Of a DNA stretch of 59,117 nucleotides, positions 1-59,117 are shown one piece after another. Made by a program: the position numbers and the translations under genes. The notes beneath the pieces were generated by a model. That model worked only from the letters and a program-made list of their open reading frames with translations, was not told where the DNA came from and searched no databases. Positions within the stretch are counted from its first letter, which is position 1, and every line of letters begins with the position of its first letter. Source of the stretch: Methanomicrobiales archaeon (GTDB lineage: Archaea; Halobacteriota; Methanomicrobia; Methanomicrobiales; Methanospirillaceae). The stretch lies in contig JAPKXQ010000073.1 of the NCBI GenBank assembly GCA_026394765.1, positions 1-59,117 on the forward strand, read 5' to 3'.

Positions 1-149
1 TTCTTTTTATCCACGAGGAGTTATATTTAATACTATATATAATTGATCATGTAGTACGCGCGAAAAATATGCATAGTCTATAAAAAAGTAATACTGCCCT
101 CAAGTCGGTTTAAACCACAGCACTAACCTGAGATGGATGAATGAATATC

Positions 150-469
150 ATACTTACGCTGGTTATGCCGGGAGAAACAGAAGAATTCTTACATCGATCC
201 GTGACAGTATCTTCAGCAGCGTCGACTTCCCCGCCCCGTTCCGCCCGATAATCCCCACAACCTCGCCCTACTCCACATCAAACGACACATCTTTCAGCGC
301 CCAGAACTCTTCGTCAGGGGGAGCCCGGTTGAATCGTGCAAACGGCGCCTTCACTGAATTGAGCCATTGCATCGCGGAGCGTGAGGTATTTTTCCTGCGG
401 TCAGCTGATAATTTATTTCTTGCTGATGCCGTGGAAGCGGATTTCAAGGTCACCAAACCAAAAATACAT
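150..469 (-). pseudogene. Decayed ATPase gene of a polysaccharide ABC exporter (wzt-like)
   Basis: Minus-strand relic directly downstream of the ABC-2 permease gene. The pieces together match the N-terminus of a Wzt/TagH-type ATPase: EIRFHGISKK, then EKYLTLRDAM in the same frame, then NSVKAPFARF and EEFWALKDVSFDVE in another frame, then GEVVGIIGRNGAGKSTLLK with an intact Walker A. Lesions seen are two stop codons (TAA, TGA) after ISKK, a frameshift after LRDAM, an in-frame TAG just before GEVVG, and loss of everything after about LSRI, where the reading frame soon stops. With that many lesions it cannot make an ATPase. The permease would need an ATPase encoded elsewhere. Confidence 0.85.
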
Positions 470-479
470 TATCCCCTTT

Positions 480-1343
480 TCACACCACATCCGCAAAGTA
501 CTGCTCCATCCTCTTGAAGTAAAACAAACCTCCTATAAGGAGAACAACAACAACCCCAATAGAAACGAGCATCATTGCCTCAGGGGGTTTTGCACCGAGA
601 AGCGCCCAACGGAAACCATCAATCACGCCAACCATTGGGTTGAGCCCGTAGAATATCCGGTATTGTGCTGGGATCATTGAACTGGGATACACAATCGGCG
701 ATGCATAGAGCCAGAGTTGAATGATAAACGGAAGAGTATACTGGAAATCGCGATATTTGACATTGAGCGCTGAAAGCCAGAGCCCGATGGCAAGCGATGT
801 GGCGAGGGCTAATAGGATAAAGAGTGGAAGCAGAACGATTGCGATGGTTGGTACAAACCCATAATATATCATCATGAGGATGAGGATGACAAACGCGATC
901 ATAAAATCCACCAGCGGAGAAAGAATTCCGGAGATTGGCATCACAAGACGTGGAAAATAGACTTTTGTCATAATATTCGCATTGCTTATCATGCTTGTTG
1001 TCGAGCGGGTGAGTCCTTCAGCAAAGAGCGTCCAGGGAATGAGTGCGGCAAAGGAAAAAAGGGGATATGGGACGCCATCTGACGGGATCTTTGCAAACCC
1101 CCCGAAGAACAGGGTAAAGATCACCATCATGAAGAGTGGCTGGATGATCGCCCAGAGAAAGCCAAGAGCAGTCTGTTTGTACCGGATCTTCACATCACGG
1201 GAGACAAAACTGTAGAGCAGTTCCCGGTACTCCCAGAGCTCGTGGAAGTCAACCGGCACCCACTTCTTTGGTGGGCGGATTATGAGTGTTGGGACAGGTG
1301 CCTTTTCAACTGTGGTATGACTGAAAGTTGGAGATGACGTCAT
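480..1343 (-). CDS. ABC-2 type polysaccharide export permease (Wzm-like)
   Basis: Integral membrane permease of 287 aa, the usual length for Wzm/TagG-type exporters that carry lipid-linked polysaccharide across the cytoplasmic membrane. A cytoplasmic N-terminus (to about residue 30, VPVDFHELWEYRELL) is followed by the family signature with RDVKIRYKQTALGFLWAIIQP and about six hydrophobic segments. The ATG is preceded by AAGGA. The gene lies downstream of gmd and fcl on the same strand, which points to export of a deoxysugar-containing glycan. Its partner ATPase, expected next downstream, is a pseudogene here, so the transporter may be inactive or may use another ATPase. The reading frame itself is intact. 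Confidence 0.85.
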   Translation of the reverse strand: MTSSPTFSHTTVEKAPVPTLIIRPPKKWVPVDFHELWEYRELLYSFVSRDVKIRYKQTALGFLWAIIQPLFMMVIFTLFFGGFAKIPSDGVPYPLFSFAALIPWTLFAEGLTRSTTSMISNANIMTKVYFPRLVMPISGILSPLVDFMIAFVILILMMIYYGFVPTIAIVLLPLFILLALATSLAIGLWLSALNVKYRDFQYTLPFIIQLWLYASPIVYPSSMIPAQYRIFYGLNPMVGVIDGFRWALLGAKPPEAMMLVSIGVVVVLLIGGLFYFKRMEQYFADVV

Positions 1344-1505
1344 TCTCTGTTTATCCTTTTGAAATACTACTGGATATATTTTACAATACTATCTATAGTA
1401 GATATACTACATTATATAATTTAAAATTGTCTTTACATTGACTCGAATATTCTTTTCAGAGATTATCTGGGATGGCTCAACACATAGATAGCATCATGCC
1501 TTTTA
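1344..1505 (-). promoter_or_regulatory. AT-rich promoter region of the export permease
   Basis: This gap of about 160 bp is very AT-rich compared with its neighbours. A TATA-like AAATATATCC on the minus strand (about 1372-1381) lies about 27 bp from a plausible transcription start just ahead of the permease ATG. Upstream of it are overlapping inverted repeats of the type TACTA-TCTA-TAGTA and GTAG-ATATA-CTAC, which could bind a regulator. The reading is based on spacing and composition only. Confidence 0.4.
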
Positions 1506-2489
1506 TCAAATCCTTTTGCCATAGTAGGTATCCCTATACCATTCGATGGTCTGCTGGAGCCCCGCCCGGAAGGGGACCACTGCTTCAAATCCAAACTCGC
1601 GTTTCGCCCGTGATGTGTCCAGGGAACGCCGTGGCTGACCGTCGGGTTTTGAATGATCCCAGGATATATCACCTGAGAACCCCGTGAGTTCCCTTATCAT
1701 CTCAACAAGGCCGTGGATGGTGATCTCCTTCCCTGCCCCGAGATTTACTGGATCAGGTTTACTATACCGTTCTGTCGCCATCACGATGGCACGTGCAGCA
1801 TCTTTTACAAAGAGGAACTCCCGTGAGGCACCTCCCGTCCCCCATACCTCAATAGTGCTCTTTCTTTCCTCCATCGCGTCGACGAACTTTTTGATAAGTG
1901 CAGGGATGACATGGGAAACCGCCGGGTCGAATGTATCCCCAGGCCCATAAAGGTTTACAGGGATGAGGTATATGATGTCCATGCCATACTGGGCACGATA
2001 CGCCTGTGCCTGCACGAGGAGCATCTTCTTGGCGAGACCGTAGGGAGCATTGGTCTCTTCAGGATAACCATTCCAGATTTCGTCTTCACGAAACGGTACG
2101 GGCGTAAACTTAGGATACGCACAGACAGTTCCGATGATTACGCATTTCTTCACGTCCTCCAGGCGTGCAGCTTCCAGGATCTGGATCCCCATGATGGCGT
2201 TGTCATAGAAGAGCGAACCCGGGTTTGCCTGGTTAAACCCAATCCCTCCAACCTTTGCAGCGAGGTGAATGACAATATCTTTCCCCTTCACTGTCCTGCG
2301 GCATTCCTTCCAATTGCGCAGGTCTGTATCTCTGCTCCTGGGTATTGAGACCGTTGCAGAATCAACCCCTCGGGCCCGTAGCTGGTCCATGATATTGGAT
2401 CCGAGAAATCCCGCGCCTCCAGTCAGGAGGACCTCGTTCCCTTCCCAAAATGATCCCTGATCAGGTATAAGGGCCGTGCTACACCTCAA
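1506..2489 (-). CDS. fcl: GDP-L-fucose synthase (NAD-dependent epimerase/dehydratase family)
   Basis: Converts GDP-4-keto-6-deoxymannose, the product of Gmd, to GDP-L-fucose with NADPH. The Rossmann motif [12 protein letters not shown] is near residue 20; [14 protein letters not shown] and the catalytic Y-x3-K in PYGLAKKM follow, then the [12 protein letters not shown] signature. The body is about 310 aa, normal for the family. The start is doubtful: family members begin near FWEG, but no ATG or GTG lies there. The only in-frame start in the track is a TTG 13 codons further upstream, so the native start codon may have mutated. Gmd is encoded upstream on the same strand, separated by about 780 bp. 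Confidence 0.88.
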
Positions 2490-3266
2490 ATATACTCGTT
2501 TATCAGTGTTAGCTGCTTAAAGTATCAAAATTTGCTTTCATCTGAATGTTCGGGGGGGATCGTATTATCTGATGCAGAGATCTCATTGCGTTTGGGATGA
2601 GCACCTTCACGCAAGTGAAGTGGCAATACTTGTGCAATCACCTTTTCCTCTATAGGCAGTCCCTCTTCATGATTGTCACCTTCCTAAAGAGCTTGTATCC
2701 TCATTCTGTGAAATAGACTGAGTTTTGGAAGTCTTTTAATGCCGCGGCTGAAGTAATGACCTCCGGGAACGCTACAATACCTTGTTCTAGAATACCTCCT
2801 GGAATACCGAACTTGCAGAGATGAAGTGTTCCGGGGCAGCTCCCGTGAGATCTTTGAGGCGATGATAATGGAATCTCACATTTTGCAGGTGAGAGAAGTG
2901 ACGGTGACTGGGGTCAGATTCCTGCAACGATTGCAACACACGACACATAATGCCCGGTGTCAGAAACAGCCTTTTCATCCTTTATCGGACCCGGATGGAG
3001 CATCGTGGATGCAATGTATCATTGTTTATGGCCGGTTCTCATAGGTGAAGAGACTTATGGGAGTTCTTTTGCGATAGTGCCCTTTACTGGTGGGTGAGCC
3101 TTGGAGGGGTCTGCAGGGATACTATAAGGTTACGACACCTTGGCATATCAGGGAAAAATACCCTCAACGCGCAGACAAGCCGATTGAACTTGTTCGTGCA
3201 GGTGTAGTTGTTCTCATTCAATCATGAGCACAGGTGCATGATGTCGTCAGAAGCACACTGAAACCC
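2490..3266. other. Long gap between gmd and fcl, probably decayed coding DNA
   Basis: There is no intact gene in about 780 bp. On the minus strand a stretch without start codon but with protein-like composition (containing EEKVIAQVLPLHLREG) ends in TGA at about 2525 after running from a TAG near 2685. Further upstream the three minus frames alternate between protein-like and nonsense sequence. That pattern suggests an old pseudogene between two genes of the same pathway. The original family was not recognised. Confidence 0.35.
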
Positions 3267-4313
3267 TCAGTCCCCTTGCCACCACTTCTGCGAGAAGTGC
3301 TGTGAAAGGAACTTGTCCCCCTCTCCTGGGGGTGCAAGCCCAGCTGCGCGAAGGTCAGCATCCATCATGACTCGCACGAGGTCACTGAACTTCACCTTTG
3401 GGTCCCATCCAAGAAAGGTCCGCGCTTTCTTAGGATCTGCAATCAGCACCTCGACCTCGGTCGGCCTGAAGTATTTTTGGTCGATCCGCACATGGGTCTC
3501 AAGATCGAGGTCAACATAGGAAAACGCTTCCTGAAGGAACTCACGGACAGAATGGGTCTCCCCGGTCCCTAGGACATAGTCGTCCGGTGCCTCTGCCTGG
3601 AGGATCTTCCACATATACTCAACATATTCTGGCGCAAACCCCCAGTCCCGCCTGGCATCGAGGTTCCCTAGGTAGATGTGGGACACTTTACCAGCGAGGA
3701 CCTGCGCTATCCCCCGGGTGATCTTCCGGGTGACAAAAGTCTCACCCCTCCTGGGGGACTCGTGGTTGAAGAGGATCCCGTTCGATGCAAAGAGCTGATA
3801 CCCTTCCCGGTAGTTCCGTGTCATCCAGTAGGCATAGGCTTTCGCACACGCATAGGGGCTCCGGGGCTGAAATGAAGTCTCTTCCTTCTGTGGTGGCGCG
3901 GCAGAACCAAACATCTCGCTCGAGGATGCCTGGTAGAACTTTATCGGGTGATTACACCGGCGTATCGCTTCGAGGAGGCGTGTGGTGCCGAGGCCGGTGA
4001 CATTGCCCGTATATTCGGGGGTCTCAAAGCTTACCCTGACGTGGCTCTGGGCCCCCAGGTGATAGACTTCATCGGGGCGGATATTATACATGATGTGGGA
4101 GATAAGCTCATTGTCAGAGAGGTCACCGTAGTGGAGAAAGAGCCGTGCATCAGGCTCATGGGGATCGACATAGATAGTGTCGATACGGCTGGTATTGAAT
4201 GTGGATGACCGGCGGATGAGGCCATGGACCTCGTAATTCTTCGCAAGGAGGAGCTCGGCGAGATAGGAACCGTCCTGTCCGGTGATCCCGGTGATGAATG
4301 CAATCTTACTCAT
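3267..4313 (-). CDS. gmd: GDP-mannose 4,6-dehydratase
   Basis: First step of GDP-deoxyhexose synthesis: GDP-D-mannose to GDP-4-keto-6-deoxymannose, NADP-dependent, cytoplasmic. The 348-aa protein is the usual size. Motifs are the cofactor loop [17 protein letters not shown] at residues 8-24, [12 protein letters not shown] (oligomer and NADP contacts), the catalytic SSSEMFG, the Y-x3-K in [10 protein letters not shown], and [17 protein letters not shown] for GDP-mannose binding. The ATG is preceded by AAGGGTGT. It pairs with fcl downstream for GDP-fucose (or, with another reductase, GDP-rhamnose) used by the surface glycan locus. Confidence 0.96.
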
Positions 4314-4480
4314 TGTGACACCCTTATAATGGTGAGAGAATAGTCATTCATTTAGATAAGGTTAAATCTATAGGATAAGGGATGAAGGAGACTCGGTGGG
4401 GGATAGAGGGGCTCTTTCGAAACCAGCCCAGGACCCCGGGATTCATCAGATATCCGCCCATGTGCCCTCGTTTAATTAAA

Positions 4481-4570
4481 AACCCAGATGAGGCTTCGCC
4501 TCATGCTTAACATAAGAAAGCCCCTGATTTTTCCCAGTTTTGAATTCCATCCCAATTTTCATGGGAAATT
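4481..4570 (+). repeat. Dispersed ~90-bp two-hairpin repeat, copy 1
   Basis: Nearly the same sequence occurs again at 46420-46510 in the same orientation. Shared landmarks are the hairpin TGAGGC-TTC-GCCTCA followed by TGCTTAAC, then GAAAG, ATTTTTCCC, GTTTTGAATTC and TTTCATGGGAAA. The TTTCCCA and TGGGAAA arms can form a second stem. Roughly a dozen differences separate the copies by eye. It lies between gmd and the AAA ATPase gene. It may be a non-autonomous mobile element, a REP-like repeat or an RNA element; nothing in the sequence decides between these. Confidence 0.8.
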
Positions 4571-4636
4571 TAATTGTTCAACCACTTGGTATTCGACCAT
4601 GTATCCGGGGATTGAGGAGTGCCACGTTATACTATT

Positions 4637-4759
4637 TCATTCTATGAGACCCTTGATCTGATTCCATGCCACGTGTAACATCAGCAGAATTGACCCAACC
4701 GAGGCTTTTCTATTCGCATCTTCATAATATCCGCTCCAAAAATTCGAATTCTTCAACAT
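4637..4759 (-). CDS. Possible 40-aa ORF or gene fragment beside the repeat
   Basis: A short minus-strand ORF, absent from the track, runs from ATG to TGA. It contains SNFWSGYYEDANRKASVG followed by a hydrophobic stretch (SILLMLHVAWNQIKGLIE). The aromatic/acidic start and amphipathic end look like a real protein segment, possibly the C-terminus of a lost larger gene such as a transposase, but the family was not recognised. No ribosome-binding site is evident. It sits about 70 bp from the dispersed repeat, so both could be parts of one degraded element. Confidence 0.25.
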   Translation of the reverse strand: MLKNSNFWSGYYEDANRKASVGSILLMLHVAWNQIKGLIE

Positions 4760-4801
4760 GACACCACTCTTATTTCCTAATTGACAATGAATGTTAACCT
4801 C

Positions 4802-6520
4802 TCACATCCCCCATACTATGACCTCTCCCTCTCGATAGGGTTCGGAACGACAAAAGATCTTCTTGGACCAGGGCTTTTTGGAGTTGCGATCGAACACAAC
4901 CAGGTGTCCTTCCTGCGCACCACAACGGTCCATGTAATCCCACGTCTGTTCGAGTCCTTTCTGGACTGTGCATTTCAATGAACAATGCAGGACTTTCAGC
5001 TCGATCACCATCCGCTGTATCACTTTCTGATGAATATCGGGTGGTAATGGGCGTGGACTGACCTTGATCTGTATAGCGTTCTCGTCGTGCTGATTGTTAG
5101 TGGGTGCATGCAGGGCACTCACCTCTCCAGATAAATCCCTTTGTGGGGTCTGTCTGGTTCTTGGATAAACCTGCCAGATGACCAGGAGGTCGGTACGTCC
5201 TCGTCCAAGTCCATATTCGCGTTCGATCCTTCCGCCACCGTTCACAACCCTCTGCAGGAATGCCTGGAGGAGCAACTGTGGTGCTGCCTCCTTGTAGGCA
5301 ATACCCTTCAGCCAAGCCTCCGAGTGTTCGCGGTAGAACTGCTGGAAAGCGCAGAGTAGGGAACTTATATCGAGAGTGCCATCTTTTCTGACATACCAGG
5401 CGGTCTCCTGCCGCATCCCTATTTGTGAGGGATATGCCAGTTCACGGGGGATTACCTCCTGATAGATCCCATTGGCAAGACGAAGACCACCATTCATGGT
5501 CCTCTTGAGCAGGCCTAAATCAATAACATAGCGGACATCGTCCTCTCGAATCTGTCCTTCAATTCCTGCCAGCACTGGCTCTATAACCCGCTGCACTCGT
5601 TCTTCAGAGAGCTTGTCAGTGAGCTGGTCCAGATGCGTCTCGCGTCTGAAGATGAGGTCCTCCTTTGCCTCCTGGATCATCTGAATGGTGATAGGCTTTG
5701 ACCGATCATACCCGCCAACGGCCTCAAAGCACGTCTCATACGCCAGTGCGTTGACCAGCCATGGTTGACCCATTGTCAGTTCCCATGCCAGGTCAAGTGC
5801 ATCCTGAGTAAAGACTTGGCCTGTCTCTCTGGTATGCTGGAGATAGAGGTTCTCCATCTCTCTCCTGCTGAAATCGCCCAGTAGTAGTGACTTGGCTCTG
5901 ATATTGAACGCGCTCACCCCGGTTATTATAGCATTATCGTTGTCAGAGTGGATACGGTAGTCGCGCACGTCGCGTACACCACAGAGGATGATGGTATGAG
6001 GGAACAATGTTGGTCGTTTGTCATAGCCAGCACGCAACTGACGGAGCACCGAGATGAGTGTGTCTCCCACAAGTGCATCAACCTCATCGATCAACAGCAC
6101 AATCGGGAGAGGTGACTCTTTCGTCCAGCGGGTCAATAGTTCATTCAATGAGATACTGGCATTCCCCTCCCGCATAAGCGTATCACGAATCTGGCCTGGA
6201 ATGGGGTCATTCAGTGAGTCACGGGCACGAGAAGAGAGTTCCAGGGTCAGGAACGCCATTGCATCACTCACCCGGTCCCGGTATCCCTGACCCACCTCAA
6301 AGTTGACATAAAGGCATCGATAGGTTTCTCGCTGATTCAAATACTCCATAAGTGCAAGCAGGCACGATGTTTTACCTGTCTGGCGTGGAGCATGAAGAAC
6401 GAAATATTTCTGCTGGTCTATCAGGTTCAGTACTTCGTCAAGGTTGAGACGACTGAGGGGTGGAAGACAATAATGGCTCTCACACCTGACTGGCCCAGCG
6501 GTGTTGAAGAAACGGGTCAC
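4802..6520 (-). CDS. AAA ATPase with C-terminal PD-(D/E)XK nuclease-like domain
   Basis: A 572-aa protein with GTG start. The N-terminal half is an archaeal-type ATPase: Walker A HAPRQTGKTSC at about residue 44 and Walker B PIVLLIDEVDALV at about 140, followed by ILCGVRD and a lid/winged-helix region. The C-terminal ~150 residues carry a nuclease-like pattern: GGGRIEREYGLGRGRTDLLV, then VIELKVL, then a Q-x2-DY-type helix (QTWDYMDRCGAQEG), as in ATPases annotated AAA-ATPase-like/PDDEXK_9. These proteins are common and poorly understood in methanogens. The neighbours are a HEPN/MNT pair and a repeat, so a defence or mobile-element role is possible but not shown. Confidence 0.75.
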   Translation of the reverse strand: MTRFFNTAGPVRCESHYCLPPLSRLNLDEVLNLIDQQKYFVLHAPRQTGKTSCLLALMEYLNQRETYRCLYVNFEVGQGYRDRVSDAMAFLTLELSSRARDSLNDPIPGQIRDTLMREGNASISLNELLTRWTKESPLPIVLLIDEVDALVGDTLISVLRQLRAGYDKRPTLFPHTIILCGVRDVRDYRIHSDNDNAIITGVSAFNIRAKSLLLGDFSRREMENLYLQHTRETGQVFTQDALDLAWELTMGQPWLVNALAYETCFEAVGGYDRSKPITIQMIQEAKEDLIFRRETHLDQLTDKLSEERVQRVIEPVLAGIEGQIREDDVRYVIDLGLLKRTMNGGLRLANGIYQEVIPRELAYPSQIGMRQETAWYVRKDGTLDISSLLCAFQQFYREHSEAWLKGIAYKEAAPQLLLQAFLQRVVNGGGRIEREYGLGRGRTDLLVIWQVYPRTRQTPQRDLSGEVSALHAPTNNQHDENAIQIKVSPRPLPPDIHQKVIQRMVIELKVLHCSLKCTVQKGLEQTWDYMDRCGAQEGHLVVFDRNSKKPWSKKIFCRSEPYREGEVIVWGM

Positions 6521-6645
6521 CCTGATCTCTCCATCTCTACCCCGCTGTTTGGTTTATTGGCATATCTTCTTATTGAGGGCATCTTGACCATCCAGTCCCT
6601 TTTCCCTCCTTATGACAAATGTGCCCTGATACCTTCACCCCTGCA

Positions 6646-6987
6646 TCATATCTCATATCCCTCTTCAAGGGCGTTCTGGAGGAAGGAATTGCCGTTTGCG
6701 ATCATCGCATCAAACTCCTCCTTGGTGTAGCAGAGTGGTTCAATAGGGAGGGCTGTCATCTCCAGGATTGCTGTGGTCCGTATATGGAACCGCTCTGGGA
6801 AGTCCCCGATGATGATGAGGTCTATGTCGCTTCCTTCATGAACATCACCCCGGGCATACGACCCATGGAGGATGATCCGTGAGACATTCCTGGAAGTGCG
6901 GATGAGTGCAGCCAAGTCTTGCACGTGCTCTAGCCCCTGATTGCAGCCTTGGTTCGCACGAGTATTGACTCTGCAATCTTCAGACAC
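6646..6987 (-). CDS. MNT-type nucleotidyltransferase (antitoxin of a HEPN/MNT pair)
   Basis: Minimal nucleotidyltransferase with the intact active-site motif HGSYARGDVHEGSDIDLIII (G-S-x10-S-D-x-D) and the later EPLCYTKEEF segment usual in these proteins. In characterised HEPN/MNT modules (MntA-HepT type) this partner modifies and silences the HEPN RNase. The listed ORF overlaps the HEPN gene by 58 nt; the true start is probably downstream near NQGLEHVQDL, since the first ~20 residues do not look like the family. It is cotranscribed after the HEPN gene. It could also be a stand-alone housekeeping nucleotidyltransferase. Confidence 0.8.
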   Translation of the reverse strand: MSEDCRVNTRANQGCNQGLEHVQDLAALIRTSRNVSRIILHGSYARGDVHEGSDIDLIIIGDFPERFHIRTTAILEMTALPIEPLCYTKEEFDAMIANGNSFLQNALEEGYEI

Positions 6988-7337
6988 TCTTCGGCATCCT
7001 CCTCTTCATAGTACTCTCCGGGTGTCAACTCACCTGCGATACTGTCCGGGTAACGGGATGCAAAGTATGCACCGTCCAACTTTTTTGTCCCCTTCCTGAC
7101 CTCAAGAAGGGACGGAGCAAACTTCCCTGCTTCCAGGACAAGTTCAAAGATCGAATGAATTAGGACTCTTCTCCTTCCCTGTGCAATGAGGACCGCTTTC
7201 AATGCTTTTTCTGAACACTGCTGCGCCTGAAAACATGCCCATTCATATGACCCCGTTGAAGCGCTATTCCTGCCCGCTACGAAATCTCGCTCGGCTTGAA
7301 CGAGCCACCGCTCAGCTTCACGCCTGTTCTGGTCCAC
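6930..7337 (-). CDS. HEPN domain protein (probable toxin of a HEPN/MNT pair)
   Basis: A 135-aa all-helical HEPN protein. It shows the family pattern WLVQAERDFVAG, then YEWACFQAQQCSEKALKAVL (about residues 30-50) and a C-terminal EEEDAEECLKIAESIL helix. RRVLIH near residue 57 would fit an R-x4-H arrangement, but whether it is the catalytic one cannot be told. The start is GTG. It lies immediately upstream of the MNT gene. A paralogous pair, broken, sits at 11.2-12.1 kb. HEPN partners of MNT proteins are often RNases; the activity here is inferred from the pairing. Confidence 0.8.
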   Translation of the reverse strand: MDQNRREAERWLVQAERDFVAGRNSASTGSYEWACFQAQQCSEKALKAVLIAQGRRRVLIHSIFELVLEAGKFAPSLLEVRKGTKKLDGAYFASRYPDSIAGELTPGEYYEEEDAEECLKIAESILVRTKAAIRG

Positions 7338-7380
7338 TCCATAATAATCTGTACTCTCTCTTCTTCCCCTTTTCCATCCC

Positions 7381-7390
7381 CTTTTATATC
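7381..7390 (+). promoter_or_regulatory. TATA box of aglB
   Basis: CTTTTATATC lies about 35 bp upstream of the aglB ATG, in the gap between the divergent HEPN and aglB genes. It predicts a transcription start around 7411 with a leader of roughly 10 nt. The call rests on spacing and sequence only. Confidence 0.5.
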
Positions 7391-7422
7391 GCCGAGAGGA
7401 ATACTACGAGCAGGACGATCCT

Positions 7423-10047
7423 ATGAACCTTTCCAGGCATCTCAACGCCAAATTCCTCTTCATCCTTATTGTCCTCCTATTCCTCGCGATATTCGCCCTT
7501 TGGATGCGGGTGCAACCGGCATTTAACAACCCTTCAGGTGATATCCTCGACATAGTGGGTAGCGATGACCCGATGTACAACCTCCGCCAGGTTGAGCAGA
7601 TGCTGCACAATTATCCGGGTTACGGCTGGTTTGAGGCGATGACACTATTCCCCACCGGACAGATTATCCATTGGGGTCCGCTTTTTCCCTGGATTATAGC
7701 AACGCTCTGCCTCGTCACAGGCGCGTCCACACGACCTGATATTGTCAGCCTCGCCCTTCTGGTGCCACCTCTCATGGCGGCCTTTATGGTGCCTCTCATC
7801 TTCATCTATGTCCGGCGATTGACCGACTGGAAGACCGGACTTATCGCAGCGGCTTTCATCGCGGTTATTGCAGGTCAATATTTCTTTCGTTCTCTCTATG
7901 GTTACCTGGACCACCACATCGCTGAGGTGCTCTTCTCCACGCTCTTTGCGTTCTGCTATTGTGGAATCGTTCATCATGCCAGGGATATGGCGATTGTATG
8001 GAAGAACTTCTCGACCTGGCGGGTACCTTTTCTTTTATCGATTGGGACCGGTGTTGCATTCATCCTCGGCCTCCTCGTTATGCCCACGATGATACTCTTT
8101 GCATTTATATCGCTCATTTTTACTGTGCTGCAGTTTTGCTGGGACTTTCATAAAAAGCATACCAGTGATTATCTTCTTCTTGTGAATGGTACAGTATTTG
8201 GAATAGTCACTCTCCTCTTCTTCATATTTGGCCCGGTTAAAGACGGTCTTCAACTGGACTTCTACACCCTTGGTCACCCGCTCGCGTACATCCTTGTTAT
8301 TGTTACAACACTCGTTCTGTGGGTCCTCTCCCGTCTCCTTAGGAATAAAAACACGTTTATATTTATCATTGCAATAGTCGCGATCGCACTCCTTGCAACG
8401 CTTTTCTTAATTGCTGCATTCCCTATTGTATATCAACTGATCACCAGCGCCTTAGATCAGTTCTTTTCCCAGAGTGCCCAAGTTCAGACCATCCAGGAGG
8501 CCCGCCCCTGGAGCGCGATGGAGGCCTGGACGACGTTTAGCTACAGCCTAATCCTCATGGCCGGCGGATTCTTCGTGATGCTCTGGCGGGTCTGGCGTGA
8601 CCACCGCCCTGACCACCTCTTCGTCCTCGTCTGGTCCGTGGTCATGCTCTATGCGACCATCCAGCACATCCGCTATGAGTACTTCCTCGCTGTGAACATC
8701 GTCATACTCGCCGCGGTCTGCGTGGGATTTGCGGTGAACTGGGCGATACAGGACTTAGGTGCCTATGTTCGGCAACGTCTTGCAGCACAGCATGCTGTTG
8801 CTGAAGTGGAGAAGAGCGAGGATCTGGCACAGAAAGGGCAGAAGGTGAGAGGAAAGAAGAGGGAACAGAAGGATAGAGCCCAGATAAAGGTCAGGCCTGG
8901 CCAGACCGCATTCTACAGTGCCGGACTCCTCGTCCTTGTCGTGGTGATCTCCCTCCTGTTTGTCGAGACCTCAGTCGGTTTTGAGTATGCCGTCGGAACA
9001 TCAGGAGCAATCAGGATGGTCCCAGACTGGCGCGAGTCCCTTGAATGGCTCGGTGCGAACACACCTGACACCGGGGTCGATTATTACACGATCTACTCCC
9101 AAAAAGACTTCAAGTACCCATCCACCGCATACGGTGTGATGTCCTGGTGGGACTATGGGCACCTTATCACCTACATCGCAAAGCGCATCCCCAATGCAAA
9201 CCCGTTCCAGGCAGGTATTGGAAGTGAATCTGGACCCGGAGCCTCCTCCTTCTTTATCACCCGATCTGAAGAGAATGCAACGAAGATCGCCGACTCCCTG
9301 GGAACAAAGTACATCATGACCGACATCGAGATGGACACCGGTAAGTTCTGGGCGATGACGACTTGGTACAATACCACTGCTGGGCCAACCCCCTATCAGG
9401 TGAACTACCTTGCGCCCCTCCAGGGGGAGAGCAGCAGCCTCTCACCGGTCACCCTCTACACACCCCTCTATTATGAGACGATGGTCTCCCGCCTCCACAA
9501 CTTTGACGGTTCCATGGCAGAGCCTGGGAACGCCTTCTACATCGAGTACCTCGAGCCGGGTGCCATGAGTGGCTACTCGATGCCGGTGATACGGCGTGCT
9601 GAGAGCCTCCCTGGTCCTGATGCAGTCAAGCGGGCAGAAGAGTTCAACAAGAATCCCCAGTCCGGCATGCGCGCTGCGGCGGTGAACTCTGCATTCTTCA
9701 CCCCTATCACCAAGATCCCGGCACTGCAGAACTTCCGCCTCATCTATGAGTCAAGTAGAAATGTCCTTGGGGGCGAAGGCCCGGACATCCGCTATGTGAA
9801 GGTATACGAGTATGTCCCAGGCGCGCGGATCAAGGGGGAGGGGTTGATCGAGGTTCCACTCCTTACCGATGGGGGCCGCCAGTTCGTCTACCGGCAGGAG
9901 AGTGTGAACGGGGAGTTCGTCGTCCCCTATGCAACGTCCGGCTCCTCCTACGGAGTAAAGTCTCTTGGGAAGTACCGCGTGAATGGGACCGGTTTGGAAT
10001 ACGAAGTCCCTGATCAGGCCGTGGTCAGGGGTGACATTATCACCTGA
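7423..10047 (+). CDS. aglB: Dolichyl-phosphooligosaccharide-protein glycotransferase (oligosaccharyltransferase)
   Basis: Catalytic subunit of archaeal N-glycosylation, which moves a lipid-linked glycan to Asn in N-x-S/T on the outer side of the membrane. The 874-aa protein has a signal-anchor helix, an acidic GSDDPMYNLRQVE motif (metal/lipid-glycan binding) at about residue 43, about a dozen membrane segments to about residue 440, a charged KKREQKDR linker, another membrane segment, and the signature MSWWDYGHLI at about residue 570 in the soluble domain. The gene runs into the next one with a TGATG overlap. It could glycosylate the S-layer; the sugars may come from the gmd/fcl locus. Confidence 0.95.
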   Translation: MNLSRHLNAKFLFILIVLLFLAIFALWMRVQPAFNNPSGDILDIVGSDDPMYNLRQVEQMLHNYPGYGWFEAMTLFPTGQIIHWGPLFPWIIATLCLVTGASTRPDIVSLALLVPPLMAAFMVPLIFIYVRRLTDWKTGLIAAAFIAVIAGQYFFRSLYGYLDHHIAEVLFSTLFAFCYCGIVHHARDMAIVWKNFSTWRVPFLLSIGTGVAFILGLLVMPTMILFAFISLIFTVLQFCWDFHKKHTSDYLLLVNGTVFGIVTLLFFIFGPVKDGLQLDFYTLGHPLAYILVIVTTLVLWVLSRLLRNKNTFIFIIAIVAIALLATLFLIAAFPIVYQLITSALDQFFSQSAQVQTIQEARPWSAMEAWTTFSYSLILMAGGFFVMLWRVWRDHRPDHLFVLVWSVVMLYATIQHIRYEYFLAVNIVILAAVCVGFAVNWAIQDLGAYVRQRLAAQHAVAEVEKSEDLAQKGQKVRGKKREQKDRAQIKVRPGQTAFYSAGLLVLVVVISLLFVETSVGFEYAVGTSGAIRMVPDWRESLEWLGANTPDTGVDYYTIYSQKDFKYPSTAYGVMSWWDYGHLITYIAKRIPNANPFQAGIGSESGPGASSFFITRSEENATKIADSLGTKYIMTDIEMDTGKFWAMTTWYNTTAGPTPYQVNYLAPLQGESSSLSPVTLYTPLYYETMVSRLHNFDGSMAEPGNAFYIEYLEPGAMSGYSMPVIRRAESLPGPDAVKRAEEFNKNPQSGMRAAAVNSAFFTPITKIPALQNFRLIYESSRNVLGGEGPDIRYVKVYEYVPGARIKGEGLIEVPLLTDGGRQFVYRQESVNGEFVVPYATSGSSYGVKSLGKYRVNGTGLEYEVPDQAVVRGDIIT

Positions 10048-11021
10048 TGCTACGGACAGTCGCTATCTCGGGGGAGATCTTTAAGAAGCACGAGGTCTGC
10101 TCCCATACTGAGTGCAGCATCCGTCTCCATCGTGCACTCGCGGGGGTCCCCCCCGGGGTGCCGGTAATCCCCCCGGGACCCGCCTCTTATGAGGATCTCG
10201 CACGCGTTCACGACCCTGCCTATATCCGGATGATTCAATCCCTATCATCTGAAGGGCACCGCCGCTTTCTTGATAGTGACACCTACCTCACTGGGGACTC
10301 ATTCGAGGTCGCGCGTCATGCTGCAGGAGGTGCCATTGATGCATGCCGGTGCGCACTATCCGGCGACCATGCATTTGCGATCATACGCCCTCCCGGGCAC
10401 CATGCCTGCCATAACCGCGCGATGGGCTACTGCCTCTTCAACAACGTGGCGGTTGCGGCGGCCTGGGCACTCGACCATGTCGCGCGAGTGGCCATCATCG
10501 ACTGGGACCTCCACCATGGGAACGGCACCCAGGAGGCCTTCTACCAGGACGACCGTGTCCTCTTCTGCTCGGTCCACCAGGCTGGTGCTTTCCCGGGCAC
10601 TGGCTGGCCTGATGAAGTCGGTACGGGAAGAGGACGTGGGTTCTCGGTTAACGCCCCTCTGAAATCTGGATCTACCCTTGCGGACTATCGCTACATCTTC
10701 GAGGAGGTCTTCATTCCGGCACTGGACTCGTATCGGCCCGAGCTGCTCATCATCTCTGCAGGTCAGGACCCACTTCATGATGACCCCGTGTCTGGGATGA
10801 AACTCATCCCCGAAGACTTCCAGGCCCTCACGGCACTCCTTGTGCGCGCACACGAAAAACCCCTTGCCCTTGTCCTCGAGGGGGGATACGGCCCTTCGCT
10901 GGGAGTTGCCGTTCGTGCTATCTTCGATGGATTAACCTGGAGAACAAAGGATCCCTTTGAAGGGATTGTGCGCACTGCAACACGCGAGGTTGCACGGGAG
11001 CTCAAGGGGCTCCTCATGTGA
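10047..11021 (+). CDS. Histone deacetylase superfamily protein (HDAC/AcuC-like)
   Basis: Zinc amidohydrolase of the histone deacetylase/acetylpolyamine family, 324 aa. Catalytic motifs are present: AIIRPPGHHACHNRAMGYC (His pair), AIIDWDLHHGNGTQ (metal Asp and His), FCSVHQ, and LLIISAGQDPLHDDP (second metal Asp region), then LVLEGGYGP. Substrates of archaeal members are unknown and could be acetyl-lysine proteins, polyamines or other N-acetyl compounds. Translation is coupled to aglB through TGATG, which suggests coexpression with N-glycosylation. A role on acetylated glycans is an untested possibility. Confidence 0.85.
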   Translation: MLRTVAISGEIFKKHEVCSHTECSIRLHRALAGVPPGVPVIPPGPASYEDLARVHDPAYIRMIQSLSSEGHRRFLDSDTYLTGDSFEVARHAAGGAIDACRCALSGDHAFAIIRPPGHHACHNRAMGYCLFNNVAVAAAWALDHVARVAIIDWDLHHGNGTQEAFYQDDRVLFCSVHQAGAFPGTGWPDEVGTGRGRGFSVNAPLKSGSTLADYRYIFEEVFIPALDSYRPELLIISAGQDPLHDDPVSGMKLIPEDFQALTALLVRAHEKPLALVLEGGYGPSLGVAVRAIFDGLTWRTKDPFEGIVRTATREVARELKGLLM

Positions 11022-11228
11022 GAACATGGAGTGAGCGCATGACAGGTCAACGGCCATTGATCTGAAGCACCATCACTTCATGCGCGGTACCTCAGTTATT
11101 TCTTGCATGTCCAGTATAGTGTGTGATCACCAATCTTTCCATGTCATCTCATATTGAGGGGAACTTGAGGGCATTCCTAATATTATGGGATGTACCTTGA
11201 TATCTGAACATTAACGAGGGGCGCTTAG

Positions 11229-11528
11229 TCACCCCCTTCGGAACATTACCACTCCCGATTCCTGTGCTCTCCTCGCGAGGGTCGTATCCATCTCCTCCTG
11301 TGTGTAGGGAAAGACATCCACCGCTAATCCCACCTCCTCGAAATAGGGGGAGTACTCCTCAATTCGACGTATGAATCGGACATGGCTCTCTGCAAGTTCC
11401 ACGATCATTACGTCCACATCACTCCCAGGGACATCGAGGTCTTCTGCAAAAGACCCAAAGAGGATGACCTCGAGAACCTCTTCCCGGGTGACAAGGTGCA
11501 GAACCGCGGTCTTGAGGTTCTCCCTCAC
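11229..11528 (-). CDS. MNT-type nucleotidyltransferase, partner of a decayed HEPN gene
   Basis: A 99-aa minimal nucleotidyltransferase with LFGSFAEDLDVPGSDVDVMI, which keeps G-S and S-D-x-D but has EDLDVP where RG usually follows GSFA, and VDVFPYTQEEMD further on. The frame is open, with GTG start. A MITE is inserted immediately upstream: its target duplication abuts the GTG. Removing the MITE and one duplication restores AGGGATCTA-GTG, so the insertion separated the ribosome-binding site from the start codon. With its HEPN partner frameshifted, this gene may be poorly expressed and on its way to loss. Confidence 0.7.
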   Translation of the reverse strand: MRENLKTAVLHLVTREEVLEVILFGSFAEDLDVPGSDVDVMIVELAESHVRFIRRIEEYSPYFEEVGLAVDVFPYTQEEMDTTLARRAQESGVVMFRRG

Positions 11529-11667
11529 TAGAGGGGCTGTTTCACAAACCCCAAATTAACAAAAAGGGGCGATTTACATCGACATCAAATTAATTAAATA
11601 ATTAATCTTTACTGATTTATTTATGTGATAATGTTAACAAAAAAATATTTGTGAAACAGCCCCTAGA
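11529..11667. mobile_element. 131-bp MITE with perfect 16-bp inverted ends and TAGA duplication
   Basis: The element spans 11533-11663. The left end GGGGCTGTTTCACAAA and the right end TTTGTGAAACAGCCCC are exact inverted repeats. The flanking TAGA at 11529-11532 and 11664-11667 is a 4-bp target-site duplication. The interior is very AT-rich (AATTAATTAAATAATTAATC) and too short to code. It must be mobilised by a transposase encoded elsewhere; ends and duplication length are compatible with IS5-like elements, but the parent is not in the window. The intact ends and duplication imply a recent insertion. Confidence 0.92.
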
Positions 11668-11673
11668 TCCCTG

Positions 11674-12063
11674 TCAATCCAGGAAACTGTTACAGAACCG
11701 TAGGATCGCCTTTGCACTGCTGATAGCACCATCTGCGTCCTCGCTATCGAAGTGGTCACCAGGGAGTCCCTTCAGCAAAGCCATTTGGATAGCGCGCTGG
11801 GATGTAATACCTGTCAAGAGACCGCGCTTGTTTCATGAGGTCTAGGGGAACTGGCTGGTATTCCTGATAGGCCCTGAGGAGATCGGTGATGGCATGACCC
11901 CATGCAATAACCCCTCTCGCGTGCAGCACTGCTTTGAGACCCTTCTCGGCGGCCTGTTGGGCGATGAAGCACGCCCATTCCGGATACCCCTGGTCCCTCG
12001 CCACTGTCGCCATCTTGAGATCACGCAGGCCTGACGGATCCAATCCTTACTCCGTTCAGCCAT
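11674..12063 (-). pseudogene. HEPN gene inactivated by two compensating frameshifts
   Basis: The protein is readable only by changing frame twice. MAERSKDWIRQA is read in frame 1, RDLKMATVARDQG through YPNGFAEG in frame 2 (this contains YPEWACFIAQQAAEKGLKAV, parallel to the intact HEPN at 7 kb), and LPGDHFDSEDADGAISSAK through FCNSFLD-stop again in frame 1. The first lesion, near 12029, behaves as a 1-nt loss; the second, near 11771, as a 1-nt gain. Total length stays a multiple of three (390 nt), but frame 1 between the lesions contains a stop. The MNT partner follows, separated by the MITE. Confidence 0.82.
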
Positions 12064-12195
12064 TGAACACCAGTAATATCAGCATATTGTTCATCCTTCG
12101 CTATATCCTCCTGCTCTCGTAAGTGATCCCATTGCATGCATAATCTCGTTGCCACCACCCTCCCCTTCATCTCTTCCTGATCAAAAGATCATCTC

Positions 12196-12483
12196 ATGGA
12201 CACTATCTCCCCAGGCACCCGCGTCCGCTATCCCAGAACTGGCACAACCGGCACGGTCACGAGGATTGCAGAGGAGGGTGGGGCAACATTTGCCGAGGTC
12301 GACACCACCGGTCTCCTCTATCGTATCGATCAGCTCATCCCGGTGGAGGGACATGCCCCCACCAGGAAAGGTAGTCGCGAAGACACCCTCGTGCGCGTCG
12401 CACAGGAGCGGGAGTTCTCCAGTAGCACCGGCTTCCAGGAGTCACTACTCCATACTGACCATAGTTGCGAGGGCGGTGGTTAG
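12196..12483 (+). CDS. DUF2098 family protein
   Basis: A 95-aa protein recognised as the small methanogen family DUF2098: SPGTRVRYPRTGTTGTVTRI at the N-terminus, then FAEVDTTGLLYRIDQLIPVE. The first ~50 residues look like an SH3-like beta barrel; the Ser/His/Gly-rich tail (HTDHSCEGGG) is atypical and possibly metal-binding. The function of the family is unknown. The gene is convergent with nikR and the two stop codons overlap, so they share a 3' boundary with no room for separate terminators. Confidence 0.75.
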   Translation: MDTISPGTRVRYPRTGTTGTVTRIAEEGGATFAEVDTTGLLYRIDQLIPVEGHAPTRKGSREDTLVRVAQEREFSSSTGFQESLLHTDHSCEGGG

Positions 12484-12902
12484 TCAGTGAGCGGCATCGT
12501 GGTGAGTTTCACCGACTCTACCCCTTTTTGAGCCATCAACCGCTCAGTAAGGGTCTTGATCTCTGATCCTTCACCCCTTACCAGGATCACCTCAAGGCAG
12601 CGCGTATGGGTGACATGTGAATGGAGTGAAGCCTGGATAAGGGCCATGAACTCGTGCTGGATATCAGTGAGGACTGGGAGGAGACCCCGCTGCTCATGGT
12701 CATAGATGATCGTTATCACACCCTGTCGTTCACCCTTCACGTCCGCCATCCACTTGTAGTGGGTAATGTAGCTCCGGATCGAGTCTCTGATCCCCTCTGA
12801 TCGCGAGGAATACCCACGCGCGGAGATGATCTCGTCGAAGTGGTCAAGGAGGTGTGTTGGGAGTGATATCCCGATCCGTGAGAGCTCAGTGTCAAAGGTC
12901 AT
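12480..12902 (-). CDS. nikR: Nickel-responsive transcriptional regulator NikR
   Basis: Ribbon-helix-helix repressor with an ACT-like nickel-binding domain, 141 aa from the chosen ATG; the ORF track adds 47 unrelated residues. The DNA-binding part is RIGISLPTHLLDHFDEII plus GYSSRSEGIRDSIRSYI. Nickel ligands follow the classical spacing exactly: His in IQHEF, then +11 His, +13 His and +19 Cys in HSHVTHTRC (E. coli H76, H87, H89, C95). Methanogens need Ni for hydrogenase, F430 and CODH, so NikR likely controls Ni uptake or hydrogenase choice. No nickel transporter is adjacent. A GTGATCAC palindrome sits just before the start and may be an autoregulatory site. Confidence 0.95.
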   Translation of the reverse strand: MTFDTELSRIGISLPTHLLDHFDEIISARGYSSRSEGIRDSIRSYITHYKWMADVKGERQGVITIIYDHEQRGLLPVLTDIQHEFMALIQASLHSHVTHTRCLEVILVRGEGSEIKTLTERLMAQKGVESVKLTTMPLTD

Positions 12903-13115
12903 GTGATCACGTCTACTCAGTGATCCATCCTTCCAATGGCGTTTTAAGGTATCGTGGTGTGAAAAGATCAGAAACATCATGAGCAGCAGTAGCACAACCC
13001 GTGTCTCTCCTGCAGTGTAGTGCAGCCACAATGCGCGCCACAATAGGATAAGCCGATGGTAAATCTACCACTCTCCTGGAGGACTGACCGATCTGCACAC
13101 GTATAAGTAGAATCA

Positions 13116-13124
13116 TTATAAATA
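13116..13124 (+). promoter_or_regulatory. TATA box of the aIF2-gamma superoperon
   Basis: TTATAAATA is centred about 27 bp before the GTG of eif2g, so transcription may start at or a few bases ahead of the start codon. An AGGGAGG stretch lies between box and start but would be outside a leaderless transcript. Confidence 0.6.
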
Positions 13125-13146
13125 CCGTAGGGAGGTTTGATTCTGC

Positions 13147-14382
13147 GTGCGGGACATCACCATCCCAAGTGTTAATATCGGCGTCGTGGGCCATGTCGAC
13201 CATGGGAAGACAACCCTGGTCTATGGTTTAACAGGGGCGTGGACCGACCGGCATAGTGAGGAGATAAAACGGGGGATCTCCATCCGTCTCGGTTACGCCG
13301 ACGCCACGTTCTATCGATGTGGGGCCTGCATCGGGTCGGATTCCCTTTCCACAGCGGCGGTCTGTCCGCTCTGCGAGGGAAAGACGAATCCGTTTCGTTC
13401 TGTCTCTTTTGTTGATGCACCGGGCCACGAGACCCTGATGGCAACGATGCTATCAGGCTCGGCACTTATGGATGGGGCGATGCTCGTCATCGCGGCCAAT
13501 GAGCCATGCCCCCAGCCCCAGACCAAGGAGCACCTCATGGCCCTCGGGCTTGTGGGGATCTCCAGGATAGTAATTGTTCAGAACAAGATCGATGTCGTAA
13601 CGCAGAAGGAAGCCGCGGCACACTATGAGCAGATTAAGACGTTTATCAAGGGCACTATCGCTGAAGACGCCCCCATAATCCCCGTATCTGCACAGAAAGG
13701 GATCAATATAGGCGCTCTGATAGAAGCCCTCGACCAGATGATCCCGATCCCTGAGCGCGCACCGGATGCCCCCCCACTCATGCTGATAGCGCGGTCCTTT
13801 GACATCAATAAGCCCGGGTCGAACTGGAAGGATATCAAGGGTGGTGTCGTCGGTGGATCGCTCATCAGGGGTGTCCTCAAGGATGGAGACGAGATCGAGA
13901 TCCGCCCAGGGCGACAGACCCAGGCAGAGAACCGGCTCCGTTGGGTGCCGATCACAACCAAGGTCACCTCGATCACGACCGGGTCGAAAAAGGTCGTCGA
14001 TGCAGGTCCCGGGGGACTCATCGGACTGGGGACCAAGCTGGACCCCTCACTCACCAAGAGTGATGCACTTGCCGGACAGGTATTGGGGCATGTCGGCGCG
14101 CTGCCTCAAGTTTGGGAGCGGCTCAAGTTCCAGGTCACTCTCATGGAGCGTGTAGTGGGCTCTGCGAATGAACTGGTGATTGAGCCCCTGAAGCACCATG
14201 AGCCTCTGATGCTTGCGGTCGGCACCGCGGTGACGGTAGGGGTTGTGGCGGGCAGCAAGAAAGACCTCGTTGAAGTGACCCTGAAGCGTCCGGTCTGTGC
14301 TGAACCTGGCGCGCGTATCGCTATCAGCCGTCAGGTAGGCGCTCGGTGGAGGTTGATCGGGATGGGGGTCTTATCCGAGTGA
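13147..14382 (+). CDS. eif2g: Translation initiation factor aIF2 subunit gamma
   Basis: GTPase subunit of the heterotrimer that brings Met-tRNAi to the small subunit. The 411-aa protein shows G1 GVVGHVDHGKTTLVYGLTG at about residue 11, switch 1 HSEEIKRGISIRLGY, the zinc knuckle CGAC...CPLC, G3 DAPGHE, G4 NKID, G5 SAQKG, and domains II/III with KGGVVGGSLIRGVL. The start is GTG. It is the first gene of an informational superoperon; its stop overlaps the next gene's start by 4 nt. The beta subunit is encoded at 50.9 kb. Confidence 0.97.
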   Translation: MRDITIPSVNIGVVGHVDHGKTTLVYGLTGAWTDRHSEEIKRGISIRLGYADATFYRCGACIGSDSLSTAAVCPLCEGKTNPFRSVSFVDAPGHETLMATMLSGSALMDGAMLVIAANEPCPQPQTKEHLMALGLVGISRIVIVQNKIDVVTQKEAAAHYEQIKTFIKGTIAEDAPIIPVSAQKGINIGALIEALDQMIPIPERAPDAPPLMLIARSFDINKPGSNWKDIKGGVVGGSLIRGVLKDGDEIEIRPGRQTQAENRLRWVPITTKVTSITTGSKKVVDAGPGGLIGLGTKLDPSLTKSDALAGQVLGHVGALPQVWERLKFQVTLMERVVGSANELVIEPLKHHEPLMLAVGTAVTVGVVAGSKKDLVEVTLKRPVCAEPGARIAISRQVGARWRLIGMGVLSE

Positions 14383-14759
14383 AGGTCCTCCTCGATGCCA
14401 ATGCCCTGATGATCCCCGGGCGCTACCGCATCTCGCTCTTTGATGAGATCACCGATCTCGTCGGGAGTTGTGAGCCGATCGTGCTCATGAGTGTTGTAAA
14501 AGAGCTCGAAGGGATCGCGCGGGGCTGTGGGTCATCAGGGCGCGCAGCGCGTCTTGGTCTAACCCTCGCGCAGCGGTGCAGTATCGTTGAAGATGGAGGT
14601 CTGCAGGAGCGGGTGGATGATGCGATCGTCTTTTTTGCGCAGGAGCACCGTACCGTGGTGGTGACTGATGATCGGGCACTTAGGAGGGCGCTCATGAATA
14701 ACAGGGTCCCGGTCATATCGGTCCGCGCGCGTAAAAAGCTCGCGTTACTGCAGTCGTGA
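14379..14759 (+). CDS. PIN domain RNase-like protein
   Basis: A 126-aa single PIN domain. The start is placed at the GTG that overlaps the aIF2-gamma stop (GTGA), giving VKVLLDANALMIPG; the longer ORF start would lie inside the upstream gene. Acidic residues expected of the Mg-dependent nuclease site are visible: D in LLDANALM, E in VKELEGIA, D in RVDDAIVFFA and D in VVVTDDRALRRAL. In Euryarchaeota this gene is conserved next to aIF2-gamma and Rpo7 and is annotated as Fcf1/VapC9-like. The conserved place suggests rRNA or tRNA processing rather than a plasmid-type toxin. No antitoxin gene is adjacent. Confidence 0.85.
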   Translation: MKVLLDANALMIPGRYRISLFDEITDLVGSCEPIVLMSVVKELEGIARGCGSSGRAARLGLTLAQRCSIVEDGGLQERVDDAIVFFAQEHRTVVVTDDRALRRALMNNRVPVISVRARKKLALLQS

Positions 14760-14760
14760 G

Positions 14761-15360
14761 GTGTTGCGGGTGTACTACCGGATGAAACTGATGGACAAGG
14801 TGCGGGTTCCCCCGCACCGGCTCGGGGAGGAACTGAAGAGTGTCATTCTCGACGTCCTCCAAGAGCAGCTCGAGGGGAGCATTGACAAAGAGATCGGGGC
14901 CTTCATCGCGGTCACGGGAGTCCTGGAAGTTGGTGAAGGGGAGCTAATCCCTGGCGATGGGGCTGTGTACTACGACGTCGTATTCGAAGCCGTTGTCATC
15001 CGCCTCGTGCTTCAGGAAGTGATCGAGGGAATCGTGGTCGAGACGACGAGTTTCGGGGCATTTGTCAGCCTTGGGCCTGTCGACGCGATGCTCCACGTAA
15101 GCCAGATCTCGGACGAGTACATCAGCTATGACGAGAAGAACTCACGCCTCATCTGCCAGGAGTCCAAGCGTTTCATCGCTGTCGGTGAAGGGCTCCGCTC
15201 ACGCGTGGTGACCCTCAGTCTGAATGAGCGCGAACCCCGGGAGAGCAAGATCGGACTGACCATGCGCCAGTCCGGCCTCGGTACTCAGAAGTGGCTAGAA
15301 GAGGAGATGGTGAAAGAGAAGGAGCGGGAGACCCGGGGTGGAGAGCGTGCCGGCCGGTAG
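14761..15360 (+). CDS. rpoE: DNA-directed RNA polymerase subunit Rpo7 (E')
   Basis: Stalk subunit of archaeal RNA polymerase that binds nascent RNA with Rpo4. The N-terminal tip domain (MKLMDKVRVPPHRLGEEL) is followed by an S1/OB domain from about residue 82 (IEGIVVETTSFGAFVSLGPVDAMLHVSQI). The track start is GTG; family members begin near VYYRMKLMD, so the GTG three codons later is equally likely. The C-terminus is a long charged tail (KEKERETRGGERAGR). Translation follows the PIN gene by one base and overlaps spt4. Confidence 0.95.
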   Translation: MLRVYYRMKLMDKVRVPPHRLGEELKSVILDVLQEQLEGSIDKEIGAFIAVTGVLEVGEGELIPGDGAVYYDVVFEAVVIRLVLQEVIEGIVVETTSFGAFVSLGPVDAMLHVSQISDEYISYDEKNSRLICQESKRFIAVGEGLRSRVVTLSLNEREPRESKIGLTMRQSGLGTQKWLEEEMVKEKERETRGGERAGR

Positions 15361-15550
15361 AAAGAAGCAACCAAATGTCTGCCGCGAGTGTCACAGGGTC
15401 GTTGAGGGGGAGGCATGTGCCCTTTGTGGCACATCCAACCTCTCTACTGACTGGACCGGGTACCTAGTCATCATCGACCCTGAACATTCCGAGATCGCGC
15501 AGAAGATGAACATCAAGCTCGCGGGTCGTTACGCCCTTAAGGTCAGGTGA
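15338..15550 (+). CDS. spt4: Transcription elongation factor Spt4 / RNA polymerase subunit E''
   Basis: A small zinc protein of 70 aa that partners Spt5 on elongating RNA polymerase. It shows the family zinc site VCRECHRVVEG...CALCGTSNLS and the conserved TDWTGYLVIIDPEHSEIA. Two GTG starts are possible (15338, 15347); both lie inside rpoE, so the genes overlap by about 20 nt and are probably coupled. Confidence 0.94.
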   Translation: MESVPAGRKKQPNVCRECHRVVEGEACALCGTSNLSTDWTGYLVIIDPEHSEIAQKMNIKLAGRYALKVR

Positions 15551-15551
15551 G

Positions 15552-16049
15552 ATGCGCCGGCTTCCCCCAGGACTACGGCACCTCTTCAAGCGCCCGTTCG
15601 GGAGGCTATATCCTGATTTTGCTGACATACTTCCTGTTATCGCCGGGCGTACCCTCTATACAGTAGGTGACATAGTTACAGCCCGAGCTCTCTCATTCGG
15701 GATCATCCCTTCGGTGATGGTGGTGGACGGGATGACTATGCGAAGACCGGTGAAGCGACCGGGCTACCCCCCACTCACTACCCTCTCTGTGAAGAACCCT
15801 GCCGGGACGATCACCGATACTCTCATAGCAGCGCTTGAACAGGCGGTGGCGCACCCCCCAGTCAGAGTCGAGGTGGATGGCGAAGAGGATCTTGCCGTCA
15901 TCCCCCTTGTCATCGTCGCACCTGATGGGGCAATGGTCATCTATGGCCAGCCCGGAGAGGGTGTTGTGGTAAGGGAGGTAGATGGGCGTGCAAAAGAGGC
16001 TGCGCAGACGCTCTTTGCCCAGCTTGAGGTCCAGGACGATAGTATATAA
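15552..16049 (+). CDS. GTP-dependent dephospho-CoA kinase (DUF359)
   Basis: A 165-aa protein of the DUF359 family, shown in Thermococcales to phosphorylate dephospho-CoA with GTP, the last step of CoA synthesis in many archaea. Recognisable blocks are RPFGRLYPDF, TVGDIVTARAL, VVDGMTMR, VKNPAGTIT and VEVDGEEDLAVIPLVI. It lies one base after spt4 and is always near these genes in Euryarchaeota. The last codons (AGT ATA TAA) form the TATA box of rps24e. Confidence 0.92.
   Translation: MRRLPPGLRHLFKRPFGRLYPDFADILPVIAGRTLYTVGDIVTARALSFGIIPSVMVVDGMTMRRPVKRPGYPPLTTLSVKNPAGTITDTLIAALEQAVAHPPVRVEVDGEEDLAVIPLVIVAPDGAMVIYGQPGEGVVVREVDGRAKEAAQTLFAQLEVQDDSI
16042..16049 (+). promoter_or_regulatory. Internal TATA box for rps24e
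   Basis: GTATATAA coincides with the last codons and stop of the dephospho-CoA kinase gene, about 35 bp upstream of the rps24e ATG. It would give the ribosomal-protein genes their own transcript with a short leader (start near 16072). Confidence 0.55.
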
Positions 16050-16080
16050 CATCTCCCTGTAATGTATATAGGGATACCCG

Positions 16081-16377
16081 ATGGACATCGAGATTAGCCG
16101 GGACTGCGAGAACAGGCTCCTTGCGCGGAGGGAAGTCGAGTTCACCATTCGGTTCGAGGGGTCAACCCCTTCCCGGATGCAGGTCCTCCAGAAGCTCTCT
16201 GCGCTCCTCAATGCGAATGAAAAGACCCTGGTGATAAGTAAGCTGAAGAACCACTTTGGGACCTCCCTGGTCTCGGGTGTCGCGCGTGTCTACGAGAACG
16301 TCGATGCGAGAACTATGATAGAGCCCGCATATCTCATCGTGCGGGGCACCCCTGCGGTGAAAGAGGAGGGGGCGTAG
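16081..16377 (+). CDS. rps24e: 30S ribosomal protein S24e
   Basis: A 98-aa archaeal/eukaryotic-type small-subunit protein. Family features are the N-terminal MDIEISRDCENRLLARREVEF, the central TPSRMQVLQKLSALLNANEKT, and FGTSLVSGVARVYENVD near residues 60-80. It precedes rps27ae by 3 nt, the usual archaeal pair. Its own TATA box sits in the end of the gene before it. Confidence 0.97.
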   Translation: MDIEISRDCENRLLARREVEFTIRFEGSTPSRMQVLQKLSALLNANEKTLVISKLKNHFGTSLVSGVARVYENVDARTMIEPAYLIVRGTPAVKEEGA

Positions 16378-16380
16378 ATA

Positions 16381-16563
16381 ATGGCCGCAAAGAAGGTGAA
16401 GGGGAGTGCGAGTCCCCGCCGGGGCAGTTACTATACTATATCTGGGTCTAAGGCAACGCTTACCAAGAAATTTTGCCCGCGGTGTGGCCCAGGTATCATC
16501 CTTGCCGAGCATGAAGACCGTGTCGCGTGCGGTCGGTGTAGGTACACCGAGTTTAAGAAGTAA
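16381..16563 (+). CDS. rps27ae: 30S ribosomal protein S27ae
   Basis: A 60-aa zinc-ribbon ribosomal protein, the archaeal equivalent of the part fused to ubiquitin in eukaryotes. A basic N-terminus is followed by [20 protein letters not shown] and the zinc site FCPRCGPG...CGRCRYTEF. It is tightly packed between rps24e and kae1-bud32. Confidence 0.97.
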
Positions 16564-16568
16564 GATCG

Positions 16569-18134
16569 ATGTTTCCGGGGCAGGTCCTCGGGATCGAGGG
16601 CACGGCATGGAACCTCTCGGCTGCAGTCTTTGATAGCCAGGTTGTAGCTGAAAAATCAAAACCCTATTCTCCCCCCCAGGGTGGGATCCATCCTCGTGAG
16701 GCCGCGCAGCACCATGCCACTCACATGGCTGGGGTGATCGGTGCTGTCCTAACTGCCGCTTCATCTCTCGAGGGGATCGCCTTCTCGCAGGGCCCTGGTC
16801 TCGGACCCTGTCTGAGAACTGTTGCCACCGCAGCGCGCGCACTAGCAGGTGCCCTCCATCTCCCCCTCGTGGGTGTGAACCATTGCGTTGCACATGTTGA
16901 GATTGGGAGGTACGACACGGGGTGTAAGGACCCTATAGTACTCTATGTGAGTGGGGCGAATACCCAGGTGATCGGGTACCTCACCGGGCGCTACCGGGTC
17001 CTGGGAGAGACCCTTGACATTGGTCTTGGAAATGCACTCGATAAGTTTGCGAGGGGTATTGGCCTCCCACATCCCGGTGGGCCGGCGATAGAACGGCTCG
17101 CGTGCCAGGGGAGGTATCGTGACCTCCCCTACACTGTGAAGGGTATGGACCTTGCTTTCTCAGGTCTAGTGAGCGCGGCGCAGGGGATGGCTGGGGATAC
17201 CGAGGACGCATGCCACAGTATCCAGGAGGTGGCTTTTGCGATGTGTGTCGAGGTCACCGAGCGAGCGCTCGCGCACACGGGAAAGGAGGAGGTCCTCCTT
17301 GTGGGAGGCGTGGGTGTGAACCACCGCCTCCAGGAGATGCTGGGGGAGATGTGTGCGGAGCGTGGTGCAACACTCCATGTCCCGAAACGGCAGTTCATGG
17401 GGGACAATGGGGCGATGATCGCCTACACCGGGGGCCTCATGCTCGCTAGTGGCCAGGCCATCCCGATCAGAGAGTCCAGGGTGATCCCGACGTTTCGCGC
17501 CGATCAGGTGGATGTAAATTGGAGGGAGCGTGACCCCTGCTTCCCGCGCCATGAACCGGAAGGTGGTATTGCGCGCGGCGCTGAGGCGGTGGTGGCCATC
17601 GGGTCTGAAGTGGTTGAGAAGCAGAGGTCCCCGAAAGGGTACAGACATAGAGACCTGGACCAGCGTCTCATTGCAGAGAGGACAAAGGCTGAAGCGAGGC
17701 TGATGGTGATGGCCAGGCGGGCCGGTGTCTCGACTCCCATTATCCACGACATCGATGGTGCAACCATCGTGATGGAGCGGGTATATGGCCCCCTTCTGCG
17801 CGACGCCCTCACCATTGAGACGGTCCGGGTGGCGGGAAGGGCTGTTGGGCGGCTTCATACCGCGGGCATCGTCCATGGAGACCTCACCACGAGCAATATG
17901 ATACTCCGCAATAACCGCTGTATCTTCATCGACTTCGGGCTCTCTGCCGCATCAATGGAATGTGAATCACGCGGTGTAGACGTCCATGTATTTGTCCAGG
18001 CCCTCACCGGCACCGCGCGCAATGCAGATGCCCTTGTACAGGCCTTCATAGAGGGGTACCGCGAGGAGTTTGCCGGTGCCGATGAAGTTCTTGCCCGTGT
18101 AGACGCAATTGTCCAGAGGGGGAGGTACCTGTGA
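16569..18134 (+). CDS. KEOPS complex fusion Kae1-Bud32 (tRNA t6A synthesis)
   Basis: Makes N6-threonylcarbamoyl-adenosine at tRNA position 37 with Sua5/TsaC. Residues 1-325 are Kae1/TsaD: IEGTAWNLSAAVF, PPQGGIHPREAAQHHATH (metal His), NHCVAHVEIGR, VLYVSGANTQV, PGGPAIE and MGDNGAMIAY. Residues about 335-521 are the Bud32 kinase/ATPase: AEAVVAIGSEVVEKQR, HRDLDQRLIAERTKAEARLM, GIVHGDLTTSNMIL and CIFIDFGLS. The 521-aa fusion is normal for methanogens. Its stop overlaps the next (broken) gene by GTGA. Confidence 0.97.
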   Translation: MFPGQVLGIEGTAWNLSAAVFDSQVVAEKSKPYSPPQGGIHPREAAQHHATHMAGVIGAVLTAASSLEGIAFSQGPGLGPCLRTVATAARALAGALHLPLVGVNHCVAHVEIGRYDTGCKDPIVLYVSGANTQVIGYLTGRYRVLGETLDIGLGNALDKFARGIGLPHPGGPAIERLACQGRYRDLPYTVKGMDLAFSGLVSAAQGMAGDTEDACHSIQEVAFAMCVEVTERALAHTGKEEVLLVGGVGVNHRLQEMLGEMCAERGATLHVPKRQFMGDNGAMIAYTGGLMLASGQAIPIRESRVIPTFRADQVDVNWRERDPCFPRHEPEGGIARGAEAVVAIGSEVVEKQRSPKGYRHRDLDQRLIAERTKAEARLMVMARRAGVSTPIIHDIDGATIVMERVYGPLLRDALTIETVRVAGRAVGRLHTAGIVHGDLTTSNMILRNNRCIFIDFGLSAASMECESRGVDVHVFVQALTGTARNADALVQAFIEGYREEFAGADEVLARVDAIVQRGRYL

Positions 18135-18626
18135 AGGTGGTAATGGTCACCGGGAACCCGCATAAAGCCAGGGAGGTTGCTGCCTTCTTTGGTGGCACCC
18201 TCGAGATAGAGCATGTATCCCTCGATTGCCCTGAGTTTCGCCACGACGATGTGCGGGAGATCGCGAAGGGAAAAGCATCTTTTGCTTACCTGCAACTCGG
18301 CCGCCCCCTCATTGTCGATGATACTGCGCTTTTTATACGCGCACTTCGCGGTTTTCCCGGTCCATATGCCGCGGTTCGAGACCGCGATCGCATACGCCTG
18401 GGATGGTGGGATAGAGGTCTTTCTTGGCGTCCTTGAAGGAACCATCACCCAAGCACCGAGTGGAGAGAGCGGGTTTGGCTATGACCCCATCTTTGCATAT
18501 AACGAAAGAACCCTTGCAGAGCTTGACGTTTTGGAGAAGAGCCGCATGTCTCACCGTGCGAGGGCGCTCCATGCATTCCGGACATGGTTCCTCACCCATG
18601 GTGGGAATGGCACAACGGTTAAGTGA
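18131..18626 (+). pseudogene. rdgB: XTP/dITP diphosphatase gene (RdgB/HAM1) with internal deletion
   Basis: The family protein removes XTP/ITP/dITP from nucleotide pools. The first part reads VVMVTGNPHKAREVAAFF, ...LIVDDTALFIRALRGFPGPYAA in one frame; the sequence then jumps within one or two bases to FETAIAYAWDGGIEVFLGV and SGESGFGYDPIF, MSHRARALHAF in the next frame. The family normally has about 22-25 residues between GPYAA and FETAIAY (the xxTIGNxGILxLL region). Both that deletion and the frameshift are visible, so no full protein is possible. The locus, coupled to kae1-bud32 by GTGA, is the conserved one. A sequencing error would not explain the ~70-nt loss. Confidence 0.85.
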
Positions 18627-18665
18627 GCAGGGCTCGTTGTATATTAGACACGTGGAAGTATTCTG

Positions 18666-18812
18666 ATGGCGCGTTTTCCAGAGGCTGAGGCACGGCTCCT
18701 CAATGTGAAGATCTGCATGCGGTGCAATGCACGGAATGCAATTCGTGCTACTCGTTGCAGAAAGTGCGGCTACGTGAACCTCAGACCCAAGAACAAGGAG
18801 AGAAAGGCCTGA
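18666..18812 (+). CDS. rpl40e: 50S ribosomal protein L40e
   Basis: A 48-aa zinc ribosomal protein missing from the ORF track. It starts at ATG 18666 with [20 protein letters not shown], continues with [19 protein letters not shown] and ends in KNKERKA. The zinc ligands are CMRC...CRKC. Length and sequence match archaeal L40e. It follows the broken rdgB by 39 nt and ends the superoperon, facing the convergent Bles03-like gene. Confidence 0.95.
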
Positions 18813-18832
18813 TCAGGGCCCTTGAGGGCTCA

Positions 18833-19483
18833 TCAGGCGCTGTAGAAGGTGACCCTTTTTCCCTTCTCGCTGTACTCGCCACGAAAGGTCTCGATATTTC
18901 TTTTGTACCCGATTCTATATGTGAAACCAAGCGCACGCAGGTGCTCACGGGCCCGCATCACGTCCTCTTCGTCTCTCCAGTCCGGGGTATACACGTAGAT
19001 AACTTTCCAGGTGTCCCTTGCTTCCGGGTTCTTCTTTGCAGTGCTCACCTTTGCAGAGATACCAAGTAGCCCTTCGCACGTAGCGTCCCTGACCCTGCAC
19101 CAGGCCTTGTCGACCTCGTCGGGGGGCAAAAAGATCAGCCATTTTCCTGCTAGCTCATCTTCTATGGCATCGGGTCGGGTATCTGGTGCGTCCTGCACTA
19201 CCCAGTACATCTGCGTGGTTCGCGAGGGGACCACGCCCTCTCCATCCAGGATCATCGTATAGATTGCATCTGGGCCTCCGAATCGCTTAACAAGTGCTTC
19301 GCAGAGGTCAGGGTAGTCCCTGCGGAATGCCGTGTAGGTCTCATGGAACTCGGTCAGGAACTGAGGGCCCCGCTCCACCCGGGTAAAGAGGGAATCCCCG
19401 TCTGCACGCAGCCTTCCGGAGATGAGATGAATTAAGAGGCCATATGCAACATCAGTGAGGGGATCGGGCACCATATCTCCCAT
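18833..19483 (-). CDS. Bles03/DUF1917-like protein (putative phosphothreonine lyase domain)
   Basis: A 216-aa soluble protein of a family that databases label DUF1917/Bles03 or putative phosphothreonine lyase domain. The recognisable C-terminal half is GKWLIFLPPDEVDKAWCRV at about residue 112, LGISAKVSTAKKNPEARDTW, then VIYVYTPDWRDEEDVMRARE. The N-terminal half (DVAYGLLIHLISGRLRADGD) is less typical. The enzymatic activity of archaeal members is unproven. The gene is monocistronic, convergent with rpl40e, and followed upstream by a thi4 relic. Confidence 0.6.
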   Translation of the reverse strand: MGDMVPDPLTDVAYGLLIHLISGRLRADGDSLFTRVERGPQFLTEFHETYTAFRRDYPDLCEALVKRFGGPDAIYTMILDGEGVVPSRTTQMYWVVQDAPDTRPDAIEDELAGKWLIFLPPDEVDKAWCRVRDATCEGLLGISAKVSTAKKNPEARDTWKVIYVYTPDWRDEEDVMRAREHLRALGFTYRIGYKRNIETFRGEYSEKGKRVTFYSA

Positions 19484-19559
19484 ACCTTACGTTCTCGTGA
19501 AAAACGGATAAAAAACGTTAGGATTGGCATCGGGATCTGACGACTTTTATGGGGAGGTG

Positions 19560-19855
19560 GGCTGCCGCTTCGCCTGAGGGGAGCATCCCCCCAAAGATCG
19601 ATCTCATACTGTGCTCCCCAGCCATGGCATTCGCGGTCATCCCGGCCACGATAAGACCTGGTCAGACCTCGCGGGTGTGAGAGAGGATTGCAGTCTTGGC
19701 CCTTTCCAGATACCTTCTCTGGCGAGGATCGCGGCACATGATGGGCCCTATTGCCCGGCCCCCACGACCGCTGCATCCATTTTGCAGTAGTCAAGGACCA
19801 CCTCCATTTGTGCCCTGATGATAGCCCGGCTGATGGCTACCTCGTCAAGTTCCAT
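19560..19855 (-). pseudogene. Relic of thiamine thiazole / ribose-1,5-bisphosphate isomerase gene (thi4-like)
   Basis: Starting at ATG 19855 on the minus strand is MELDEVAISRAII, QMEVVLDYCKMDAAVVGAG, the N-terminus of the Thi4 family up to its FAD-binding glycine motif. A 9-nt insertion-like block then brings an in-frame TAG (GAGQ-stop-GPSCAAILAREG), after which AKTAIL continues in another frame. Past that only fragments can be read (for example GGMLPSGEAAAHLPIK), and the rest of the gene (family ~260 aa) is gone. Either thiazole synthesis was lost or another copy exists. Confidence 0.8.
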
Positions 19856-20023
19856 GGGTACCATCTATCGTTCACACGGCAGGACTTTTGGTTTATCAGC
19901 TGGGAAACGGTAGATCTTCCAGGTACTCTTATCTGAACATTATCTCCTGGTTATCCCAAAAAGTGCCAGAATCATTGCAATTGTAAGAATGTTTATGAGC
20001 GTGACCCCGCATACCTAGACGGT

Positions 20024-20902
20024 ATGCAATGGAAGCGTGACTACGGTCTTACGATGAGAATATGGCTCACGCTGTTCCTCCTCTTCATCGTATACCTAGT
20101 CTTCCTCACGGTACTATCTGCGTTTGGGGTAGGTCTGATCTGGCTGCTCCTATTTGTGGTCGGGTGGGGCTTTATTCAGTTCTACTTCTGTGACAAAATC
20201 GTCCTCTGGAGTACAGGTTCCCGTGTCATAGAGGAGGATGAGTACCCTGAGATCCACCGAATGGTAGAGCGTCTCTGCCAGGAGGCTGACCTGCCAAAAC
20301 CACGGATCGCTATCATGCAGTCACCGGTACCGAATGCGTTCGCGACTGGTAAGGGGCCAAAGAGCGCGGTTGTAGCGGTCACTGACTCGATTCTGCGCAC
20401 CCTCTCTCCCAAAGAGCTGGAGGCGGTTCTGGCCCACGAGCTCTCTCATGTCAAGAACCATGATGTCCTCACACTCACCATCGCGAGTTTCATCGCGATG
20501 CTCGCATCATTCGTCTTTCAATGGGGATTTTTTCTCACCCTTGGGAACCGAAGAGAGGGGAGTCTCCCCTTTATTGTCGTATGGGTTGTAGCGATAGTCG
20601 TTTGGGTCGTGAGCATGCTGCTTATCAGTACCCTCTCGCGTTACCGTGAGTTTGCCGCAGACCGTGGGAGTGCGTATATTACGAAAAATCCCCGGGCTCT
20701 TATGTCAGCACTGGTACGTATCAGTGGTCGGATGGACTCACTCCCGCCTGAGATCAAGGAGAAAGTAGCTGGGGCGAATGCCTTCTACATCATCCCGGCA
20801 CTATCAGGACGATCACTCATGGAGCTCTTCTCTACCCATCCCAGCCTTGAACGCCGCATCGCTGCGCTCGAGCAGGTAGAGACCGAGATTAAGGGTTACT
20901 GA
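20024..20902 (+). CDS. htpX: Protease HtpX homolog (M48 membrane metalloprotease)
   Basis: Zinc endopeptidase of the cytoplasmic membrane for quality control of membrane proteins. It has 292 aa. Membrane segments lie at about residues 12-35 and 38-55, the catalytic motif VLAHELSHVKNHD at about residue 141, two more membrane segments at about 155-205, and the third zinc ligand in YREFAADRGSA. The start MQWKRDYGLTMRIW matches the family. A TTTATGAG promoter-like element lies about 30 bp upstream. It stands alone between the thi4 relic and two tRNA genes. Confidence 0.95.
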   Translation: MQWKRDYGLTMRIWLTLFLLFIVYLVFLTVLSAFGVGLIWLLLFVVGWGFIQFYFCDKIVLWSTGSRVIEEDEYPEIHRMVERLCQEADLPKPRIAIMQSPVPNAFATGKGPKSAVVAVTDSILRTLSPKELEAVLAHELSHVKNHDVLTLTIASFIAMLASFVFQWGFFLTLGNRREGSLPFIVVWVVAIVVWVVSMLLISTLSRYREFAADRGSAYITKNPRALMSALVRISGRMDSLPPEIKEKVAGANAFYIIPALSGRSLMELFSTHPSLERRIAALEQVETEIKGY

Positions 20903-20998
20903 AGGAACCCTAGTCAATCGCTACTTTTTCCTCCTTCCGTGCATTTACTTGCAGCGTAAGGAATAAGTCAGTGCTCTGCGATATGTTCTGGGCATGCT

Positions 20999-21069
20999 GC
21001 ATCGATGGTCTAGTGGTATGACTTTGGCCTTCCAAGCCAATTGCCCGGGTTCGATCCCCGGTCGATGCA
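20999..21069 (+). tRNA. tRNA-Gly (anticodon TCC)
   Basis: The acceptor strand GCATCGA pairs fully with TCGATGC. The anticodon stem-loop TTGGC-CTTCCAA-GCCAA gives TCC. The T-arm is CCGGG-TTCGATC-CCCGG. There is no intron and CCA is not encoded. It is followed after two bases by tRNA-Val. Confidence 0.96.
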
Positions 21070-21071
21070 TC

Positions 21072-21145
21072 GGGCTCGTGGTCTAGCTGGTTATGACGTC
21101 GCCTTCACACGGCGAAGATCTCGTGTTCGAATCACGACGAGCCCA
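21072..21145 (+). tRNA. tRNA-Val (anticodon CAC)
   Basis: The acceptor GGGCTCG pairs with CGAGCCC. The anticodon arm TCGCC-TTCACAC-GGCGA gives CAC. The T-arm is CGTG-TTCGAAT-CACG. It is cotranscribed with tRNA-Gly. There is no intron and no encoded CCA. Confidence 0.96.
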
Positions 21146-22373
21146 TCAACGTATCTTCCAATATACTATCTCAATTTGAGATCTCCTGTTTTTCAATCTG
21201 CACTATATCTGGATCCCTATTCCATAGCGCAGGGGTTTCGAATCCATTGGAAGATAGTATCGTTCCTTTTTTAGAGGGTGCTACCGCCTATCCCCGTGAG
21301 GGTGCTCGCAAGGTCGTACCATACCCGGTACCTCCCATTGTCTCGACCCCGACATGCATCAGGTCAGGGCGATCAAACTCGCATTCCTTTGCGAACTGAC
21401 TTTCGAGGGGGCCACCGTGGAGAGGCCGATCTTGTGGTGGATGAGAAGCGTTGCAAGGAGTTCTTAGTCGGCTTCAATCAGTCCTCGCAAACAGGTCTGA
21501 TGTCGCGAGGACTTTTGCATCAGCATCAGAGGAGATCTCAAATGCAACTTGGTGCGGGTCCCCTTGCCATGAAGGAGACGCGTGATTGAGAGGGTTTGGG
21601 TGGGGCCGCTCATGGTGGCGTTCCTATTCGCAGGTAATAGAACCTGACGATAGGAAAACAGCGTGCATAACTGGTCAGCATTGATCTGGATTTTTAGTTC
21701 CGTTGCGACACATGCGAGGAAGTGAGATGTGGCGGCAGGGCCTATGGGGGGTTCTGCAATAGGGTATGGGCTTGCAGCGCGCTGCAAGCAGGTGGGCTGC
21801 CGGGAGTCCGGAGGTCTCATAGAGGATCATATTGAGGCAGCGAAAAAAACTCGGGAGGATGGAGAGATGTCGGCGTCGATAGTGAGACTGGCATTGGTGG
21901 TGAGGTGTCAGCATATTTTGTGTGGAGGTCCCAATCAAGTTTTCTGCAGTCCCTGCCTATCAACTGGGCAATTGTTGCGGCATCAAATACCACCTCCGAT
22001 GCACTGATGCAGGTGGAATAGGTCCGGGCGGGTAGGTCCCCGCGCGCTCGAAGGATGTAGTTGATGTGGTACGCGCAGCCCTTTGGGCTCTAGATAAAGA
22101 CCGAACACCTCTTGATGACACTGACCAATCAGATCTCGCCCCAAAGAGCCGTCAGGTTGTTTCGTGGGATGATGGGGACCCTCACGGTTTTGGTCTCCGT
22201 CTCCTTCACCCACCTTCTGGCCCCCACTCATATCGTTTGATGGGTCTCTGGTGCCACCTGCCTGATCCCAGGCAGCCATCCTTTTGACTGTCATGACCTT
22301 GTGCATCACACCGCCACATCAGTGCCTTACTGCGAGAGGTCCATCAATCTGGCATCCCACTGGGTTCTTATGA
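21146..22373. other. 1.2-kb stretch without intact genes; probable decayed coding DNA
   Basis: Track ORFs here overlap on both strands and match nothing I recognise. On the minus strand, short protein-like runs change frame repeatedly: KETETKTVRVPIIPRNNL, INYILRARGDLPARTYST with SASEVVFDAATIAQLIG, and AFEISSDADAKVLATSDLFA followed by stops. This looks like one or two minus-strand genes broken by many indels just downstream of a tandem tRNA pair, a common integration spot. No integrase, attachment repeat or transposon end was seen. The original family is unknown. Confidence 0.4.
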
Positions 22374-22394
22374 GTGGGTGGAGCTCTAGTATGT

Positions 22395-23225
22395 ATGCAG
22401 CATGGGTGGTCCTTTGCACCACTCATCGCCCTTACTGTCCTCCTCTTTGCAGTCCATGTATCTGGCGAAGGGGGATATGACGATGCAGTCAGGCTCGTCC
22501 AGAGGGGTGATGTCCTCATTGCGGAAGGAGACTATGAGGCCGCCCTTCCCCTATTTATCGAGGCAGTTGAGGCTGACCCCTACTATAGTATCGCCTGGTC
22601 TCGTCGTGGTGAGGTGGAAATGACCCTCGGGAAGTATTCTGGCGCATTACAGTCATTTGAGCGTGCACTCTCGCTTGACCCCTACTCAACGAAGGCCTGG
22701 AACAGGAAAGGGGATGCGCTGGTATATCTGGGGCAGGAACGTGATGCAATCGCCCAGTATGACCGGGCGCTCGCAGTCAATCCCAATGACCTCGCCTCGT
22801 TTGTCGATAAAGGGGCAGCACTCCAGCGTCTTGGAGAGGATGATGCAGCCATGGAGACCTTTATGGAGGTGGTCCAGATCGCAGATCGTGAGGTGAGAAA
22901 ACACCCTAATGACGCACGTTACGATGCAAACCTCTGGGTGATGCGGGGCGAAGCCCTCTACCGCCTCAGGCGGTACGACGAAGCTATCGAATCCTTCACC
23001 ACTGCACTCTCCATCGACCCGCGCCATGCCGGGGCCACGCAGAGTCGTGCTACAATCCTTGCATACCTGGAAGGTATAAAAACAGCCAATGGCACGCTCC
23101 CAACCGCAGTGCCCTACACAGTGGCCACCACGACCTGGTCTGGAAAACCCATTCCTTACTCTCCGTTATCTGCCATCGCGTCGCTTATTATCGCTGCCCT
23201 CGCAATCTCCGTCTCCAGGCGCTAA
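22395..23225 (+). CDS. Membrane-anchored TPR repeat protein
   Basis: The start is taken at the ATG giving MQHGWSFAPLIALTVLLFAV, a signal peptide/anchor; the track start is an upstream GTG. About five tetratricopeptide units follow, e.g. AEGDYEAALPLFIEAVEADP, LGKYSGALQSFERALSLDP, LGQERDAIAQYDRALAVNP and RYDEAIESFTTALSIDP. There is then a Thr-rich linker and a C-terminal hydrophobic segment SAIASLIIAALAISVSRR, a tail anchor typical of methanogen extracytoplasmic proteins. It is probably an outside-facing scaffold. The gene sits 40 bp upstream of the radical SAM gene, so the two may work together. Confidence 0.8.
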   Translation: MQHGWSFAPLIALTVLLFAVHVSGEGGYDDAVRLVQRGDVLIAEGDYEAALPLFIEAVEADPYYSIAWSRRGEVEMTLGKYSGALQSFERALSLDPYSTKAWNRKGDALVYLGQERDAIAQYDRALAVNPNDLASFVDKGAALQRLGEDDAAMETFMEVVQIADREVRKHPNDARYDANLWVMRGEALYRLRRYDEAIESFTTALSIDPRHAGATQSRATILAYLEGIKTANGTLPTAVPYTVATTTWSGKPIPYSPLSAIASLIIAALAISVSRR

Positions 23226-23266
23226 AAAAGTTTTTAGGACCTGTACCACCAGGAATGGCATGACCC

Positions 23267-24388
23267 TTGCACTACCACGTCCTCCTTACTGATCGTTGCA
23301 ACCTGAACTGCAGGTACTGCAGGGGAAAGATACTGGAATGTCCAACAGGTGAGATCACCAGTACTTCGTCCATAGATAACGATCTCCCGTTGGACTACTC
23401 AGCAGGAGTAAGTGGCCTCGCACGCTTTCTCAGTCGCGACCCGCACCCGGTACTGACGTTTTATGGGGGTGAACCTTTCCTAAGATCCGATCTCATCAGG
23501 GAGATCATGGAGGCAATCCCCACTGCAGGTTTTATTGTCCAGACCAATGGCATCCTTCTTGACCATCTTGAACCATCGCTCGTCAGGAGACTTTCTACTA
23601 TTCTTGTCTCAATAGATGGGCCTGAGGAGGTCACCGACAGGAACAGGGGGGCGGGGACGTACCGGGCCGTGATGAAAAACCTCAAGGCAATTGTAAGGGG
23701 TGGATATCGTGGCGAGGTTATCGCGCGGATGACGGTCAGTGCGGGAACTGATATGAGGGCTGCAGTGCGGCACCTCGCAGGCAATGATGAGTTCTCGTTT
23801 GATTCGATCCACTGGCAGATGGACGCAAACTTCTGGCCAGATGGCACATGGGACGAGTTCGCTCCCTGGGCCGTTACATCCTACAATCCTGCTGTCAGTG
23901 CCCTGGTAGATGACTGGGTGCAAGTCATGGAAGCGCGGGGCATCGTGCTGAGGTGGTACCCATTCCTGGACCTTGTTGAGGACCTCCTCCTGGGCAGGGC
24001 AAGTCGCTTGCGGTGTGGGTCAGGGTACGCGAACTACACAGTCATGACGAATGGTCAGATCATCCCCTGCCCTGTCATGGTAGGCATGCGCGATTACTAC
24101 CTTGGGACCATTGCAGATACCGATCCCACCAGACTTCCTGAAGTCAATGTGGGCGCACAGTGCTCTGACTGTTCAATCTTCACTTTCTGCGGGGGGCGAT
24201 GCCTCTATGCAAATGTTCTCTCCCCCTGGCCCCCTGAGGCAAGAGCCGAAGTATGCAGGACTGTGTTCCACCTCCATGCCACCCTCCAGGGAGCGCTTCC
24301 AGCCATTCAGAACCTCATTGTCAGGGGTGTTATCAGGTCCGAGGACTTTGTCCATGAGAAGTTCAATGGCTGCGAGATAATCCCCTGA
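23267..24388 (+). CDS. Radical SAM/SPASM enzyme, putative peptide-modifying (AF0577/Mhun_1560-like)
   Basis: A 373-aa radical SAM protein with TTG start HYHVLLTDRCNLNCRYCRG; the CxxxCxxC cluster motif is CNLNCRYC. Later parts are VLTFYGGEPFL, TNGILLDHLE and VSIDGPEEVTDRNR. The C-terminal region carries auxiliary cluster cysteines: LRCGSG, IIPCPVMVG, QCSDCSIFTFCGGRCLY and EVCRTV. This layout matches archaeal families catalogued as putative peptide-modifying enzymes (TIGR04083/TIGR04084 type). No precursor peptide gene is evident next to it, so the substrate is unknown; the upstream TPR protein is the closest candidate partner. Confidence 0.85.
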   Translation: MHYHVLLTDRCNLNCRYCRGKILECPTGEITSTSSIDNDLPLDYSAGVSGLARFLSRDPHPVLTFYGGEPFLRSDLIREIMEAIPTAGFIVQTNGILLDHLEPSLVRRLSTILVSIDGPEEVTDRNRGAGTYRAVMKNLKAIVRGGYRGEVIARMTVSAGTDMRAAVRHLAGNDEFSFDSIHWQMDANFWPDGTWDEFAPWAVTSYNPAVSALVDDWVQVMEARGIVLRWYPFLDLVEDLLLGRASRLRCGSGYANYTVMTNGQIIPCPVMVGMRDYYLGTIADTDPTRLPEVNVGAQCSDCSIFTFCGGRCLYANVLSPWPPEARAEVCRTVFHLHATLQGALPAIQNLIVRGVIRSEDFVHEKFNGCEIIP

Positions 24389-24412
24389 TGGTGGGCAACA
24401 CCTCCCCGCTCA

Positions 24413-24841
24413 TCATCGGTGGTATGGCTCACCCCGGATGATCCTGAATGCTCGGTAGATTTGTTCGAGGAGGATGACCCGCGCCATCCCATGCGTGAAG
24501 GTGAGGCGTGAGAGGGATAGGGTTGTTTCTGCGGCATGAAGAAGGTCTGATGAGAGCCCATCAGGGTCGCCAATAATGAATATCACCGTTCCCACCGATG
24601 AGACCTCTGCCGTTTTCAGAAACTCAGCGAGGTCACTACTTGACCACGCAGATCCCCTGGCATCGAGTGCTACAACCCGCGCCGCCCCTGCTGACCTGGC
24701 GAGGTGGCGCGGCATCCTTGCCAGGGAGACCTCTTCCATACTGACCTTTACATAAGGGCGGAGACGTGTGAGGTACTCTCCTGATGCCGCGCGGAGGAAG
24801 TCCTCCTTGAGGGGCGCTGCAGCAAGGATCCGGATATGCAT
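24413..24841 (-). CDS. rlmH: 23S rRNA (pseudouridine1915-N3)-methyltransferase RlmH
   Basis: SPOUT-class methyltransferase, 142 aa. It shows RILAAAPLKEDFLRAASGEY at the N-terminus, VVALDARGSAWSSSDLAEFL, the knot motif VIFIIGDPDGLSSDLL and the C-terminal LSRLTFTHGMARVILLEQIYRAF that forms the SAM-binding trefoil. Length is a little short of bacterial members (~155 aa) but normal in methanogens. It is convergent with the radical SAM gene; its 5' side is the structured gap before the thioredoxin gene. Confidence 0.93.
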   Translation of the reverse strand: MHIRILAAAPLKEDFLRAASGEYLTRLRPYVKVSMEEVSLARMPRHLARSAGAARVVALDARGSAWSSSDLAEFLKTAEVSSVGTVIFIIGDPDGLSSDLLHAAETTLSLSRLTFTHGMARVILLEQIYRAFRIIRGEPYHR

Positions 24842-25109
24842 ACCGTTCCCTCTCTTTCTGATGGCAGAATAAGAGGATCCCCACGGGAATTGTTGGGGAG
24901 TTCCGTGGGGCTTTCTCTAAAGTCTCGTCCCTGGTATCGGAGGGTTCCGGGGAGGGTTGGGGGCGGGAAAATCCCGCGATCCCTTGTCCTTTGCCTCCCT
25001 GCTACAGGGTGAACCTGGGGGCATATGAACTCCTGCCGCGGGGTGTGAAAGTGATTGAGGGTCTCATCCATCGGCACGTTCTTTGGACTCCCAGCCACCA
25101 CCTTAACGG
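24842..25109. other. Structured, G-rich gap between divergent rlmH and thioredoxin genes
   Basis: No gene was found in 268 bp. At least three hairpins are visible: CCCCACGGGAA (24879) with TTCCGTGGGG (24901), eight pairs, one bulge and two more pairs; GCGGGA-AAA-TCCCGC near 24963; and CCCTG-CTA-CAGGG close behind. Long G runs lie between them. It could be a leader RNA of either gene, a small RNA, or chance structure in GC-rich DNA. No known riboswitch consensus was recognised. Confidence 0.4.
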
Positions 25110-25688
25110 ATGGAACTTCGTAAGGACCTCGTCACTGGGATCGCTGCCATAGTGTTCGTCGTAGTCGCACTCGCTGCCGCGGGGTGCATGGCCCCAACTT
25201 TTCCTGGGGGGAACAAATCCCCCCCTATGCAGAATGAAGCTGTACCGGGTGGATGGCCACTGCTTCAGGATGTGACAACAGGGGAGTCTTTCAGCCTGGA
25301 TGAACTGACAAGAGGCCCCCTGCTTATCTCTTTTTTTACCATTGCCTGCCCTATCTGCACGGCGCAGCAGAAGGAGGTTACCGCGCTCACCCGTGAGATG
25401 CCAGGAGTTTTTACTCCACTCGGCCTTGATATCGACCCTAATGAAGACGAGGTAGCCCTCAGTGAGCATATCGGGAAGAATCAGTTTTCGGGCCGTTACG
25501 CGGTCGCACCCCGGGAGATCACCCAGGCATTCCTGGACCGGTTTGGGATAGAGATAATCACCCCTGCTGCAGCACCCATCGTCCTCGTCTGCAATGGGAC
25601 CATATACAAGTTCAGAAGCGGATATAAGACGAAGACCGAGATCAGATCGGTGATTGCGGGGGTGTGTGGCACTGGAGGTCCTCAATGA
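25110..25688 (+). CDS. Thioredoxin-like lipoprotein (TlpA/redoxin family)
   Basis: A 192-aa exported protein. The signal peptide ends in the lipobox ALAAAGC, giving a lipid-anchored protein outside the membrane. The thioredoxin fold follows: LLISFFTIACPICTAQQKEV with the redox pair C-P-I-C at about residue 88, LGLDIDPNEDE, FSGRYAVAP and the cis-proline region ITPAAAPIVLVCNG. It overlaps the CcdA-like gene by at least 20 nt. The pair very likely forms an electron relay, CcdA passing reductant across the membrane to this protein. Its substrate is unknown. Confidence 0.87.
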   Translation: MELRKDLVTGIAAIVFVVVALAAAGCMAPTFPGGNKSPPMQNEAVPGGWPLLQDVTTGESFSLDELTRGPLLISFFTIACPICTAQQKEVTALTREMPGVFTPLGLDIDPNEDEVALSEHIGKNQFSGRYAVAPREITQAFLDRFGIEIITPAAAPIVLVCNGTIYKFRSGYKTKTEIRSVIAGVCGTGGPQ

Positions 25689-26343
25689 GGCGGGAGTAGC
25701 ATTCCTCGCAGGCCTCTTCACTCCCCTCGGTGCGGTATGTGTCCTCCCTCTCTACCCTGCCTACCTCGCATACCTCGTCGTCCAGGCCCGGGTGCTCCCA
25801 CCCCGGATCGGACCCGTAATCCTCGCCTTGGTGGTCACAGCAGGTGTCCTCACCGCAATGGCAGTCATGGGGGCGGTGATCATGCTCCTCATGGCAGGCT
25901 CACTCTCCGTGGTGATGATGGCGTTATCTCCGTTCCTCTATGCAGTCCTCGCGTTTATCGGAGCCCTGCTCATCGCAGGATCTGTCGTGGAACTTCGGTT
26001 ACCCTCTATTCAGGTACCTGCACTGGCATCACCCTATGGGGGGGCATTCGTCTTTGGGCTCTTTTTTGGGGTATTGGTGCTCCCTTGCAACCCCGGGCCG
26101 GTACTCCTCCTCTTTGCCCTTGGCATCGCCGGGAACAGTATGATCCCCATCACCACGTTCCTTGCATTTGGGATCGGGATGGCTACCCCTCTCTTTGTCC
26201 TCTCACTCTTCACCGCGGTCGAAGGGTCCCGCTGCACGTCGTTCCTTGTAAAGAAGAGGAGGGTGGTCCAGGCAGCCTGCGGTACCTTTATCCTTGCAAT
26301 CGCTCTCTTTTACCTGATAACGAGTCTTGGAGTGGTCATTTAG
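25666..26343 (+). CDS. CcdA/DsbD-type thiol transporter
   Basis: Six-helix membrane protein of the cytochrome c biogenesis transmembrane family. The two redox cysteines are visible: one in FTPLGAVCVLPLYPAYLAYL in the first helix and one in VLVLPCNPGPVLLL in the fourth. Further helices extend to about residue 225. Start choice is uncertain: the track uses TTG at 25654, and GTG at 25666 is given here. Both lie inside the thioredoxin gene, so translation is coupled. It reduces the extracytoplasmic thioredoxin partner with electrons from cytoplasmic thioredoxin. Confidence 0.85.
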   Translation: MALEVLNEAGVAFLAGLFTPLGAVCVLPLYPAYLAYLVVQARVLPPRIGPVILALVVTAGVLTAMAVMGAVIMLLMAGSLSVVMMALSPFLYAVLAFIGALLIAGSVVELRLPSIQVPALASPYGGAFVFGLFFGVLVLPCNPGPVLLLFALGIAGNSMIPITTFLAFGIGMATPLFVLSLFTAVEGSRCTSFLVKKRRVVQAACGTFILAIALFYLITSLGVVI

Positions 26344-26452
26344 CAGGGATGATGGTAACGGGTCAACTGCCAGGAGCAGTGGCCCTGGTGAGACTGGTAT
26401 ACCACACCCCCCTGCGCAATGTATTTTTTCCAACTGGGTGCACCTGACATGT

Positions 26453-26938
26453 ATGCCGCTGCACTCCATCAACCTCCCGGGTGTCGGGACTAAGTACGAA
26501 CTCATCACTGAATGGGGGGACACTCTCGCGGTCTTCTTCTTAAAAGCGGGTAACATCCAGATCTATGCCCTCCCTCGGGGGTCACGCGCGCCCGCGGTGG
26601 TCGACCTCTCCCCGGTCGAGGCCAGGCGGGTGGGGTCCGTCCTCACCGGAGCTATCATGGAAGCCGACAGGGAGAGCGTAGAAGTCGCGTTCTCAGCGCT
26701 GTCAGATCTTCGGATAAGCATCCATACCTACATAATTCCCGGGTCAATGGCAGGGAAAGGCATCGAAGAGCTCCAGATCCGTGCGAGGACTGGGGTGACG
26801 ATCATCGCGGTCTCACGAGGGGATAAGAACATTGTCAACCCTTCACCGTCCTTTACCTTTTCAAAAGACGATGCGGTAGTCGCTATCGGAGAGAGTGACC
26901 AGCTCCGTCAGTTTGAGCGGGAATACCTCGGGGGATAA
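26453..26938 (+). CDS. TrkA-C domain regulatory subunit of a K+/H+ antiporter (KhtT-like)
   Basis: A 161-aa cytoplasmic protein. The start is moved to the ATG at MPLHSINLPGVGTKYEL, because the upstream 42 residues of the track ORF are non-homologous. The N-terminal ~85 residues resemble KhtT (GVGTKYELITEWGDTLAVFF), the C-terminal ~70 the RCK-C/TrkA-C fold (AGKGIEELQIRARTGVTIIA, FSKDDAVVAIGESDQLRQFE). A GTATTTTTTCC element about 25 bp upstream may be its promoter. It ends in a TAATG overlap with the antiporter gene, so both subunits are made together. Confidence 0.85.
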   Translation: MPLHSINLPGVGTKYELITEWGDTLAVFFLKAGNIQIYALPRGSRAPAVVDLSPVEARRVGSVLTGAIMEADRESVEVAFSALSDLRISIHTYIIPGSMAGKGIEELQIRARTGVTIIAVSRGDKNIVNPSPSFTFSKDDAVVAIGESDQLRQFEREYLGG

Positions 26939-28113
26939 TGGAAGGAATCGCACTTGCCCTCATAGTCTGTGCTATACTCGCAATCATCGCACGGCGCTTT
27001 GCACTCCCGACGATCCCCTGCTACCTCCTCGCGGGTCTCGTCCTTGGCAGGAGCGGTCTTCAGCTTGTAGAGCCCAGCGAAGTCTCCTCATACCTCACCT
27101 CACTCGGCCTCCTCTTCCTTCTCTTCTTCATGGGCCTGGAGATACGACCCTCCCGCATCTGGAGCAACCAGTCTGCCATCTTGACGAGCGGTGTCATCGA
27201 CCTACTCATCAATGGGGTAATCGGGTTCTCCGCTGCCTATCTCCTTGGATTCTCTTCATTTGACTCGGTCATCGTTGCCGCGGCATTCTTCATCAGTTCC
27301 ACTGCGATGGCAGTGAGCTCCCTTGTTGAGAACCACAAGCTCCTGATGCGGGAAGCAGAAACGGTAGTTTGGCTCATGATTTTTGAAGACATCGCCTTAA
27401 TCGTCATCCTCGCCCTTCTGGGGGCCTCATCAGAGCCAATAACCATGACCCTCCTCAAGATCGCCCTCTTCCTTTTGGCGATCATAATTATCGTCAGGGT
27501 CGCAAGAGAGGAGATCGTGGCGATCATGAAGAGAGAGGACGACCTCCCGGTCCTCTTCACCTTCTCTGTCCTCATTACCGTGGCCGCGCTCTCACTCGTC
27601 CTCAAAGTCCCAGAGTCCTTCATGGTCATCGCGCTGGGAACCGCTCTCGGGGCGGTGGATACCGGGGCATTCGAGCGCCATGCAAAGCCCTTCAGGGACG
27701 TCTTCCTCATTATATTCTTTGTTTTTTTCGGGATCGGCATCGACTTCTTTGCAGGGGGAGTGCAACTCCCTGCAATCATTGCGATCAGTGCCGCGGCAGT
27801 CCTCTCCAAGCTCGCATCAGGTATCGTGATCGGGCGGGCAGTCCATGGGGACGCCATGTCTGGGATCGAGGTCTGGTCCAATACCATTGGGAGAGGTGAG
27901 TTCTCGATCGCGGTCGCAACCCTGTATGGGTCTGCAATCGTTTCGAGCACCATCGCTGCGGTGGTGATTGTGACATCAATAGTCGGCTCGTTCGTAGCGG
28001 GTGCCAGTACAAGGATAGGAGATGGCATCTGGGCACTCACCAACAAGGGAGAGAGGAATGATAAACCAGGTAATGGAGAGGAGCGATCGCCACCCGTTCT
28101 TGAAGGACCTTAA
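26938..28113 (+). CDS. CPA2-type cation/proton antiporter (KhtU/KefB-like)
   Basis: Membrane antiporter of 391 aa with about 12 hydrophobic segments, typical of KhtU or NhaS-like proteins without an attached RCK domain. Family features are [45 protein letters not shown] and the transport-site-like [12 protein letters not shown], plus FFGIGIDFF. The C-terminus is a charged cytoplasmic tail. With the KhtT-like subunit it should export K+ (or Na+) for pH/ion control. Its last 4 nt overlap the convergent sepS gene. Confidence 0.88.
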
Positions 28114-29705
28114 TCCCCTAACTCTCCTTCCATGACAGACCTTACTGTGACAAAGACCGGACCGCGGGTGTCTACCTTAAGCGCATGGTCGGTGATGGAC
28201 CGCATCGCATAGTCCTCTATTGCGAGGTTCAAGTCGCCTGGGAGCTTTGCCATCTTCACCTGCACAAGCGTCCCCTTCCCGCATGCAGCTGCCCGTTCAA
28301 TCCGCGCAGCGGCACGTGACGCTACCGCATCGATGAAGAGTATGCCGGTACTGACCCCCTCTTCTCTCACCTGTGCCCATCTCTCCCCTTCAGGAACACC
28401 TAGAATTGACCCGTGATGGACAAAGACCTCGTTACGGCAGGCCGGGCCAAGGAGTCTGGTATTGGACTCCGGCTCCTCCACCCATACTGTTGCTACGCCA
28501 CCTGCGAGGGGGCCCCGATATGCCTCAAATGAGCAAGGACCGGGCTCGTTCCCATGGGTAAGAGCGGTCTCCCGGATCGCGCGCGCGATGACCTTCCCTT
28601 CCAGGCTGGAGGGTTCCTCGCGGAACCTGACTCCGCGCGCGATCTCCAGGTCAGTGAGGGTACGGGGGAAGAACTGGGGGTGCACAAGTGCGCGGATATC
28701 GCTGGCACCAGACGCGATCATCGCGAGCCGCTCTACCCCGAGTCCCAGGTTCATCACAGGGACCCCGATCCCGTACTCTGCGAGTGCAGAAGGTGAGTAG
28801 AGTCCGAATGTGGCGACTTCTACCCATGCATGTATGGGGTGGCGTGCATAGACCTCGGTCTGCGTACCAGGCATGTAGTACTTCGACCGCTTCTCATCAG
28901 GTCTGAAACGAAAATCTGTATACCCAAATGCAGAGAGGAGCGCCTCAGAAACCGCCTTTCCCTCCTCGTTTGTGACGTCTTCTCCTGCCACCACGCAGGA
29001 GGCAGAATGATAGCTCATCAGCCTTGTCGGGCCCTCTTCCTGCTCTCTCCGGAAGCAGCGGTCTATTGAGAATAAGCTGAGGGGAAGTGGGTTTTTATCC
29101 CATATGGTGGCGAGGGTGAGGAACCATCCGCTCGTCATATGGCTCCTGAGCGTGCTTTTAGAGGACTCTGGGGAGAGGTCCCGGAACTCTGGGAATACCT
29201 CTCCCAGGATCCGTGCGACCGCTCCATCATCTGCGGCGAGAACCTCTGCAAGGGTGTGGACGAGTTCGTCCCCATCGATGGTCCCTTTCTTGTAGGCGTG
29301 GAGCGTCTCGCGAAGTCGCTCCTCTACTGCCATAGAGACCTCACTGCCTGTTATTCTGGCTATCTCCTCCAGCTGCCGCCGCGCAATTCCCACATTTGGT
29401 CTGGGGAGCCCACCAAGGTAGAAGACCCTGTCCAGTACCGCCCCTGCTTCGGGGCCGAACTGACGGCGTACCTCCTGTTCTTCGATTATTATTGGATTTT
29501 CGGCCTCTGCAAATCCCATCATGAGGTATGCTTCCCTAAGGCGCTGGATTGTTGCAAAGACCGGGTGCTCGCGGGCCCTTGGATAGGTGAGGCAGGGGTA
29601 TTGCGCATCGTGCCCTGATGGGGTGACAACACCTAACCCCTCGTGCCATGCTGCCTCAAAGTTCTCGCGCGCCCGCTCCCTGAAGTACCCCACATCGAAT
29701 CGCAT
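28110..29705 (-). CDS. sepS: O-phosphoseryl-tRNA(Cys) synthetase
   Basis: Class II aminoacyl-tRNA synthetase that charges tRNA(Cys) with phosphoserine, later converted to Cys by SepCysS, the methanogen route to cysteine. It has 531 aa. Features are the N-terminal [14 protein letters not shown], the motif 1 region [16 protein letters not shown], the motif 2 region [18 protein letters not shown], and motif 3 [14 protein letters not shown], then the C-terminal tRNA-binding part. It is the last gene of prf1-argS-taw1-sepS, one base after taw1. SepCysS is not in the window. Confidence 0.96.
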
Positions 29706-29706
29706 A

Positions 29707-30597
29707 TCAAGACCTTCCCATCAGGACCACCCTGCTTTCAGGACATTCGTCCAGGATGGTATAGTCACAGCACGAGGCGATCTCCCTGGCAAATGCCTGC
29801 ACCCTCGTGTGCTCAGGCATGTTGTTGCGGGAGAGCCTCCTCCGGCTGTAGCCAAGGTACATGTACCCCTTTACCTCAATATACGTCGCGCCGGAGTTCT
29901 GTGCCAGGCGTGCGAACCCGGCTGGGTCTGTATCATTCACCCCTTCAACCAGGGTTATCCTGATGGCAGACCGCCTCGTCCCAAGGATGGCGAGACTCTC
30001 CTGCACATACTCCCAGCTGTCCTCGATCGGCCGGCATACTTTCTGGTACGTTTCAGGGTCGGCAGCGGTGAGGGAGAGGTAGAGCTGCATCGGCCTGCAC
30101 TTCGCAAGTACATCTGGGCGAGTACCGTTACTCACCAGGAACGTGGAGTATCCGTGGTCGGTCAGGGAGGAGATGAGTGTGGGAAGGGGCTCATAGAGTG
30201 TGGGCTCTCCTGAAAGTGAGATGGCGACATGGCGTGGGGCGAGGGCCTCATGAAACCGGGTGGGAGTGACATAAGGCGAGACTTTGTACCCCGAGAGAGC
30301 CCTCTTCTGGAGCCCTGGGAGGGCAGAAATTATCTCATCAGGGCTGCACTCGCGTTCTTCCCCCACATCATGCTCGAAGGAGCGCCAGCAGTAGAGGCAC
30401 CGCTGGTTACACTTAAGGGTGGGGGTCATCTGGACACAGCGGTGGCTCTCGACCCCATAGAACTGTGCTTTGTAGCACATCCCCTCCCCACGGAGGGAGC
30501 GCTTGCACCAGAGGCAGGGCTTCACCGCAGCCGAGGCGTCAGGGCTGACAAACTGGTACCCTTGCCGTCTGAGTAATTCACATGCTCCGGAGTGCAT
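29707..30597 (-). CDS. taw1: tRNA 4-demethylwyosine synthase (TYW1, radical SAM)
   Basis: Builds the tricyclic wyosine base at G37 of tRNA-Phe from N1-methylguanosine and pyruvate. The start is set at [18 protein letters not shown], which matches archaeal TYW1; the track ORF begins 49 codons earlier inside argS. The radical SAM motif is [14 protein letters not shown] at about residue 73; an extra cysteine set lies at [10 protein letters not shown] near residue 28, and [13 protein letters not shown] follows. The start overlaps the end of argS by 20 nt. Length (296 aa) is normal. Confidence 0.94.
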
Positions 30598-32242
30598 CGA
30601 TCCCCAGGGTTTCCAAGGCCTCATGGAGCGTGTTCTGCGCTGCGCGGACCAGGGTGATCCTGCTCTCCCGTGTTGCGCCCTCGCTCCCCAGTACCGGCTC
30701 GAACTGGTAGAACGCGTTGAAGTGATCTGCGAGCTCGCGCGCATACACCGCTAGGAGGCCGGGACGCAGGGTCATGGCAGTCTCTTCAATCACTGCCGGG
30801 AACCGTGCGATATGTCGGGCGAGTGCTACCTCATGGGTGGTCACAATTTCATATGTGGGCTGCCAGTCACCTGCTTTGGCAAGGATGCTGCAGGCTCTGG
30901 CATGCGCGTACTGGATATAGGGGCCACTCTGGCGCTCGAAGTTGAGGGCCTCTTTCCAGTTAAAGACTGTACTCTTGTCAGGAGATATCCTGATGATGTC
31001 GTACCTGATAGCAGCGCGTGCCACTGCACGGGCGATCACCGTGCGCTCCTCTTCAGAGAGTTCAGGCCGGCGAGTGGTCACCTCATCGAGTGCCCTCATG
31101 GACACCTCCCGGATCAGGTCGTCAGCAGAGACAAACGTGCCTGCCCTGGTACTCATTGCACCCTCTGGAAGGGATACGAACTCGAAGTGGACGATATCAG
31201 GGGTCTTTTCACCCATCAGATGAAGGGTCGCTATGAGCTGCGCGCCGATCAACTTGTGGTCTGCACCGAGCACGTCGATGACGCGGTCAAAGTTCCTTCC
31301 CTTCCAGGTATGGTACGCGAGGTCCCTTGCCGCATAGACCGAGGTACCGTCACTTCTTCTTATCACGTACTCCTTGTCAAAGCCCTGTTCCCTGAGGTCA
31401 AGGTACTCCTTTCCATCGACATGATACCCGGGGAGGTGCCGCAACTGCCCAATTATCCGGCTGGTGTCACCGTTCCTGATGAAGTCGCTCTCCCAGACGA
31501 ACCTGTCGTGAGGTACCGCGAGGTCCCGGAGGGTAACAGAAAACCCTGCAAGACATCGGCTCACCGCGTCCCGAAACTGGCGTTCGACCCCAGGATCCCC
31601 CTGTTCTACCCGCTGCATCAGGGAGTCTACTGCAGTGGTGAGGCCAGGGTCCTCCTCAAGGGCGCGATTAGCGGCGATATAGACCCTCGCGATGTAATGA
31701 TCTGGTTTTTCATTGGGATCTGGGAGTGATGTCGCACGACCAAGCCCCCATACCACGATCGCGATCTGGCGCCCCATATCGTTCACATAGTACTGTACTT
31801 CGACCGGAAATCCCGCTTTTCGGAAGCAGCGGGCAAGGGTGTCGCCGATGATTGAGTTCCTGATATGGCCCACGTGGAGCGGGCCATTTGGGTTTGCACT
31901 GGTGTGCTCCAGCACGACCCGCGTGTCTTTCGATGGGAGCGCACCATATCCCGGCTCGAGTGCTGCCGCAAGCGCGCGGGTGAGGCGTTCTGTCCCGATC
32001 GTGAAGTTGAGGTAGGGCCCGGTGGCCGTGATGGTGATACCTGCAAGTGTCGGATCTTTAGCAAGGGACCTGGCAATCTCTGCAGCAATGGGTGCAGGAG
32101 CAGACTTTTCTCTTTTAGCAAGAACAAATGCCACAGTACTCGCAAAGTCAGCGTGGCCCCCTCCCTCGGTCAAGGGGATGTCGTCAAGTTTGGTCGCGCG
32201 GCAGAGCGCGTCAAGGATCTCCTCTTTTGCAGTCAGCACCAT
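30578..32242 (-). CDS. argS: Arginyl-tRNA synthetase
   Basis: Class I synthetase, about 554 aa. Start ATG 32242 overlaps the prf1 stop as TGATG. The N-terminal tRNA D-loop domain occupies residues 1-95 (FASTVAFVLAKREKSAP), the HIGH-type motif is HTSANPNGPLHVGHIRNSI, the core carries GTSVYAARDLAYHTWK and DVLGADHKLIGAQL, and LPEGAMSTRAGTFV stands for KMSKS. The C-terminal anticodon-binding helices contain FNAFYQFEPVLG. It is translationally coupled in the release factor/argS/taw1/sepS operon. Confidence 0.97.
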   Translation of the reverse strand: MVLTAKEEILDALCRATKLDDIPLTEGGGHADFASTVAFVLAKREKSAPAPIAAEIARSLAKDPTLAGITITATGPYLNFTIGTERLTRALAAALEPGYGALPSKDTRVVLEHTSANPNGPLHVGHIRNSIIGDTLARCFRKAGFPVEVQYYVNDMGRQIAIVVWGLGRATSLPDPNEKPDHYIARVYIAANRALEEDPGLTTAVDSLMQRVEQGDPGVERQFRDAVSRCLAGFSVTLRDLAVPHDRFVWESDFIRNGDTSRIIGQLRHLPGYHVDGKEYLDLREQGFDKEYVIRRSDGTSVYAARDLAYHTWKGRNFDRVIDVLGADHKLIGAQLIATLHLMGEKTPDIVHFEFVSLPEGAMSTRAGTFVSADDLIREVSMRALDEVTTRRPELSEEERTVIARAVARAAIRYDIIRISPDKSTVFNWKEALNFERQSGPYIQYAHARACSILAKAGDWQPTYEIVTTHEVALARHIARFPAVIEETAMTLRPGLLAVYARELADHFNAFYQFEPVLGSEGATRESRITLVRAAQNTLHEALETLGIDALRSM

Positions 32243-33525
32243 CAAAATCCCGTCCTGTATCTGAGGATCGCCGCTATTCCCCCAAACGCCGTCATGAGGA
32301 TCGCCCCCTCTTCAAAGTCATCAGAGATGAGTTCCACCTTCGCGCTGCTCTTGTCTGCGAGTATCGAGAGCTCTTCAATGATGTCTACCTCGGCATCGAC
32401 GATCAAAGGGCCACTACAGGCATGACAGGTCCCACTCGCCATAACCTCCTGCACAGTTCTTCCAGGTTCGAGCGCAATCGTCCGTTCTTCGGCATGTCCA
32501 CACCCCTGGCACCGCACCTTGACGCGCGACTTTCTCAGGCTCGATGAGAGGAGGAGTAGGTCTACGGCGCCCAGGTCGAGGTTCTTCCTTACCTGCTCCT
32601 CTCCATAGGACGCGGTGCCATTTTCACGGACAAGTTCTTTGAGGAACCTGTTCATCACAGCCTTCTCCTTCATCACCTCCACTCCCTTGAGTGCGTCCTG
32701 TGCTGCGTCCACGAGTTCAGCGAGGCCACTCTCGTTTGTATAGGACACGTCAAACAGGCCGGTTATCCGTTTCTGTACCTCATGGTGGAGGTAGTGACCT
32801 GCTTCGAACTCCTCTTTTGTCGGGCTCGGCCCCCCAATCAGGACACCTTTAAACCGCTCATAAAAGTCCTTTTCGGCAATGAAGGTTGTACCTGACCGTT
32901 CTCCCACCTTGGTGTAGAACTCATTGATGGCGATCTCGCGAAGCCTCTGGAACCTGACGCTTGACTGTCCCCCTTTCCGCTGTTTTCCCGGGACTGTGGA
33001 GGTAGCTCCTCCAACAGGTTCGATCCTGTTCCCACGGAGAAACCCCCAGTAGGCCTCCCTGCGATCGATCACCAAGAGGCCATAGACTGCTTTCTCCTCA
33101 AGCATCTCCCGAAGCGGTTCGAGCTCAAAGTTCGAGCTGCAGCGATACATGTAGAGGTTGAGTGGCTGAGGAGGGTCGATGATGATACACTCAAGATCAG
33201 TTCGGTCTCCCCCGAGGAGCACGGTACCGCAGAAAACTGCCATTCCATGCTGTGGGGGCCGTTTGTAGTACCGCAGCCTTGCCAGGATGGAAGAAATGGC
33301 GCTTTGAACATTGCTACGGGTCTGTTTGCTCTTAATGTTCGCACACTGACCGAACTCGTCGCGCAGTTGCGCAGTTACGTCAAAGATCTGCTTGTCAGGG
33401 GGGATATAGAGGGTGATAAGCTCTGTCCCGCTACCCTGTTTTGCCTCGAGCCTCTCGAGTGTCTTTTTAAACTCGTAGCGGCGCCGTGCCTCGTCGACTA
33501 CCACAACCTCATTTGTATCGCTCAT
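32242..33525 (-). CDS. prf1: Peptide chain release factor aRF1
   Basis: Recognises all three stop codons and triggers peptide release. The 427-aa protein shows the stop-decoding loop NIKSKQTR at about residue 64, YxCxxxF-type YRCSSNFELEPL at about 127, the catalytic GGQ in KGGQSSVRFQRLREIA at about 184, and a C-terminal minidomain with a zinc-like cluster (CQGCGH, CHAC). It is first in its operon. Confidence 0.97.
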   Translation of the reverse strand: MSDTNEVVVVDEARRRYEFKKTLERLEAKQGSGTELITLYIPPDKQIFDVTAQLRDEFGQCANIKSKQTRSNVQSAISSILARLRYYKRPPQHGMAVFCGTVLLGGDRTDLECIIIDPPQPLNLYMYRCSSNFELEPLREMLEEKAVYGLLVIDRREAYWGFLRGNRIEPVGGATSTVPGKQRKGGQSSVRFQRLREIAINEFYTKVGERSGTTFIAEKDFYERFKGVLIGGPSPTKEEFEAGHYLHHEVQKRITGLFDVSYTNESGLAELVDAAQDALKGVEVMKEKAVMNRFLKELVRENGTASYGEEQVRKNLDLGAVDLLLLSSSLRKSRVKVRCQGCGHAEERTIALEPGRTVQEVMASGTCHACSGPLIVDAEVDIIEELSILADKSSAKVELISDDFEEGAILMTAFGGIAAILRYRTGF

Positions 33526-33573
33526 CCTTATCCACGCGCCCCGGATGTGGAAATGTATTCACCATTCCCGCGC

Positions 33574-34449
33574 TTAAACCTGCGTTATATTCGCAAGGAT
33601 GGCAGCGTCCACCTCACCCGTGACCCCATGGGTGCCATTGAAAGGAGAGAACCAGCGGGGTTCTGATGCCTTCTCATAGAGGGCCTTTCCCTCTTCAAAT
33701 GGGATGATTGTGTCTCCAGGCGCATGGAAGATCCAGACCGGGCGTGGTGCAATCCTTCCTACCACTGCATCAGGGTCGATACTGAGTAGAAACCTCCGTG
33801 CGTCACCCTGGTAAGTGTCCCCGATTCGTGAAAACCCGGAGGTGGAGATCCCGATAAATCCCGCGAAACGCGCGTCTGTGGCGGCGGCAACCGCGGCATA
33901 CCGTCCACCATTGCTCTCCCCGCTCACGATGACTGGGACGCCAAACCTCTCCCTCATGACCTCTTCGTATTCGATGAGGTCGGCGATGATCGCATAGTTC
34001 TCTGGCCAGCCCCCAGTGGTGAATCGCCGATAGTCCTCCTGGGGGTTAAGTGGAGTCCCCCTGGTCTCACCACCGTGGCCCCTTATGTCGAGGACGAGGT
34101 AGGCCACGCCGTGCTGCGCGTACTGGACCGCCCTGGACTGATGAGACTCTTTTGTAACACCCGCTCCTGGGGCATGGACTATAGCGACAGAGGGTCGTAA
34201 GGGTGCAGCGAGGAGGCCAAAGACGTCACCGGACTGGGTGTGGAGGATCAGCCTCTCAATTGTGATGTTACCTTCCTTGGAGAGGGGTGTTATCTCAAAT
34301 GCCGGGTGCGGGGTGGTGATGGTCAGGCAACCATCTGGTGTCACGGAATAGCTCCTCGTGGTGCTTTCGTGCCCGCCTGTGCATCCCGCAGTGAGGAGCA
34401 GGACAATAGCCATTACCAGGAGGACTGGCAGGGGTGAGAGGTGGTCCAA
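33574..34449 (-). CDS. Secreted alpha/beta-hydrolase lipoprotein
   Basis: The start is uncertain; a TTG at 34449, just after the nudix stop, gives a short N-region, a hydrophobic stretch LPVLLVMAIVLLLTAGC and a lipobox, so the protein is a lipoprotein outside the cell membrane. Hydrolase motifs are HAPGAGVTKES (oxyanion region), VLDIRGHGGET, the nucleophile in VSGESNGGRYAAV, an acid in HAPGDTIIP and a C-terminal FNGTHGVTG histidine. Substrate is unknown (esterase or peptidase type). It is the last gene of the queD-queE-queC-nudix run and may be cotranscribed, though functionally separate. Confidence 0.8.
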   Translation of the reverse strand: MDHLSPLPVLLVMAIVLLLTAGCTGGHESTTRSYSVTPDGCLTITTPHPAFEITPLSKEGNITIERLILHTQSGDVFGLLAAPLRPSVAIVHAPGAGVTKESHQSRAVQYAQHGVAYLVLDIRGHGGETRGTPLNPQEDYRRFTTGGWPENYAIIADLIEYEEVMRERFGVPVIVSGESNGGRYAAVAAATDARFAGFIGISTSGFSRIGDTYQGDARRFLLSIDPDAVVGRIAPRPVWIFHAPGDTIIPFEEGKALYEKASEPRWFSPFNGTHGVTGEVDAAILANITQV

Positions 34450-34450
34450 T

Positions 34451-34942
34451 TCACATGAGACAGCGGCAGAACAGGCAGATCGTCTTTGCATCAGCAATCC
34501 TCCCTTCTCTTATCATGGCACCAAGATCGCTTAAGGGCACCCTGACCGGTTCGATAACCTCGTCCTCGTCCATGACCCCGACTGTGGGGGTGAGGTCGCG
34601 CGCCTCAAAAAGGTAGATCCGCTCGTCTGAGAACCCCGGGGTGGTATAGATGAACCCACGCGGGATGAGGGCACCTGCCGCAAGCCCCGCCTCCTCGGCG
34701 AGTTCCCTCCTGGCAGTCTCATCAGGGCACTCTCCGACCTCCATAGTTCCAGCTGGGGCTTCAAGGATGGTATCTCCTACCGAGAAGCGGTACTGCCGGA
34801 TCAGGTGGCATATAGATCCCTCGATCGGGAGTATCGCGACTGCATCACCGGGGTGGGCGATCAGACGGTCACGGATTGTCCCATCTGGGAATGTGATCGA
34901 ACGCCTCTCGACCCAGAGCCGGGTGCCCCTGAATACTTCCAT
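34451..34942 (-). CDS. NUDIX hydrolase (ADP-ribose pyrophosphatase-like)
   Basis: A 163-aa protein with a perfect Nudix box: GTMEVGECPDETARRELAEE followed by AGL. The N-terminal RLIAHPGDAVAILPI and the downstream IPRGFIYTTPGFSDERIYLF resemble ADP-ribose pyrophosphatases of the NudF type, where the residues after the box shape the ADP-ribose site. It likely clears ADP-ribose or related nucleotide sugars. It lies 5 nt after queC on the same strand. Confidence 0.88.
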   Translation of the reverse strand: MEVFRGTRLWVERRSITFPDGTIRDRLIAHPGDAVAILPIEGSICHLIRQYRFSVGDTILEAPAGTMEVGECPDETARRELAEEAGLAAGALIPRGFIYTTPGFSDERIYLFEARDLTPTVGVMDEDEVIEPVRVPLSDLGAMIREGRIADAKTICLFCRCLM

Positions 34943-34947
34943 TTCCC

Positions 34948-35613
34948 TTACACCTCATACTTGATCGGGTCCCTGACACCGACCTCATCAAATGCCATCA
35001 GTCTGAAGTGACACGACCCGCACCTTCCGCACGCGCTCCCCTCATTCCTGTAACATGACCAGGTGAGTGCGTATGGAACACCCAGAGAGAGACCGGTTTG
35101 CAGGATCTGGGCCTTAGTCATCATGACAAAGGGGGTCATGAGGGTGATATCAGTCTCGTCCCTTGTCCCGTGGGAGATAACGCTCTGAAATGCCTCAATA
35201 AATGCCGGGCGGCAGTCCGGGTAGCCGCTGTAGTCCTGGGACTGGACCCCGATGAAGATCGCAGAGGCCCCTCTCGCCTCCGCGTAGCTCGTCGCAATGG
35301 CGAGGAGGTTTGCGTTCCTGAATGGCACATACGTGGTCGGGATATGCGCATGGTCGGGCTGGAAGTCATCTACCTCCTGCAGGTGGTCAGTAAGACTGCT
35401 GCCGCCGATCGCTTTGAAGTAGGCCAGGTTGATGACGATGAACTCCTCGACCCCCACCGCGGCAGCAACAGCGCGGGCGGCTCTCTCCTCCTTCCCCTCG
35501 GTACGCTGTCCATAGTTGGCATGGAGTGCGATGAGCGAAAACCCGGAGTCCTTTGCAACATACGCGAGGGTGGATGAGTCCATCCCTCCCGAGAGAAGGC
35601 AGACGGCACGCAT
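34948..35613 (-). CDS. queC: 7-cyano-7-deazaguanine (preQ0) synthase
   Basis: Converts 7-carboxy-7-deazaguanine to preQ0 with ATP and ammonia; in archaea this feeds archaeosine at tRNA G15. The start is set at MRAVCLLSGGMDSSTLAYV; the 63 upstream residues in the track lie inside queE. The P-loop is SGGMDSST, then YGQRTEGKEERAARA, VPFRNANLLAIATSYAEARG, and four zinc cysteines in the tail (WSCYRNEGSACGRCGSC). It has 221 aa. Gap to queE is one base. Confidence 0.96.
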   Translation of the reverse strand: MRAVCLLSGGMDSSTLAYVAKDSGFSLIALHANYGQRTEGKEERAARAVAAAVGVEEFIVINLAYFKAIGGSSLTDHLQEVDDFQPDHAHIPTTYVPFRNANLLAIATSYAEARGASAIFIGVQSQDYSGYPDCRPAFIEAFQSVISHGTRDETDITLMTPFVMMTKAQILQTGLSLGVPYALTWSCYRNEGSACGRCGSCHFRLMAFDEVGVRDPIKYEV

Positions 35614-35614
35614 A

Positions 35615-36223
35615 TCACGGCACCCCGATGACTTTATGGAGCTGGATCTGAAGCCGCACCGGGATGTGACTTTCGAGGATGAATGCGGCGATGGCCCTAT
35701 AGTCTGCTCCATGAACCGGAGAAAGGACCGCTTCACCCCTGATGGGGTGGGCCGAGAGTACTGACTCGGCATACGCGCAGTCATCCAGGTCTTTAACCAC
35801 AAATTTCACTGTATCGCGTTCGTGAATCCCCTTAAGGAGGGAGAGGTCACTCTCCTCCCCTGATGAGGGGCATTTCACGTCCATCGTCACCGACGCAAAC
35901 ACCTGGAACTGCACGAACGGAAATGTCCCGTTTGTCTCGATCTCGATGGTATACCCTGTATAAAATAGGTCTTCCACAATGGGGAGGAGTTCTTCAGACT
36001 GGAGGAGGGGCTCACCCCCGGTGATGCAGATGGCGGGCTCTCTCAGATCTTTTACCCTGGTAATGACCTCATCAGCCGAGTGCTCTCCTCCTCCTGTGCG
36101 CGCATATGCGGTGTCGCACCAACGGCATTTGAGGTTGCACCCCGCGAGGCGGATAAAGGTCGTGGCCAACCCCTGTCGCCTACCCTCTCCCTGGAGGCTG
36201 CGGAAGATATCAGCAACTCTCAT
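35615..36223 (-). CDS. queE: 7-carboxy-7-deazaguanine synthase (radical SAM)
   Basis: Turns 6-carboxytetrahydropterin (the QueD product) into the 7-deazaguanine core. The start at MRVADIFRSLQGEG fits the family; an alternative lies five codons earlier. The radical SAM motif is RLAGCNLKCRWCDTAYA, followed by ITGGEPLLQ, IEIETNGTFPF and DVKCPSSG. The start lies within the end of queD (14-nt overlap), so translation is coupled. It has 202 aa, small as in other archaeal QueE. Confidence 0.96.
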   Translation of the reverse strand: MRVADIFRSLQGEGRRQGLATTFIRLAGCNLKCRWCDTAYARTGGGEHSADEVITRVKDLREPAICITGGEPLLQSEELLPIVEDLFYTGYTIEIETNGTFPFVQFQVFASVTMDVKCPSSGEESDLSLLKGIHERDTVKFVVKDLDDCAYAESVLSAHPIRGEAVLSPVHGADYRAIAAFILESHIPVRLQIQLHKVIGVP

Positions 36224-36623
36224 TGGTGACCTCTGCATAGCAGGTCTCTGACTCCCAGACTCTCACTTTGATGACCTGTACACAGATACCCCCTATTGCG
36301 CAGGTCTCATCAAGCAGTTTCCTGATGGAGCACGCGAGCCTTTCACTTGTCGGGTCACCTTCGGTGGTGATGACCTCCTGGTAGGGGGACAGGATAGGAA
36401 CTAGAGGATCATCTTTGTTGAGGATGAGTTGGTGATCAAAGCGCTCGACAACCTCGCTGATCTTGGCATAGTCGACTAGGATCCCAGTCTTCTCATCGGC
36501 TTCCCCTTCCAGCCAGACCTCAACTCTCCACCGGTGACCATGGATTCTTGCACATTTCCCTTTGTAGTGGAGCAGCCGATGGGAGGCGTCGAAGTAGGTA
36601 GCCCGGTAGATTTGGGAGCGCAT
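36210..36623 (-). CDS. queD: 6-carboxytetrahydropterin synthase
   Basis: First committed enzyme of the archaeosine branch, acting on dihydroneopterin triphosphate. The 137-aa protein has the zinc histidines in FDASHRLLHY and ARIHGHRWRVEVW, the catalytic Cys in YKGKCARIHG, VDYAKISEVVERFDHQLIL and a C-terminal VRVWESETCYAE glutamate. A TATA-like AATATTATAC on the minus strand about 27 bp upstream of the ATG suggests a leaderless transcript for the queDEC operon. Confidence 0.95.
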   Translation of the reverse strand: MRSQIYRATYFDASHRLLHYKGKCARIHGHRWRVEVWLEGEADEKTGILVDYAKISEVVERFDHQLILNKDDPLVPILSPYQEVITTEGDPTSERLACSIRKLLDETCAIGGICVQVIKVRVWESETCYAEVTNESC

Positions 36624-36643
36624 CCTCTCTAACTTTCAAGTGC

Positions 36644-36670
36644 GGGGTATAATATTATTATGAATACTGG
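36644..36670. promoter_or_regulatory. AT-rich promoter element between queD and rps12
   Basis: GGTATAATATTATTATGAATA lies in the 166-bp divergent gap. Read on the minus strand it is the probable TATA box of queD at about -27 from its ATG. On the plus strand it, or ATATGTATA just downstream, could serve rps12, leaving a leader of roughly 100 nt. No other element was recognised in the gap. Confidence 0.45.
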
Positions 36671-36789
36671 GGAATATGTATAGACACGAGGATGGGCATT
36701 AGAGCTCCCATCCATTTCTGGGTTCTGGTGCTGGTAAGACCGATCTATCGCATCAGGGCATTCCTAAGTTGCTCTATTGAGGGTGTAGT

Positions 36790-37218
36790 ATGGGTAATGG
36801 TAAATATGCAGCGAGAAAGATGGTCCGCGACGCGAAGAAGTTCCGTTGGAGTGATTCGCATTTCACCCGTCGTGCAAGTGGGCTCGATCTCAAGTCTGAT
36901 CCCCTCGAAGGGGCACCACAGGCACGCGGAATCGTCCTTGAGAAGGTAGGGGTCGAGGCTAAACAGCCCAACTCTGCGATCCGGAAATGCGTTAGGGTCC
37001 AGCTCATCAAGAACGGCCGTCAGATCACGGCATTTGCGGTGGGTGACGGAGCTATCAACTTCATCGACGAACACGACGAGATCCTCGTGGAAGGGATCGG
37101 GGGCAGGTTGGGCAGGTCGATGGGTGACCTCCCGGGTGTCAGGTTTGTGGTGACCAAGGTGAACAACGTCAGCCTTCATGAGATGGTGATTGGACGGAAA
37201 GAGAAACCAAGGAGGTGA
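36790..37218 (+). CDS. rps12: 30S ribosomal protein S12
   Basis: Decoding-centre ribosomal protein, 142 aa, archaeal length. Conserved parts are the N-terminal [40 protein letters not shown] with the [17 protein letters not shown] loop at about residue 60, and [19 protein letters not shown] ribosome-binding site precedes the ATG. It is first in the rps12-rps7-fusA operon. Confidence 0.98.
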
Positions 37219-37224
37219 ATTAGA

Positions 37225-37803
37225 ATGACCGATGAACAGAAGACACAACTTCTCTTTAACCAATGGGACATGAGCGAGGTCCAGGTCACAGATCCGAGTC
37301 TGGTAAGGTATGTCAACCTGAGTTCCATGATCGTCCCTCACTCGTGCGGACGCTACAGCCAGCAGGAGTTCTCGAAGGGCCACATGCTCGTCGTGGAGCG
37401 TCTCATTAACAGGCTCATGCAATCAGAGGTGAACACAGGGAACAAGACCCTCGCGATGCGGATCGTAAAAGACGCATTCTCGATCATATACAAAAGGACC
37501 AAGAGAAACCCGGTCCAGGTCCTGATCGATGCAGTTGCAAATACCGGCCCCCGCGAGGAGACGGTTCGCCTGAAGTACGGGGGGATCAATGTCCCCAAGT
37601 CTGTCGATACTGCACCCCTGCGGAGGGTCAACTCTGCGCTCAAATTTATCGCCGAGGGCGTCAACAAGGGATCGCGCAAGAGCAAGAAACCTGTCAGTCA
37701 GTGTCTTGCCGACGAGATCCTTGCCGCAGCCAAAGGGGACATAAAGTGTTATTCGGTGAACAAGAAGGAAGAGCGCGAGAGGATAGCGAAGTCCGCTCGC
37801 TGA
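37225..37803 (+). CDS. rps7: 30S ribosomal protein S7
   Basis: Head-domain small-subunit protein, 192 aa with the archaeal N-terminal extension. Features are [35 protein letters not shown] and [16 protein letters not shown]. The ribosome-binding site GGAGGTGA is a near-perfect match to the methanogen 16S 3' end. It lies 6 nt after rps12. Confidence 0.98.
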
Positions 37804-37834
37804 TATCATCCCATCTTCATTTTTAGGAGTATCC

Positions 37835-40027
37835 ATGTCACGAGGGAGAAAGGCGGTAGAGCGTGTCGTCGAACTGATGAACGAGCCCAAACATATCCGC
37901 AACATCGGGATCGTCGCCCACATAGATCACGGGAAGACGACCCTTTCAGACAACCTCCTCGCAGGTGCGGGGATCATCAGCGAGGAGCTTGCAGGAAAGC
38001 AGCTCTTCATGGACTCAGATGAGGAGGAGCATGCACGCGGTATCACGATTGACGCGTCAAACGTCTCGATGGTCCATGAGTACGATGGCCAGGATTACCT
38101 CATCAACATGATCGACACCCCTGGCCATGTTGATTTCGGGGGAGATGTCACCCGGGCGATGCGCGCTGTTGACGGGGCGCTGGTGCTGGTTGATGCCGTG
38201 GAAGGGACAATGCCCCAGACTGAGACCGTCCTTCGCCAGGCATTAAAGGAGCAGGTACGTCCGATCCTCTTCATCAACAAGGTTGATCGTCTTATCAATG
38301 AGCTTAAGGTCGACGAGATGGAGATGCAGATTCGCCTCGGACTTGTGATCGACAAAGTGAACAAGCTCATCAAAGGGATGAATGAGCAGATGTACAATGG
38401 CGGCTGGAAGCTGGACGCCAAGCTTGGGACCGTGGCATTTGGATCTGCGCTTTATAACTGGGCTGTATCTGCTCCATTCATGGCTAAAAGCGGGGTCTCA
38501 TTTCGGGACGTCTACCAGCACTGTCGTTCTGGTGATATGAAGGCCCTCGCAAAGAAGAGCCCCCTCTGTGACGTGGTCCTGGACATGGTGGTGCGCCACC
38601 TCCCCAACCCGCTGGAAGCACAGACAAGGAGGATCAAGGTCATCTGGCATGGGGACAAGACCTCCCCAGAGGGGAAGGCGATGCTGGAATGTGACCCTGC
38701 AGGTCCAGTGTCACTTATGGTGACCGACATCTCTTTTGATCCGCATGCCGGTGAGGTAGCAACGGGACGCCTCTTCTCGGGCAGGATGCGAAGAGGCCTC
38801 GAAGTCTACGTGATGGGGACTTCGAAGCACGTAAACCGACTTCAGCAGGTAGGGATCTTTATGGGTCCCACGCGGGTGGAGGTCGAGGAGCTCGCGGCAG
38901 GCAATATCGCCGCGGTGACCGGGCTAAAAGACGCGATTGTCGGGTCCACTGTCACGACCCTCATGGATATGACGCCATTTGAGTCGCTGAAGCACTACAG
39001 TGAGCCGGTGATGACGGTGGCAGTCGAGGCCAAGAACATGAGGGACCTCCCCAAACTCGTGGAGGTACTCCGTCAGGTAGGGAAGGAGGACCCTACACTC
39101 CATGTGAACATCAACGAGGAGACCGGGGAGCACCTCATCAGCGGGATGGGTGAACTTCACCTCGAGATCATTACCGGGCGGATCAAGCGGGACAAGGGGG
39201 TCGAGATAGTGACATCAGAGCCGATCGTGGTGTACCGTGAGACGGCCACCTCCAAGGCCGGCCCTGTGGAGGGGAAGTCCCCGAACCGGCATAACCGGTT
39301 CTATCTCGAGATGGAACCTCTTGACCAGGTCATAGTGGACTTGATCAAGAACGGTGAGATCTCCATGAATCAGGAGGCACTGGTCCGTCGTGATCTCCTC
39401 ATGAAGGCCGGGTTTGAAAAGGACGAAGCTAAGAGTGTGAAGGATATAAAAGGGACCAATATCTTTCTCGATATGACGAAGGGGATCCAGTACCTCAATG
39501 AGACGATGGAGCTCATCCTCGAGGGGATCCACGAGGCCCTTGACGGTGGTCCCCTTGCAGACGAGCCGGTCCAGAACCTCAAGATACGCCTCGTTGATGT
39601 GAAGCTCCATGAGGACGCGATCCACAGGGGGCCTGCACAGGTTATTCCCGCAGTTCGCAGTGCATTGAAGGGAGGTATCCTGCTTGCCGGGGACTCCCTC
39701 CTTGAGCCAATCCAGAAGATCCAGATAACCGTCCCAACTGATCTGATGGGAAATGCAACCAGCCAGATCCAGGGGAGGCGCGGGCAGGTCCTTGACATCC
39801 AGAGTGAGGGCGATACGGTCACTGTGGTTGGCAGGGCCCCAGTAGCCGAGCTCTTTGGGTTTGCAGGGGACATCAGATCGGCGACTGAAGGGCGTGCGAT
39901 GTGGAGTACTGAGTTTGCCGGGTTCGAACTGGTCCCAAGTGGCATGGTAAAAGAGGTAGTCCTTGGGATACGGAAGCGGAAAGGGTTGAAGGAACAGATC
40001 CCGCAACCCGCGGACTATCTCGCATAA
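37835..40027 (+). CDS. fusA: Translation elongation factor aEF-2
   Basis: Translocase GTPase, 730 aa. Motifs are G1 [15 protein letters not shown] at residue 28, [10 protein letters not shown] (switch 1), G3 [14 protein letters not shown]4 INKVDR, domain [18 protein letters not shown] and the diphthamide loop [18 protein letters not shown]. The ribosome-binding site AGGAG precedes the ATG. In many Methanomicrobiales tuf and rps10 follow directly; here the operon ends and 290 bp without a gene follow. Confidence 0.98.
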
Positions 40028-40316
40028 GAAAAAAGCGTGGGTGGTGAATCAGGAGAAAAGGATTCATCCCTTTGGTCCTCCACCAACTCTCTCAAATTTC
40101 TCAGAAATAGTGGGGCCCTGCCTCACGCGTAGCCTATTAAAAATTCCAATTTCATTTCATATTCGGATTCCAGGGCTACTATTAAGAGAAATCCATGGGG
40201 GCATAGAAACCTGGCTGAAAAAAGGTTTTCCTGGGTTTCGGCTTTGGACCGAAGATATTCACAATTGTTTTTTATGTAACTGTGCGGGGACCAGAGGCCC
40301 CCTGATGCACTTGCAC

Positions 40317-40877
40317 TCACTGCATGGTAGCACGGATGATCTTTACCTCCTGGAGTGGCCGGTCTGATCCATCGGTCTTCACCTTCGAGATAGCGTCGAC
40401 GACATCCATCCCCTCGATCACTTGTCCAAAGACCGGGTGGCGAGTGTCAAGGTTACGGTTGTCAACGACGTTGATGAAGAACTGACTGCCACCTGTATTG
40501 GGCCCGGCGTTTGCCATGGCGATAGTACCTCGCAGGTTGCGGTTTACGGACATGAACTCGTCCTTGATGGTGTAGCCCGGTCCGCCCATCCCTGTTCCCT
40601 TAGGGTCACCCCCCTGGATCATGAAGTTAGGAATCACCCGGTGAAAGATAACCCCGTTATAGAAGCCTTTCTTCACTAGTGTCTCAAAGTTCCCTGCCGT
40701 GACCGGCATAGTTCTGGAGAGGCGGATCGTGACATTTCCCATCGTGGTCTCGAGCTTTACGAGCTTCTCACCTACTGGTTCTGTTGTAGGGGCGCTCACT
40801 CCGCTCTGCCCTGTACACCCGCAGGTGAATGGGATGAGAACGAGGGTGAGTGCCACAAATGCTCCTGCAGATCTCAT
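40317..40877 (-). CDS. Cyclophilin-type peptidyl-prolyl isomerase lipoprotein
   Basis: A 186-aa protein with a signal peptide ending in a lipobox (IPFTCGC), so it is anchored outside the membrane. The cyclophilin domain runs from about residue 40: TTMGNVTIRLSRTMPVTAGN, FHRVIPNFMIQGGDPKGTG, TIAMANAGPNTGGSQFFIN and HPVFGQVIEGMDVVDAI. The catalytic Arg (FHRVIP) and the QFFI core are intact. It helps fold exported proteins. It is monocistronic, flanked on both sides by gene-free DNA. Confidence 0.94.
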   Translation of the reverse strand: MRSAGAFVALTLVLIPFTCGCTGQSGVSAPTTEPVGEKLVKLETTMGNVTIRLSRTMPVTAGNFETLVKKGFYNGVIFHRVIPNFMIQGGDPKGTGMGGPGYTIKDEFMSVNRNLRGTIAMANAGPNTGGSQFFINVVDNRNLDTRHPVFGQVIEGMDVVDAISKVKTDGSDRPLQEVKIIRATMQ

Positions 40878-41674
40878 AGGGTCTGTAAGGTTGATCGTCC
40901 GTCCACAAAGAATTGGCGGTCTTCTCCCGAAAGTCCATAACCTGATTATTATATCGTAGTATGCGGTATATGTCTGAAAAACAGCCCTCCCAGATGCTCT
41001 TCCTATCAGGGTATTGTGTTATTGCATCGTTCCTAAATGCTAAATGACAAAAACTGTCCGAGTCCCTTGAATGGGTATTGAGGTTTTCAGAGGTCTCCAT
41101 GGGTCTGATCGGGCCACTAGGTCTGGCGCACTCTGGATGAAGTACCAGTTGCACCACGCGATTTGTTGAGTGAGCCCGGTGCTCGTACAAATACTGTAAT
41201 TTTCCTGGGGGTGTGGTCATCACAATTCCGTGTGTGGCATTGTTGGCATCAAAATAGGACTATCTATATCGTAATGTTGGCTACACGTATAGGCCCCAAT
41301 TTTAGTGATGGTGCGTGAGAAGAATGGAAATGAGGGGACATTTCAAGGGCAATCAGTCTATTCTAGGGATTACTGGATGGTTGTAGGGACAGGTCTCTGG
41401 ATGCTAGATGCCCTTTGGGTGCAGCACCTCGTAGTGGGGATGTCTCCAGGTGATGCGGTCCCAGATGAAATCTGTTGTATCTGACCTCTGTCCTGAACTG
41501 CTACCCTGTTACGGACCGGGTGGGGATTTGGTACATAAATATGTCCCAGCACTGATCTGAAAGACCTCTTTTGATTCGTTATCGATGCGACCATTTGCCT
41601 GGGAAATAGGCCTGGAAGTGAGATCGATGGTGGATTTTTAATAGCTGGCCTGGGGCTGCAGGGTCCTTTGCTGG
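40878..41674. other. 800-bp gap without recognisable gene
   Basis: No intact gene can be supported. The region holds the probable promoter of the cyclophilin gene (an AT-rich TTATTATATCGTAG near 40946) and several short unconvincing ORFs. On the minus strand near 41530-41600 a run containing NGRIDNESKEVFQISAGTYL looks protein-like before stops, so an old pseudogene is possible. No mobile-element ends were found. Confidence 0.35.
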
Positions 41675-42436
41675 TCAGGCATACCCATCGATGTGAGGGG
41701 TCTCTTTCCCCTGGACCTTCCGGGAATATTTCTTCTTCATGGTGGAAAGGCCCTCTTTTATCTGCTGGATGAACTCCTGGTCCACTGCATCACTGGGAAT
41801 CTTCTGGATCTCAGCTATCATCAGGTTCGTGAGCTGGACTGCAGATACTGGAGTCATCCTGAGAAAGATCTCTTCACCACGATACTTCTCAAGGTCCATC
41901 TCGATGAACCACTGCTCTCCCTCTCCCTTTCTGAGCAGTGAGACTTCGGCGGTCCGCCAGTCGTCCTCCATGTAGCGGAATGAGAGGAAGAACGCATCTT
42001 TCACTCTCGTACCATACCGCGCGGTGAGGTGCTGGAGGAGGAGGACACTCTTGCGCATGGCCTCGTCTTCGGAATGCTTGAAGATCTCTTCAAAGAAGAA
42101 CCTGTTCAGGATCTTGGCTGACTCAGTGATGAGCCGGGCTGGGGCGTCCCCTACAAGGACGCGAAGGCTGATTGTGAGTCGCTCATAAGACTCACCGGTT
42201 ACCTGGCGGTGGAGGTGCTCTTCAAAGATATCATAGATGTGGTCTGCAATGGATGGGTCATCCTTAAGAATGGTCGTAAGAGTGGAGAGGTCGCTCCTGA
42301 TAACGCCATACATATCTTCAGGGATCGGTTGTGGCGTCTCTTTCTTGGGCTTTCTTCTCACCTTAGGTTTTGGGGACTGCCCCTCTGCCACTTCCGTATC
42401 TCCTGCTGTTCTGGGTTTATTTGGAATTCCACACAC
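41675..42436 (-). CDS. Uncharacterised protein downstream of the frh operon
   Basis: A 253-aa soluble protein not recognised. GTG start with a GGGAG ahead. Residues 15-40 form a basic Lys/Pro-rich linker (PKPKVRRKPKKETPQPIPED); the remainder is probably helical, with SIADHIYDIFEEHLHRQVTG, LLQHLTARYGTRVKDAFFLS, and AVQLTNLMIAEIQKIPSDAV. It has no signal peptide, membrane segment or cysteine cluster. It lies 94 nt after frhB on the same strand, so it may be cotranscribed with the hydrogenase. A role in hydrogenase assembly or docking would be a guess. Confidence 0.7.
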   Translation of the reverse strand: MCGIPNKPRTAGDTEVAEGQSPKPKVRRKPKKETPQPIPEDMYGVIRSDLSTLTTILKDDPSIADHIYDIFEEHLHRQVTGESYERLTISLRVLVGDAPARLITESAKILNRFFFEEIFKHSEDEAMRKSVLLLQHLTARYGTRVKDAFFLSFRYMEDDWRTAEVSLLRKGEGEQWFIEMDLEKYRGEEIFLRMTPVSAVQLTNLMIAEIQKIPSDAVDQEFIQQIKEGLSTMKKKYSRKVQGKETPHIDGYA

Positions 42437-42529
42437 TCCCGTCGTTATGCACTATTACGTCTGACCCAGCGTGGAGATATAGTATTGGAATTGTGTTGTC
42501 GTGATTCTGGTAGTATGATAAAAAAGAGT

Positions 42530-43405
42530 TCAGGGTTTTATATAGGGGTTACGGAGCCCCTTACCCACGCCGAACTTCATCCGCTCTTCCACGGTCTTTT
42601 GGTTCTTGGAAATCTTCTCGTTCGCGAGTTTCGTGACGAGTTCAAGGCCGGGTTTGACCTGGTCAATCGGTTTGGTCTCGAAGCAACCGGCGGCGATTGC
42701 TTTTGACCATACGTCCTCACCGCTCTTGCTGCGGACAAAGACCGTGCTCCATCCATCGGGGCTTCCCACAGACCCGGTAGAGACATCGGCGAGGTTTGCC
42801 ACATAGTCAAGACATACATGGCATCCGGGTTGCTCATACTTGTGGGTGACTTTCAGGGGGAGCTGGACGACTGCACCGCGCTCGGTATAGACCCAGAACT
42901 TCCCCTTCCCGATCTCCATCTTCTTGACAGACTCGAGCTTCTGCCCTGCGTGGTCCTCCACGAGCTGGACGATGCTCTGGTACGGGAAGTTCTCCATGCA
43001 GAAGATCCCAATTGCAAGAGCTATCTTGTCTGGGACATCACGAAGCCCGACCGGATAGAGCTGGCCCTTGCGAATCGCCTGCATCTGGCAGGGAGTCCCA
43101 ACAATACCAACTTTGTCGAGGCCATAGCTCCTCGTTGCCTCCTTGATGAGGGAGACGTTTGGACTTATGTTGTACCGTGTCCCCCTCGCTGCTAAGAGTT
43201 CTTCACGGGTAGTCGCCACTATGGGGCGCGGGCGCCAGGGCTCGTCGCCCGGACCTGCGACGATCGCTCCATCGATGATCCCTGCATCAAGGGCGAATGC
43301 AAAGAGCTGGGTGACGATCCCCCCGTCCTGAGCCTTTTTCAGGATCTCTTTGTCAGTGCTCCGTGCAGAGACACAATTGGTGTACTTTCCAAGTTCATTT
43401 CCCAT
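42530..43405 (-). CDS. frhB: F420-reducing hydrogenase, beta subunit
   Basis: FAD and [4Fe-4S] subunit where electrons from H2 reduce coenzyme F420. The start is at MGNELGKYTNCVSARSTDKE, behind a perfect GAGGTGAT ribosome-binding site. Features are AQDGGIVTQLFAFALD, ARGTRYNISPNVSL, VGTPCQMQAIRK, FCMENFPYQS and the cluster cysteines of EQPGCHVCLDYVANLADVS. It has 291 aa. It is last of frhA-frhD-frhG-frhB; only 12 nt separate it from frhG. Confidence 0.97.
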   Translation of the reverse strand: MGNELGKYTNCVSARSTDKEILKKAQDGGIVTQLFAFALDAGIIDGAIVAGPGDEPWRPRPIVATTREELLAARGTRYNISPNVSLIKEATRSYGLDKVGIVGTPCQMQAIRKGQLYPVGLRDVPDKIALAIGIFCMENFPYQSIVQLVEDHAGQKLESVKKMEIGKGKFWVYTERGAVVQLPLKVTHKYEQPGCHVCLDYVANLADVSTGSVGSPDGWSTVFVRSKSGEDVWSKAIAAGCFETKPIDQVKPGLELVTKLANEKISKNQKTVEERMKFGVGKGLRNPYIKP

Positions 43406-43417
43406 TGCAATCACCTC

Positions 43418-44305
43418 TCACTGGAGCGCTCCGGTGATGGCATCGAGGATGCCCTGGTATTCATTGATGACATCGAAGTTGAAGAAACTCCGTGGGCACT
43501 GGGCATAGCAGGCCCCGCACTTGATGCACATCTCTCGGTTCACGTTAGGCTTCCCATACTCATGGGTGATCGCCCTTACCGGACAAGCGGCCGCACAGCT
43601 TCCGCACCCCATGCAGAGCCCCTGGTTGACCACTTCGATCATGAGGTCACACCCACAGGCCTCGGTCCCACGCTCTGCGAGTTGCATCAGCGGGGTGAGG
43701 TACTTCTTTGCGAGTGCCTGCTGGTCGGGGTTCCCCTTGAGGAGGAGATATGCCATGACGCAGACGTTCCTTATCATCTGCGGGGTCGGTGCACAACCGG
43801 GGATGTAGACATCCACTTTGATGATGTCTCCGATCGGGAGGAATGACTCGTGTTGGGGCTGATTTGTCTGTCCACCACGGGCGAACCGTGTTATGTTGCC
43901 ATAACAGGCGCATCCGCCCAGTGCCACCACGATCTTGGCCTTCTCACGGGTTTCCTTGATCTCTTCTACTGATAACTTATCCTGGATACAGACCGACCCC
44001 TCTACCATGGCGACGTCCATTTTGGGGACATGGCGTACATCGGCGAGAGTGAGGTCATAGACCCAGTCGACATATCTGTCCAGCAGGGTCAGGAGTCCAG
44101 CATAGTTGTCAGCAATAGCCACTTCACAGCCAGTACACCCACTAAGGTGTATATGGCCTGCGGTTATTTTCTCTGCCACAGGCTTTGCCTCCTTAGATTT
44201 AACTTCCTCTTTTGGTTGTTCAACTGGTTTCTGGGGCGTCGCTGCAGGTATCTGCTGTTTCACCGGCTTGACGTCCGATTTGAAGATGCTTGATAGCAGT
44301 CCCAT
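43418..44305 (-). CDS. frhG: F420-reducing hydrogenase, gamma subunit, with N-terminal extension
   Basis: Small hydrogenase subunit carrying the iron-sulfur clusters between FrhA and FrhB: proximal-cluster cysteines in LSGCTGCEVAIAD, GGCACYGN and PGCAPTP, plus two ferredoxin motifs, CMGCGSCAAACP and CIKCGACYAQCP. The core starts near residue 48 (AGHIHLSGC). Before it is an unusual 42-residue Lys/Pro/Glu-rich segment beginning MGLLSSIFKS. ATG 44305 follows GGGGTGA, yet a GTG at 44179 preceded by AAGGAGG would give the usual short form. The first 86 nt overlap frhD. Both starts look usable. Confidence 0.95.
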   Translation of the reverse strand: MGLLSSIFKSDVKPVKQQIPAATPQKPVEQPKEEVKSKEAKPVAEKITAGHIHLSGCTGCEVAIADNYAGLLTLLDRYVDWVYDLTLADVRHVPKMDVAMVEGSVCIQDKLSVEEIKETREKAKIVVALGGCACYGNITRFARGGQTNQPQHESFLPIGDIIKVDVYIPGCAPTPQMIRNVCVMAYLLLKGNPDQQALAKKYLTPLMQLAERGTEACGCDLMIEVVNQGLCMGCGSCAAACPVRAITHEYGKPNVNREMCIKCGACYAQCPRSFFNFDVINEYQGILDAITGALQ

Positions 44306-44780
44306 AATTCACCCCAATCAATGTGAGTACCTGCTGCACCGTCCTCGGTACAGCGTCTTTCACCTCATCCGTAAGCCCCATCTCGAATTCAGGGGCAGAA
44401 ATATGCTTTGGCTGGCATCCTATCACCGTGATATCGATCCTGTCTTTTAAGCGGGTAAGGGGTTCGGTCAGGTCCCATGAGTGGGCGTCCCGGTAGCTCC
44501 CGGCAGGGAGGTCTTCGACCCGGAACGTCGCAAGAGTCCCTGGCTCTGCGCCGAAATCAGCGGTATCGATGATGATGAGCCTCTTTGTAGCGGTTGGATC
44601 GAGCATCGTAAAGATGAAATGCGGTCCACCGAGACCTGCATCAACGACTTTGATGTGTTCAGGCAGGGGTACCTTCTTCAGCTCCTCAACAACCGCGGGC
44701 CCGAACCCGTCGTCACCAAAGAGGGGGTTCCCGCACCCCGCGATCACGATCTCTGGATACAGCATCTGCATATCCTTCAC
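44220..44780 (-). CDS. frhD: F420 hydrogenase maturation protease
   Basis: Nickel-dependent endopeptidase that trims the FrhA C-terminus after Ni insertion. It has 186 aa. Features are VIAGCGNPLFGDDGFGPAVV with the metal-binding acidic residue, VVDAGLGGPHFIF, IIIDTADFGAEPG and the histidine of DAHSWDLTEPL. Start is GTG overlapping the frhA stop (GTGA) or an ATG three codons later, behind AAGGA. The C-terminal ~30 residues (IKHLQIGRQAGETADTCSD) exceed the usual length and are double-coding with frhG. Confidence 0.94.
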   Translation of the reverse strand: MKDMQMLYPEIVIAGCGNPLFGDDGFGPAVVEELKKVPLPEHIKVVDAGLGGPHFIFTMLDPTATKRLIIIDTADFGAEPGTLATFRVEDLPAGSYRDAHSWDLTEPLTRLKDRIDITVIGCQPKHISAPEFEMGLTDEVKDAVPRTVQQVLTLIGVNYGTAIKHLQIGRQAGETADTCSDAPETS

Positions 44781-46144
44781 TGGATGAGCTTCTGGGCAAC
44801 TACCCGTGCATCCTCGTCAATCACGATCATGTGGGTCGCACATGAGACGCAGGGATCGTACCCACGGACAACAACCTCCGCGAGCTGCCAGGGTGCACCG
44901 GTTAAGGCACGGCTGCAGGTCGGGAAGTTCCAGGTGGTTGGGACGAGCATCTCGTAGTAGAGGACGCGGCCGTCCTTGACCTTTGCCAGGTGGACATCAG
45001 TCCCCCTCGGGGCCTCGTTCGCTGCGAATCCAAGTTCACCCTCCCCCTGTGGAATCTTGTCGGCTAGGACCTTTCCTGCAGGGTTGTACTCGTCGAGTGC
45101 GTTGATCATCGCATAGACGGAGTCGGTATATTCGAGCTGACGGGCGACCTGCTGGCCGATAGTACCCTTCTCGTCGTAGTTTCTGAATTTGACGAGTCGT
45201 GCGCGTGGTCCTACTTCGACTGGCTGACCATCATAGAGTGGGACACCGGTGCAGGCTTCCATCTGTGGGTTTGCCTTGGTGCCGACAGGCGAGGTGCCGC
45301 CGATTGGATAGTTCGGCTCTGCGAGGTTCACTTCGACCTCTCCCATGTACCAGTCCCAGGGGCGCACATCGGTCCAGCGCTCAGGGTCCCAGGTCGGGCA
45401 TGGATCGAGGCTCGATGAACCATAGACAGGGTGGACTGCCATGTATCCCTGGTTGTGGTATCCTAATGTCTTGGGGATCGGTATCTGCTTTCCCCCGACC
45501 TCAGACCAGTCACGGTTCTGGTAGTTCCGGAGGACTGCGATCATGAAGTCCTCCTGCTCGCGGGCAAGGATAAGCCCCTCTTTCGCGAGGTCGTACATCT
45601 TGTTCTTTGCACGCTCTGAACAGGCTTTGTACAGCCCGCCAACCCGTGGGTTACTTGGGTGGATGCACTCGCCGCCCGCAATCTCACCGACCGTCTGGCC
45701 GATCTCGCGGATCCGTTGAATGCGCTTTGCCACACTCCTGACTGGCTCTTCAGGGGTGAATGGGTTGATCTTCGTGTCTGTACCCGGGATGTACATGTCC
45801 GGGAGGGTCAGGATGTTATGCAGGGCAATACTATGGAGCCTGTTTGCACACTGGAGGACCACACGGAGCAGATATGCATCCCGTGGGATCTCGCACCTGA
45901 TCGAGGCCTCCATCGCCTCGATACCCGCGAGTGTGTGGGCAATAGGGCATATACCACAGACGCGTGATGCGATCTTGGGGACCTGGTCCATCGTCTTGTT
46001 GATGGCGAGTTTCTCGATCCCCCTTACCGGGGTGATGGAGAGCCAGTCGCCACGTTCAACGATGCCCTCATCGTTGACCTTTAAAACCAGCTTCGAGTGT
46101 CCCTCGTGCCGTGTGGTTGGGGATATCTCAACTACCTTCGACAA
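44777..46144 (-). CDS. frhA: F420-reducing hydrogenase, alpha (NiFe) subunit
   Basis: Catalytic large subunit, 455 aa. Ni-Fe ligands are RVCGICPIAHT near residue 62 and DPCVSCATH at the C-terminus, both cysteine and not selenocysteine. FrhD should cut after the His, removing the 17-residue tail starting MIVIDEDAR. N-terminal RHEGHSKLVLKV is typical. The start is TTG behind GAGGCGAT, unusual for what should be a strongly expressed gene. Upstream lie a long leader region and the dispersed repeat. NikR at 12.9 kb is a plausible regulator, without direct evidence. Confidence 0.97.
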   Translation of the reverse strand: MSKVVEISPTTRHEGHSKLVLKVNDEGIVERGDWLSITPVRGIEKLAINKTMDQVPKIASRVCGICPIAHTLAGIEAMEASIRCEIPRDAYLLRVVLQCANRLHSIALHNILTLPDMYIPGTDTKINPFTPEEPVRSVAKRIQRIREIGQTVGEIAGGECIHPSNPRVGGLYKACSERAKNKMYDLAKEGLILAREQEDFMIAVLRNYQNRDWSEVGGKQIPIPKTLGYHNQGYMAVHPVYGSSSLDPCPTWDPERWTDVRPWDWYMGEVEVNLAEPNYPIGGTSPVGTKANPQMEACTGVPLYDGQPVEVGPRARLVKFRNYDEKGTIGQQVARQLEYTDSVYAMINALDEYNPAGKVLADKIPQGEGELGFAANEAPRGTDVHLAKVKDGRVLYYEMLVPTTWNFPTCSRALTGAPWQLAEVVVRGYDPCVSCATHMIVIDEDARVVAQKLIQ

Positions 46145-46419
46145 AATTATCGCCTCATAGGAAATGAGTTGTTCATCATGCGATACCGGGATTTCTCCAC
46201 GTGATCTCGCTGGGAGATCAATGACCGTACCTAGTACGTCAGGAAAATTATTCGTTGCCTGGCGATATAATGTCTGTCCTTCTCCCTTGTCCCTGCACTC
46301 TCCTGGGAGACGGGAGTATGGGAAATATAATAGGAAGAGCTGGAGGAAGGAGGTTTCTTGCAGTATTACAAAAAAATAAATTTGTAAAATTTTGTGTTAT
46401 GTTATCAATTACTATTAGA
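46145..46419 (-). promoter_or_regulatory. Long upstream region of the frh operon
   Basis: Between frhA and the repeat are about 275 bp without a gene. An AT-rich stretch near 46365-46400 (AAATTTATTTTTTTG on the minus strand) is the best TATA candidate and would leave a leader of about 200 nt. Within the leader GTAC-CTA-GTAC (near 46230) is a short inverted repeat. No NikR operator consensus could be identified with confidence. Confidence 0.35.
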
Positions 46420-46510
46420 AACCCACTTGAGGCTTCGCCTCATGCTTAACCTATGAAAGTCCATAATTTTTCCCCCGTTTTGAATTCTATCCCGACTTTC
46501 ATGGGAAAAA
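46420..46510 (+). repeat. Dispersed ~90-bp two-hairpin repeat, copy 2
   Basis: Second copy of the element at 4481-4570, in the same orientation, with identical TGAGGC-TTC-GCCTCA-TGCTTAAC and conserved TTTCATGGGAAA. It is one base longer than copy 1 through CCCCC in place of CCCA. It lies between the end of mptA and the frhA upstream region, 66 bp from the mptA stop, so it could also act as a terminator or RNA-stability element for mptA transcripts. Confidence 0.8.
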
Positions 46511-46576
46511 ATTCTATGAATCTCTTTATCAGGAGAGTCAATGTATTTTTTCGAGGAGGTGGCTCGCATCCGGAAC

Positions 46577-47578
46577 TTATGAGGCCTCTCCACTCAGTTC
46601 AATGAAGAGCTCTGCAATGGTTGCCTGCCGCTCTGCATACGCGTCGTGTTGGTGGATGCTCTCCTCGTTTGTCTGCTGTATCATGACAAGCGAGTCTCCG
46701 GGGAGGTCGTGAAACTCTGATAGTACCTTCTTGGCCATCTCCCGCACACAGTCCTCCACAAACCGCGGGTTCTTATGCGCTTTTAAGACAACGTAACTCT
46801 CGTCACCCCTCTTTAAGAGTTCAAAGATGGGCGCACTCATCGAGTCCTTAACGATCCTGATGATCCTCTCAAGGTTCACATGCTCCCTGTCGTCGGTCTC
46901 GATGCAGAGGAAGCCACGTCCTCTCTGGTTGTGTGTCGCCATGGGAACCTCGTCGAGGAACCGTGTTATCTTAGACTGCTCGATCCCGAGGTCCTTGAGG
47001 ACCTGTATGGCCCGTTCCTCCATGATGTTCTGGGCGCAGGGGCATGCAGTCATCCCGATCACCTCGGCCCCAATACTCTTTCTCACGATCGGGTCCCGAA
47101 ATGTCCGCTGTGCTATGGCCCGGGCGTGGACCTTAACCACTTCATGGCAGCTGGTCTGGCTCACCGGAGTCTCCCGCTTCACCATGAACTGGCTGCACAT
47201 CCTCACCTCAGTCCTTTCGGCGTATTCGTGCCGATCGAGGAGTTTCCTTGCCACGATACTGCAGAGGGACTCGATCTCCTTCACCTCGCCATCGATGGCT
47301 TTCTGGAGGACCTCGTCGATGACCTCAAAATTCCGTGAGAGGTTTGCTCCTTTGAGGCTTCCCGGGAGGTCAACATAGACATCAAAATTCGAGATGAAAA
47401 CTACAGGTCTTTTTTCAGATCGGGAGACTTCTACAAGTTTCTTAACCTTTCTGACACCAACCCGTGTCAGGTTGATCCTGATGTCAGGGGTGGTCGCCTG
47501 GATGTCAGGAAGGTCTTTGGGGAATCTTCCCGTCTTCTGCTTTATAGAAGTCTTTTCTTCCACCGCGAGCTGCACCAC
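46577..47578 (-). CDS. mptA: GTP cyclohydrolase MptA (type IV, FolE2 family)
   Basis: First enzyme of tetrahydromethanopterin synthesis, Fe(II)-dependent, giving 7,8-dihydroneopterin 2',3'-cyclic phosphate. Features are [51 protein letters not shown], the metal Cys in [25 protein letters not shown] and [13 protein letters not shown]. The track ORF starts inside ilvC; the GTG at 47578 ([11 protein letters not shown]) is preferred because it sits about 27 bp from a palindromic TATA box. That gives about 333 aa, somewhat longer than the ~310 usual. Confidence 0.94.
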
Positions 47579-47600
47579 CAGGTAAGTCCAGTATGGTTTT

Positions 47601-47608
47601 TTTATAAA
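47601..47608. promoter_or_regulatory. Palindromic TATA box shared by ilvC and mptA
   Basis: TTTATAAA is its own reverse complement. Its centre is about 28 bp from the ilvC ATG (47633) and about 27 bp from the mptA GTG (47578) in the other direction. Both distances predict leaderless or nearly leaderless transcripts from one box. A second AT block, ATATTTAAG, follows on the plus side. Confidence 0.6.
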
Positions 47609-47632
47609 ATATTTAAGTGCTTTGGTGATAAT

Positions 47633-48682
47633 ATGAGTGGGACACACATGGTCACGAAGTTTTTTGATGCTGATGCAGACCTAGGTCTGCTCAAAGGAAA
47701 GAAGGTAGCGGTGATCGGGTACGGCTCGCAGGGGCGTGGTCAGGCCCTCAATCTCAGGGACTCTGGAATCAATGTCATAATCGGCCTTCGACCCGGGAGG
47801 AGCTGGGAGATAGCCTCTTCAGAAGGGATGGTAGTCCAGTCTGTCCCTGATGCGGTGAAGAACGCAGATATCATCCAGGTCCTCATCCCTGATGAGCACC
47901 AGGCAGCAGTCTACCGTACAGAGATCCGCCCCCACCTTGCGGATGGAAAGTGCCTGATGTTCTCGCACGGGTTTAACATCCACTATGGTCAGATCGTCCC
48001 TCCACCCAATGTGGACGTAATTATGGTCGCGCCAAAAGGGCCCGGGCATATGGTGAGGAGACAGTACGAGGAGGGGCGGGGTGTTCCGGCCCTGATTGCG
48101 GTCCACCAGGACCACAGCGGGAATGCGAAAAAGACTGCACTTGCGTACGCTAAGGCGATAGGGGCGACTCGTGCCGTGGTACTAGAGACGAGCTTCCGCG
48201 AAGAGACTGAGACTGACCTCTTTGGTGAGCAGGCGGTCCTATGCGGAGGTGTGACATCCCTTGTCAAGGCCGGATTTGAGACCTTGGTCGAGGCAGGGTA
48301 CTCCCCGGAGATGGCATACCTCGAGGTCCTCCATGAGCTGAAGCTGATAGTCGACCTAATCTACGAGGGGGGTCTTTCCAAGATGCGGAGTGCAATAAGT
48401 AATACCGCGCAGTATGGAGACCTCACGAGAGGGCCGAGGATCATTGGACCTGAAGTCTATGCTGCGATGGAGGAGATCCTCCATGAGATCCAGAACGGGG
48501 AGTTCGCCAAAGAGTGGATCCTGGAGAATATGGTGAACCGTCCTGTCTTTAATGCCCTCACAAAGGCAGATGAAGAGCACCTGATAGAGGAGGTAGGGCA
48601 GGAGATCAGGCAGATGATGCCTCAATTCAAAAAGGACCGGGACGCCGTTTCTGCCAGCAAAAAGGGTACAAAAACTCCCTGA
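47633..48682 (+). CDS. ilvC: Ketol-acid reductoisomerase (class I)
   Basis: NADPH- and Mg-dependent step of Val, Leu and Ile synthesis. The 349-aa protein shows [20 protein letters not shown] (cofactor loop, with RG where HA is common), [60 protein letters not shown], the second-domain [16 protein letters not shown] and [14 protein letters not shown] 47633 fits a leaderless transcript; an in-frame ATG five codons later (MVTKFF) is an alternative. No other ilv genes are adjacent. Confidence 0.96.
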
Positions 48683-48705
48683 TGAACATATGTGGCAGGG
48701 AATAT

Positions 48706-48757
48706 GAGGGGGCCCTACCCCTCTTCATCCTCTGATTGACAAATATGGTCTATTTTT
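48706..48757. terminator. Hairpin plus T-run between ilvC and purL
   Basis: The convergent gap contains GAGGGG-GCCCTA-CCCCTC (48706-48723) and, about 30 bp on, TATTTTTTAG. The T-run is enough for archaeal termination of ilvC. The hairpin works for either strand. Confidence 0.55.
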
Positions 48758-50838
48758 TAGCCTTCCCCTCTCATTGTCCTGGTGAGTGATGAGAGGGACC
48801 GCTGCAGGTCCTCGGTGGTGAGCAGAAGCGATGACGAAGGACTCTTCACGACGAGGTCACGTTCCTTCACCTCTCCTAGGATGCAGTGGTCCAGACCCCT
48901 GATCGCGGATTCGTTCCTGAATGTGACGAGGAACCTCCCATAGGTCTCTGAGAAGATGTCATGGAGCAGGTCATCATGGTCGAGCGCTATCTCGGCCCCA
49001 GGGAGCCAGCTGGCAAGTGCTGCAATCAGCCCCCCTTGCGAGAGATCAGTCGCTGCTATCCGGGCACCCTCTGCGATCCGTTCCCGGACCGCAATGATAG
49101 GGGCTACAGAAGTGGGCGGGGGGCATCTCCCCCCGCACCCGGTCACCGCGTCCAGGAGAGACCCCCCAAGGTGCGTCCCTGTAGTTCCTACAATCGCTAT
49201 CTCATCGCCCACTGCGGGATCATGCCATTGCAGGAGGGGAGTTTTCCCCATGATCCCAATAGATGGTGTCGGCAGGATCATGGTCCCATGCTCAGCACTC
49301 TCGTTGTAGAGCGAGACATTTCCCCCCACCACAGGGATGCCGAGCGTCCTAGCCATCTCTCCCATCCCCCGCACTGCCTCCCTGATATGCATTGCGACCT
49401 CAGGGTGGGTGGGGTTTGCGAAGTTGAGGCAGTTTACGAGGGCTATCGGAGACGCACCCACGCAGGCGAGGTTGCTTGCGTTCTCGGCTACTGCATTGGC
49501 AGTCCCTGAATGGGGGTCGAGGTGGACATGGCGCGGATTACAGCCGCAGGAGAGCGCGAGTCCCTCTCCCCCGAGGCAGAGGACCGCCGCGTCCCTCGTG
49601 ATGGATACTGTATTTATCTGGACATCGTGGTCATACTGGGAAGAGATCCACTCCTTGCTGGCGACCTCGGGGTGGGCGAGTACCTGGAGGGCGAGTGGTG
49701 CAAGCCCCTGCCGTGGTGGAAAGAACGGTCTCTGCACCGTAGAAGTCCTCTCTTTCCAGGAGCACTGCGGAGCACCGGCTGTGAGCAGGTCGATAGGGAG
49801 GTCACAGACCACTTCTCCATGGAAAGTGACGATGTAGCGGGGTTCCTTGATAATGTTTCCGATGTCACTCCAGGGCAGGTCGAACCGCGCTGCGATCCTG
49901 CCCATCATCTGCACGTCCTCGGGGGCAACCTCGAGGAGCATCCGCTCCTGCGACTCAGCGAGCATCACCTCGACCGGGTGCATCCCTGTTTCCCGCTGGT
50001 GTACCCGGTCAGCTGCGATACGGCCTCCGAATGTGCTACACATCTCGCTGGATGCCCCTGCAAGTCCAGCGGCACCGAGGTCTCGACAGGAGAGGACGCG
50101 TCCGGTCTCCACCATCGAGAGGACCGCCTCAATCAGGAGTTTTTCAGTGAACGGATCCCCAATCTGGACGCTCGGGCGGTCCTGCGCGACTGAGTCCCTC
50201 GCGAGGTCACGTGATGCGAACGAGGCCCCCCCTAGACCGTCCCTCCCGGTCGAGGCCCCCACCAGGACGAGGTGGCTCCCTGGAGACTTCACGCGGCCGG
50301 TCACGTACTTATCGGGGTCGACGAGGCCGATACAGACGACATTTACCAGCGGATTGCCGTCATAGGATGGGTCGATGGCGAGGTCTCCCCTTACCACTGG
50401 GACCCCGATACAGTTGCCATATCCCCCGATACCAGACACTACATGTTCCAGGAGATGACGGTTCTTCTCTTTGGTGAGGGGCCCGAAGTAGAGTGGGTCC
50501 ATCAGTGCCACCGGGCGGGCACCCATAGAGAGGACGTCTCTTACAATACCCCCTACGCCGGTGGCAGCCCCATCATGGGGGTCGACGTAGCTGGGATGGT
50601 TATGGCTCTCCATTCCGACTGCGAGTGCGATAGTGTCATTGAATCTGACGACTGCCGCGTCGTCCCCTGGTCCCACGATCACCTGTGGTCCGGTGGTCGG
50701 GAGAGTGGAGAGGAGACGTTTCGTTGAGCGATAGCTGCAGTGCTCGCTCCAGAGGTTCTCGAAACAGGCACCCTCCAGATCGGTTGGTTCCCTGCCCAGG
50801 CGGGCTCTGATCACCGCGAGGTCAGCGGGGGATAGCAT
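48757..50838 (-). CDS. purL: Phosphoribosylformylglycinamidine synthase II
   Basis: Purine pathway step 4, the amidotransferase-dependent ATPase subunit, 693 aa, small (PurL-type) form that needs PurQ and PurS. Features are the N-terminal [28 protein letters not shown], the metal loop [62 protein letters not shown] and [12 protein letters not shown]. purQ and purS are not in the window. The gene is monocistronic here, with its start facing aIF2-beta. Confidence 0.97.
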
Positions 50839-50927
50839 GCAGGTTATTTGCGTTCCTGGAGGGGAAAAATCATCCGAACGCGCTGAGATGGGCCAGTTAT
50901 TTAGGCCTCTGGCACGAATGTACTCAC

Positions 50928-51542
50928 ATGGCTGAGTCGTATGAGGCCCTCCTGAAGAAGGCCTACACCAGGATCACGGAGCCCAGTGAGTCCACGGAGC
51001 GGTTCACGACTCCCGAGGCGAAGTCCTACATCGAAGGGAAGACCACTGTGCTGGAGAACTTCGTCGAGATTGCAGGGATCGTGAGGCGGGACCAGGATCA
51101 CCTCATGAAGTACCTCGTCGGGGAGCTAGGGACGATGGGGAAGGTCGACGGAAACCGTGCGATCTTCAATGGGAAGTTTGAGGCAAGTCTGATCAACAGC
51201 CTGGTGAAGAACTATGTCGAGGACTATGTCATCTGCTCTGAGTGTGGAAAACCTGATACCCGCCTTGTCAAGGATGACAGGTTCCACATACTGAGATGTG
51301 ATGCATGTGGTGGCCACCGTCCGGTCAAGAAACGGAAGGCAAAGGCTGAAAGCAGTAAACAGGAGATCCAGGAAGGATCGATCATCGAAGTGGAGATCCT
51401 CTCTTTGAGCAAGCGGGGAGATGGTGTTGCAAAGCGGGGGAAGTACATCATCTTTGTCCCGAGGACAAAGCCGGGGCAGAGGATACGGGTGAAAGTCGCG
51501 AGAATATCGGGGTCTATCATCTTCACCGAGCCTGTCACATAG
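50928..51542 (+). CDS. eif2b: Translation initiation factor aIF2 subunit beta with TRAM domain
   Basis: A 204-aa protein. Residues 1-135 are aIF2-beta: [25 protein letters not shown], the alpha-beta core with [19 protein letters not shown], and the zinc ribbon [10 protein letters not shown]...CDACGG. After a lysine-rich linker, residues about 148-204 form a TRAM domain ([35 protein letters not shown]), an RNA-binding addition seen in Methanomicrobiales and relatives. AGTTATTTAGG about 27 bp before a start near 50924 is a probable TATA box. Confidence 0.95.
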
Positions 51543-51556
51543 GGGGATGCTCCCCC

Positions 51557-51580
51557 CATTTTTTTGGGTTTTAATTTAAC
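51557..51580. terminator. T-rich terminator between aIF2-beta and rpoL
   Basis: CATTTTTTTGGGTTTTAATTTAAC follows the aIF2-beta stop by about 15 bp. Two T-runs on the plus strand fit archaeal termination; the AATT core may serve rpoL from the other side less well. Confidence 0.5.
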
Positions 51581-51633
51581 CCTGCAAGGTAGGGCGCAGG
51601 AAAAATATCTGTGAATATCTGATCGCGGACGCT

Positions 51634-51903
51634 TTATACCGCCCTGGCCTGAACCAGGAGGTGCTCGCAAGTGGCCATCATCCGCATACAGGCCTCTGTG
51701 ATCGCTAGGAGGGGGCTTTTTCCACCCTTTGTGGTGACAAGGAGCTCAGGGTCAGAGAACTGGAATTTAATGACATATTTGGCAATATCAACCCCCGGGT
51801 CTTTGAGGAGCTCCTCTGTGAGGGCGTTCATGAAGGTATGCCCCTCACCGACGATGACGAGATGTACCTTCTCCTCGGCGAGCGCGAGGACCTTAAGATT
51901 CAT
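51634..51903 (-). CDS. rpoL: DNA-directed RNA polymerase subunit Rpo11 (L)
   Basis: An 89-aa subunit that pairs with Rpo3 in the assembly platform. The signature is HLVIVGEGHTFMNALTEELL at residues 14-33, then AKYVIKFQFSDPELLVTTKG and C-terminal ITEACMRMMATCEHLLVQ. TATATACTC on the minus strand about 27 bp before the ATG suggests its own leaderless promoter, although it also follows the MBL gene by 82 bp on the same strand. Confidence 0.95.
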   Translation of the reverse strand: MNLKVLALAEEKVHLVIVGEGHTFMNALTEELLKDPGVDIAKYVIKFQFSDPELLVTTKGGKSPLLAITEACMRMMATCEHLLVQARAV

Positions 51904-51985
51904 GCAACGTAGGAATGGGGAATAGAGAGTATATAGATATTGGTCAGGGACAAGTACCGCCGCGATACCAATTTCAGACCTTGGA

Positions 51986-52708
51986 TCATGGATATTCGAA
52001 TGACTCGCCGTCAGTGCCTCCGCCTGGGATGTCCCAGGGGACGTGGTGACTCATATGGACGAGTCGGTATGACCTGGCGCTCATATCTTTTGCGAGCCCC
52101 GTGGCGTCGGGCACGTTCATATGCTTGGCAATGTGGAACTGTGCTGGGACGAGGGCGTCGAGGATGAGGATGTCGCAGGCAGTCAGGTGTTCCCTGGTCA
52201 GTGGAGGGAGGTCTGCATTGGTATCAGATGTGAATCCCACTTTGGCACCTTCGTATTCCAGGACCACCCCGCAGGCCGGGGTGGGTGGGTGACTGACCTT
52301 CACAAGGGTGACATTCATCCCAAAGAGGGGAAAGGGCTGGTAGGGGGCTACCGCCTGCCTCTGAAACTTTAAAAACCCAAAGATCTCTCCACAGTAGGTG
52401 AGGGTCTCTGAAATTGAGAACACTTTGGGCATTGGCTGGACCCGGTAGAACTCTCCAAATCCCATGAAATGGTCGTAGTGGCCATGGGTCCAGATCACCG
52501 CATCGATCCTCGGTGAGCCGGACTTGAGCATTTGCAGTCGCAGGTCTGGCGACGTGTCGATGAGGAGGTGACGGCCTCTGCTCTCGACCAGGAGAGACGT
52601 CCTCAAGCGTGTCCTTCCAGTTCTTTGCGCAATGGTGCATTGACTGCAGGTACATCCGATCTTTGGTGTGCCCGGAGCGTCCCCAGTCCCAAGCAGGGTG
52701 ACTTTCAT
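51986..52708 (-). CDS. Metallo-beta-lactamase fold hydrolase (PhnP-like)
   Basis: About 240 aa with start MKVTLLGTGDAPGTP. It carries an N-terminal cysteine motif GCTCSQCTIA (structural zinc as in PhnP), LLIDTSPDLRLQML, the catalytic metal motif IWTHGHYDHFMGF, VSHPPTPACGVVLEYEGAK, FTSDTNADL, ILDALV and a C-terminal MSHHVP. The class includes cyclic phosphodiesterases and tRNase Z relatives, so a cyclic nucleotide or RNA phosphodiester is a likely substrate. Its start region overlaps the end of the AAA gene, within the pepQ-map-AAA-MBL operon. Confidence 0.85.
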   Translation of the reverse strand: MKVTLLGTGDAPGTPKIGCTCSQCTIAQRTGRTRLRTSLLVESRGRHLLIDTSPDLRLQMLKSGSPRIDAVIWTHGHYDHFMGFGEFYRVQPMPKVFSISETLTYCGEIFGFLKFQRQAVAPYQPFPLFGMNVTLVKVSHPPTPACGVVLEYEGAKVGFTSDTNADLPPLTREHLTACDILILDALVPAQFHIAKHMNVPDATGLAKDMSARSYRLVHMSHHVPWDIPGGGTDGESFEYP

Positions 52709-52710
52709 CC

Positions 52711-54033
52711 TCACGTCCAGTGGAGGTTTCGGACGGCTTCGCGCCCTTTTACCGACTTGATCCCCTGGAAGAGGTCCTCCTGCTCCACGGTTCTGCGGCC
52801 ATCAAGGAGTGCACATAGGAGCCCCTCCTTCACCATTAGCCTGAGATCAGCCCCCGAGAAACCGTCCGTGATATCGGCGAGCACTTCACGGTCACACTGG
52901 CATGGGATCGTTCCTGTGACCTTTTCCAGGATCCTGCGGCGCATCTCCCTGTCCGGGAGTGAGAACTCGACCACCTCATCAAACCTCCGCCATGCCGCCT
53001 CGTCGAGGAGTTGGGGGTGGTTTGTGGCACCGACGAGGAGGAGGTTGTTCCTCACAAGGCTTACATGGTCGATATTCTTGAGGAGGGAGTTCACCGCCCT
53101 CTTCATGGCCCCATGGTCATCTGAGGTCCTGGACTTGGCCACATAATCGAACTCGTCGATAAAGAGGATGCACGGGGCGAGGTGACGTGCGAGGTCGAAT
53201 ATCCTATCAATGTTCTTGGACGTCTCTCCGAGGTACTGTGAGGTTACCATGGAGAGGCGGACTTCAAGGGTCGGGATGTGGAGGAGGTGGGACAATGCGA
53301 GGGCAAGTGACGTCTTCCCAGTCCCTGGAGGACCGATGAAGAGGAGTTTTCCGACCTCGTGGATCCTGTGGGTCAGAAGGAGTTCGCGGTGCTCAAGCGC
53401 GATCCGGATCTTTGCAAGGATCCGCTCCTGTGCAGGGGTGAGTACAAGATCTCCCACCTCGCGTTCAACTTCCTCAGGCGCCCTCACCACGATCAGGTCG
53501 AGGGCACTCTTCAACCGGTCATCTACGGCGGTTATCTCCGCCACCCTAGCCTCTACATATCCCTGGCTATCTTCGATCCTAGGGTTTGCGTTCCTTACTG
53601 CCTGATAGTCTACTCCCAGTTCCTTATCGCCCCTGAAGTGGTAGGCGATTGCAGGGTTTGACTTGACCCTGGCCAGGCCCCCTTCCTTAATGAACCAACG
53701 GGCTGCGGCATCAGGAGCTGCTATCTTCAGTCGCTGCCCGAATGTCTCGAAAGAGACGAATGGGTTTGCAGAGAGGATGGTATGCGCACTCTCGATACCA
53801 AGTGCGCGCGACAGTGTCCCGTCGGAAACTACCAGGGGTCGCAGGATACTGCCCCCCCCGTTGACTGCAAAGACTTTCCTGCAGCGTGGGGGCAAGTCGT
53901 TATGGTCCAAGCCGGGCATTCGGTTGAAAAGCTCTGCCGTAAGGATAATCTCAAAAAGAGCTAGGGTTGAGTCTTCTTCTGGCATACCAGTAACCAGAAA
54001 TGTGGTATCTCCCGCGCGATAAGTATATCTCAC
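52711..54033 (-). CDS. AAA+ ATPase of unknown function in the pepQ-map operon
   Basis: A 440-aa single-module AAA protein of the Cdc48/proteasome-ATPase type. Residues 1-185 are an unrecognised N-terminal domain (YRAGDTTFLVTGMPEEDSTL, GGGSILRPLVVSD). The ATPase follows: Walker A LLFIGPPGTGKTSLALAL at about 230, SQYLGETSKNIDRIFDLA, Walker B CILFIDEFDYVAKS, sensor 1 LLVGATNHPQLLDEA, arginine finger AAWRRFDEVVEFSLPD, and the GFSGADLRLMVKEG lid. It overlaps map by 4 nt and adjoins the MBL gene, so coexpression with two metallopeptidases is likely. No protease domain is attached. Confidence 0.85.
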   Translation of the reverse strand: MRYTYRAGDTTFLVTGMPEEDSTLALFEIILTAELFNRMPGLDHNDLPPRCRKVFAVNGGGSILRPLVVSDGTLSRALGIESAHTILSANPFVSFETFGQRLKIAAPDAAARWFIKEGGLARVKSNPAIAYHFRGDKELGVDYQAVRNANPRIEDSQGYVEARVAEITAVDDRLKSALDLIVVRAPEEVEREVGDLVLTPAQERILAKIRIALEHRELLLTHRIHEVGKLLFIGPPGTGKTSLALALSHLLHIPTLEVRLSMVTSQYLGETSKNIDRIFDLARHLAPCILFIDEFDYVAKSRTSDDHGAMKRAVNSLLKNIDHVSLVRNNLLLVGATNHPQLLDEAAWRRFDEVVEFSLPDREMRRRILEKVTGTIPCQCDREVLADITDGFSGADLRLMVKEGLLCALLDGRRTVEQEDLFQGIKSVKGREAVRNLHWT

Positions 54034-54905
54034 CGGGTGGTTACGATACAGCCAGTATCAGTCACAATCACGGTATGTTCTGCCTGAGAGACGAATGAGC
54101 CTGGGGTGTCAGAGAGTACGGGATAACTCCGTATGGCCCCGGTCCTCTGGAGTGTGGTAAGACCGATATCTGTCTTTTTGACCTGGAACCACCTCTTGGC
54201 AAAGGGAAGGCCGTTTCTGGTTCGGATCTCCTCCATCAGTAGTCGTGCTGATCCCACTCGCACTGGTTTTTCAGCCACTTGCTGAAATATCTCAGTCCTG
54301 CGTCTTTCGGTCACAAATCCTGACCCTGTGGTGGCGAATGGTTCGATTGCAAAGACCATCCCCTCTTCAATAGGGGTGCTGTGGGGCAGTGGTATGTTTG
54401 GGATATTTGGGGGCTTATGGATGACAAAACGGTCGAGTCCGTGACCGGTGAGGTTGGCAATAGGACGAAAACCCAGGTCAGTTATCTCCTTATAAATGGC
54501 ACCCCCGATCTCTCCAACCGGGACTCCGGGGCGGACTTTCTCGATAGCTGCTGAGAGTGCACGGGATGATGCTTCCACCAGGAGGTCATGTGAGCCCAGA
54601 TCGATACTGCAGGCGGTATCTGCGATATATCCATCAAGTGCCACTCCTAGGTCGAGCTTTGCTAGGTCACCGGATTTGAAGGTCCGCGCGTCCCCCCCTG
54701 ATGCCGTGTCATGAGCTGCGTCTTCATTGAGAGAGAGGTTGAGGGGGAAGGCGAGCATAAGCCCTTCCTCGGTGACTCTCGCCTCGATCGCCTCTACCAC
54801 CTCGAGATAGGGGGCCCCCACCTTCACCATGGACCTTCCCTCATCAAGAATCCGGGAAGCAACCTTTCCTGCCTCGCAGTAGGCTGTCAGGATCTCGTCA
54901 TTCAT
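54030..54905 (-). CDS. map: Methionine aminopeptidase, type II
   Basis: Removes the initiator methionine. It has 291 aa, archaeal type II with the helical insert. The dinuclear metal ligands are visible: D in LDLGVALDGYIADTACS (two Asp), H in ANLTGHGLDRFVIHKP, E in MVFAIEPFATTGSG and E in FVSQAEHTVIV. Start ATG overlaps the pepQ stop by 4 nt and its stop overlaps the AAA gene, so the operon is tightly coupled. Confidence 0.97.
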   Translation of the reverse strand: MNDEILTAYCEAGKVASRILDEGRSMVKVGAPYLEVVEAIEARVTEEGLMLAFPLNLSLNEDAAHDTASGGDARTFKSGDLAKLDLGVALDGYIADTACSIDLGSHDLLVEASSRALSAAIEKVRPGVPVGEIGGAIYKEITDLGFRPIANLTGHGLDRFVIHKPPNIPNIPLPHSTPIEEGMVFAIEPFATTGSGFVTERRRTEIFQQVAEKPVRVGSARLLMEEIRTRNGLPFAKRWFQVKKTDIGLTTLQRTGAIRSYPVLSDTPGSFVSQAEHTVIVTDTGCIVTTR

Positions 54906-56035
54906 AGTTGGAGGTCCCTCTCACGGCGGGTGAATGGTTGGAAGCCGTTACGCACGACAAGACCTATCTCTTCGATGCGGACACCACCCACGCCCTGGAG
55001 ATAGAGTCCAGGCTCGACGGTGATGACATTTCCTGCAGCAAGAGGGCCGCCACCAGGGCCCAGCGAGGGGTGCTCATGGACCGCGAGCCCCACCCCATGG
55101 CCGAGGTTGTGGATGAAACCTCCTTGAACTCCTGAAAATCCCATGTCCTGGAAGTGATCGCACACCTCCTGGTGGAGGTCATCCCCTCTCACACCCTCCT
55201 TTATCCGGGCAATGCTTCTGTCCCGAGCCTCCTGCACCGCGCGGAACATATCTTTGATCTGTGGGGCTGCCTCCCCGCGCACCACTGTACGGGTCATGTC
55301 AGAGTGGTAGCCGCTCTTTTCGTCCCGTGGGGCGATGTCTATAACGATGGGCTCTCCCGGGACCAGGGGGCCGCTACCCACGGAATGGGGTATCGCGGTA
55401 TCAGCGCCGCAGGAGACGATGATGTCCCTCCCATGGCACCCCCCGGCAAGGAGGCGACGCTGGATAACTCCCCTGATGTATTCGGAGGTGAGGGGCGATC
55501 CCCTGTGCAGGAGATTTTCCCCCTCAATGCGTGATCTCCTGATGATACCTTGTGCCATTCGCATCGCTGCGCCGTTTACTGTCTGAACTGCCTGAATCTG
55601 TGCGATCTCATCGTCTCGTTTCACCGCACGAATGTGCTCCACGGTACCCTTGTCCACGCTGATCTCGGTGAGCGCCGCAATCTCCTTTGCGAGGATACAG
55701 GGGGCACTTGGGGAGAATAGGACCTTTCCTCTGACAAGTCCAGTGATCATCCGCGCGATAGCGCGCCATGGGTCCTGCTCCTCCTTCAGAATTGCAGGGA
55801 GGCCTGCCTCTGCCCTGGAGATCACCGCACACCGCGCTTCTCGCGAGGCACGGGGGACTTCCATCTGCGAGACCACGAGGACTCCTCCCTCGCCCGGTCG
55901 CTTCACGTATACGACCGGGTCCCCTGTCTGAAACCTGGTGAGGTAGAGGATATCTGGGTTCTGGGAGGACCCATACCCTACAAATCCTCCTGCCTTATGT
56001 GCAGCAATTGCACCATCAAGAGCCTCCATCACCAA
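54902..56035 (-). CDS. pepQ: Xaa-Pro peptidase (M24 family)
   Basis: Creatinase-fold metallopeptidase, 377 aa. The N-terminal domain (YLTRFQTGDPVVYVKRPGEG) is followed by the M24 catalytic domain with metal ligands in VIDIAPRDEKSGYHSDMTRT, FIHNLGHGVGLAVHEHPSLG, NVITVEPGLYLQG and GGVRIEEIGLVV. It likely cleaves X-Pro dipeptides or N-terminal X-Pro bonds, complementing Map encoded next. It is first gene of its operon. Confidence 0.95.
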   Translation of the reverse strand: MVMEALDGAIAAHKAGGFVGYGSSQNPDILYLTRFQTGDPVVYVKRPGEGGVLVVSQMEVPRASREARCAVISRAEAGLPAILKEEQDPWRAIARMITGLVRGKVLFSPSAPCILAKEIAALTEISVDKGTVEHIRAVKRDDEIAQIQAVQTVNGAAMRMAQGIIRRSRIEGENLLHRGSPLTSEYIRGVIQRRLLAGGCHGRDIIVSCGADTAIPHSVGSGPLVPGEPIVIDIAPRDEKSGYHSDMTRTVVRGEAAPQIKDMFRAVQEARDRSIARIKEGVRGDDLHQEVCDHFQDMGFSGVQGGFIHNLGHGVGLAVHEHPSLGPGGGPLAAGNVITVEPGLYLQGVGGVRIEEIGLVVRNGFQPFTRRERDLQL

Positions 56036-56224
56036 GGATTTGAGAATAATCCTGAATTATTGTTGTCATTTAACTCTTGAAAGGGGAGAAGGGATACCCT
56101 CGCTTGAAATGATGATGATTATTGGACGAACCGGTGCATGGAGGCATCTGCAGTGCGGTGCTTTGTACAAGACCATGAGGAAGCATTATAATGTTTTATG
56201 GGTGTGGTCATGTACGATATATCC

Positions 56225-56452
56225 ATGGACGAAAAGGCACGGGACAGGTTCAAGTGGAAGTTCTACCATCTCACCATCGTCCTCAATTTGATCGTTCTCT
56301 TGATCGCAATTGCGGTATTTGCGGCCCTAAAGGCCCCGCCCCCCATCGCAGCACCTCTCACCCTGACCCTTGTTGTGGTAGTAGTAGCCCTCGTGTGGTA
56401 TTTCAGAGCGAAATACCGGGCAGCACGGGTATGGCTCGAGGAGAACCAGTGA
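56225..56452 (+). CDS. Small two-helix membrane protein
   Basis: Unrecognised protein with two membrane segments (LTIVLNLIVLLIAIAVFAAL and LTLTLVVVVVALVWYF), a short APPPIAAP turn and a basic end RAKYRAARVWLEE. Start choice: the track uses ATG 56198, but a TTATAATG box at about 56187 predicts transcription from near 56213, favouring ATG 56225 (MDEKARDRFKWKF). It lies 26 bp upstream of a predicted regulator on the same strand, possibly a membrane partner of it. Confidence 0.6.
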   Translation: MDEKARDRFKWKFYHLTIVLNLIVLLIAIAVFAALKAPPPIAAPLTLTLVVVVVALVWYFRAKYRAARVWLEENQ

Positions 56453-56478
56453 GATGATACCACCATTCCGGGGTATAC

Positions 56479-56769
56479 ATGCTTGAAAAGATGCGGCACG
56501 AGGTGGAACTTCTCAGCCGCCATATGGCTGTCCTCAGAACTGTGGCGCTGCACCAGCCAATCGGGATCAATAAACTCTCTGAGATCCTTGACCTGCCCTT
56601 TCACCGTATTCGTTACTCACTCCGTGTCCTTGAGCAGATGGGCTATATCAGGGCCTCTCATGCGGGTGCGATGGCGACAGGGAGGGCAGAGGAACTCTTC
56701 ACTACTATCGACCGGGACATAGACGACCTCATCATTCTCTTAAAAGGGGTTAGGGGTCCAGGCACCTGA
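56479..56769 (+). CDS. Winged helix-turn-helix transcriptional regulator
   Basis: A 96-aa protein. Residues 15-65 form a winged HTH: HMAVLRTVALHQPIGINKLS, LPFHRIRYSLRVLEQMGYIR, then a short wing and a C-terminal helix (DIDDLIILLKGVRG) that could dimerise. It resembles small archaeal ArsR/MarR-like predicted regulators, without visible metal ligands. It is probably cotranscribed with the small membrane protein upstream. Its target is unknown. Confidence 0.75.
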   Translation: MLEKMRHEVELLSRHMAVLRTVALHQPIGINKLSEILDLPFHRIRYSLRVLEQMGYIRASHAGAMATGRAEELFTTIDRDIDDLIILLKGVRGPGT

Positions 56770-56986
56770 CGGGGGGAGATTTTCATGATCCGCAATTGGT
56801 GGAATATGGGTAGATCAGTCAATCTCCTTTCCCATCTCTGATATGCAAAACTTTGTATTGCATAGCCTTCTATGAACCTTCGTTCATCGCTGACTTATGT
56901 TCGAGATCTGGTGGTGAACCCGTGTATACAGGTTTTTTTTCTGTGTCGTGGTATATCCTATTGGGCAGGGCCTTTGTAATTTTTGA

Positions 56987-57523
56987 ATGAGTATGAAGAG
57001 AAAGCGCGCAGTAACTGGGAAAAAGGTTGTAGTCGCACGGCGGAGGTCAGAGTATTGGATAGCCCTAGTCCTCTCAATAATTGTGGGTGGAGCCCTCATC
57101 GTCTGGCTCGCTCCCCTGGGGCTGGGGTCAGGGGAACCAAGGGTTATCCTGGAGGACGGGTCGTCATATGGTGTCATCGTCGCAGCAACCCCGCAGGAGC
57201 AGGAGGCCGGCCTGTCGGTGTATGATACGTTCCCATCACCGAGGGTGATGGTCTTTCCCTTCGATCCTCCTCTTAAGCAACCGATCTGGATGTATGGGAT
57301 GAAGTTTCCTATCGATATTATCTGGGTCGATATAGAGGGAAAGATCTTGCATATGGTCCAGTATGCGCCCCCCTGTGGCCCGACAGGAGAATGTCCGTTC
57401 CTTTGGCCCCCGGCTCAGGCACGGTTCATCATCGAGGCACCTCCTGGATTTATAGCGTCACATAACCTCTCACCTGGGGAGATTGTGCGGGTGGAACGCC
57501 TGGGGGGTAGAGGTCAAGTATGA
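56987..57523 (+). CDS. DUF192 family protein with N-terminal membrane anchor
   Basis: A 178-aa protein. A basic N-terminus (MKRKRAVTGKKVVVARRR) and one membrane segment (ALVLSIIVGGALIVWLAPLG) place the rest outside. The DUF192 domain follows from about residue 52: TPQEQEAGLSVYDTF, VMVFPFDPPLKQPIWMYGMK, FPIDIIWVDIEGKILHM and the acidic/aromatic end ARFIIEAPPGFIASHNLSPG. The family (ProC-like small beta fold) has no proven function. The gap of 217 bp before it contains no gene. Confidence 0.85.
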   Translation: MSMKRKRAVTGKKVVVARRRSEYWIALVLSIIVGGALIVWLAPLGLGSGEPRVILEDGSSYGVIVAATPQEQEAGLSVYDTFPSPRVMVFPFDPPLKQPIWMYGMKFPIDIIWVDIEGKILHMVQYAPPCGPTGECPFLWPPAQARFIIEAPPGFIASHNLSPGEIVRVERLGGRGQV

Positions 57524-57679
57524 CGATTCAGGGGAGTTTCCCACTTTTCAGCCAGTTTATGACATAGTATCTGTTCCCTGTCCGGGAATGGTGGGGGTAG
57601 AAGCAAATTGAGAGATCCAGTTTATTTACCGCTATCTTTAACCCCGGTGAAAAATAACTAAATAAAGCAGATCAATTGT

Positions 57680-57752
57680 GCCGCCATAACTCAGTTGGTA
57701 GAGTGGCTGGCTGTTAACCAGCATGTCACAGGTTCGAGTCCTGTTGGCGGCG
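57680..57752 (+). tRNA. tRNA-Asn (anticodon GTT)
   Basis: The acceptor GCCGCCA pairs with TGGCGGC. The anticodon arm CTGGC-TGTTAAC-CAG reads GTT, and the T-arm is ACAGG-TTCGAGT-CCTGT. An AT-rich AAATAACTAAATAAA about 25 bp upstream is its probable TATA element. No intron. Confidence 0.96.
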
Positions 57753-57759
57753 CTTCCTC

Positions 57760-57834
57760 GGGCCCGTAGCTTAGTCTGGTGAGAGCGCCCGGCTCATAAC
57801 CGGGCGGTCATGCGTTCGAATCGCATCGGGCCCA
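57760..57834 (+). tRNA. tRNA-Met, elongator (anticodon CAT)
   Basis: The acceptor GGGCCCG pairs with CGGGCCC. The anticodon arm CCCGG-CTCATAA-CCGGG gives CAT. The D-arm GTAGCTTAGTCTGGTGAGAG is of elongator type, unlike archaeal initiators, which start AGCGGG. It lies 7 bp after tRNA-Asn, in one transcript. No intron. Confidence 0.93.
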
Positions 57835-57939
57835 TGAGGTCGCTTTCTCTGGGTTACTTTGCCATAGCACTTTTAGGTGTAATCCTGTTGGTACTTTGAA
57901 AGCGAAGATTTCTATGGGGCCGCACCCAATCGCCACATC

Positions 57940-58968
57940 ATGGACTGCCCGGTATGTGGAAAAGACTGCGTCAATTCTGCACATGAAATGATCGAGAAGC
58001 TCCCCACGGTATTCAAGGGCTGTACTGAATGCATTATCAGCCCCCACCCTAAGCGTGTCCCACCACCCAGGAGGTTCTATAAGGTTCCCTGTTCCTGCGG
58101 CAAGCGCTTCATCGATGAAGTTTTTGTCCACCTCTGGGTCATCCTTGTCGAAGAGCAGATATTCTGCGGCAGTGAGCCACTCGGGGCCGTTGGTCAACCC
58201 CTCGTTCATCCCGGGTTTGTCATGGGACTCCCTCCCTTTCTTCCGAAGGACTCGCTCGTCCTTTTGAGTCCCCATCCCACAGAGGCCGTTGCACGCCGGA
58301 TGGTTGAGGAAGTCCCAGAGGTGCGTGGTGTCGTGAAGCAGGAACCCTATGTCCCTGGGATCATAGACCCAGGCCTGCAAAAGACCCCTCGTGAATACCC
58401 CCTGCTTGCCGGGTGCGACGTGCGAGCTGACGTTTTCGGGACAGCGATGGGGCCGATCGTCGTCTACAAACAGCAGTCGACCATTCACTTGGAATTTCCG
58501 CGGGGCAATGACCCGAAGATATCAGAAGTAGAAGCACGGATCAGTGCTACCAACCCTCACTGCTTTGTCGATGCGAGCTGCGGGGCCGGAACACTGGGGC
58601 TCGTGGCGGCGAGAAACGCGGTAAGATCGGTTGTTATGAACGATGCATGGTATTCTGCGGCGTTCTGGGCCGCATTCAACATCGGTGTGAACAGGGAGTA
58701 CTTTCTTGTCAATGACGTGATAATGCATCACTCCCTTACTGAAATGAAGGCACAACCTGTGGGACAGAGGCCTGTTTTGGTGGGGGAGGCGCGTGGGGAC
58801 CAGGAGATCACTGTGTATCATGGGGACCTCTTCAGGCTCAACGAGGTCATTGGGGGGAGTAGTGTCCTTGCAACCCTGGACCTCTTTGATAAATCTGACA
58901 AAGGCAGAATGGCGCATGCTATCGAACGCTGGAAGGGTCTGGTGAGCGGGGAGGTATTTATCCCGTGA
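57940..58968 (+). CDS. Zinc-cluster protein with SAM-methyltransferase-like domain
   Basis: A 342-aa protein. The N-terminal ~55 residues are cysteine-rich (MDCPVCGKDC, GCTEC, VPCSCGKRF), probably zinc-binding. After a middle domain, residues about 205-300 carry a methyltransferase-like motif I, CFVDASCGAGTLGLVAARNA, then VVMNDAWYSAAFWAAFNIGV and VYHGDLFRL, as in tRNA or rRNA methyltransferases. The target is unknown; the position between two tRNA genes and the SRP RNA gene makes a structured RNA attractive. Its last codons contain the TATA box of the SRP RNA. Confidence 0.7.
   Translation: MDCPVCGKDCVNSAHEMIEKLPTVFKGCTECIISPHPKRVPPPRRFYKVPCSCGKRFIDEVFVHLWVILVEEQIFCGSEPLGAVGQPLVHPGFVMGLPPFLPKDSLVLLSPHPTEAVARRMVEEVPEVRGVVKQEPYVPGIIDPGLQKTPREYPLLAGCDVRADVFGTAMGPIVVYKQQSTIHLEFPRGNDPKISEVEARISATNPHCFVDASCGAGTLGLVAARNAVRSVVMNDAWYSAAFWAAFNIGVNREYFLVNDVIMHHSLTEMKAQPVGQRPVLVGEARGDQEITVYHGDLFRLNEVIGGSSVLATLDLFDKSDKGRMAHAIERWKGLVSGEVFIP
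58955..58960 (+). promoter_or_regulatory. TATA box of the SRP RNA gene
   Basis: TATTTA lies inside the 3' end of the methyltransferase-like gene, about 28 bp before the inferred 5' end of the 7S RNA. It is identified by position only. Confidence 0.5.
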
Positions 58969-58985
58969 TGGGATGATGTATATCG

Positions 58986-59117
58986 GGGACTAGCCCGGGT
59001 GGTCCGGCGTCACCTGTCACCCGAAACCGTCGGTATGCGGGGGGCGAAGTTTGAGGAAGGCAACAACGGGCTGCTGGAACTGTTAGCATCCTGACGAAGA
59101 AGCCTCGTCCTGTGAGG
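58986..59117 (+). ncRNA. ffs: Archaeal signal recognition particle (7S) RNA, 5' part, cut by the window end
   Basis: The sequence GACTAGCCCGGGTGGTCCGG followed by CGTCACCTGTCACCCGAAAC and CGTCGGTATGCGGGGGGCGA matches the characteristic 5' domain of archaeal SRP RNA (CUAGNCCGGG-GG-UUCGGCG, CCUGUAACCCGAAACCGCCGNUAUGC, GGGGCCGAAG). It forms helices 3 and 4 that make the Alu-domain fold. The full RNA is about 300 nt, so more than half lies beyond the window. It is not on the ORF track. The RNA binds SRP19 and SRP54 in protein targeting. Confidence 0.88.

Follow-up and report, generated by a model that had tools for sequence, protein, structure and literature searches.

The radical SAM/SPASM enzyme encoded at positions 23,267-24,388 (plus strand) of contig JAPKXQ010000073.1 from a Methanomicrobiales archaeon (assembly GCA_026394765.1; 59,117 nucleotides analysed, hereafter the window) is the product of a stand-alone, usually single-copy archaeal gene that occurs in several archaeal phyla. 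Its family, TIGR04084, had already been catalogued; what is new here is the combination of a pan-archaeal orphan distribution with an invariant C-terminal tail. That such an enzyme is maintained at about one copy throughout an order of methanogens, and occurs in several archaeal phyla with neither a precursor nor a regular partner, suggests that a conserved archaeal protein or molecule undergoes a modification still to be discovered.

Family assignment and conserved motifs

The gene encodes 373 amino acids from a TTG start codon and scores 262 bits against the NCBIfam model TIGR04084 (rSAM_AF0577; cut-off 225), with model positions 1-347 covering residues 5-373, and is therefore a member of a catalogued, uncharacterised family. 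Membership is clear, and the family name assigns no function. A full-text literature search for AF0577 and TIGR04084 retrieved no relevant paper. The anaerobic sulfatase maturase model TIGR03942 reached 39 bits, below its cut-off of 349.

The radical SAM cluster motif C11-x3-C15-x2-C18 (23,297-23,320, plus strand) is 99% conserved among 149 members. The SPASM domain (24,014-24,256, plus strand) exceeds the cut-off of model TIGR04085 (35.8 versus 27 bits) and contains the complete cysteine pattern C250...G263-x4-C268, C299-x2-C302-x5-C308-x3-C312 and C330, so that the SPASM-like cysteine set named in the first-pass annotation is present with all seven residues. Only C330 is less well conserved (86%), being replaced by aspartate in seven Thermoproteota loci and by tyrosine, arginine or lysine in 13 loci of the order, mostly in one family (f2). 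These substitutions may leave one auxiliary cluster with an open or altered ligand site in the lineages concerned. Cys369 of the tail was considered as a stand-in for the lost Cys330 and rejected, as the Thermoproteota loci without Cys330 also lack the tail cysteine and the members compared show no systematic compensation.

Distribution across archaea

Matches above the TIGR04084 cut-off were present in 174 of 199 Methanomicrobiales genomes. In a phylum sample of genomes with a completeness of at least 90% (the window's own genome excepted), all 43 Methanomicrobiales genomes contained exactly one match at E<=1e-30, and 75 of the 197 genomes were positive in total, including members of four other families. 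The enzyme is also encoded by about half of the genomes in a sample of the Thermoproteota, the phylum of a Hecatellales locus (73/151), by 16% of those in a sample of the Thermoplasmatota, the phylum of a DHVE2 locus (24/147), and by Heimdall- and Njordarchaeota (Asgard) records. Among 14 named control genomes, Sulfolobus acidocaldarius was the only positive one, and no match reaching E<=1e-30 was identified in Methanosarcina acetivorans, Methanocaldococcus jannaschii or Haloferax volcanii. The distribution resembles that of an ancient archaeal core gene that some lineages have lost, rather than that of a mobile RiPP cassette.

Gene neighbourhoods and search for a precursor

Neighbourhoods were compared for 122 loci from four or more archaeal phyla, and ORFs of 20-110 amino acids within about 2.5 kb of the enzyme gene were clustered. 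No small ORF common to different clades was found in these neighbourhoods, as sharing was confined to one local cluster of related genomes. The absence of a short precursor near the enzyme, first noted for this window, thus extends to the family as a whole, and the suggested search for co-occurring small ORFs yielded none conserved beyond that local cluster. The enzyme is not part of a local RiPP cassette. With no precursor family in any lineage, it is very likely that the substrate is encoded elsewhere or forms part of a larger protein, as had been proposed.

The conserved small ORFs evaluated as precursors were rejected, comprising shadow ORFs, local zinc-ribbon proteins, a ferredoxin and an unexplained ORF of 20-25 amino acids in Archaeoglobales-like genomes. 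The latter contains a CxDCMxC motif (e.g., MEIPEKCQDCMICYRKKRDR), is located on the minus strand about 1 to 1.8 kb downstream of the enzyme and is conserved in five loci (L190, L191, L192, L196 and L198), a range too local for a family-wide precursor.

The neighbours of the enzyme change clade by clade and are different in almost every lineage. They include an AcnX swivel protein and a TIGR04013 radical SAM protein in family f2, a 55-amino-acid zinc-ribbon protein in two genera (g3 and g4) and, as identified by eye, an operon for ribosomal proteins and an RNA polymerase subunit in DHVE2 and preQ0-type genes in some Archaeoglobales-like genomes. A TIGR00024 phosphoesterase gene adjoins the enzyme gene at a distance of a few bases in two distant groups and in opposite order, upstream in three Archaeoglobales-like loci (L190, L191 and L198) and downstream in five DHVE2 loci (L040, L043, L045, L047 and L048). 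This pairing, tight and operon-like, is suggestive as a lead only and is insufficient to assign a function. Comparison of neighbour families between phyla identified no pathway genes travelling with the enzyme.

The upstream TPR protein

Upstream of the enzyme gene and on the same strand, the window encodes a 276-amino-acid TPR protein (22,395-23,225, ATG start) with an N-terminal hydrophobic signal peptide, TPR repeats matching Pfam TPR_1/TPR_2 (E about 1e-33) and a C-terminal membrane anchor with a basic tail. The anchor (SPLSAIASLIIAALAISVSRR; 23,160-23,222, plus strand) lies within the last 45 residues, where hydropathy reaches a maximum of 2.3, and is followed by two arginines; orthologues in the TPR loci keep this topology. 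Both ORFs are as first annotated, and the intervening gap, given there as 40 bp, measures 41 bp.

Orthologues of the TPR protein, defined by about 40% identity and a best E value of 2e-50 or lower, were found in 31 genomes, including the window's own, in a search of 81 genomes of the window's family, and in eight of its 17 genera. In all 27 TPR loci examined the orthologue immediately precedes the enzyme gene and shares its strand, and the ORF ends lie 19 to about 80 bp apart; a few apparent overlaps represent over-extended ORF starts. At the level of orthology no relocated copy was found elsewhere in the genomes of the family, where a single weaker second match occurs (G177). The pair lies in an HtpX-TPR-enzyme-RlmH-SepRS block that is inherited as a whole in the TPR loci. 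The RlmH-like SPOUT methyltransferase gene (24,413-24,841, minus strand) is convergent with the enzyme gene in much of this block and stands outside the system. The link between TPR and enzyme genes outlasts that between enzyme and RlmH: several of these loci show RlmH displaced or lack it altogether.

The TPR gene is thus more than a chance neighbour of the enzyme, and the two genes are probably co-transcribed in one branch of the window's family. This particular TPR gene is absent beside the enzyme in the rest of the order and in Archaeoglobales-like, Thermoproteota, Thermoplasmatota and Asgard genomes; the enzyme therefore cannot rely on it, nor can its product be the sole substrate of the enzyme. 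The earlier suggestion that the pair may define a system was not supported: adjacency was kept in every TPR locus checked, and the gene is missing rather than relocated elsewhere, but the conservation is limited to the eight genera and the enzyme is widespread without it. Its function is not defined by the pair, and the proposal of a distant substrate is the sounder part of the first-pass reading. At most, the TPR protein is a lineage-specific partner. In the enzyme tree, the deep nodes that bear on a single origin of the pair are weakly supported. Direct contact between the two proteins is not obvious, because they are predicted to lie on opposite sides of the membrane, with the TPR protein on the outside.

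TPR-type proteins unrelated to that of the window adjoin the enzyme on the same strand in four further loci, upstream in L040 and L048 and downstream in L143 and L144, at a frequency at most marginally above chance.

Several other features of the window were recorded. The approximately 1.2 kb between a tRNA-Gly/tRNA-Val pair and the TPR gene (21,146-22,394) contain only unsupported ORFs and no Rfam match, and an Rfam search of the whole window returned tRNAs only. At 25,110-26,343, the gene for a redoxin-like lipoprotein precedes that for a DsbD/CcdA-like membrane protein; among the TPR loci, a matching pair occupies this position only in L296, L297 and L309, and those three show no RlmH here. 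A single ORF at 16,569-18,134 combines a TsaD (Kae1) domain with a C-terminal kinase-like region and is probably a Kae1-Bud32 fusion. On the minus strand, 28,110-29,705 and 29,707-30,744 encode an O-phosphoseryl-tRNA synthetase and, adjoining it, a second radical SAM protein resembling by eye the wyosine-forming Taw1.

The invariant C-terminal tail

The enzyme ends in NGCEIIP (24,365-24,388 including the stop codon, plus strand), and E-[IV]-[IV]-P directly precedes the stop codon in 146 of 149 distinct aligned members. One further member ends in E-A-I-P, and the two remaining exceptions (L038 and L051) are truncated or broken sequences. E370 and P373 are each 99% conserved, which equals the conservation of the cluster cysteines, and most of the preceding dozen residues vary. 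Both glutamate codons, all isoleucine and proline codons and all three stop codons are in use at the tail, and this free synonymous variation therefore indicates selection on the protein. In the window's genome, N-x-C-E-[IV]-[IV]-P-stop has a single match, namely the enzyme gene itself.

None of 55 distant SPASM relatives carries the E[IV][IV]P ending. The nearest two, divergent proteins from Candidatus Methanoperedens (L057, 28-1131, and L062), end in E-C-V-P and may form a further family that has a tail of this kind. L057 scores 140 bits against TIGR04084, below the cut-off, and adjoins genes for a 521-amino-acid protein and a 285-amino-acid nucleotidyltransferase-like protein.

No published explanation of the tail was found. 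In MoaA, a conserved C-terminal tail is functional and enters the active site. The tail of QueE forms hydrogen bonds with the substrate and tightens on it (PMC8124187), and a conserved serine at the very C-terminus of LipA holds an auxiliary cluster (PMC5352715). By analogy with these enzymes, the tail described here most likely becomes ordered over either the active site or an auxiliary cluster during catalysis.

Structure models and closest solved relatives

The AlphaFold2 model of the window's enzyme has a mean pLDDT of 83.5, with residues 368-373 below 50; that of a DHVE2 relative (L043) has a mean of 88.3, with about 71 for the last block, and the tail is not confidently placed in these models. 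Over almost their full length, both match the anaerobic sulfatase-maturating enzyme anSME, and the L043 model also ChlB (TM 0.59-0.69). CteB and anSME are the nearest solved chains by sequence, and the closest relatives and folds in both comparisons are mainly protein or peptide modifiers. The match to CteB begins at CteB residue 101 versus residues 5-8 of the enzyme, which therefore has no room for an N-terminal leader-binding domain. Within the enzyme chain, no N-terminal extension precedes the barrel; a leader-binding (RRE) domain might still be encoded elsewhere.

Proposed mechanism and alternative explanations

Beyond the observed family membership, distribution, lack of a local precursor, conservation of the tail and lineage-restricted TPR pairing, we infer a protein substrate, a gating role of the tail and a role of the TPR protein. 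The enzyme would work like anSME, in trans on a protein or peptide encoded elsewhere in the genome. SAM would be cleaved on the CxxxCxxC cluster, the resulting 5'-deoxyadenosyl radical would abstract a hydrogen from a residue of the substrate, and the SPASM clusters would take up or shuttle the electron. The tail N-x-x-E-I-I-P-COOH most likely folds back as a lid or gate for the active site or an auxiliary cluster. Selection extending to the very carboxylate would then be accounted for. Where the secreted, membrane-anchored TPR protein is present, in one branch of the window's family, it may handle the modified protein after export. Taken as a whole, this scheme has in our judgement an even chance of being correct. 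A bolder formulation, in which a widespread archaeal core enzyme modifies a conserved protein in an as yet undescribed way and the E-I-I-P carboxylate tail serves as active-site gate or cluster ligand, or in its extreme version as the substrate, is put forward only tentatively, at clearly less than an even chance.

Small molecules, too, can serve as substrates of SPASM enzymes, which counts against a protein substrate. A small molecule or cofactor bound with the help of the tail would fit a core gene that occurs without a precursor in aerobes and anaerobes alike, and tail contacts with small substrates have precedents in MoaA and QueE (PMC8124187); some SPASM/twitch enzymes, such as AhbD (PMC10452713), use small molecules. 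However, the sequence and fold neighbours mainly modify peptides or proteins and no pathway genes accompany the enzyme gene, so that we regard a small substrate as rather unlikely. Still less probable is a RiPP-type maturase whose short precursor was overlooked or has its gene at another place in the genome. It would account for the SPASM domain and for best NCBIfam and fold neighbours that include ranthipeptide and sactipeptide maturases and ChlB, but the 122 neighbourhoods lack a conserved small ORF, and near-universal, usually single-copy occurrence in the order is unlike that of sporadic RiPP cassettes. The missing N-terminal leader-binding domain also argues against it, although ChlB suggests that such a domain is not strictly required.

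Both remaining explanations appear very improbable. If the TPR protein were the enzyme's dedicated substrate or partner within a specialised two-gene system, the invariable order and strand of the pair in 27 loci, the absence rather than relocation of the orthologue and the unrelated TPR neighbours in a few Thermoplasmatota loci and in family f6 would be expected; yet such a TPR gene is missing from the surroundings of most family members, the pair belongs to an inherited syntenic block with HtpX, RlmH and SepRS, and the predicted compartments of the two proteins differ. Least probable, by a little, is that the tail is itself the substrate, so that the enzyme would modify either its own C-terminus or the C-terminus of a partner subunit. 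The invariant glutamate and terminal proline at the exact C-terminus, with no other substrate in sight, would agree with this, but gating or cluster ligation explains the same conservation, and we know of no precedent among SPASM enzymes.

Comparison with known systems

The enzyme anSME has no leader-binding domain, and none appears to be present in the chain of the window's enzyme; anSME acts in trans on proteins and to our knowledge has no EIIP tail. It shares the radical SAM and SPASM domains and is the top fold match (PDB 4k36-4k39, TM 0.59-0.68), at only 16-20% identity. CteB has about 100 extra N-terminal residues ahead of the aligned region, its leader-binding part, which the window's enzyme lacks. 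This SCIFF peptide maturase (PDB 5wgg) is the best PDB match by sequence and likewise combines radical SAM and SPASM domains. ChlB (PDB 9gm3 and 9gmc) is of SPASM type and similar length and reaches a TM of up to 0.69 with the L043 model, but was crystallised with the leader of its own precursor, of which the window's enzyme has no local counterpart.

A conserved, functional extreme C-terminus is the feature shared with MoaA, QueE and LipA, which differ from the window's enzyme in motifs, substrates and accessory domains, so that the likeness in mechanism is one of analogy only. NF040546 (NCBIfam, CUAEP/CCAEP-tail radical SAM (seleno)protein) is another radical SAM family whose name refers to a conserved tail motif; it is a separate family, encountered only as a weak cross-match of another protein, and a literature search returned no paper on it. 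No difference was found from TIGR04084/rSAM_AF0577 itself, which matches the window's enzyme over its full length with the same domain order and with a model that extends to the last residue.
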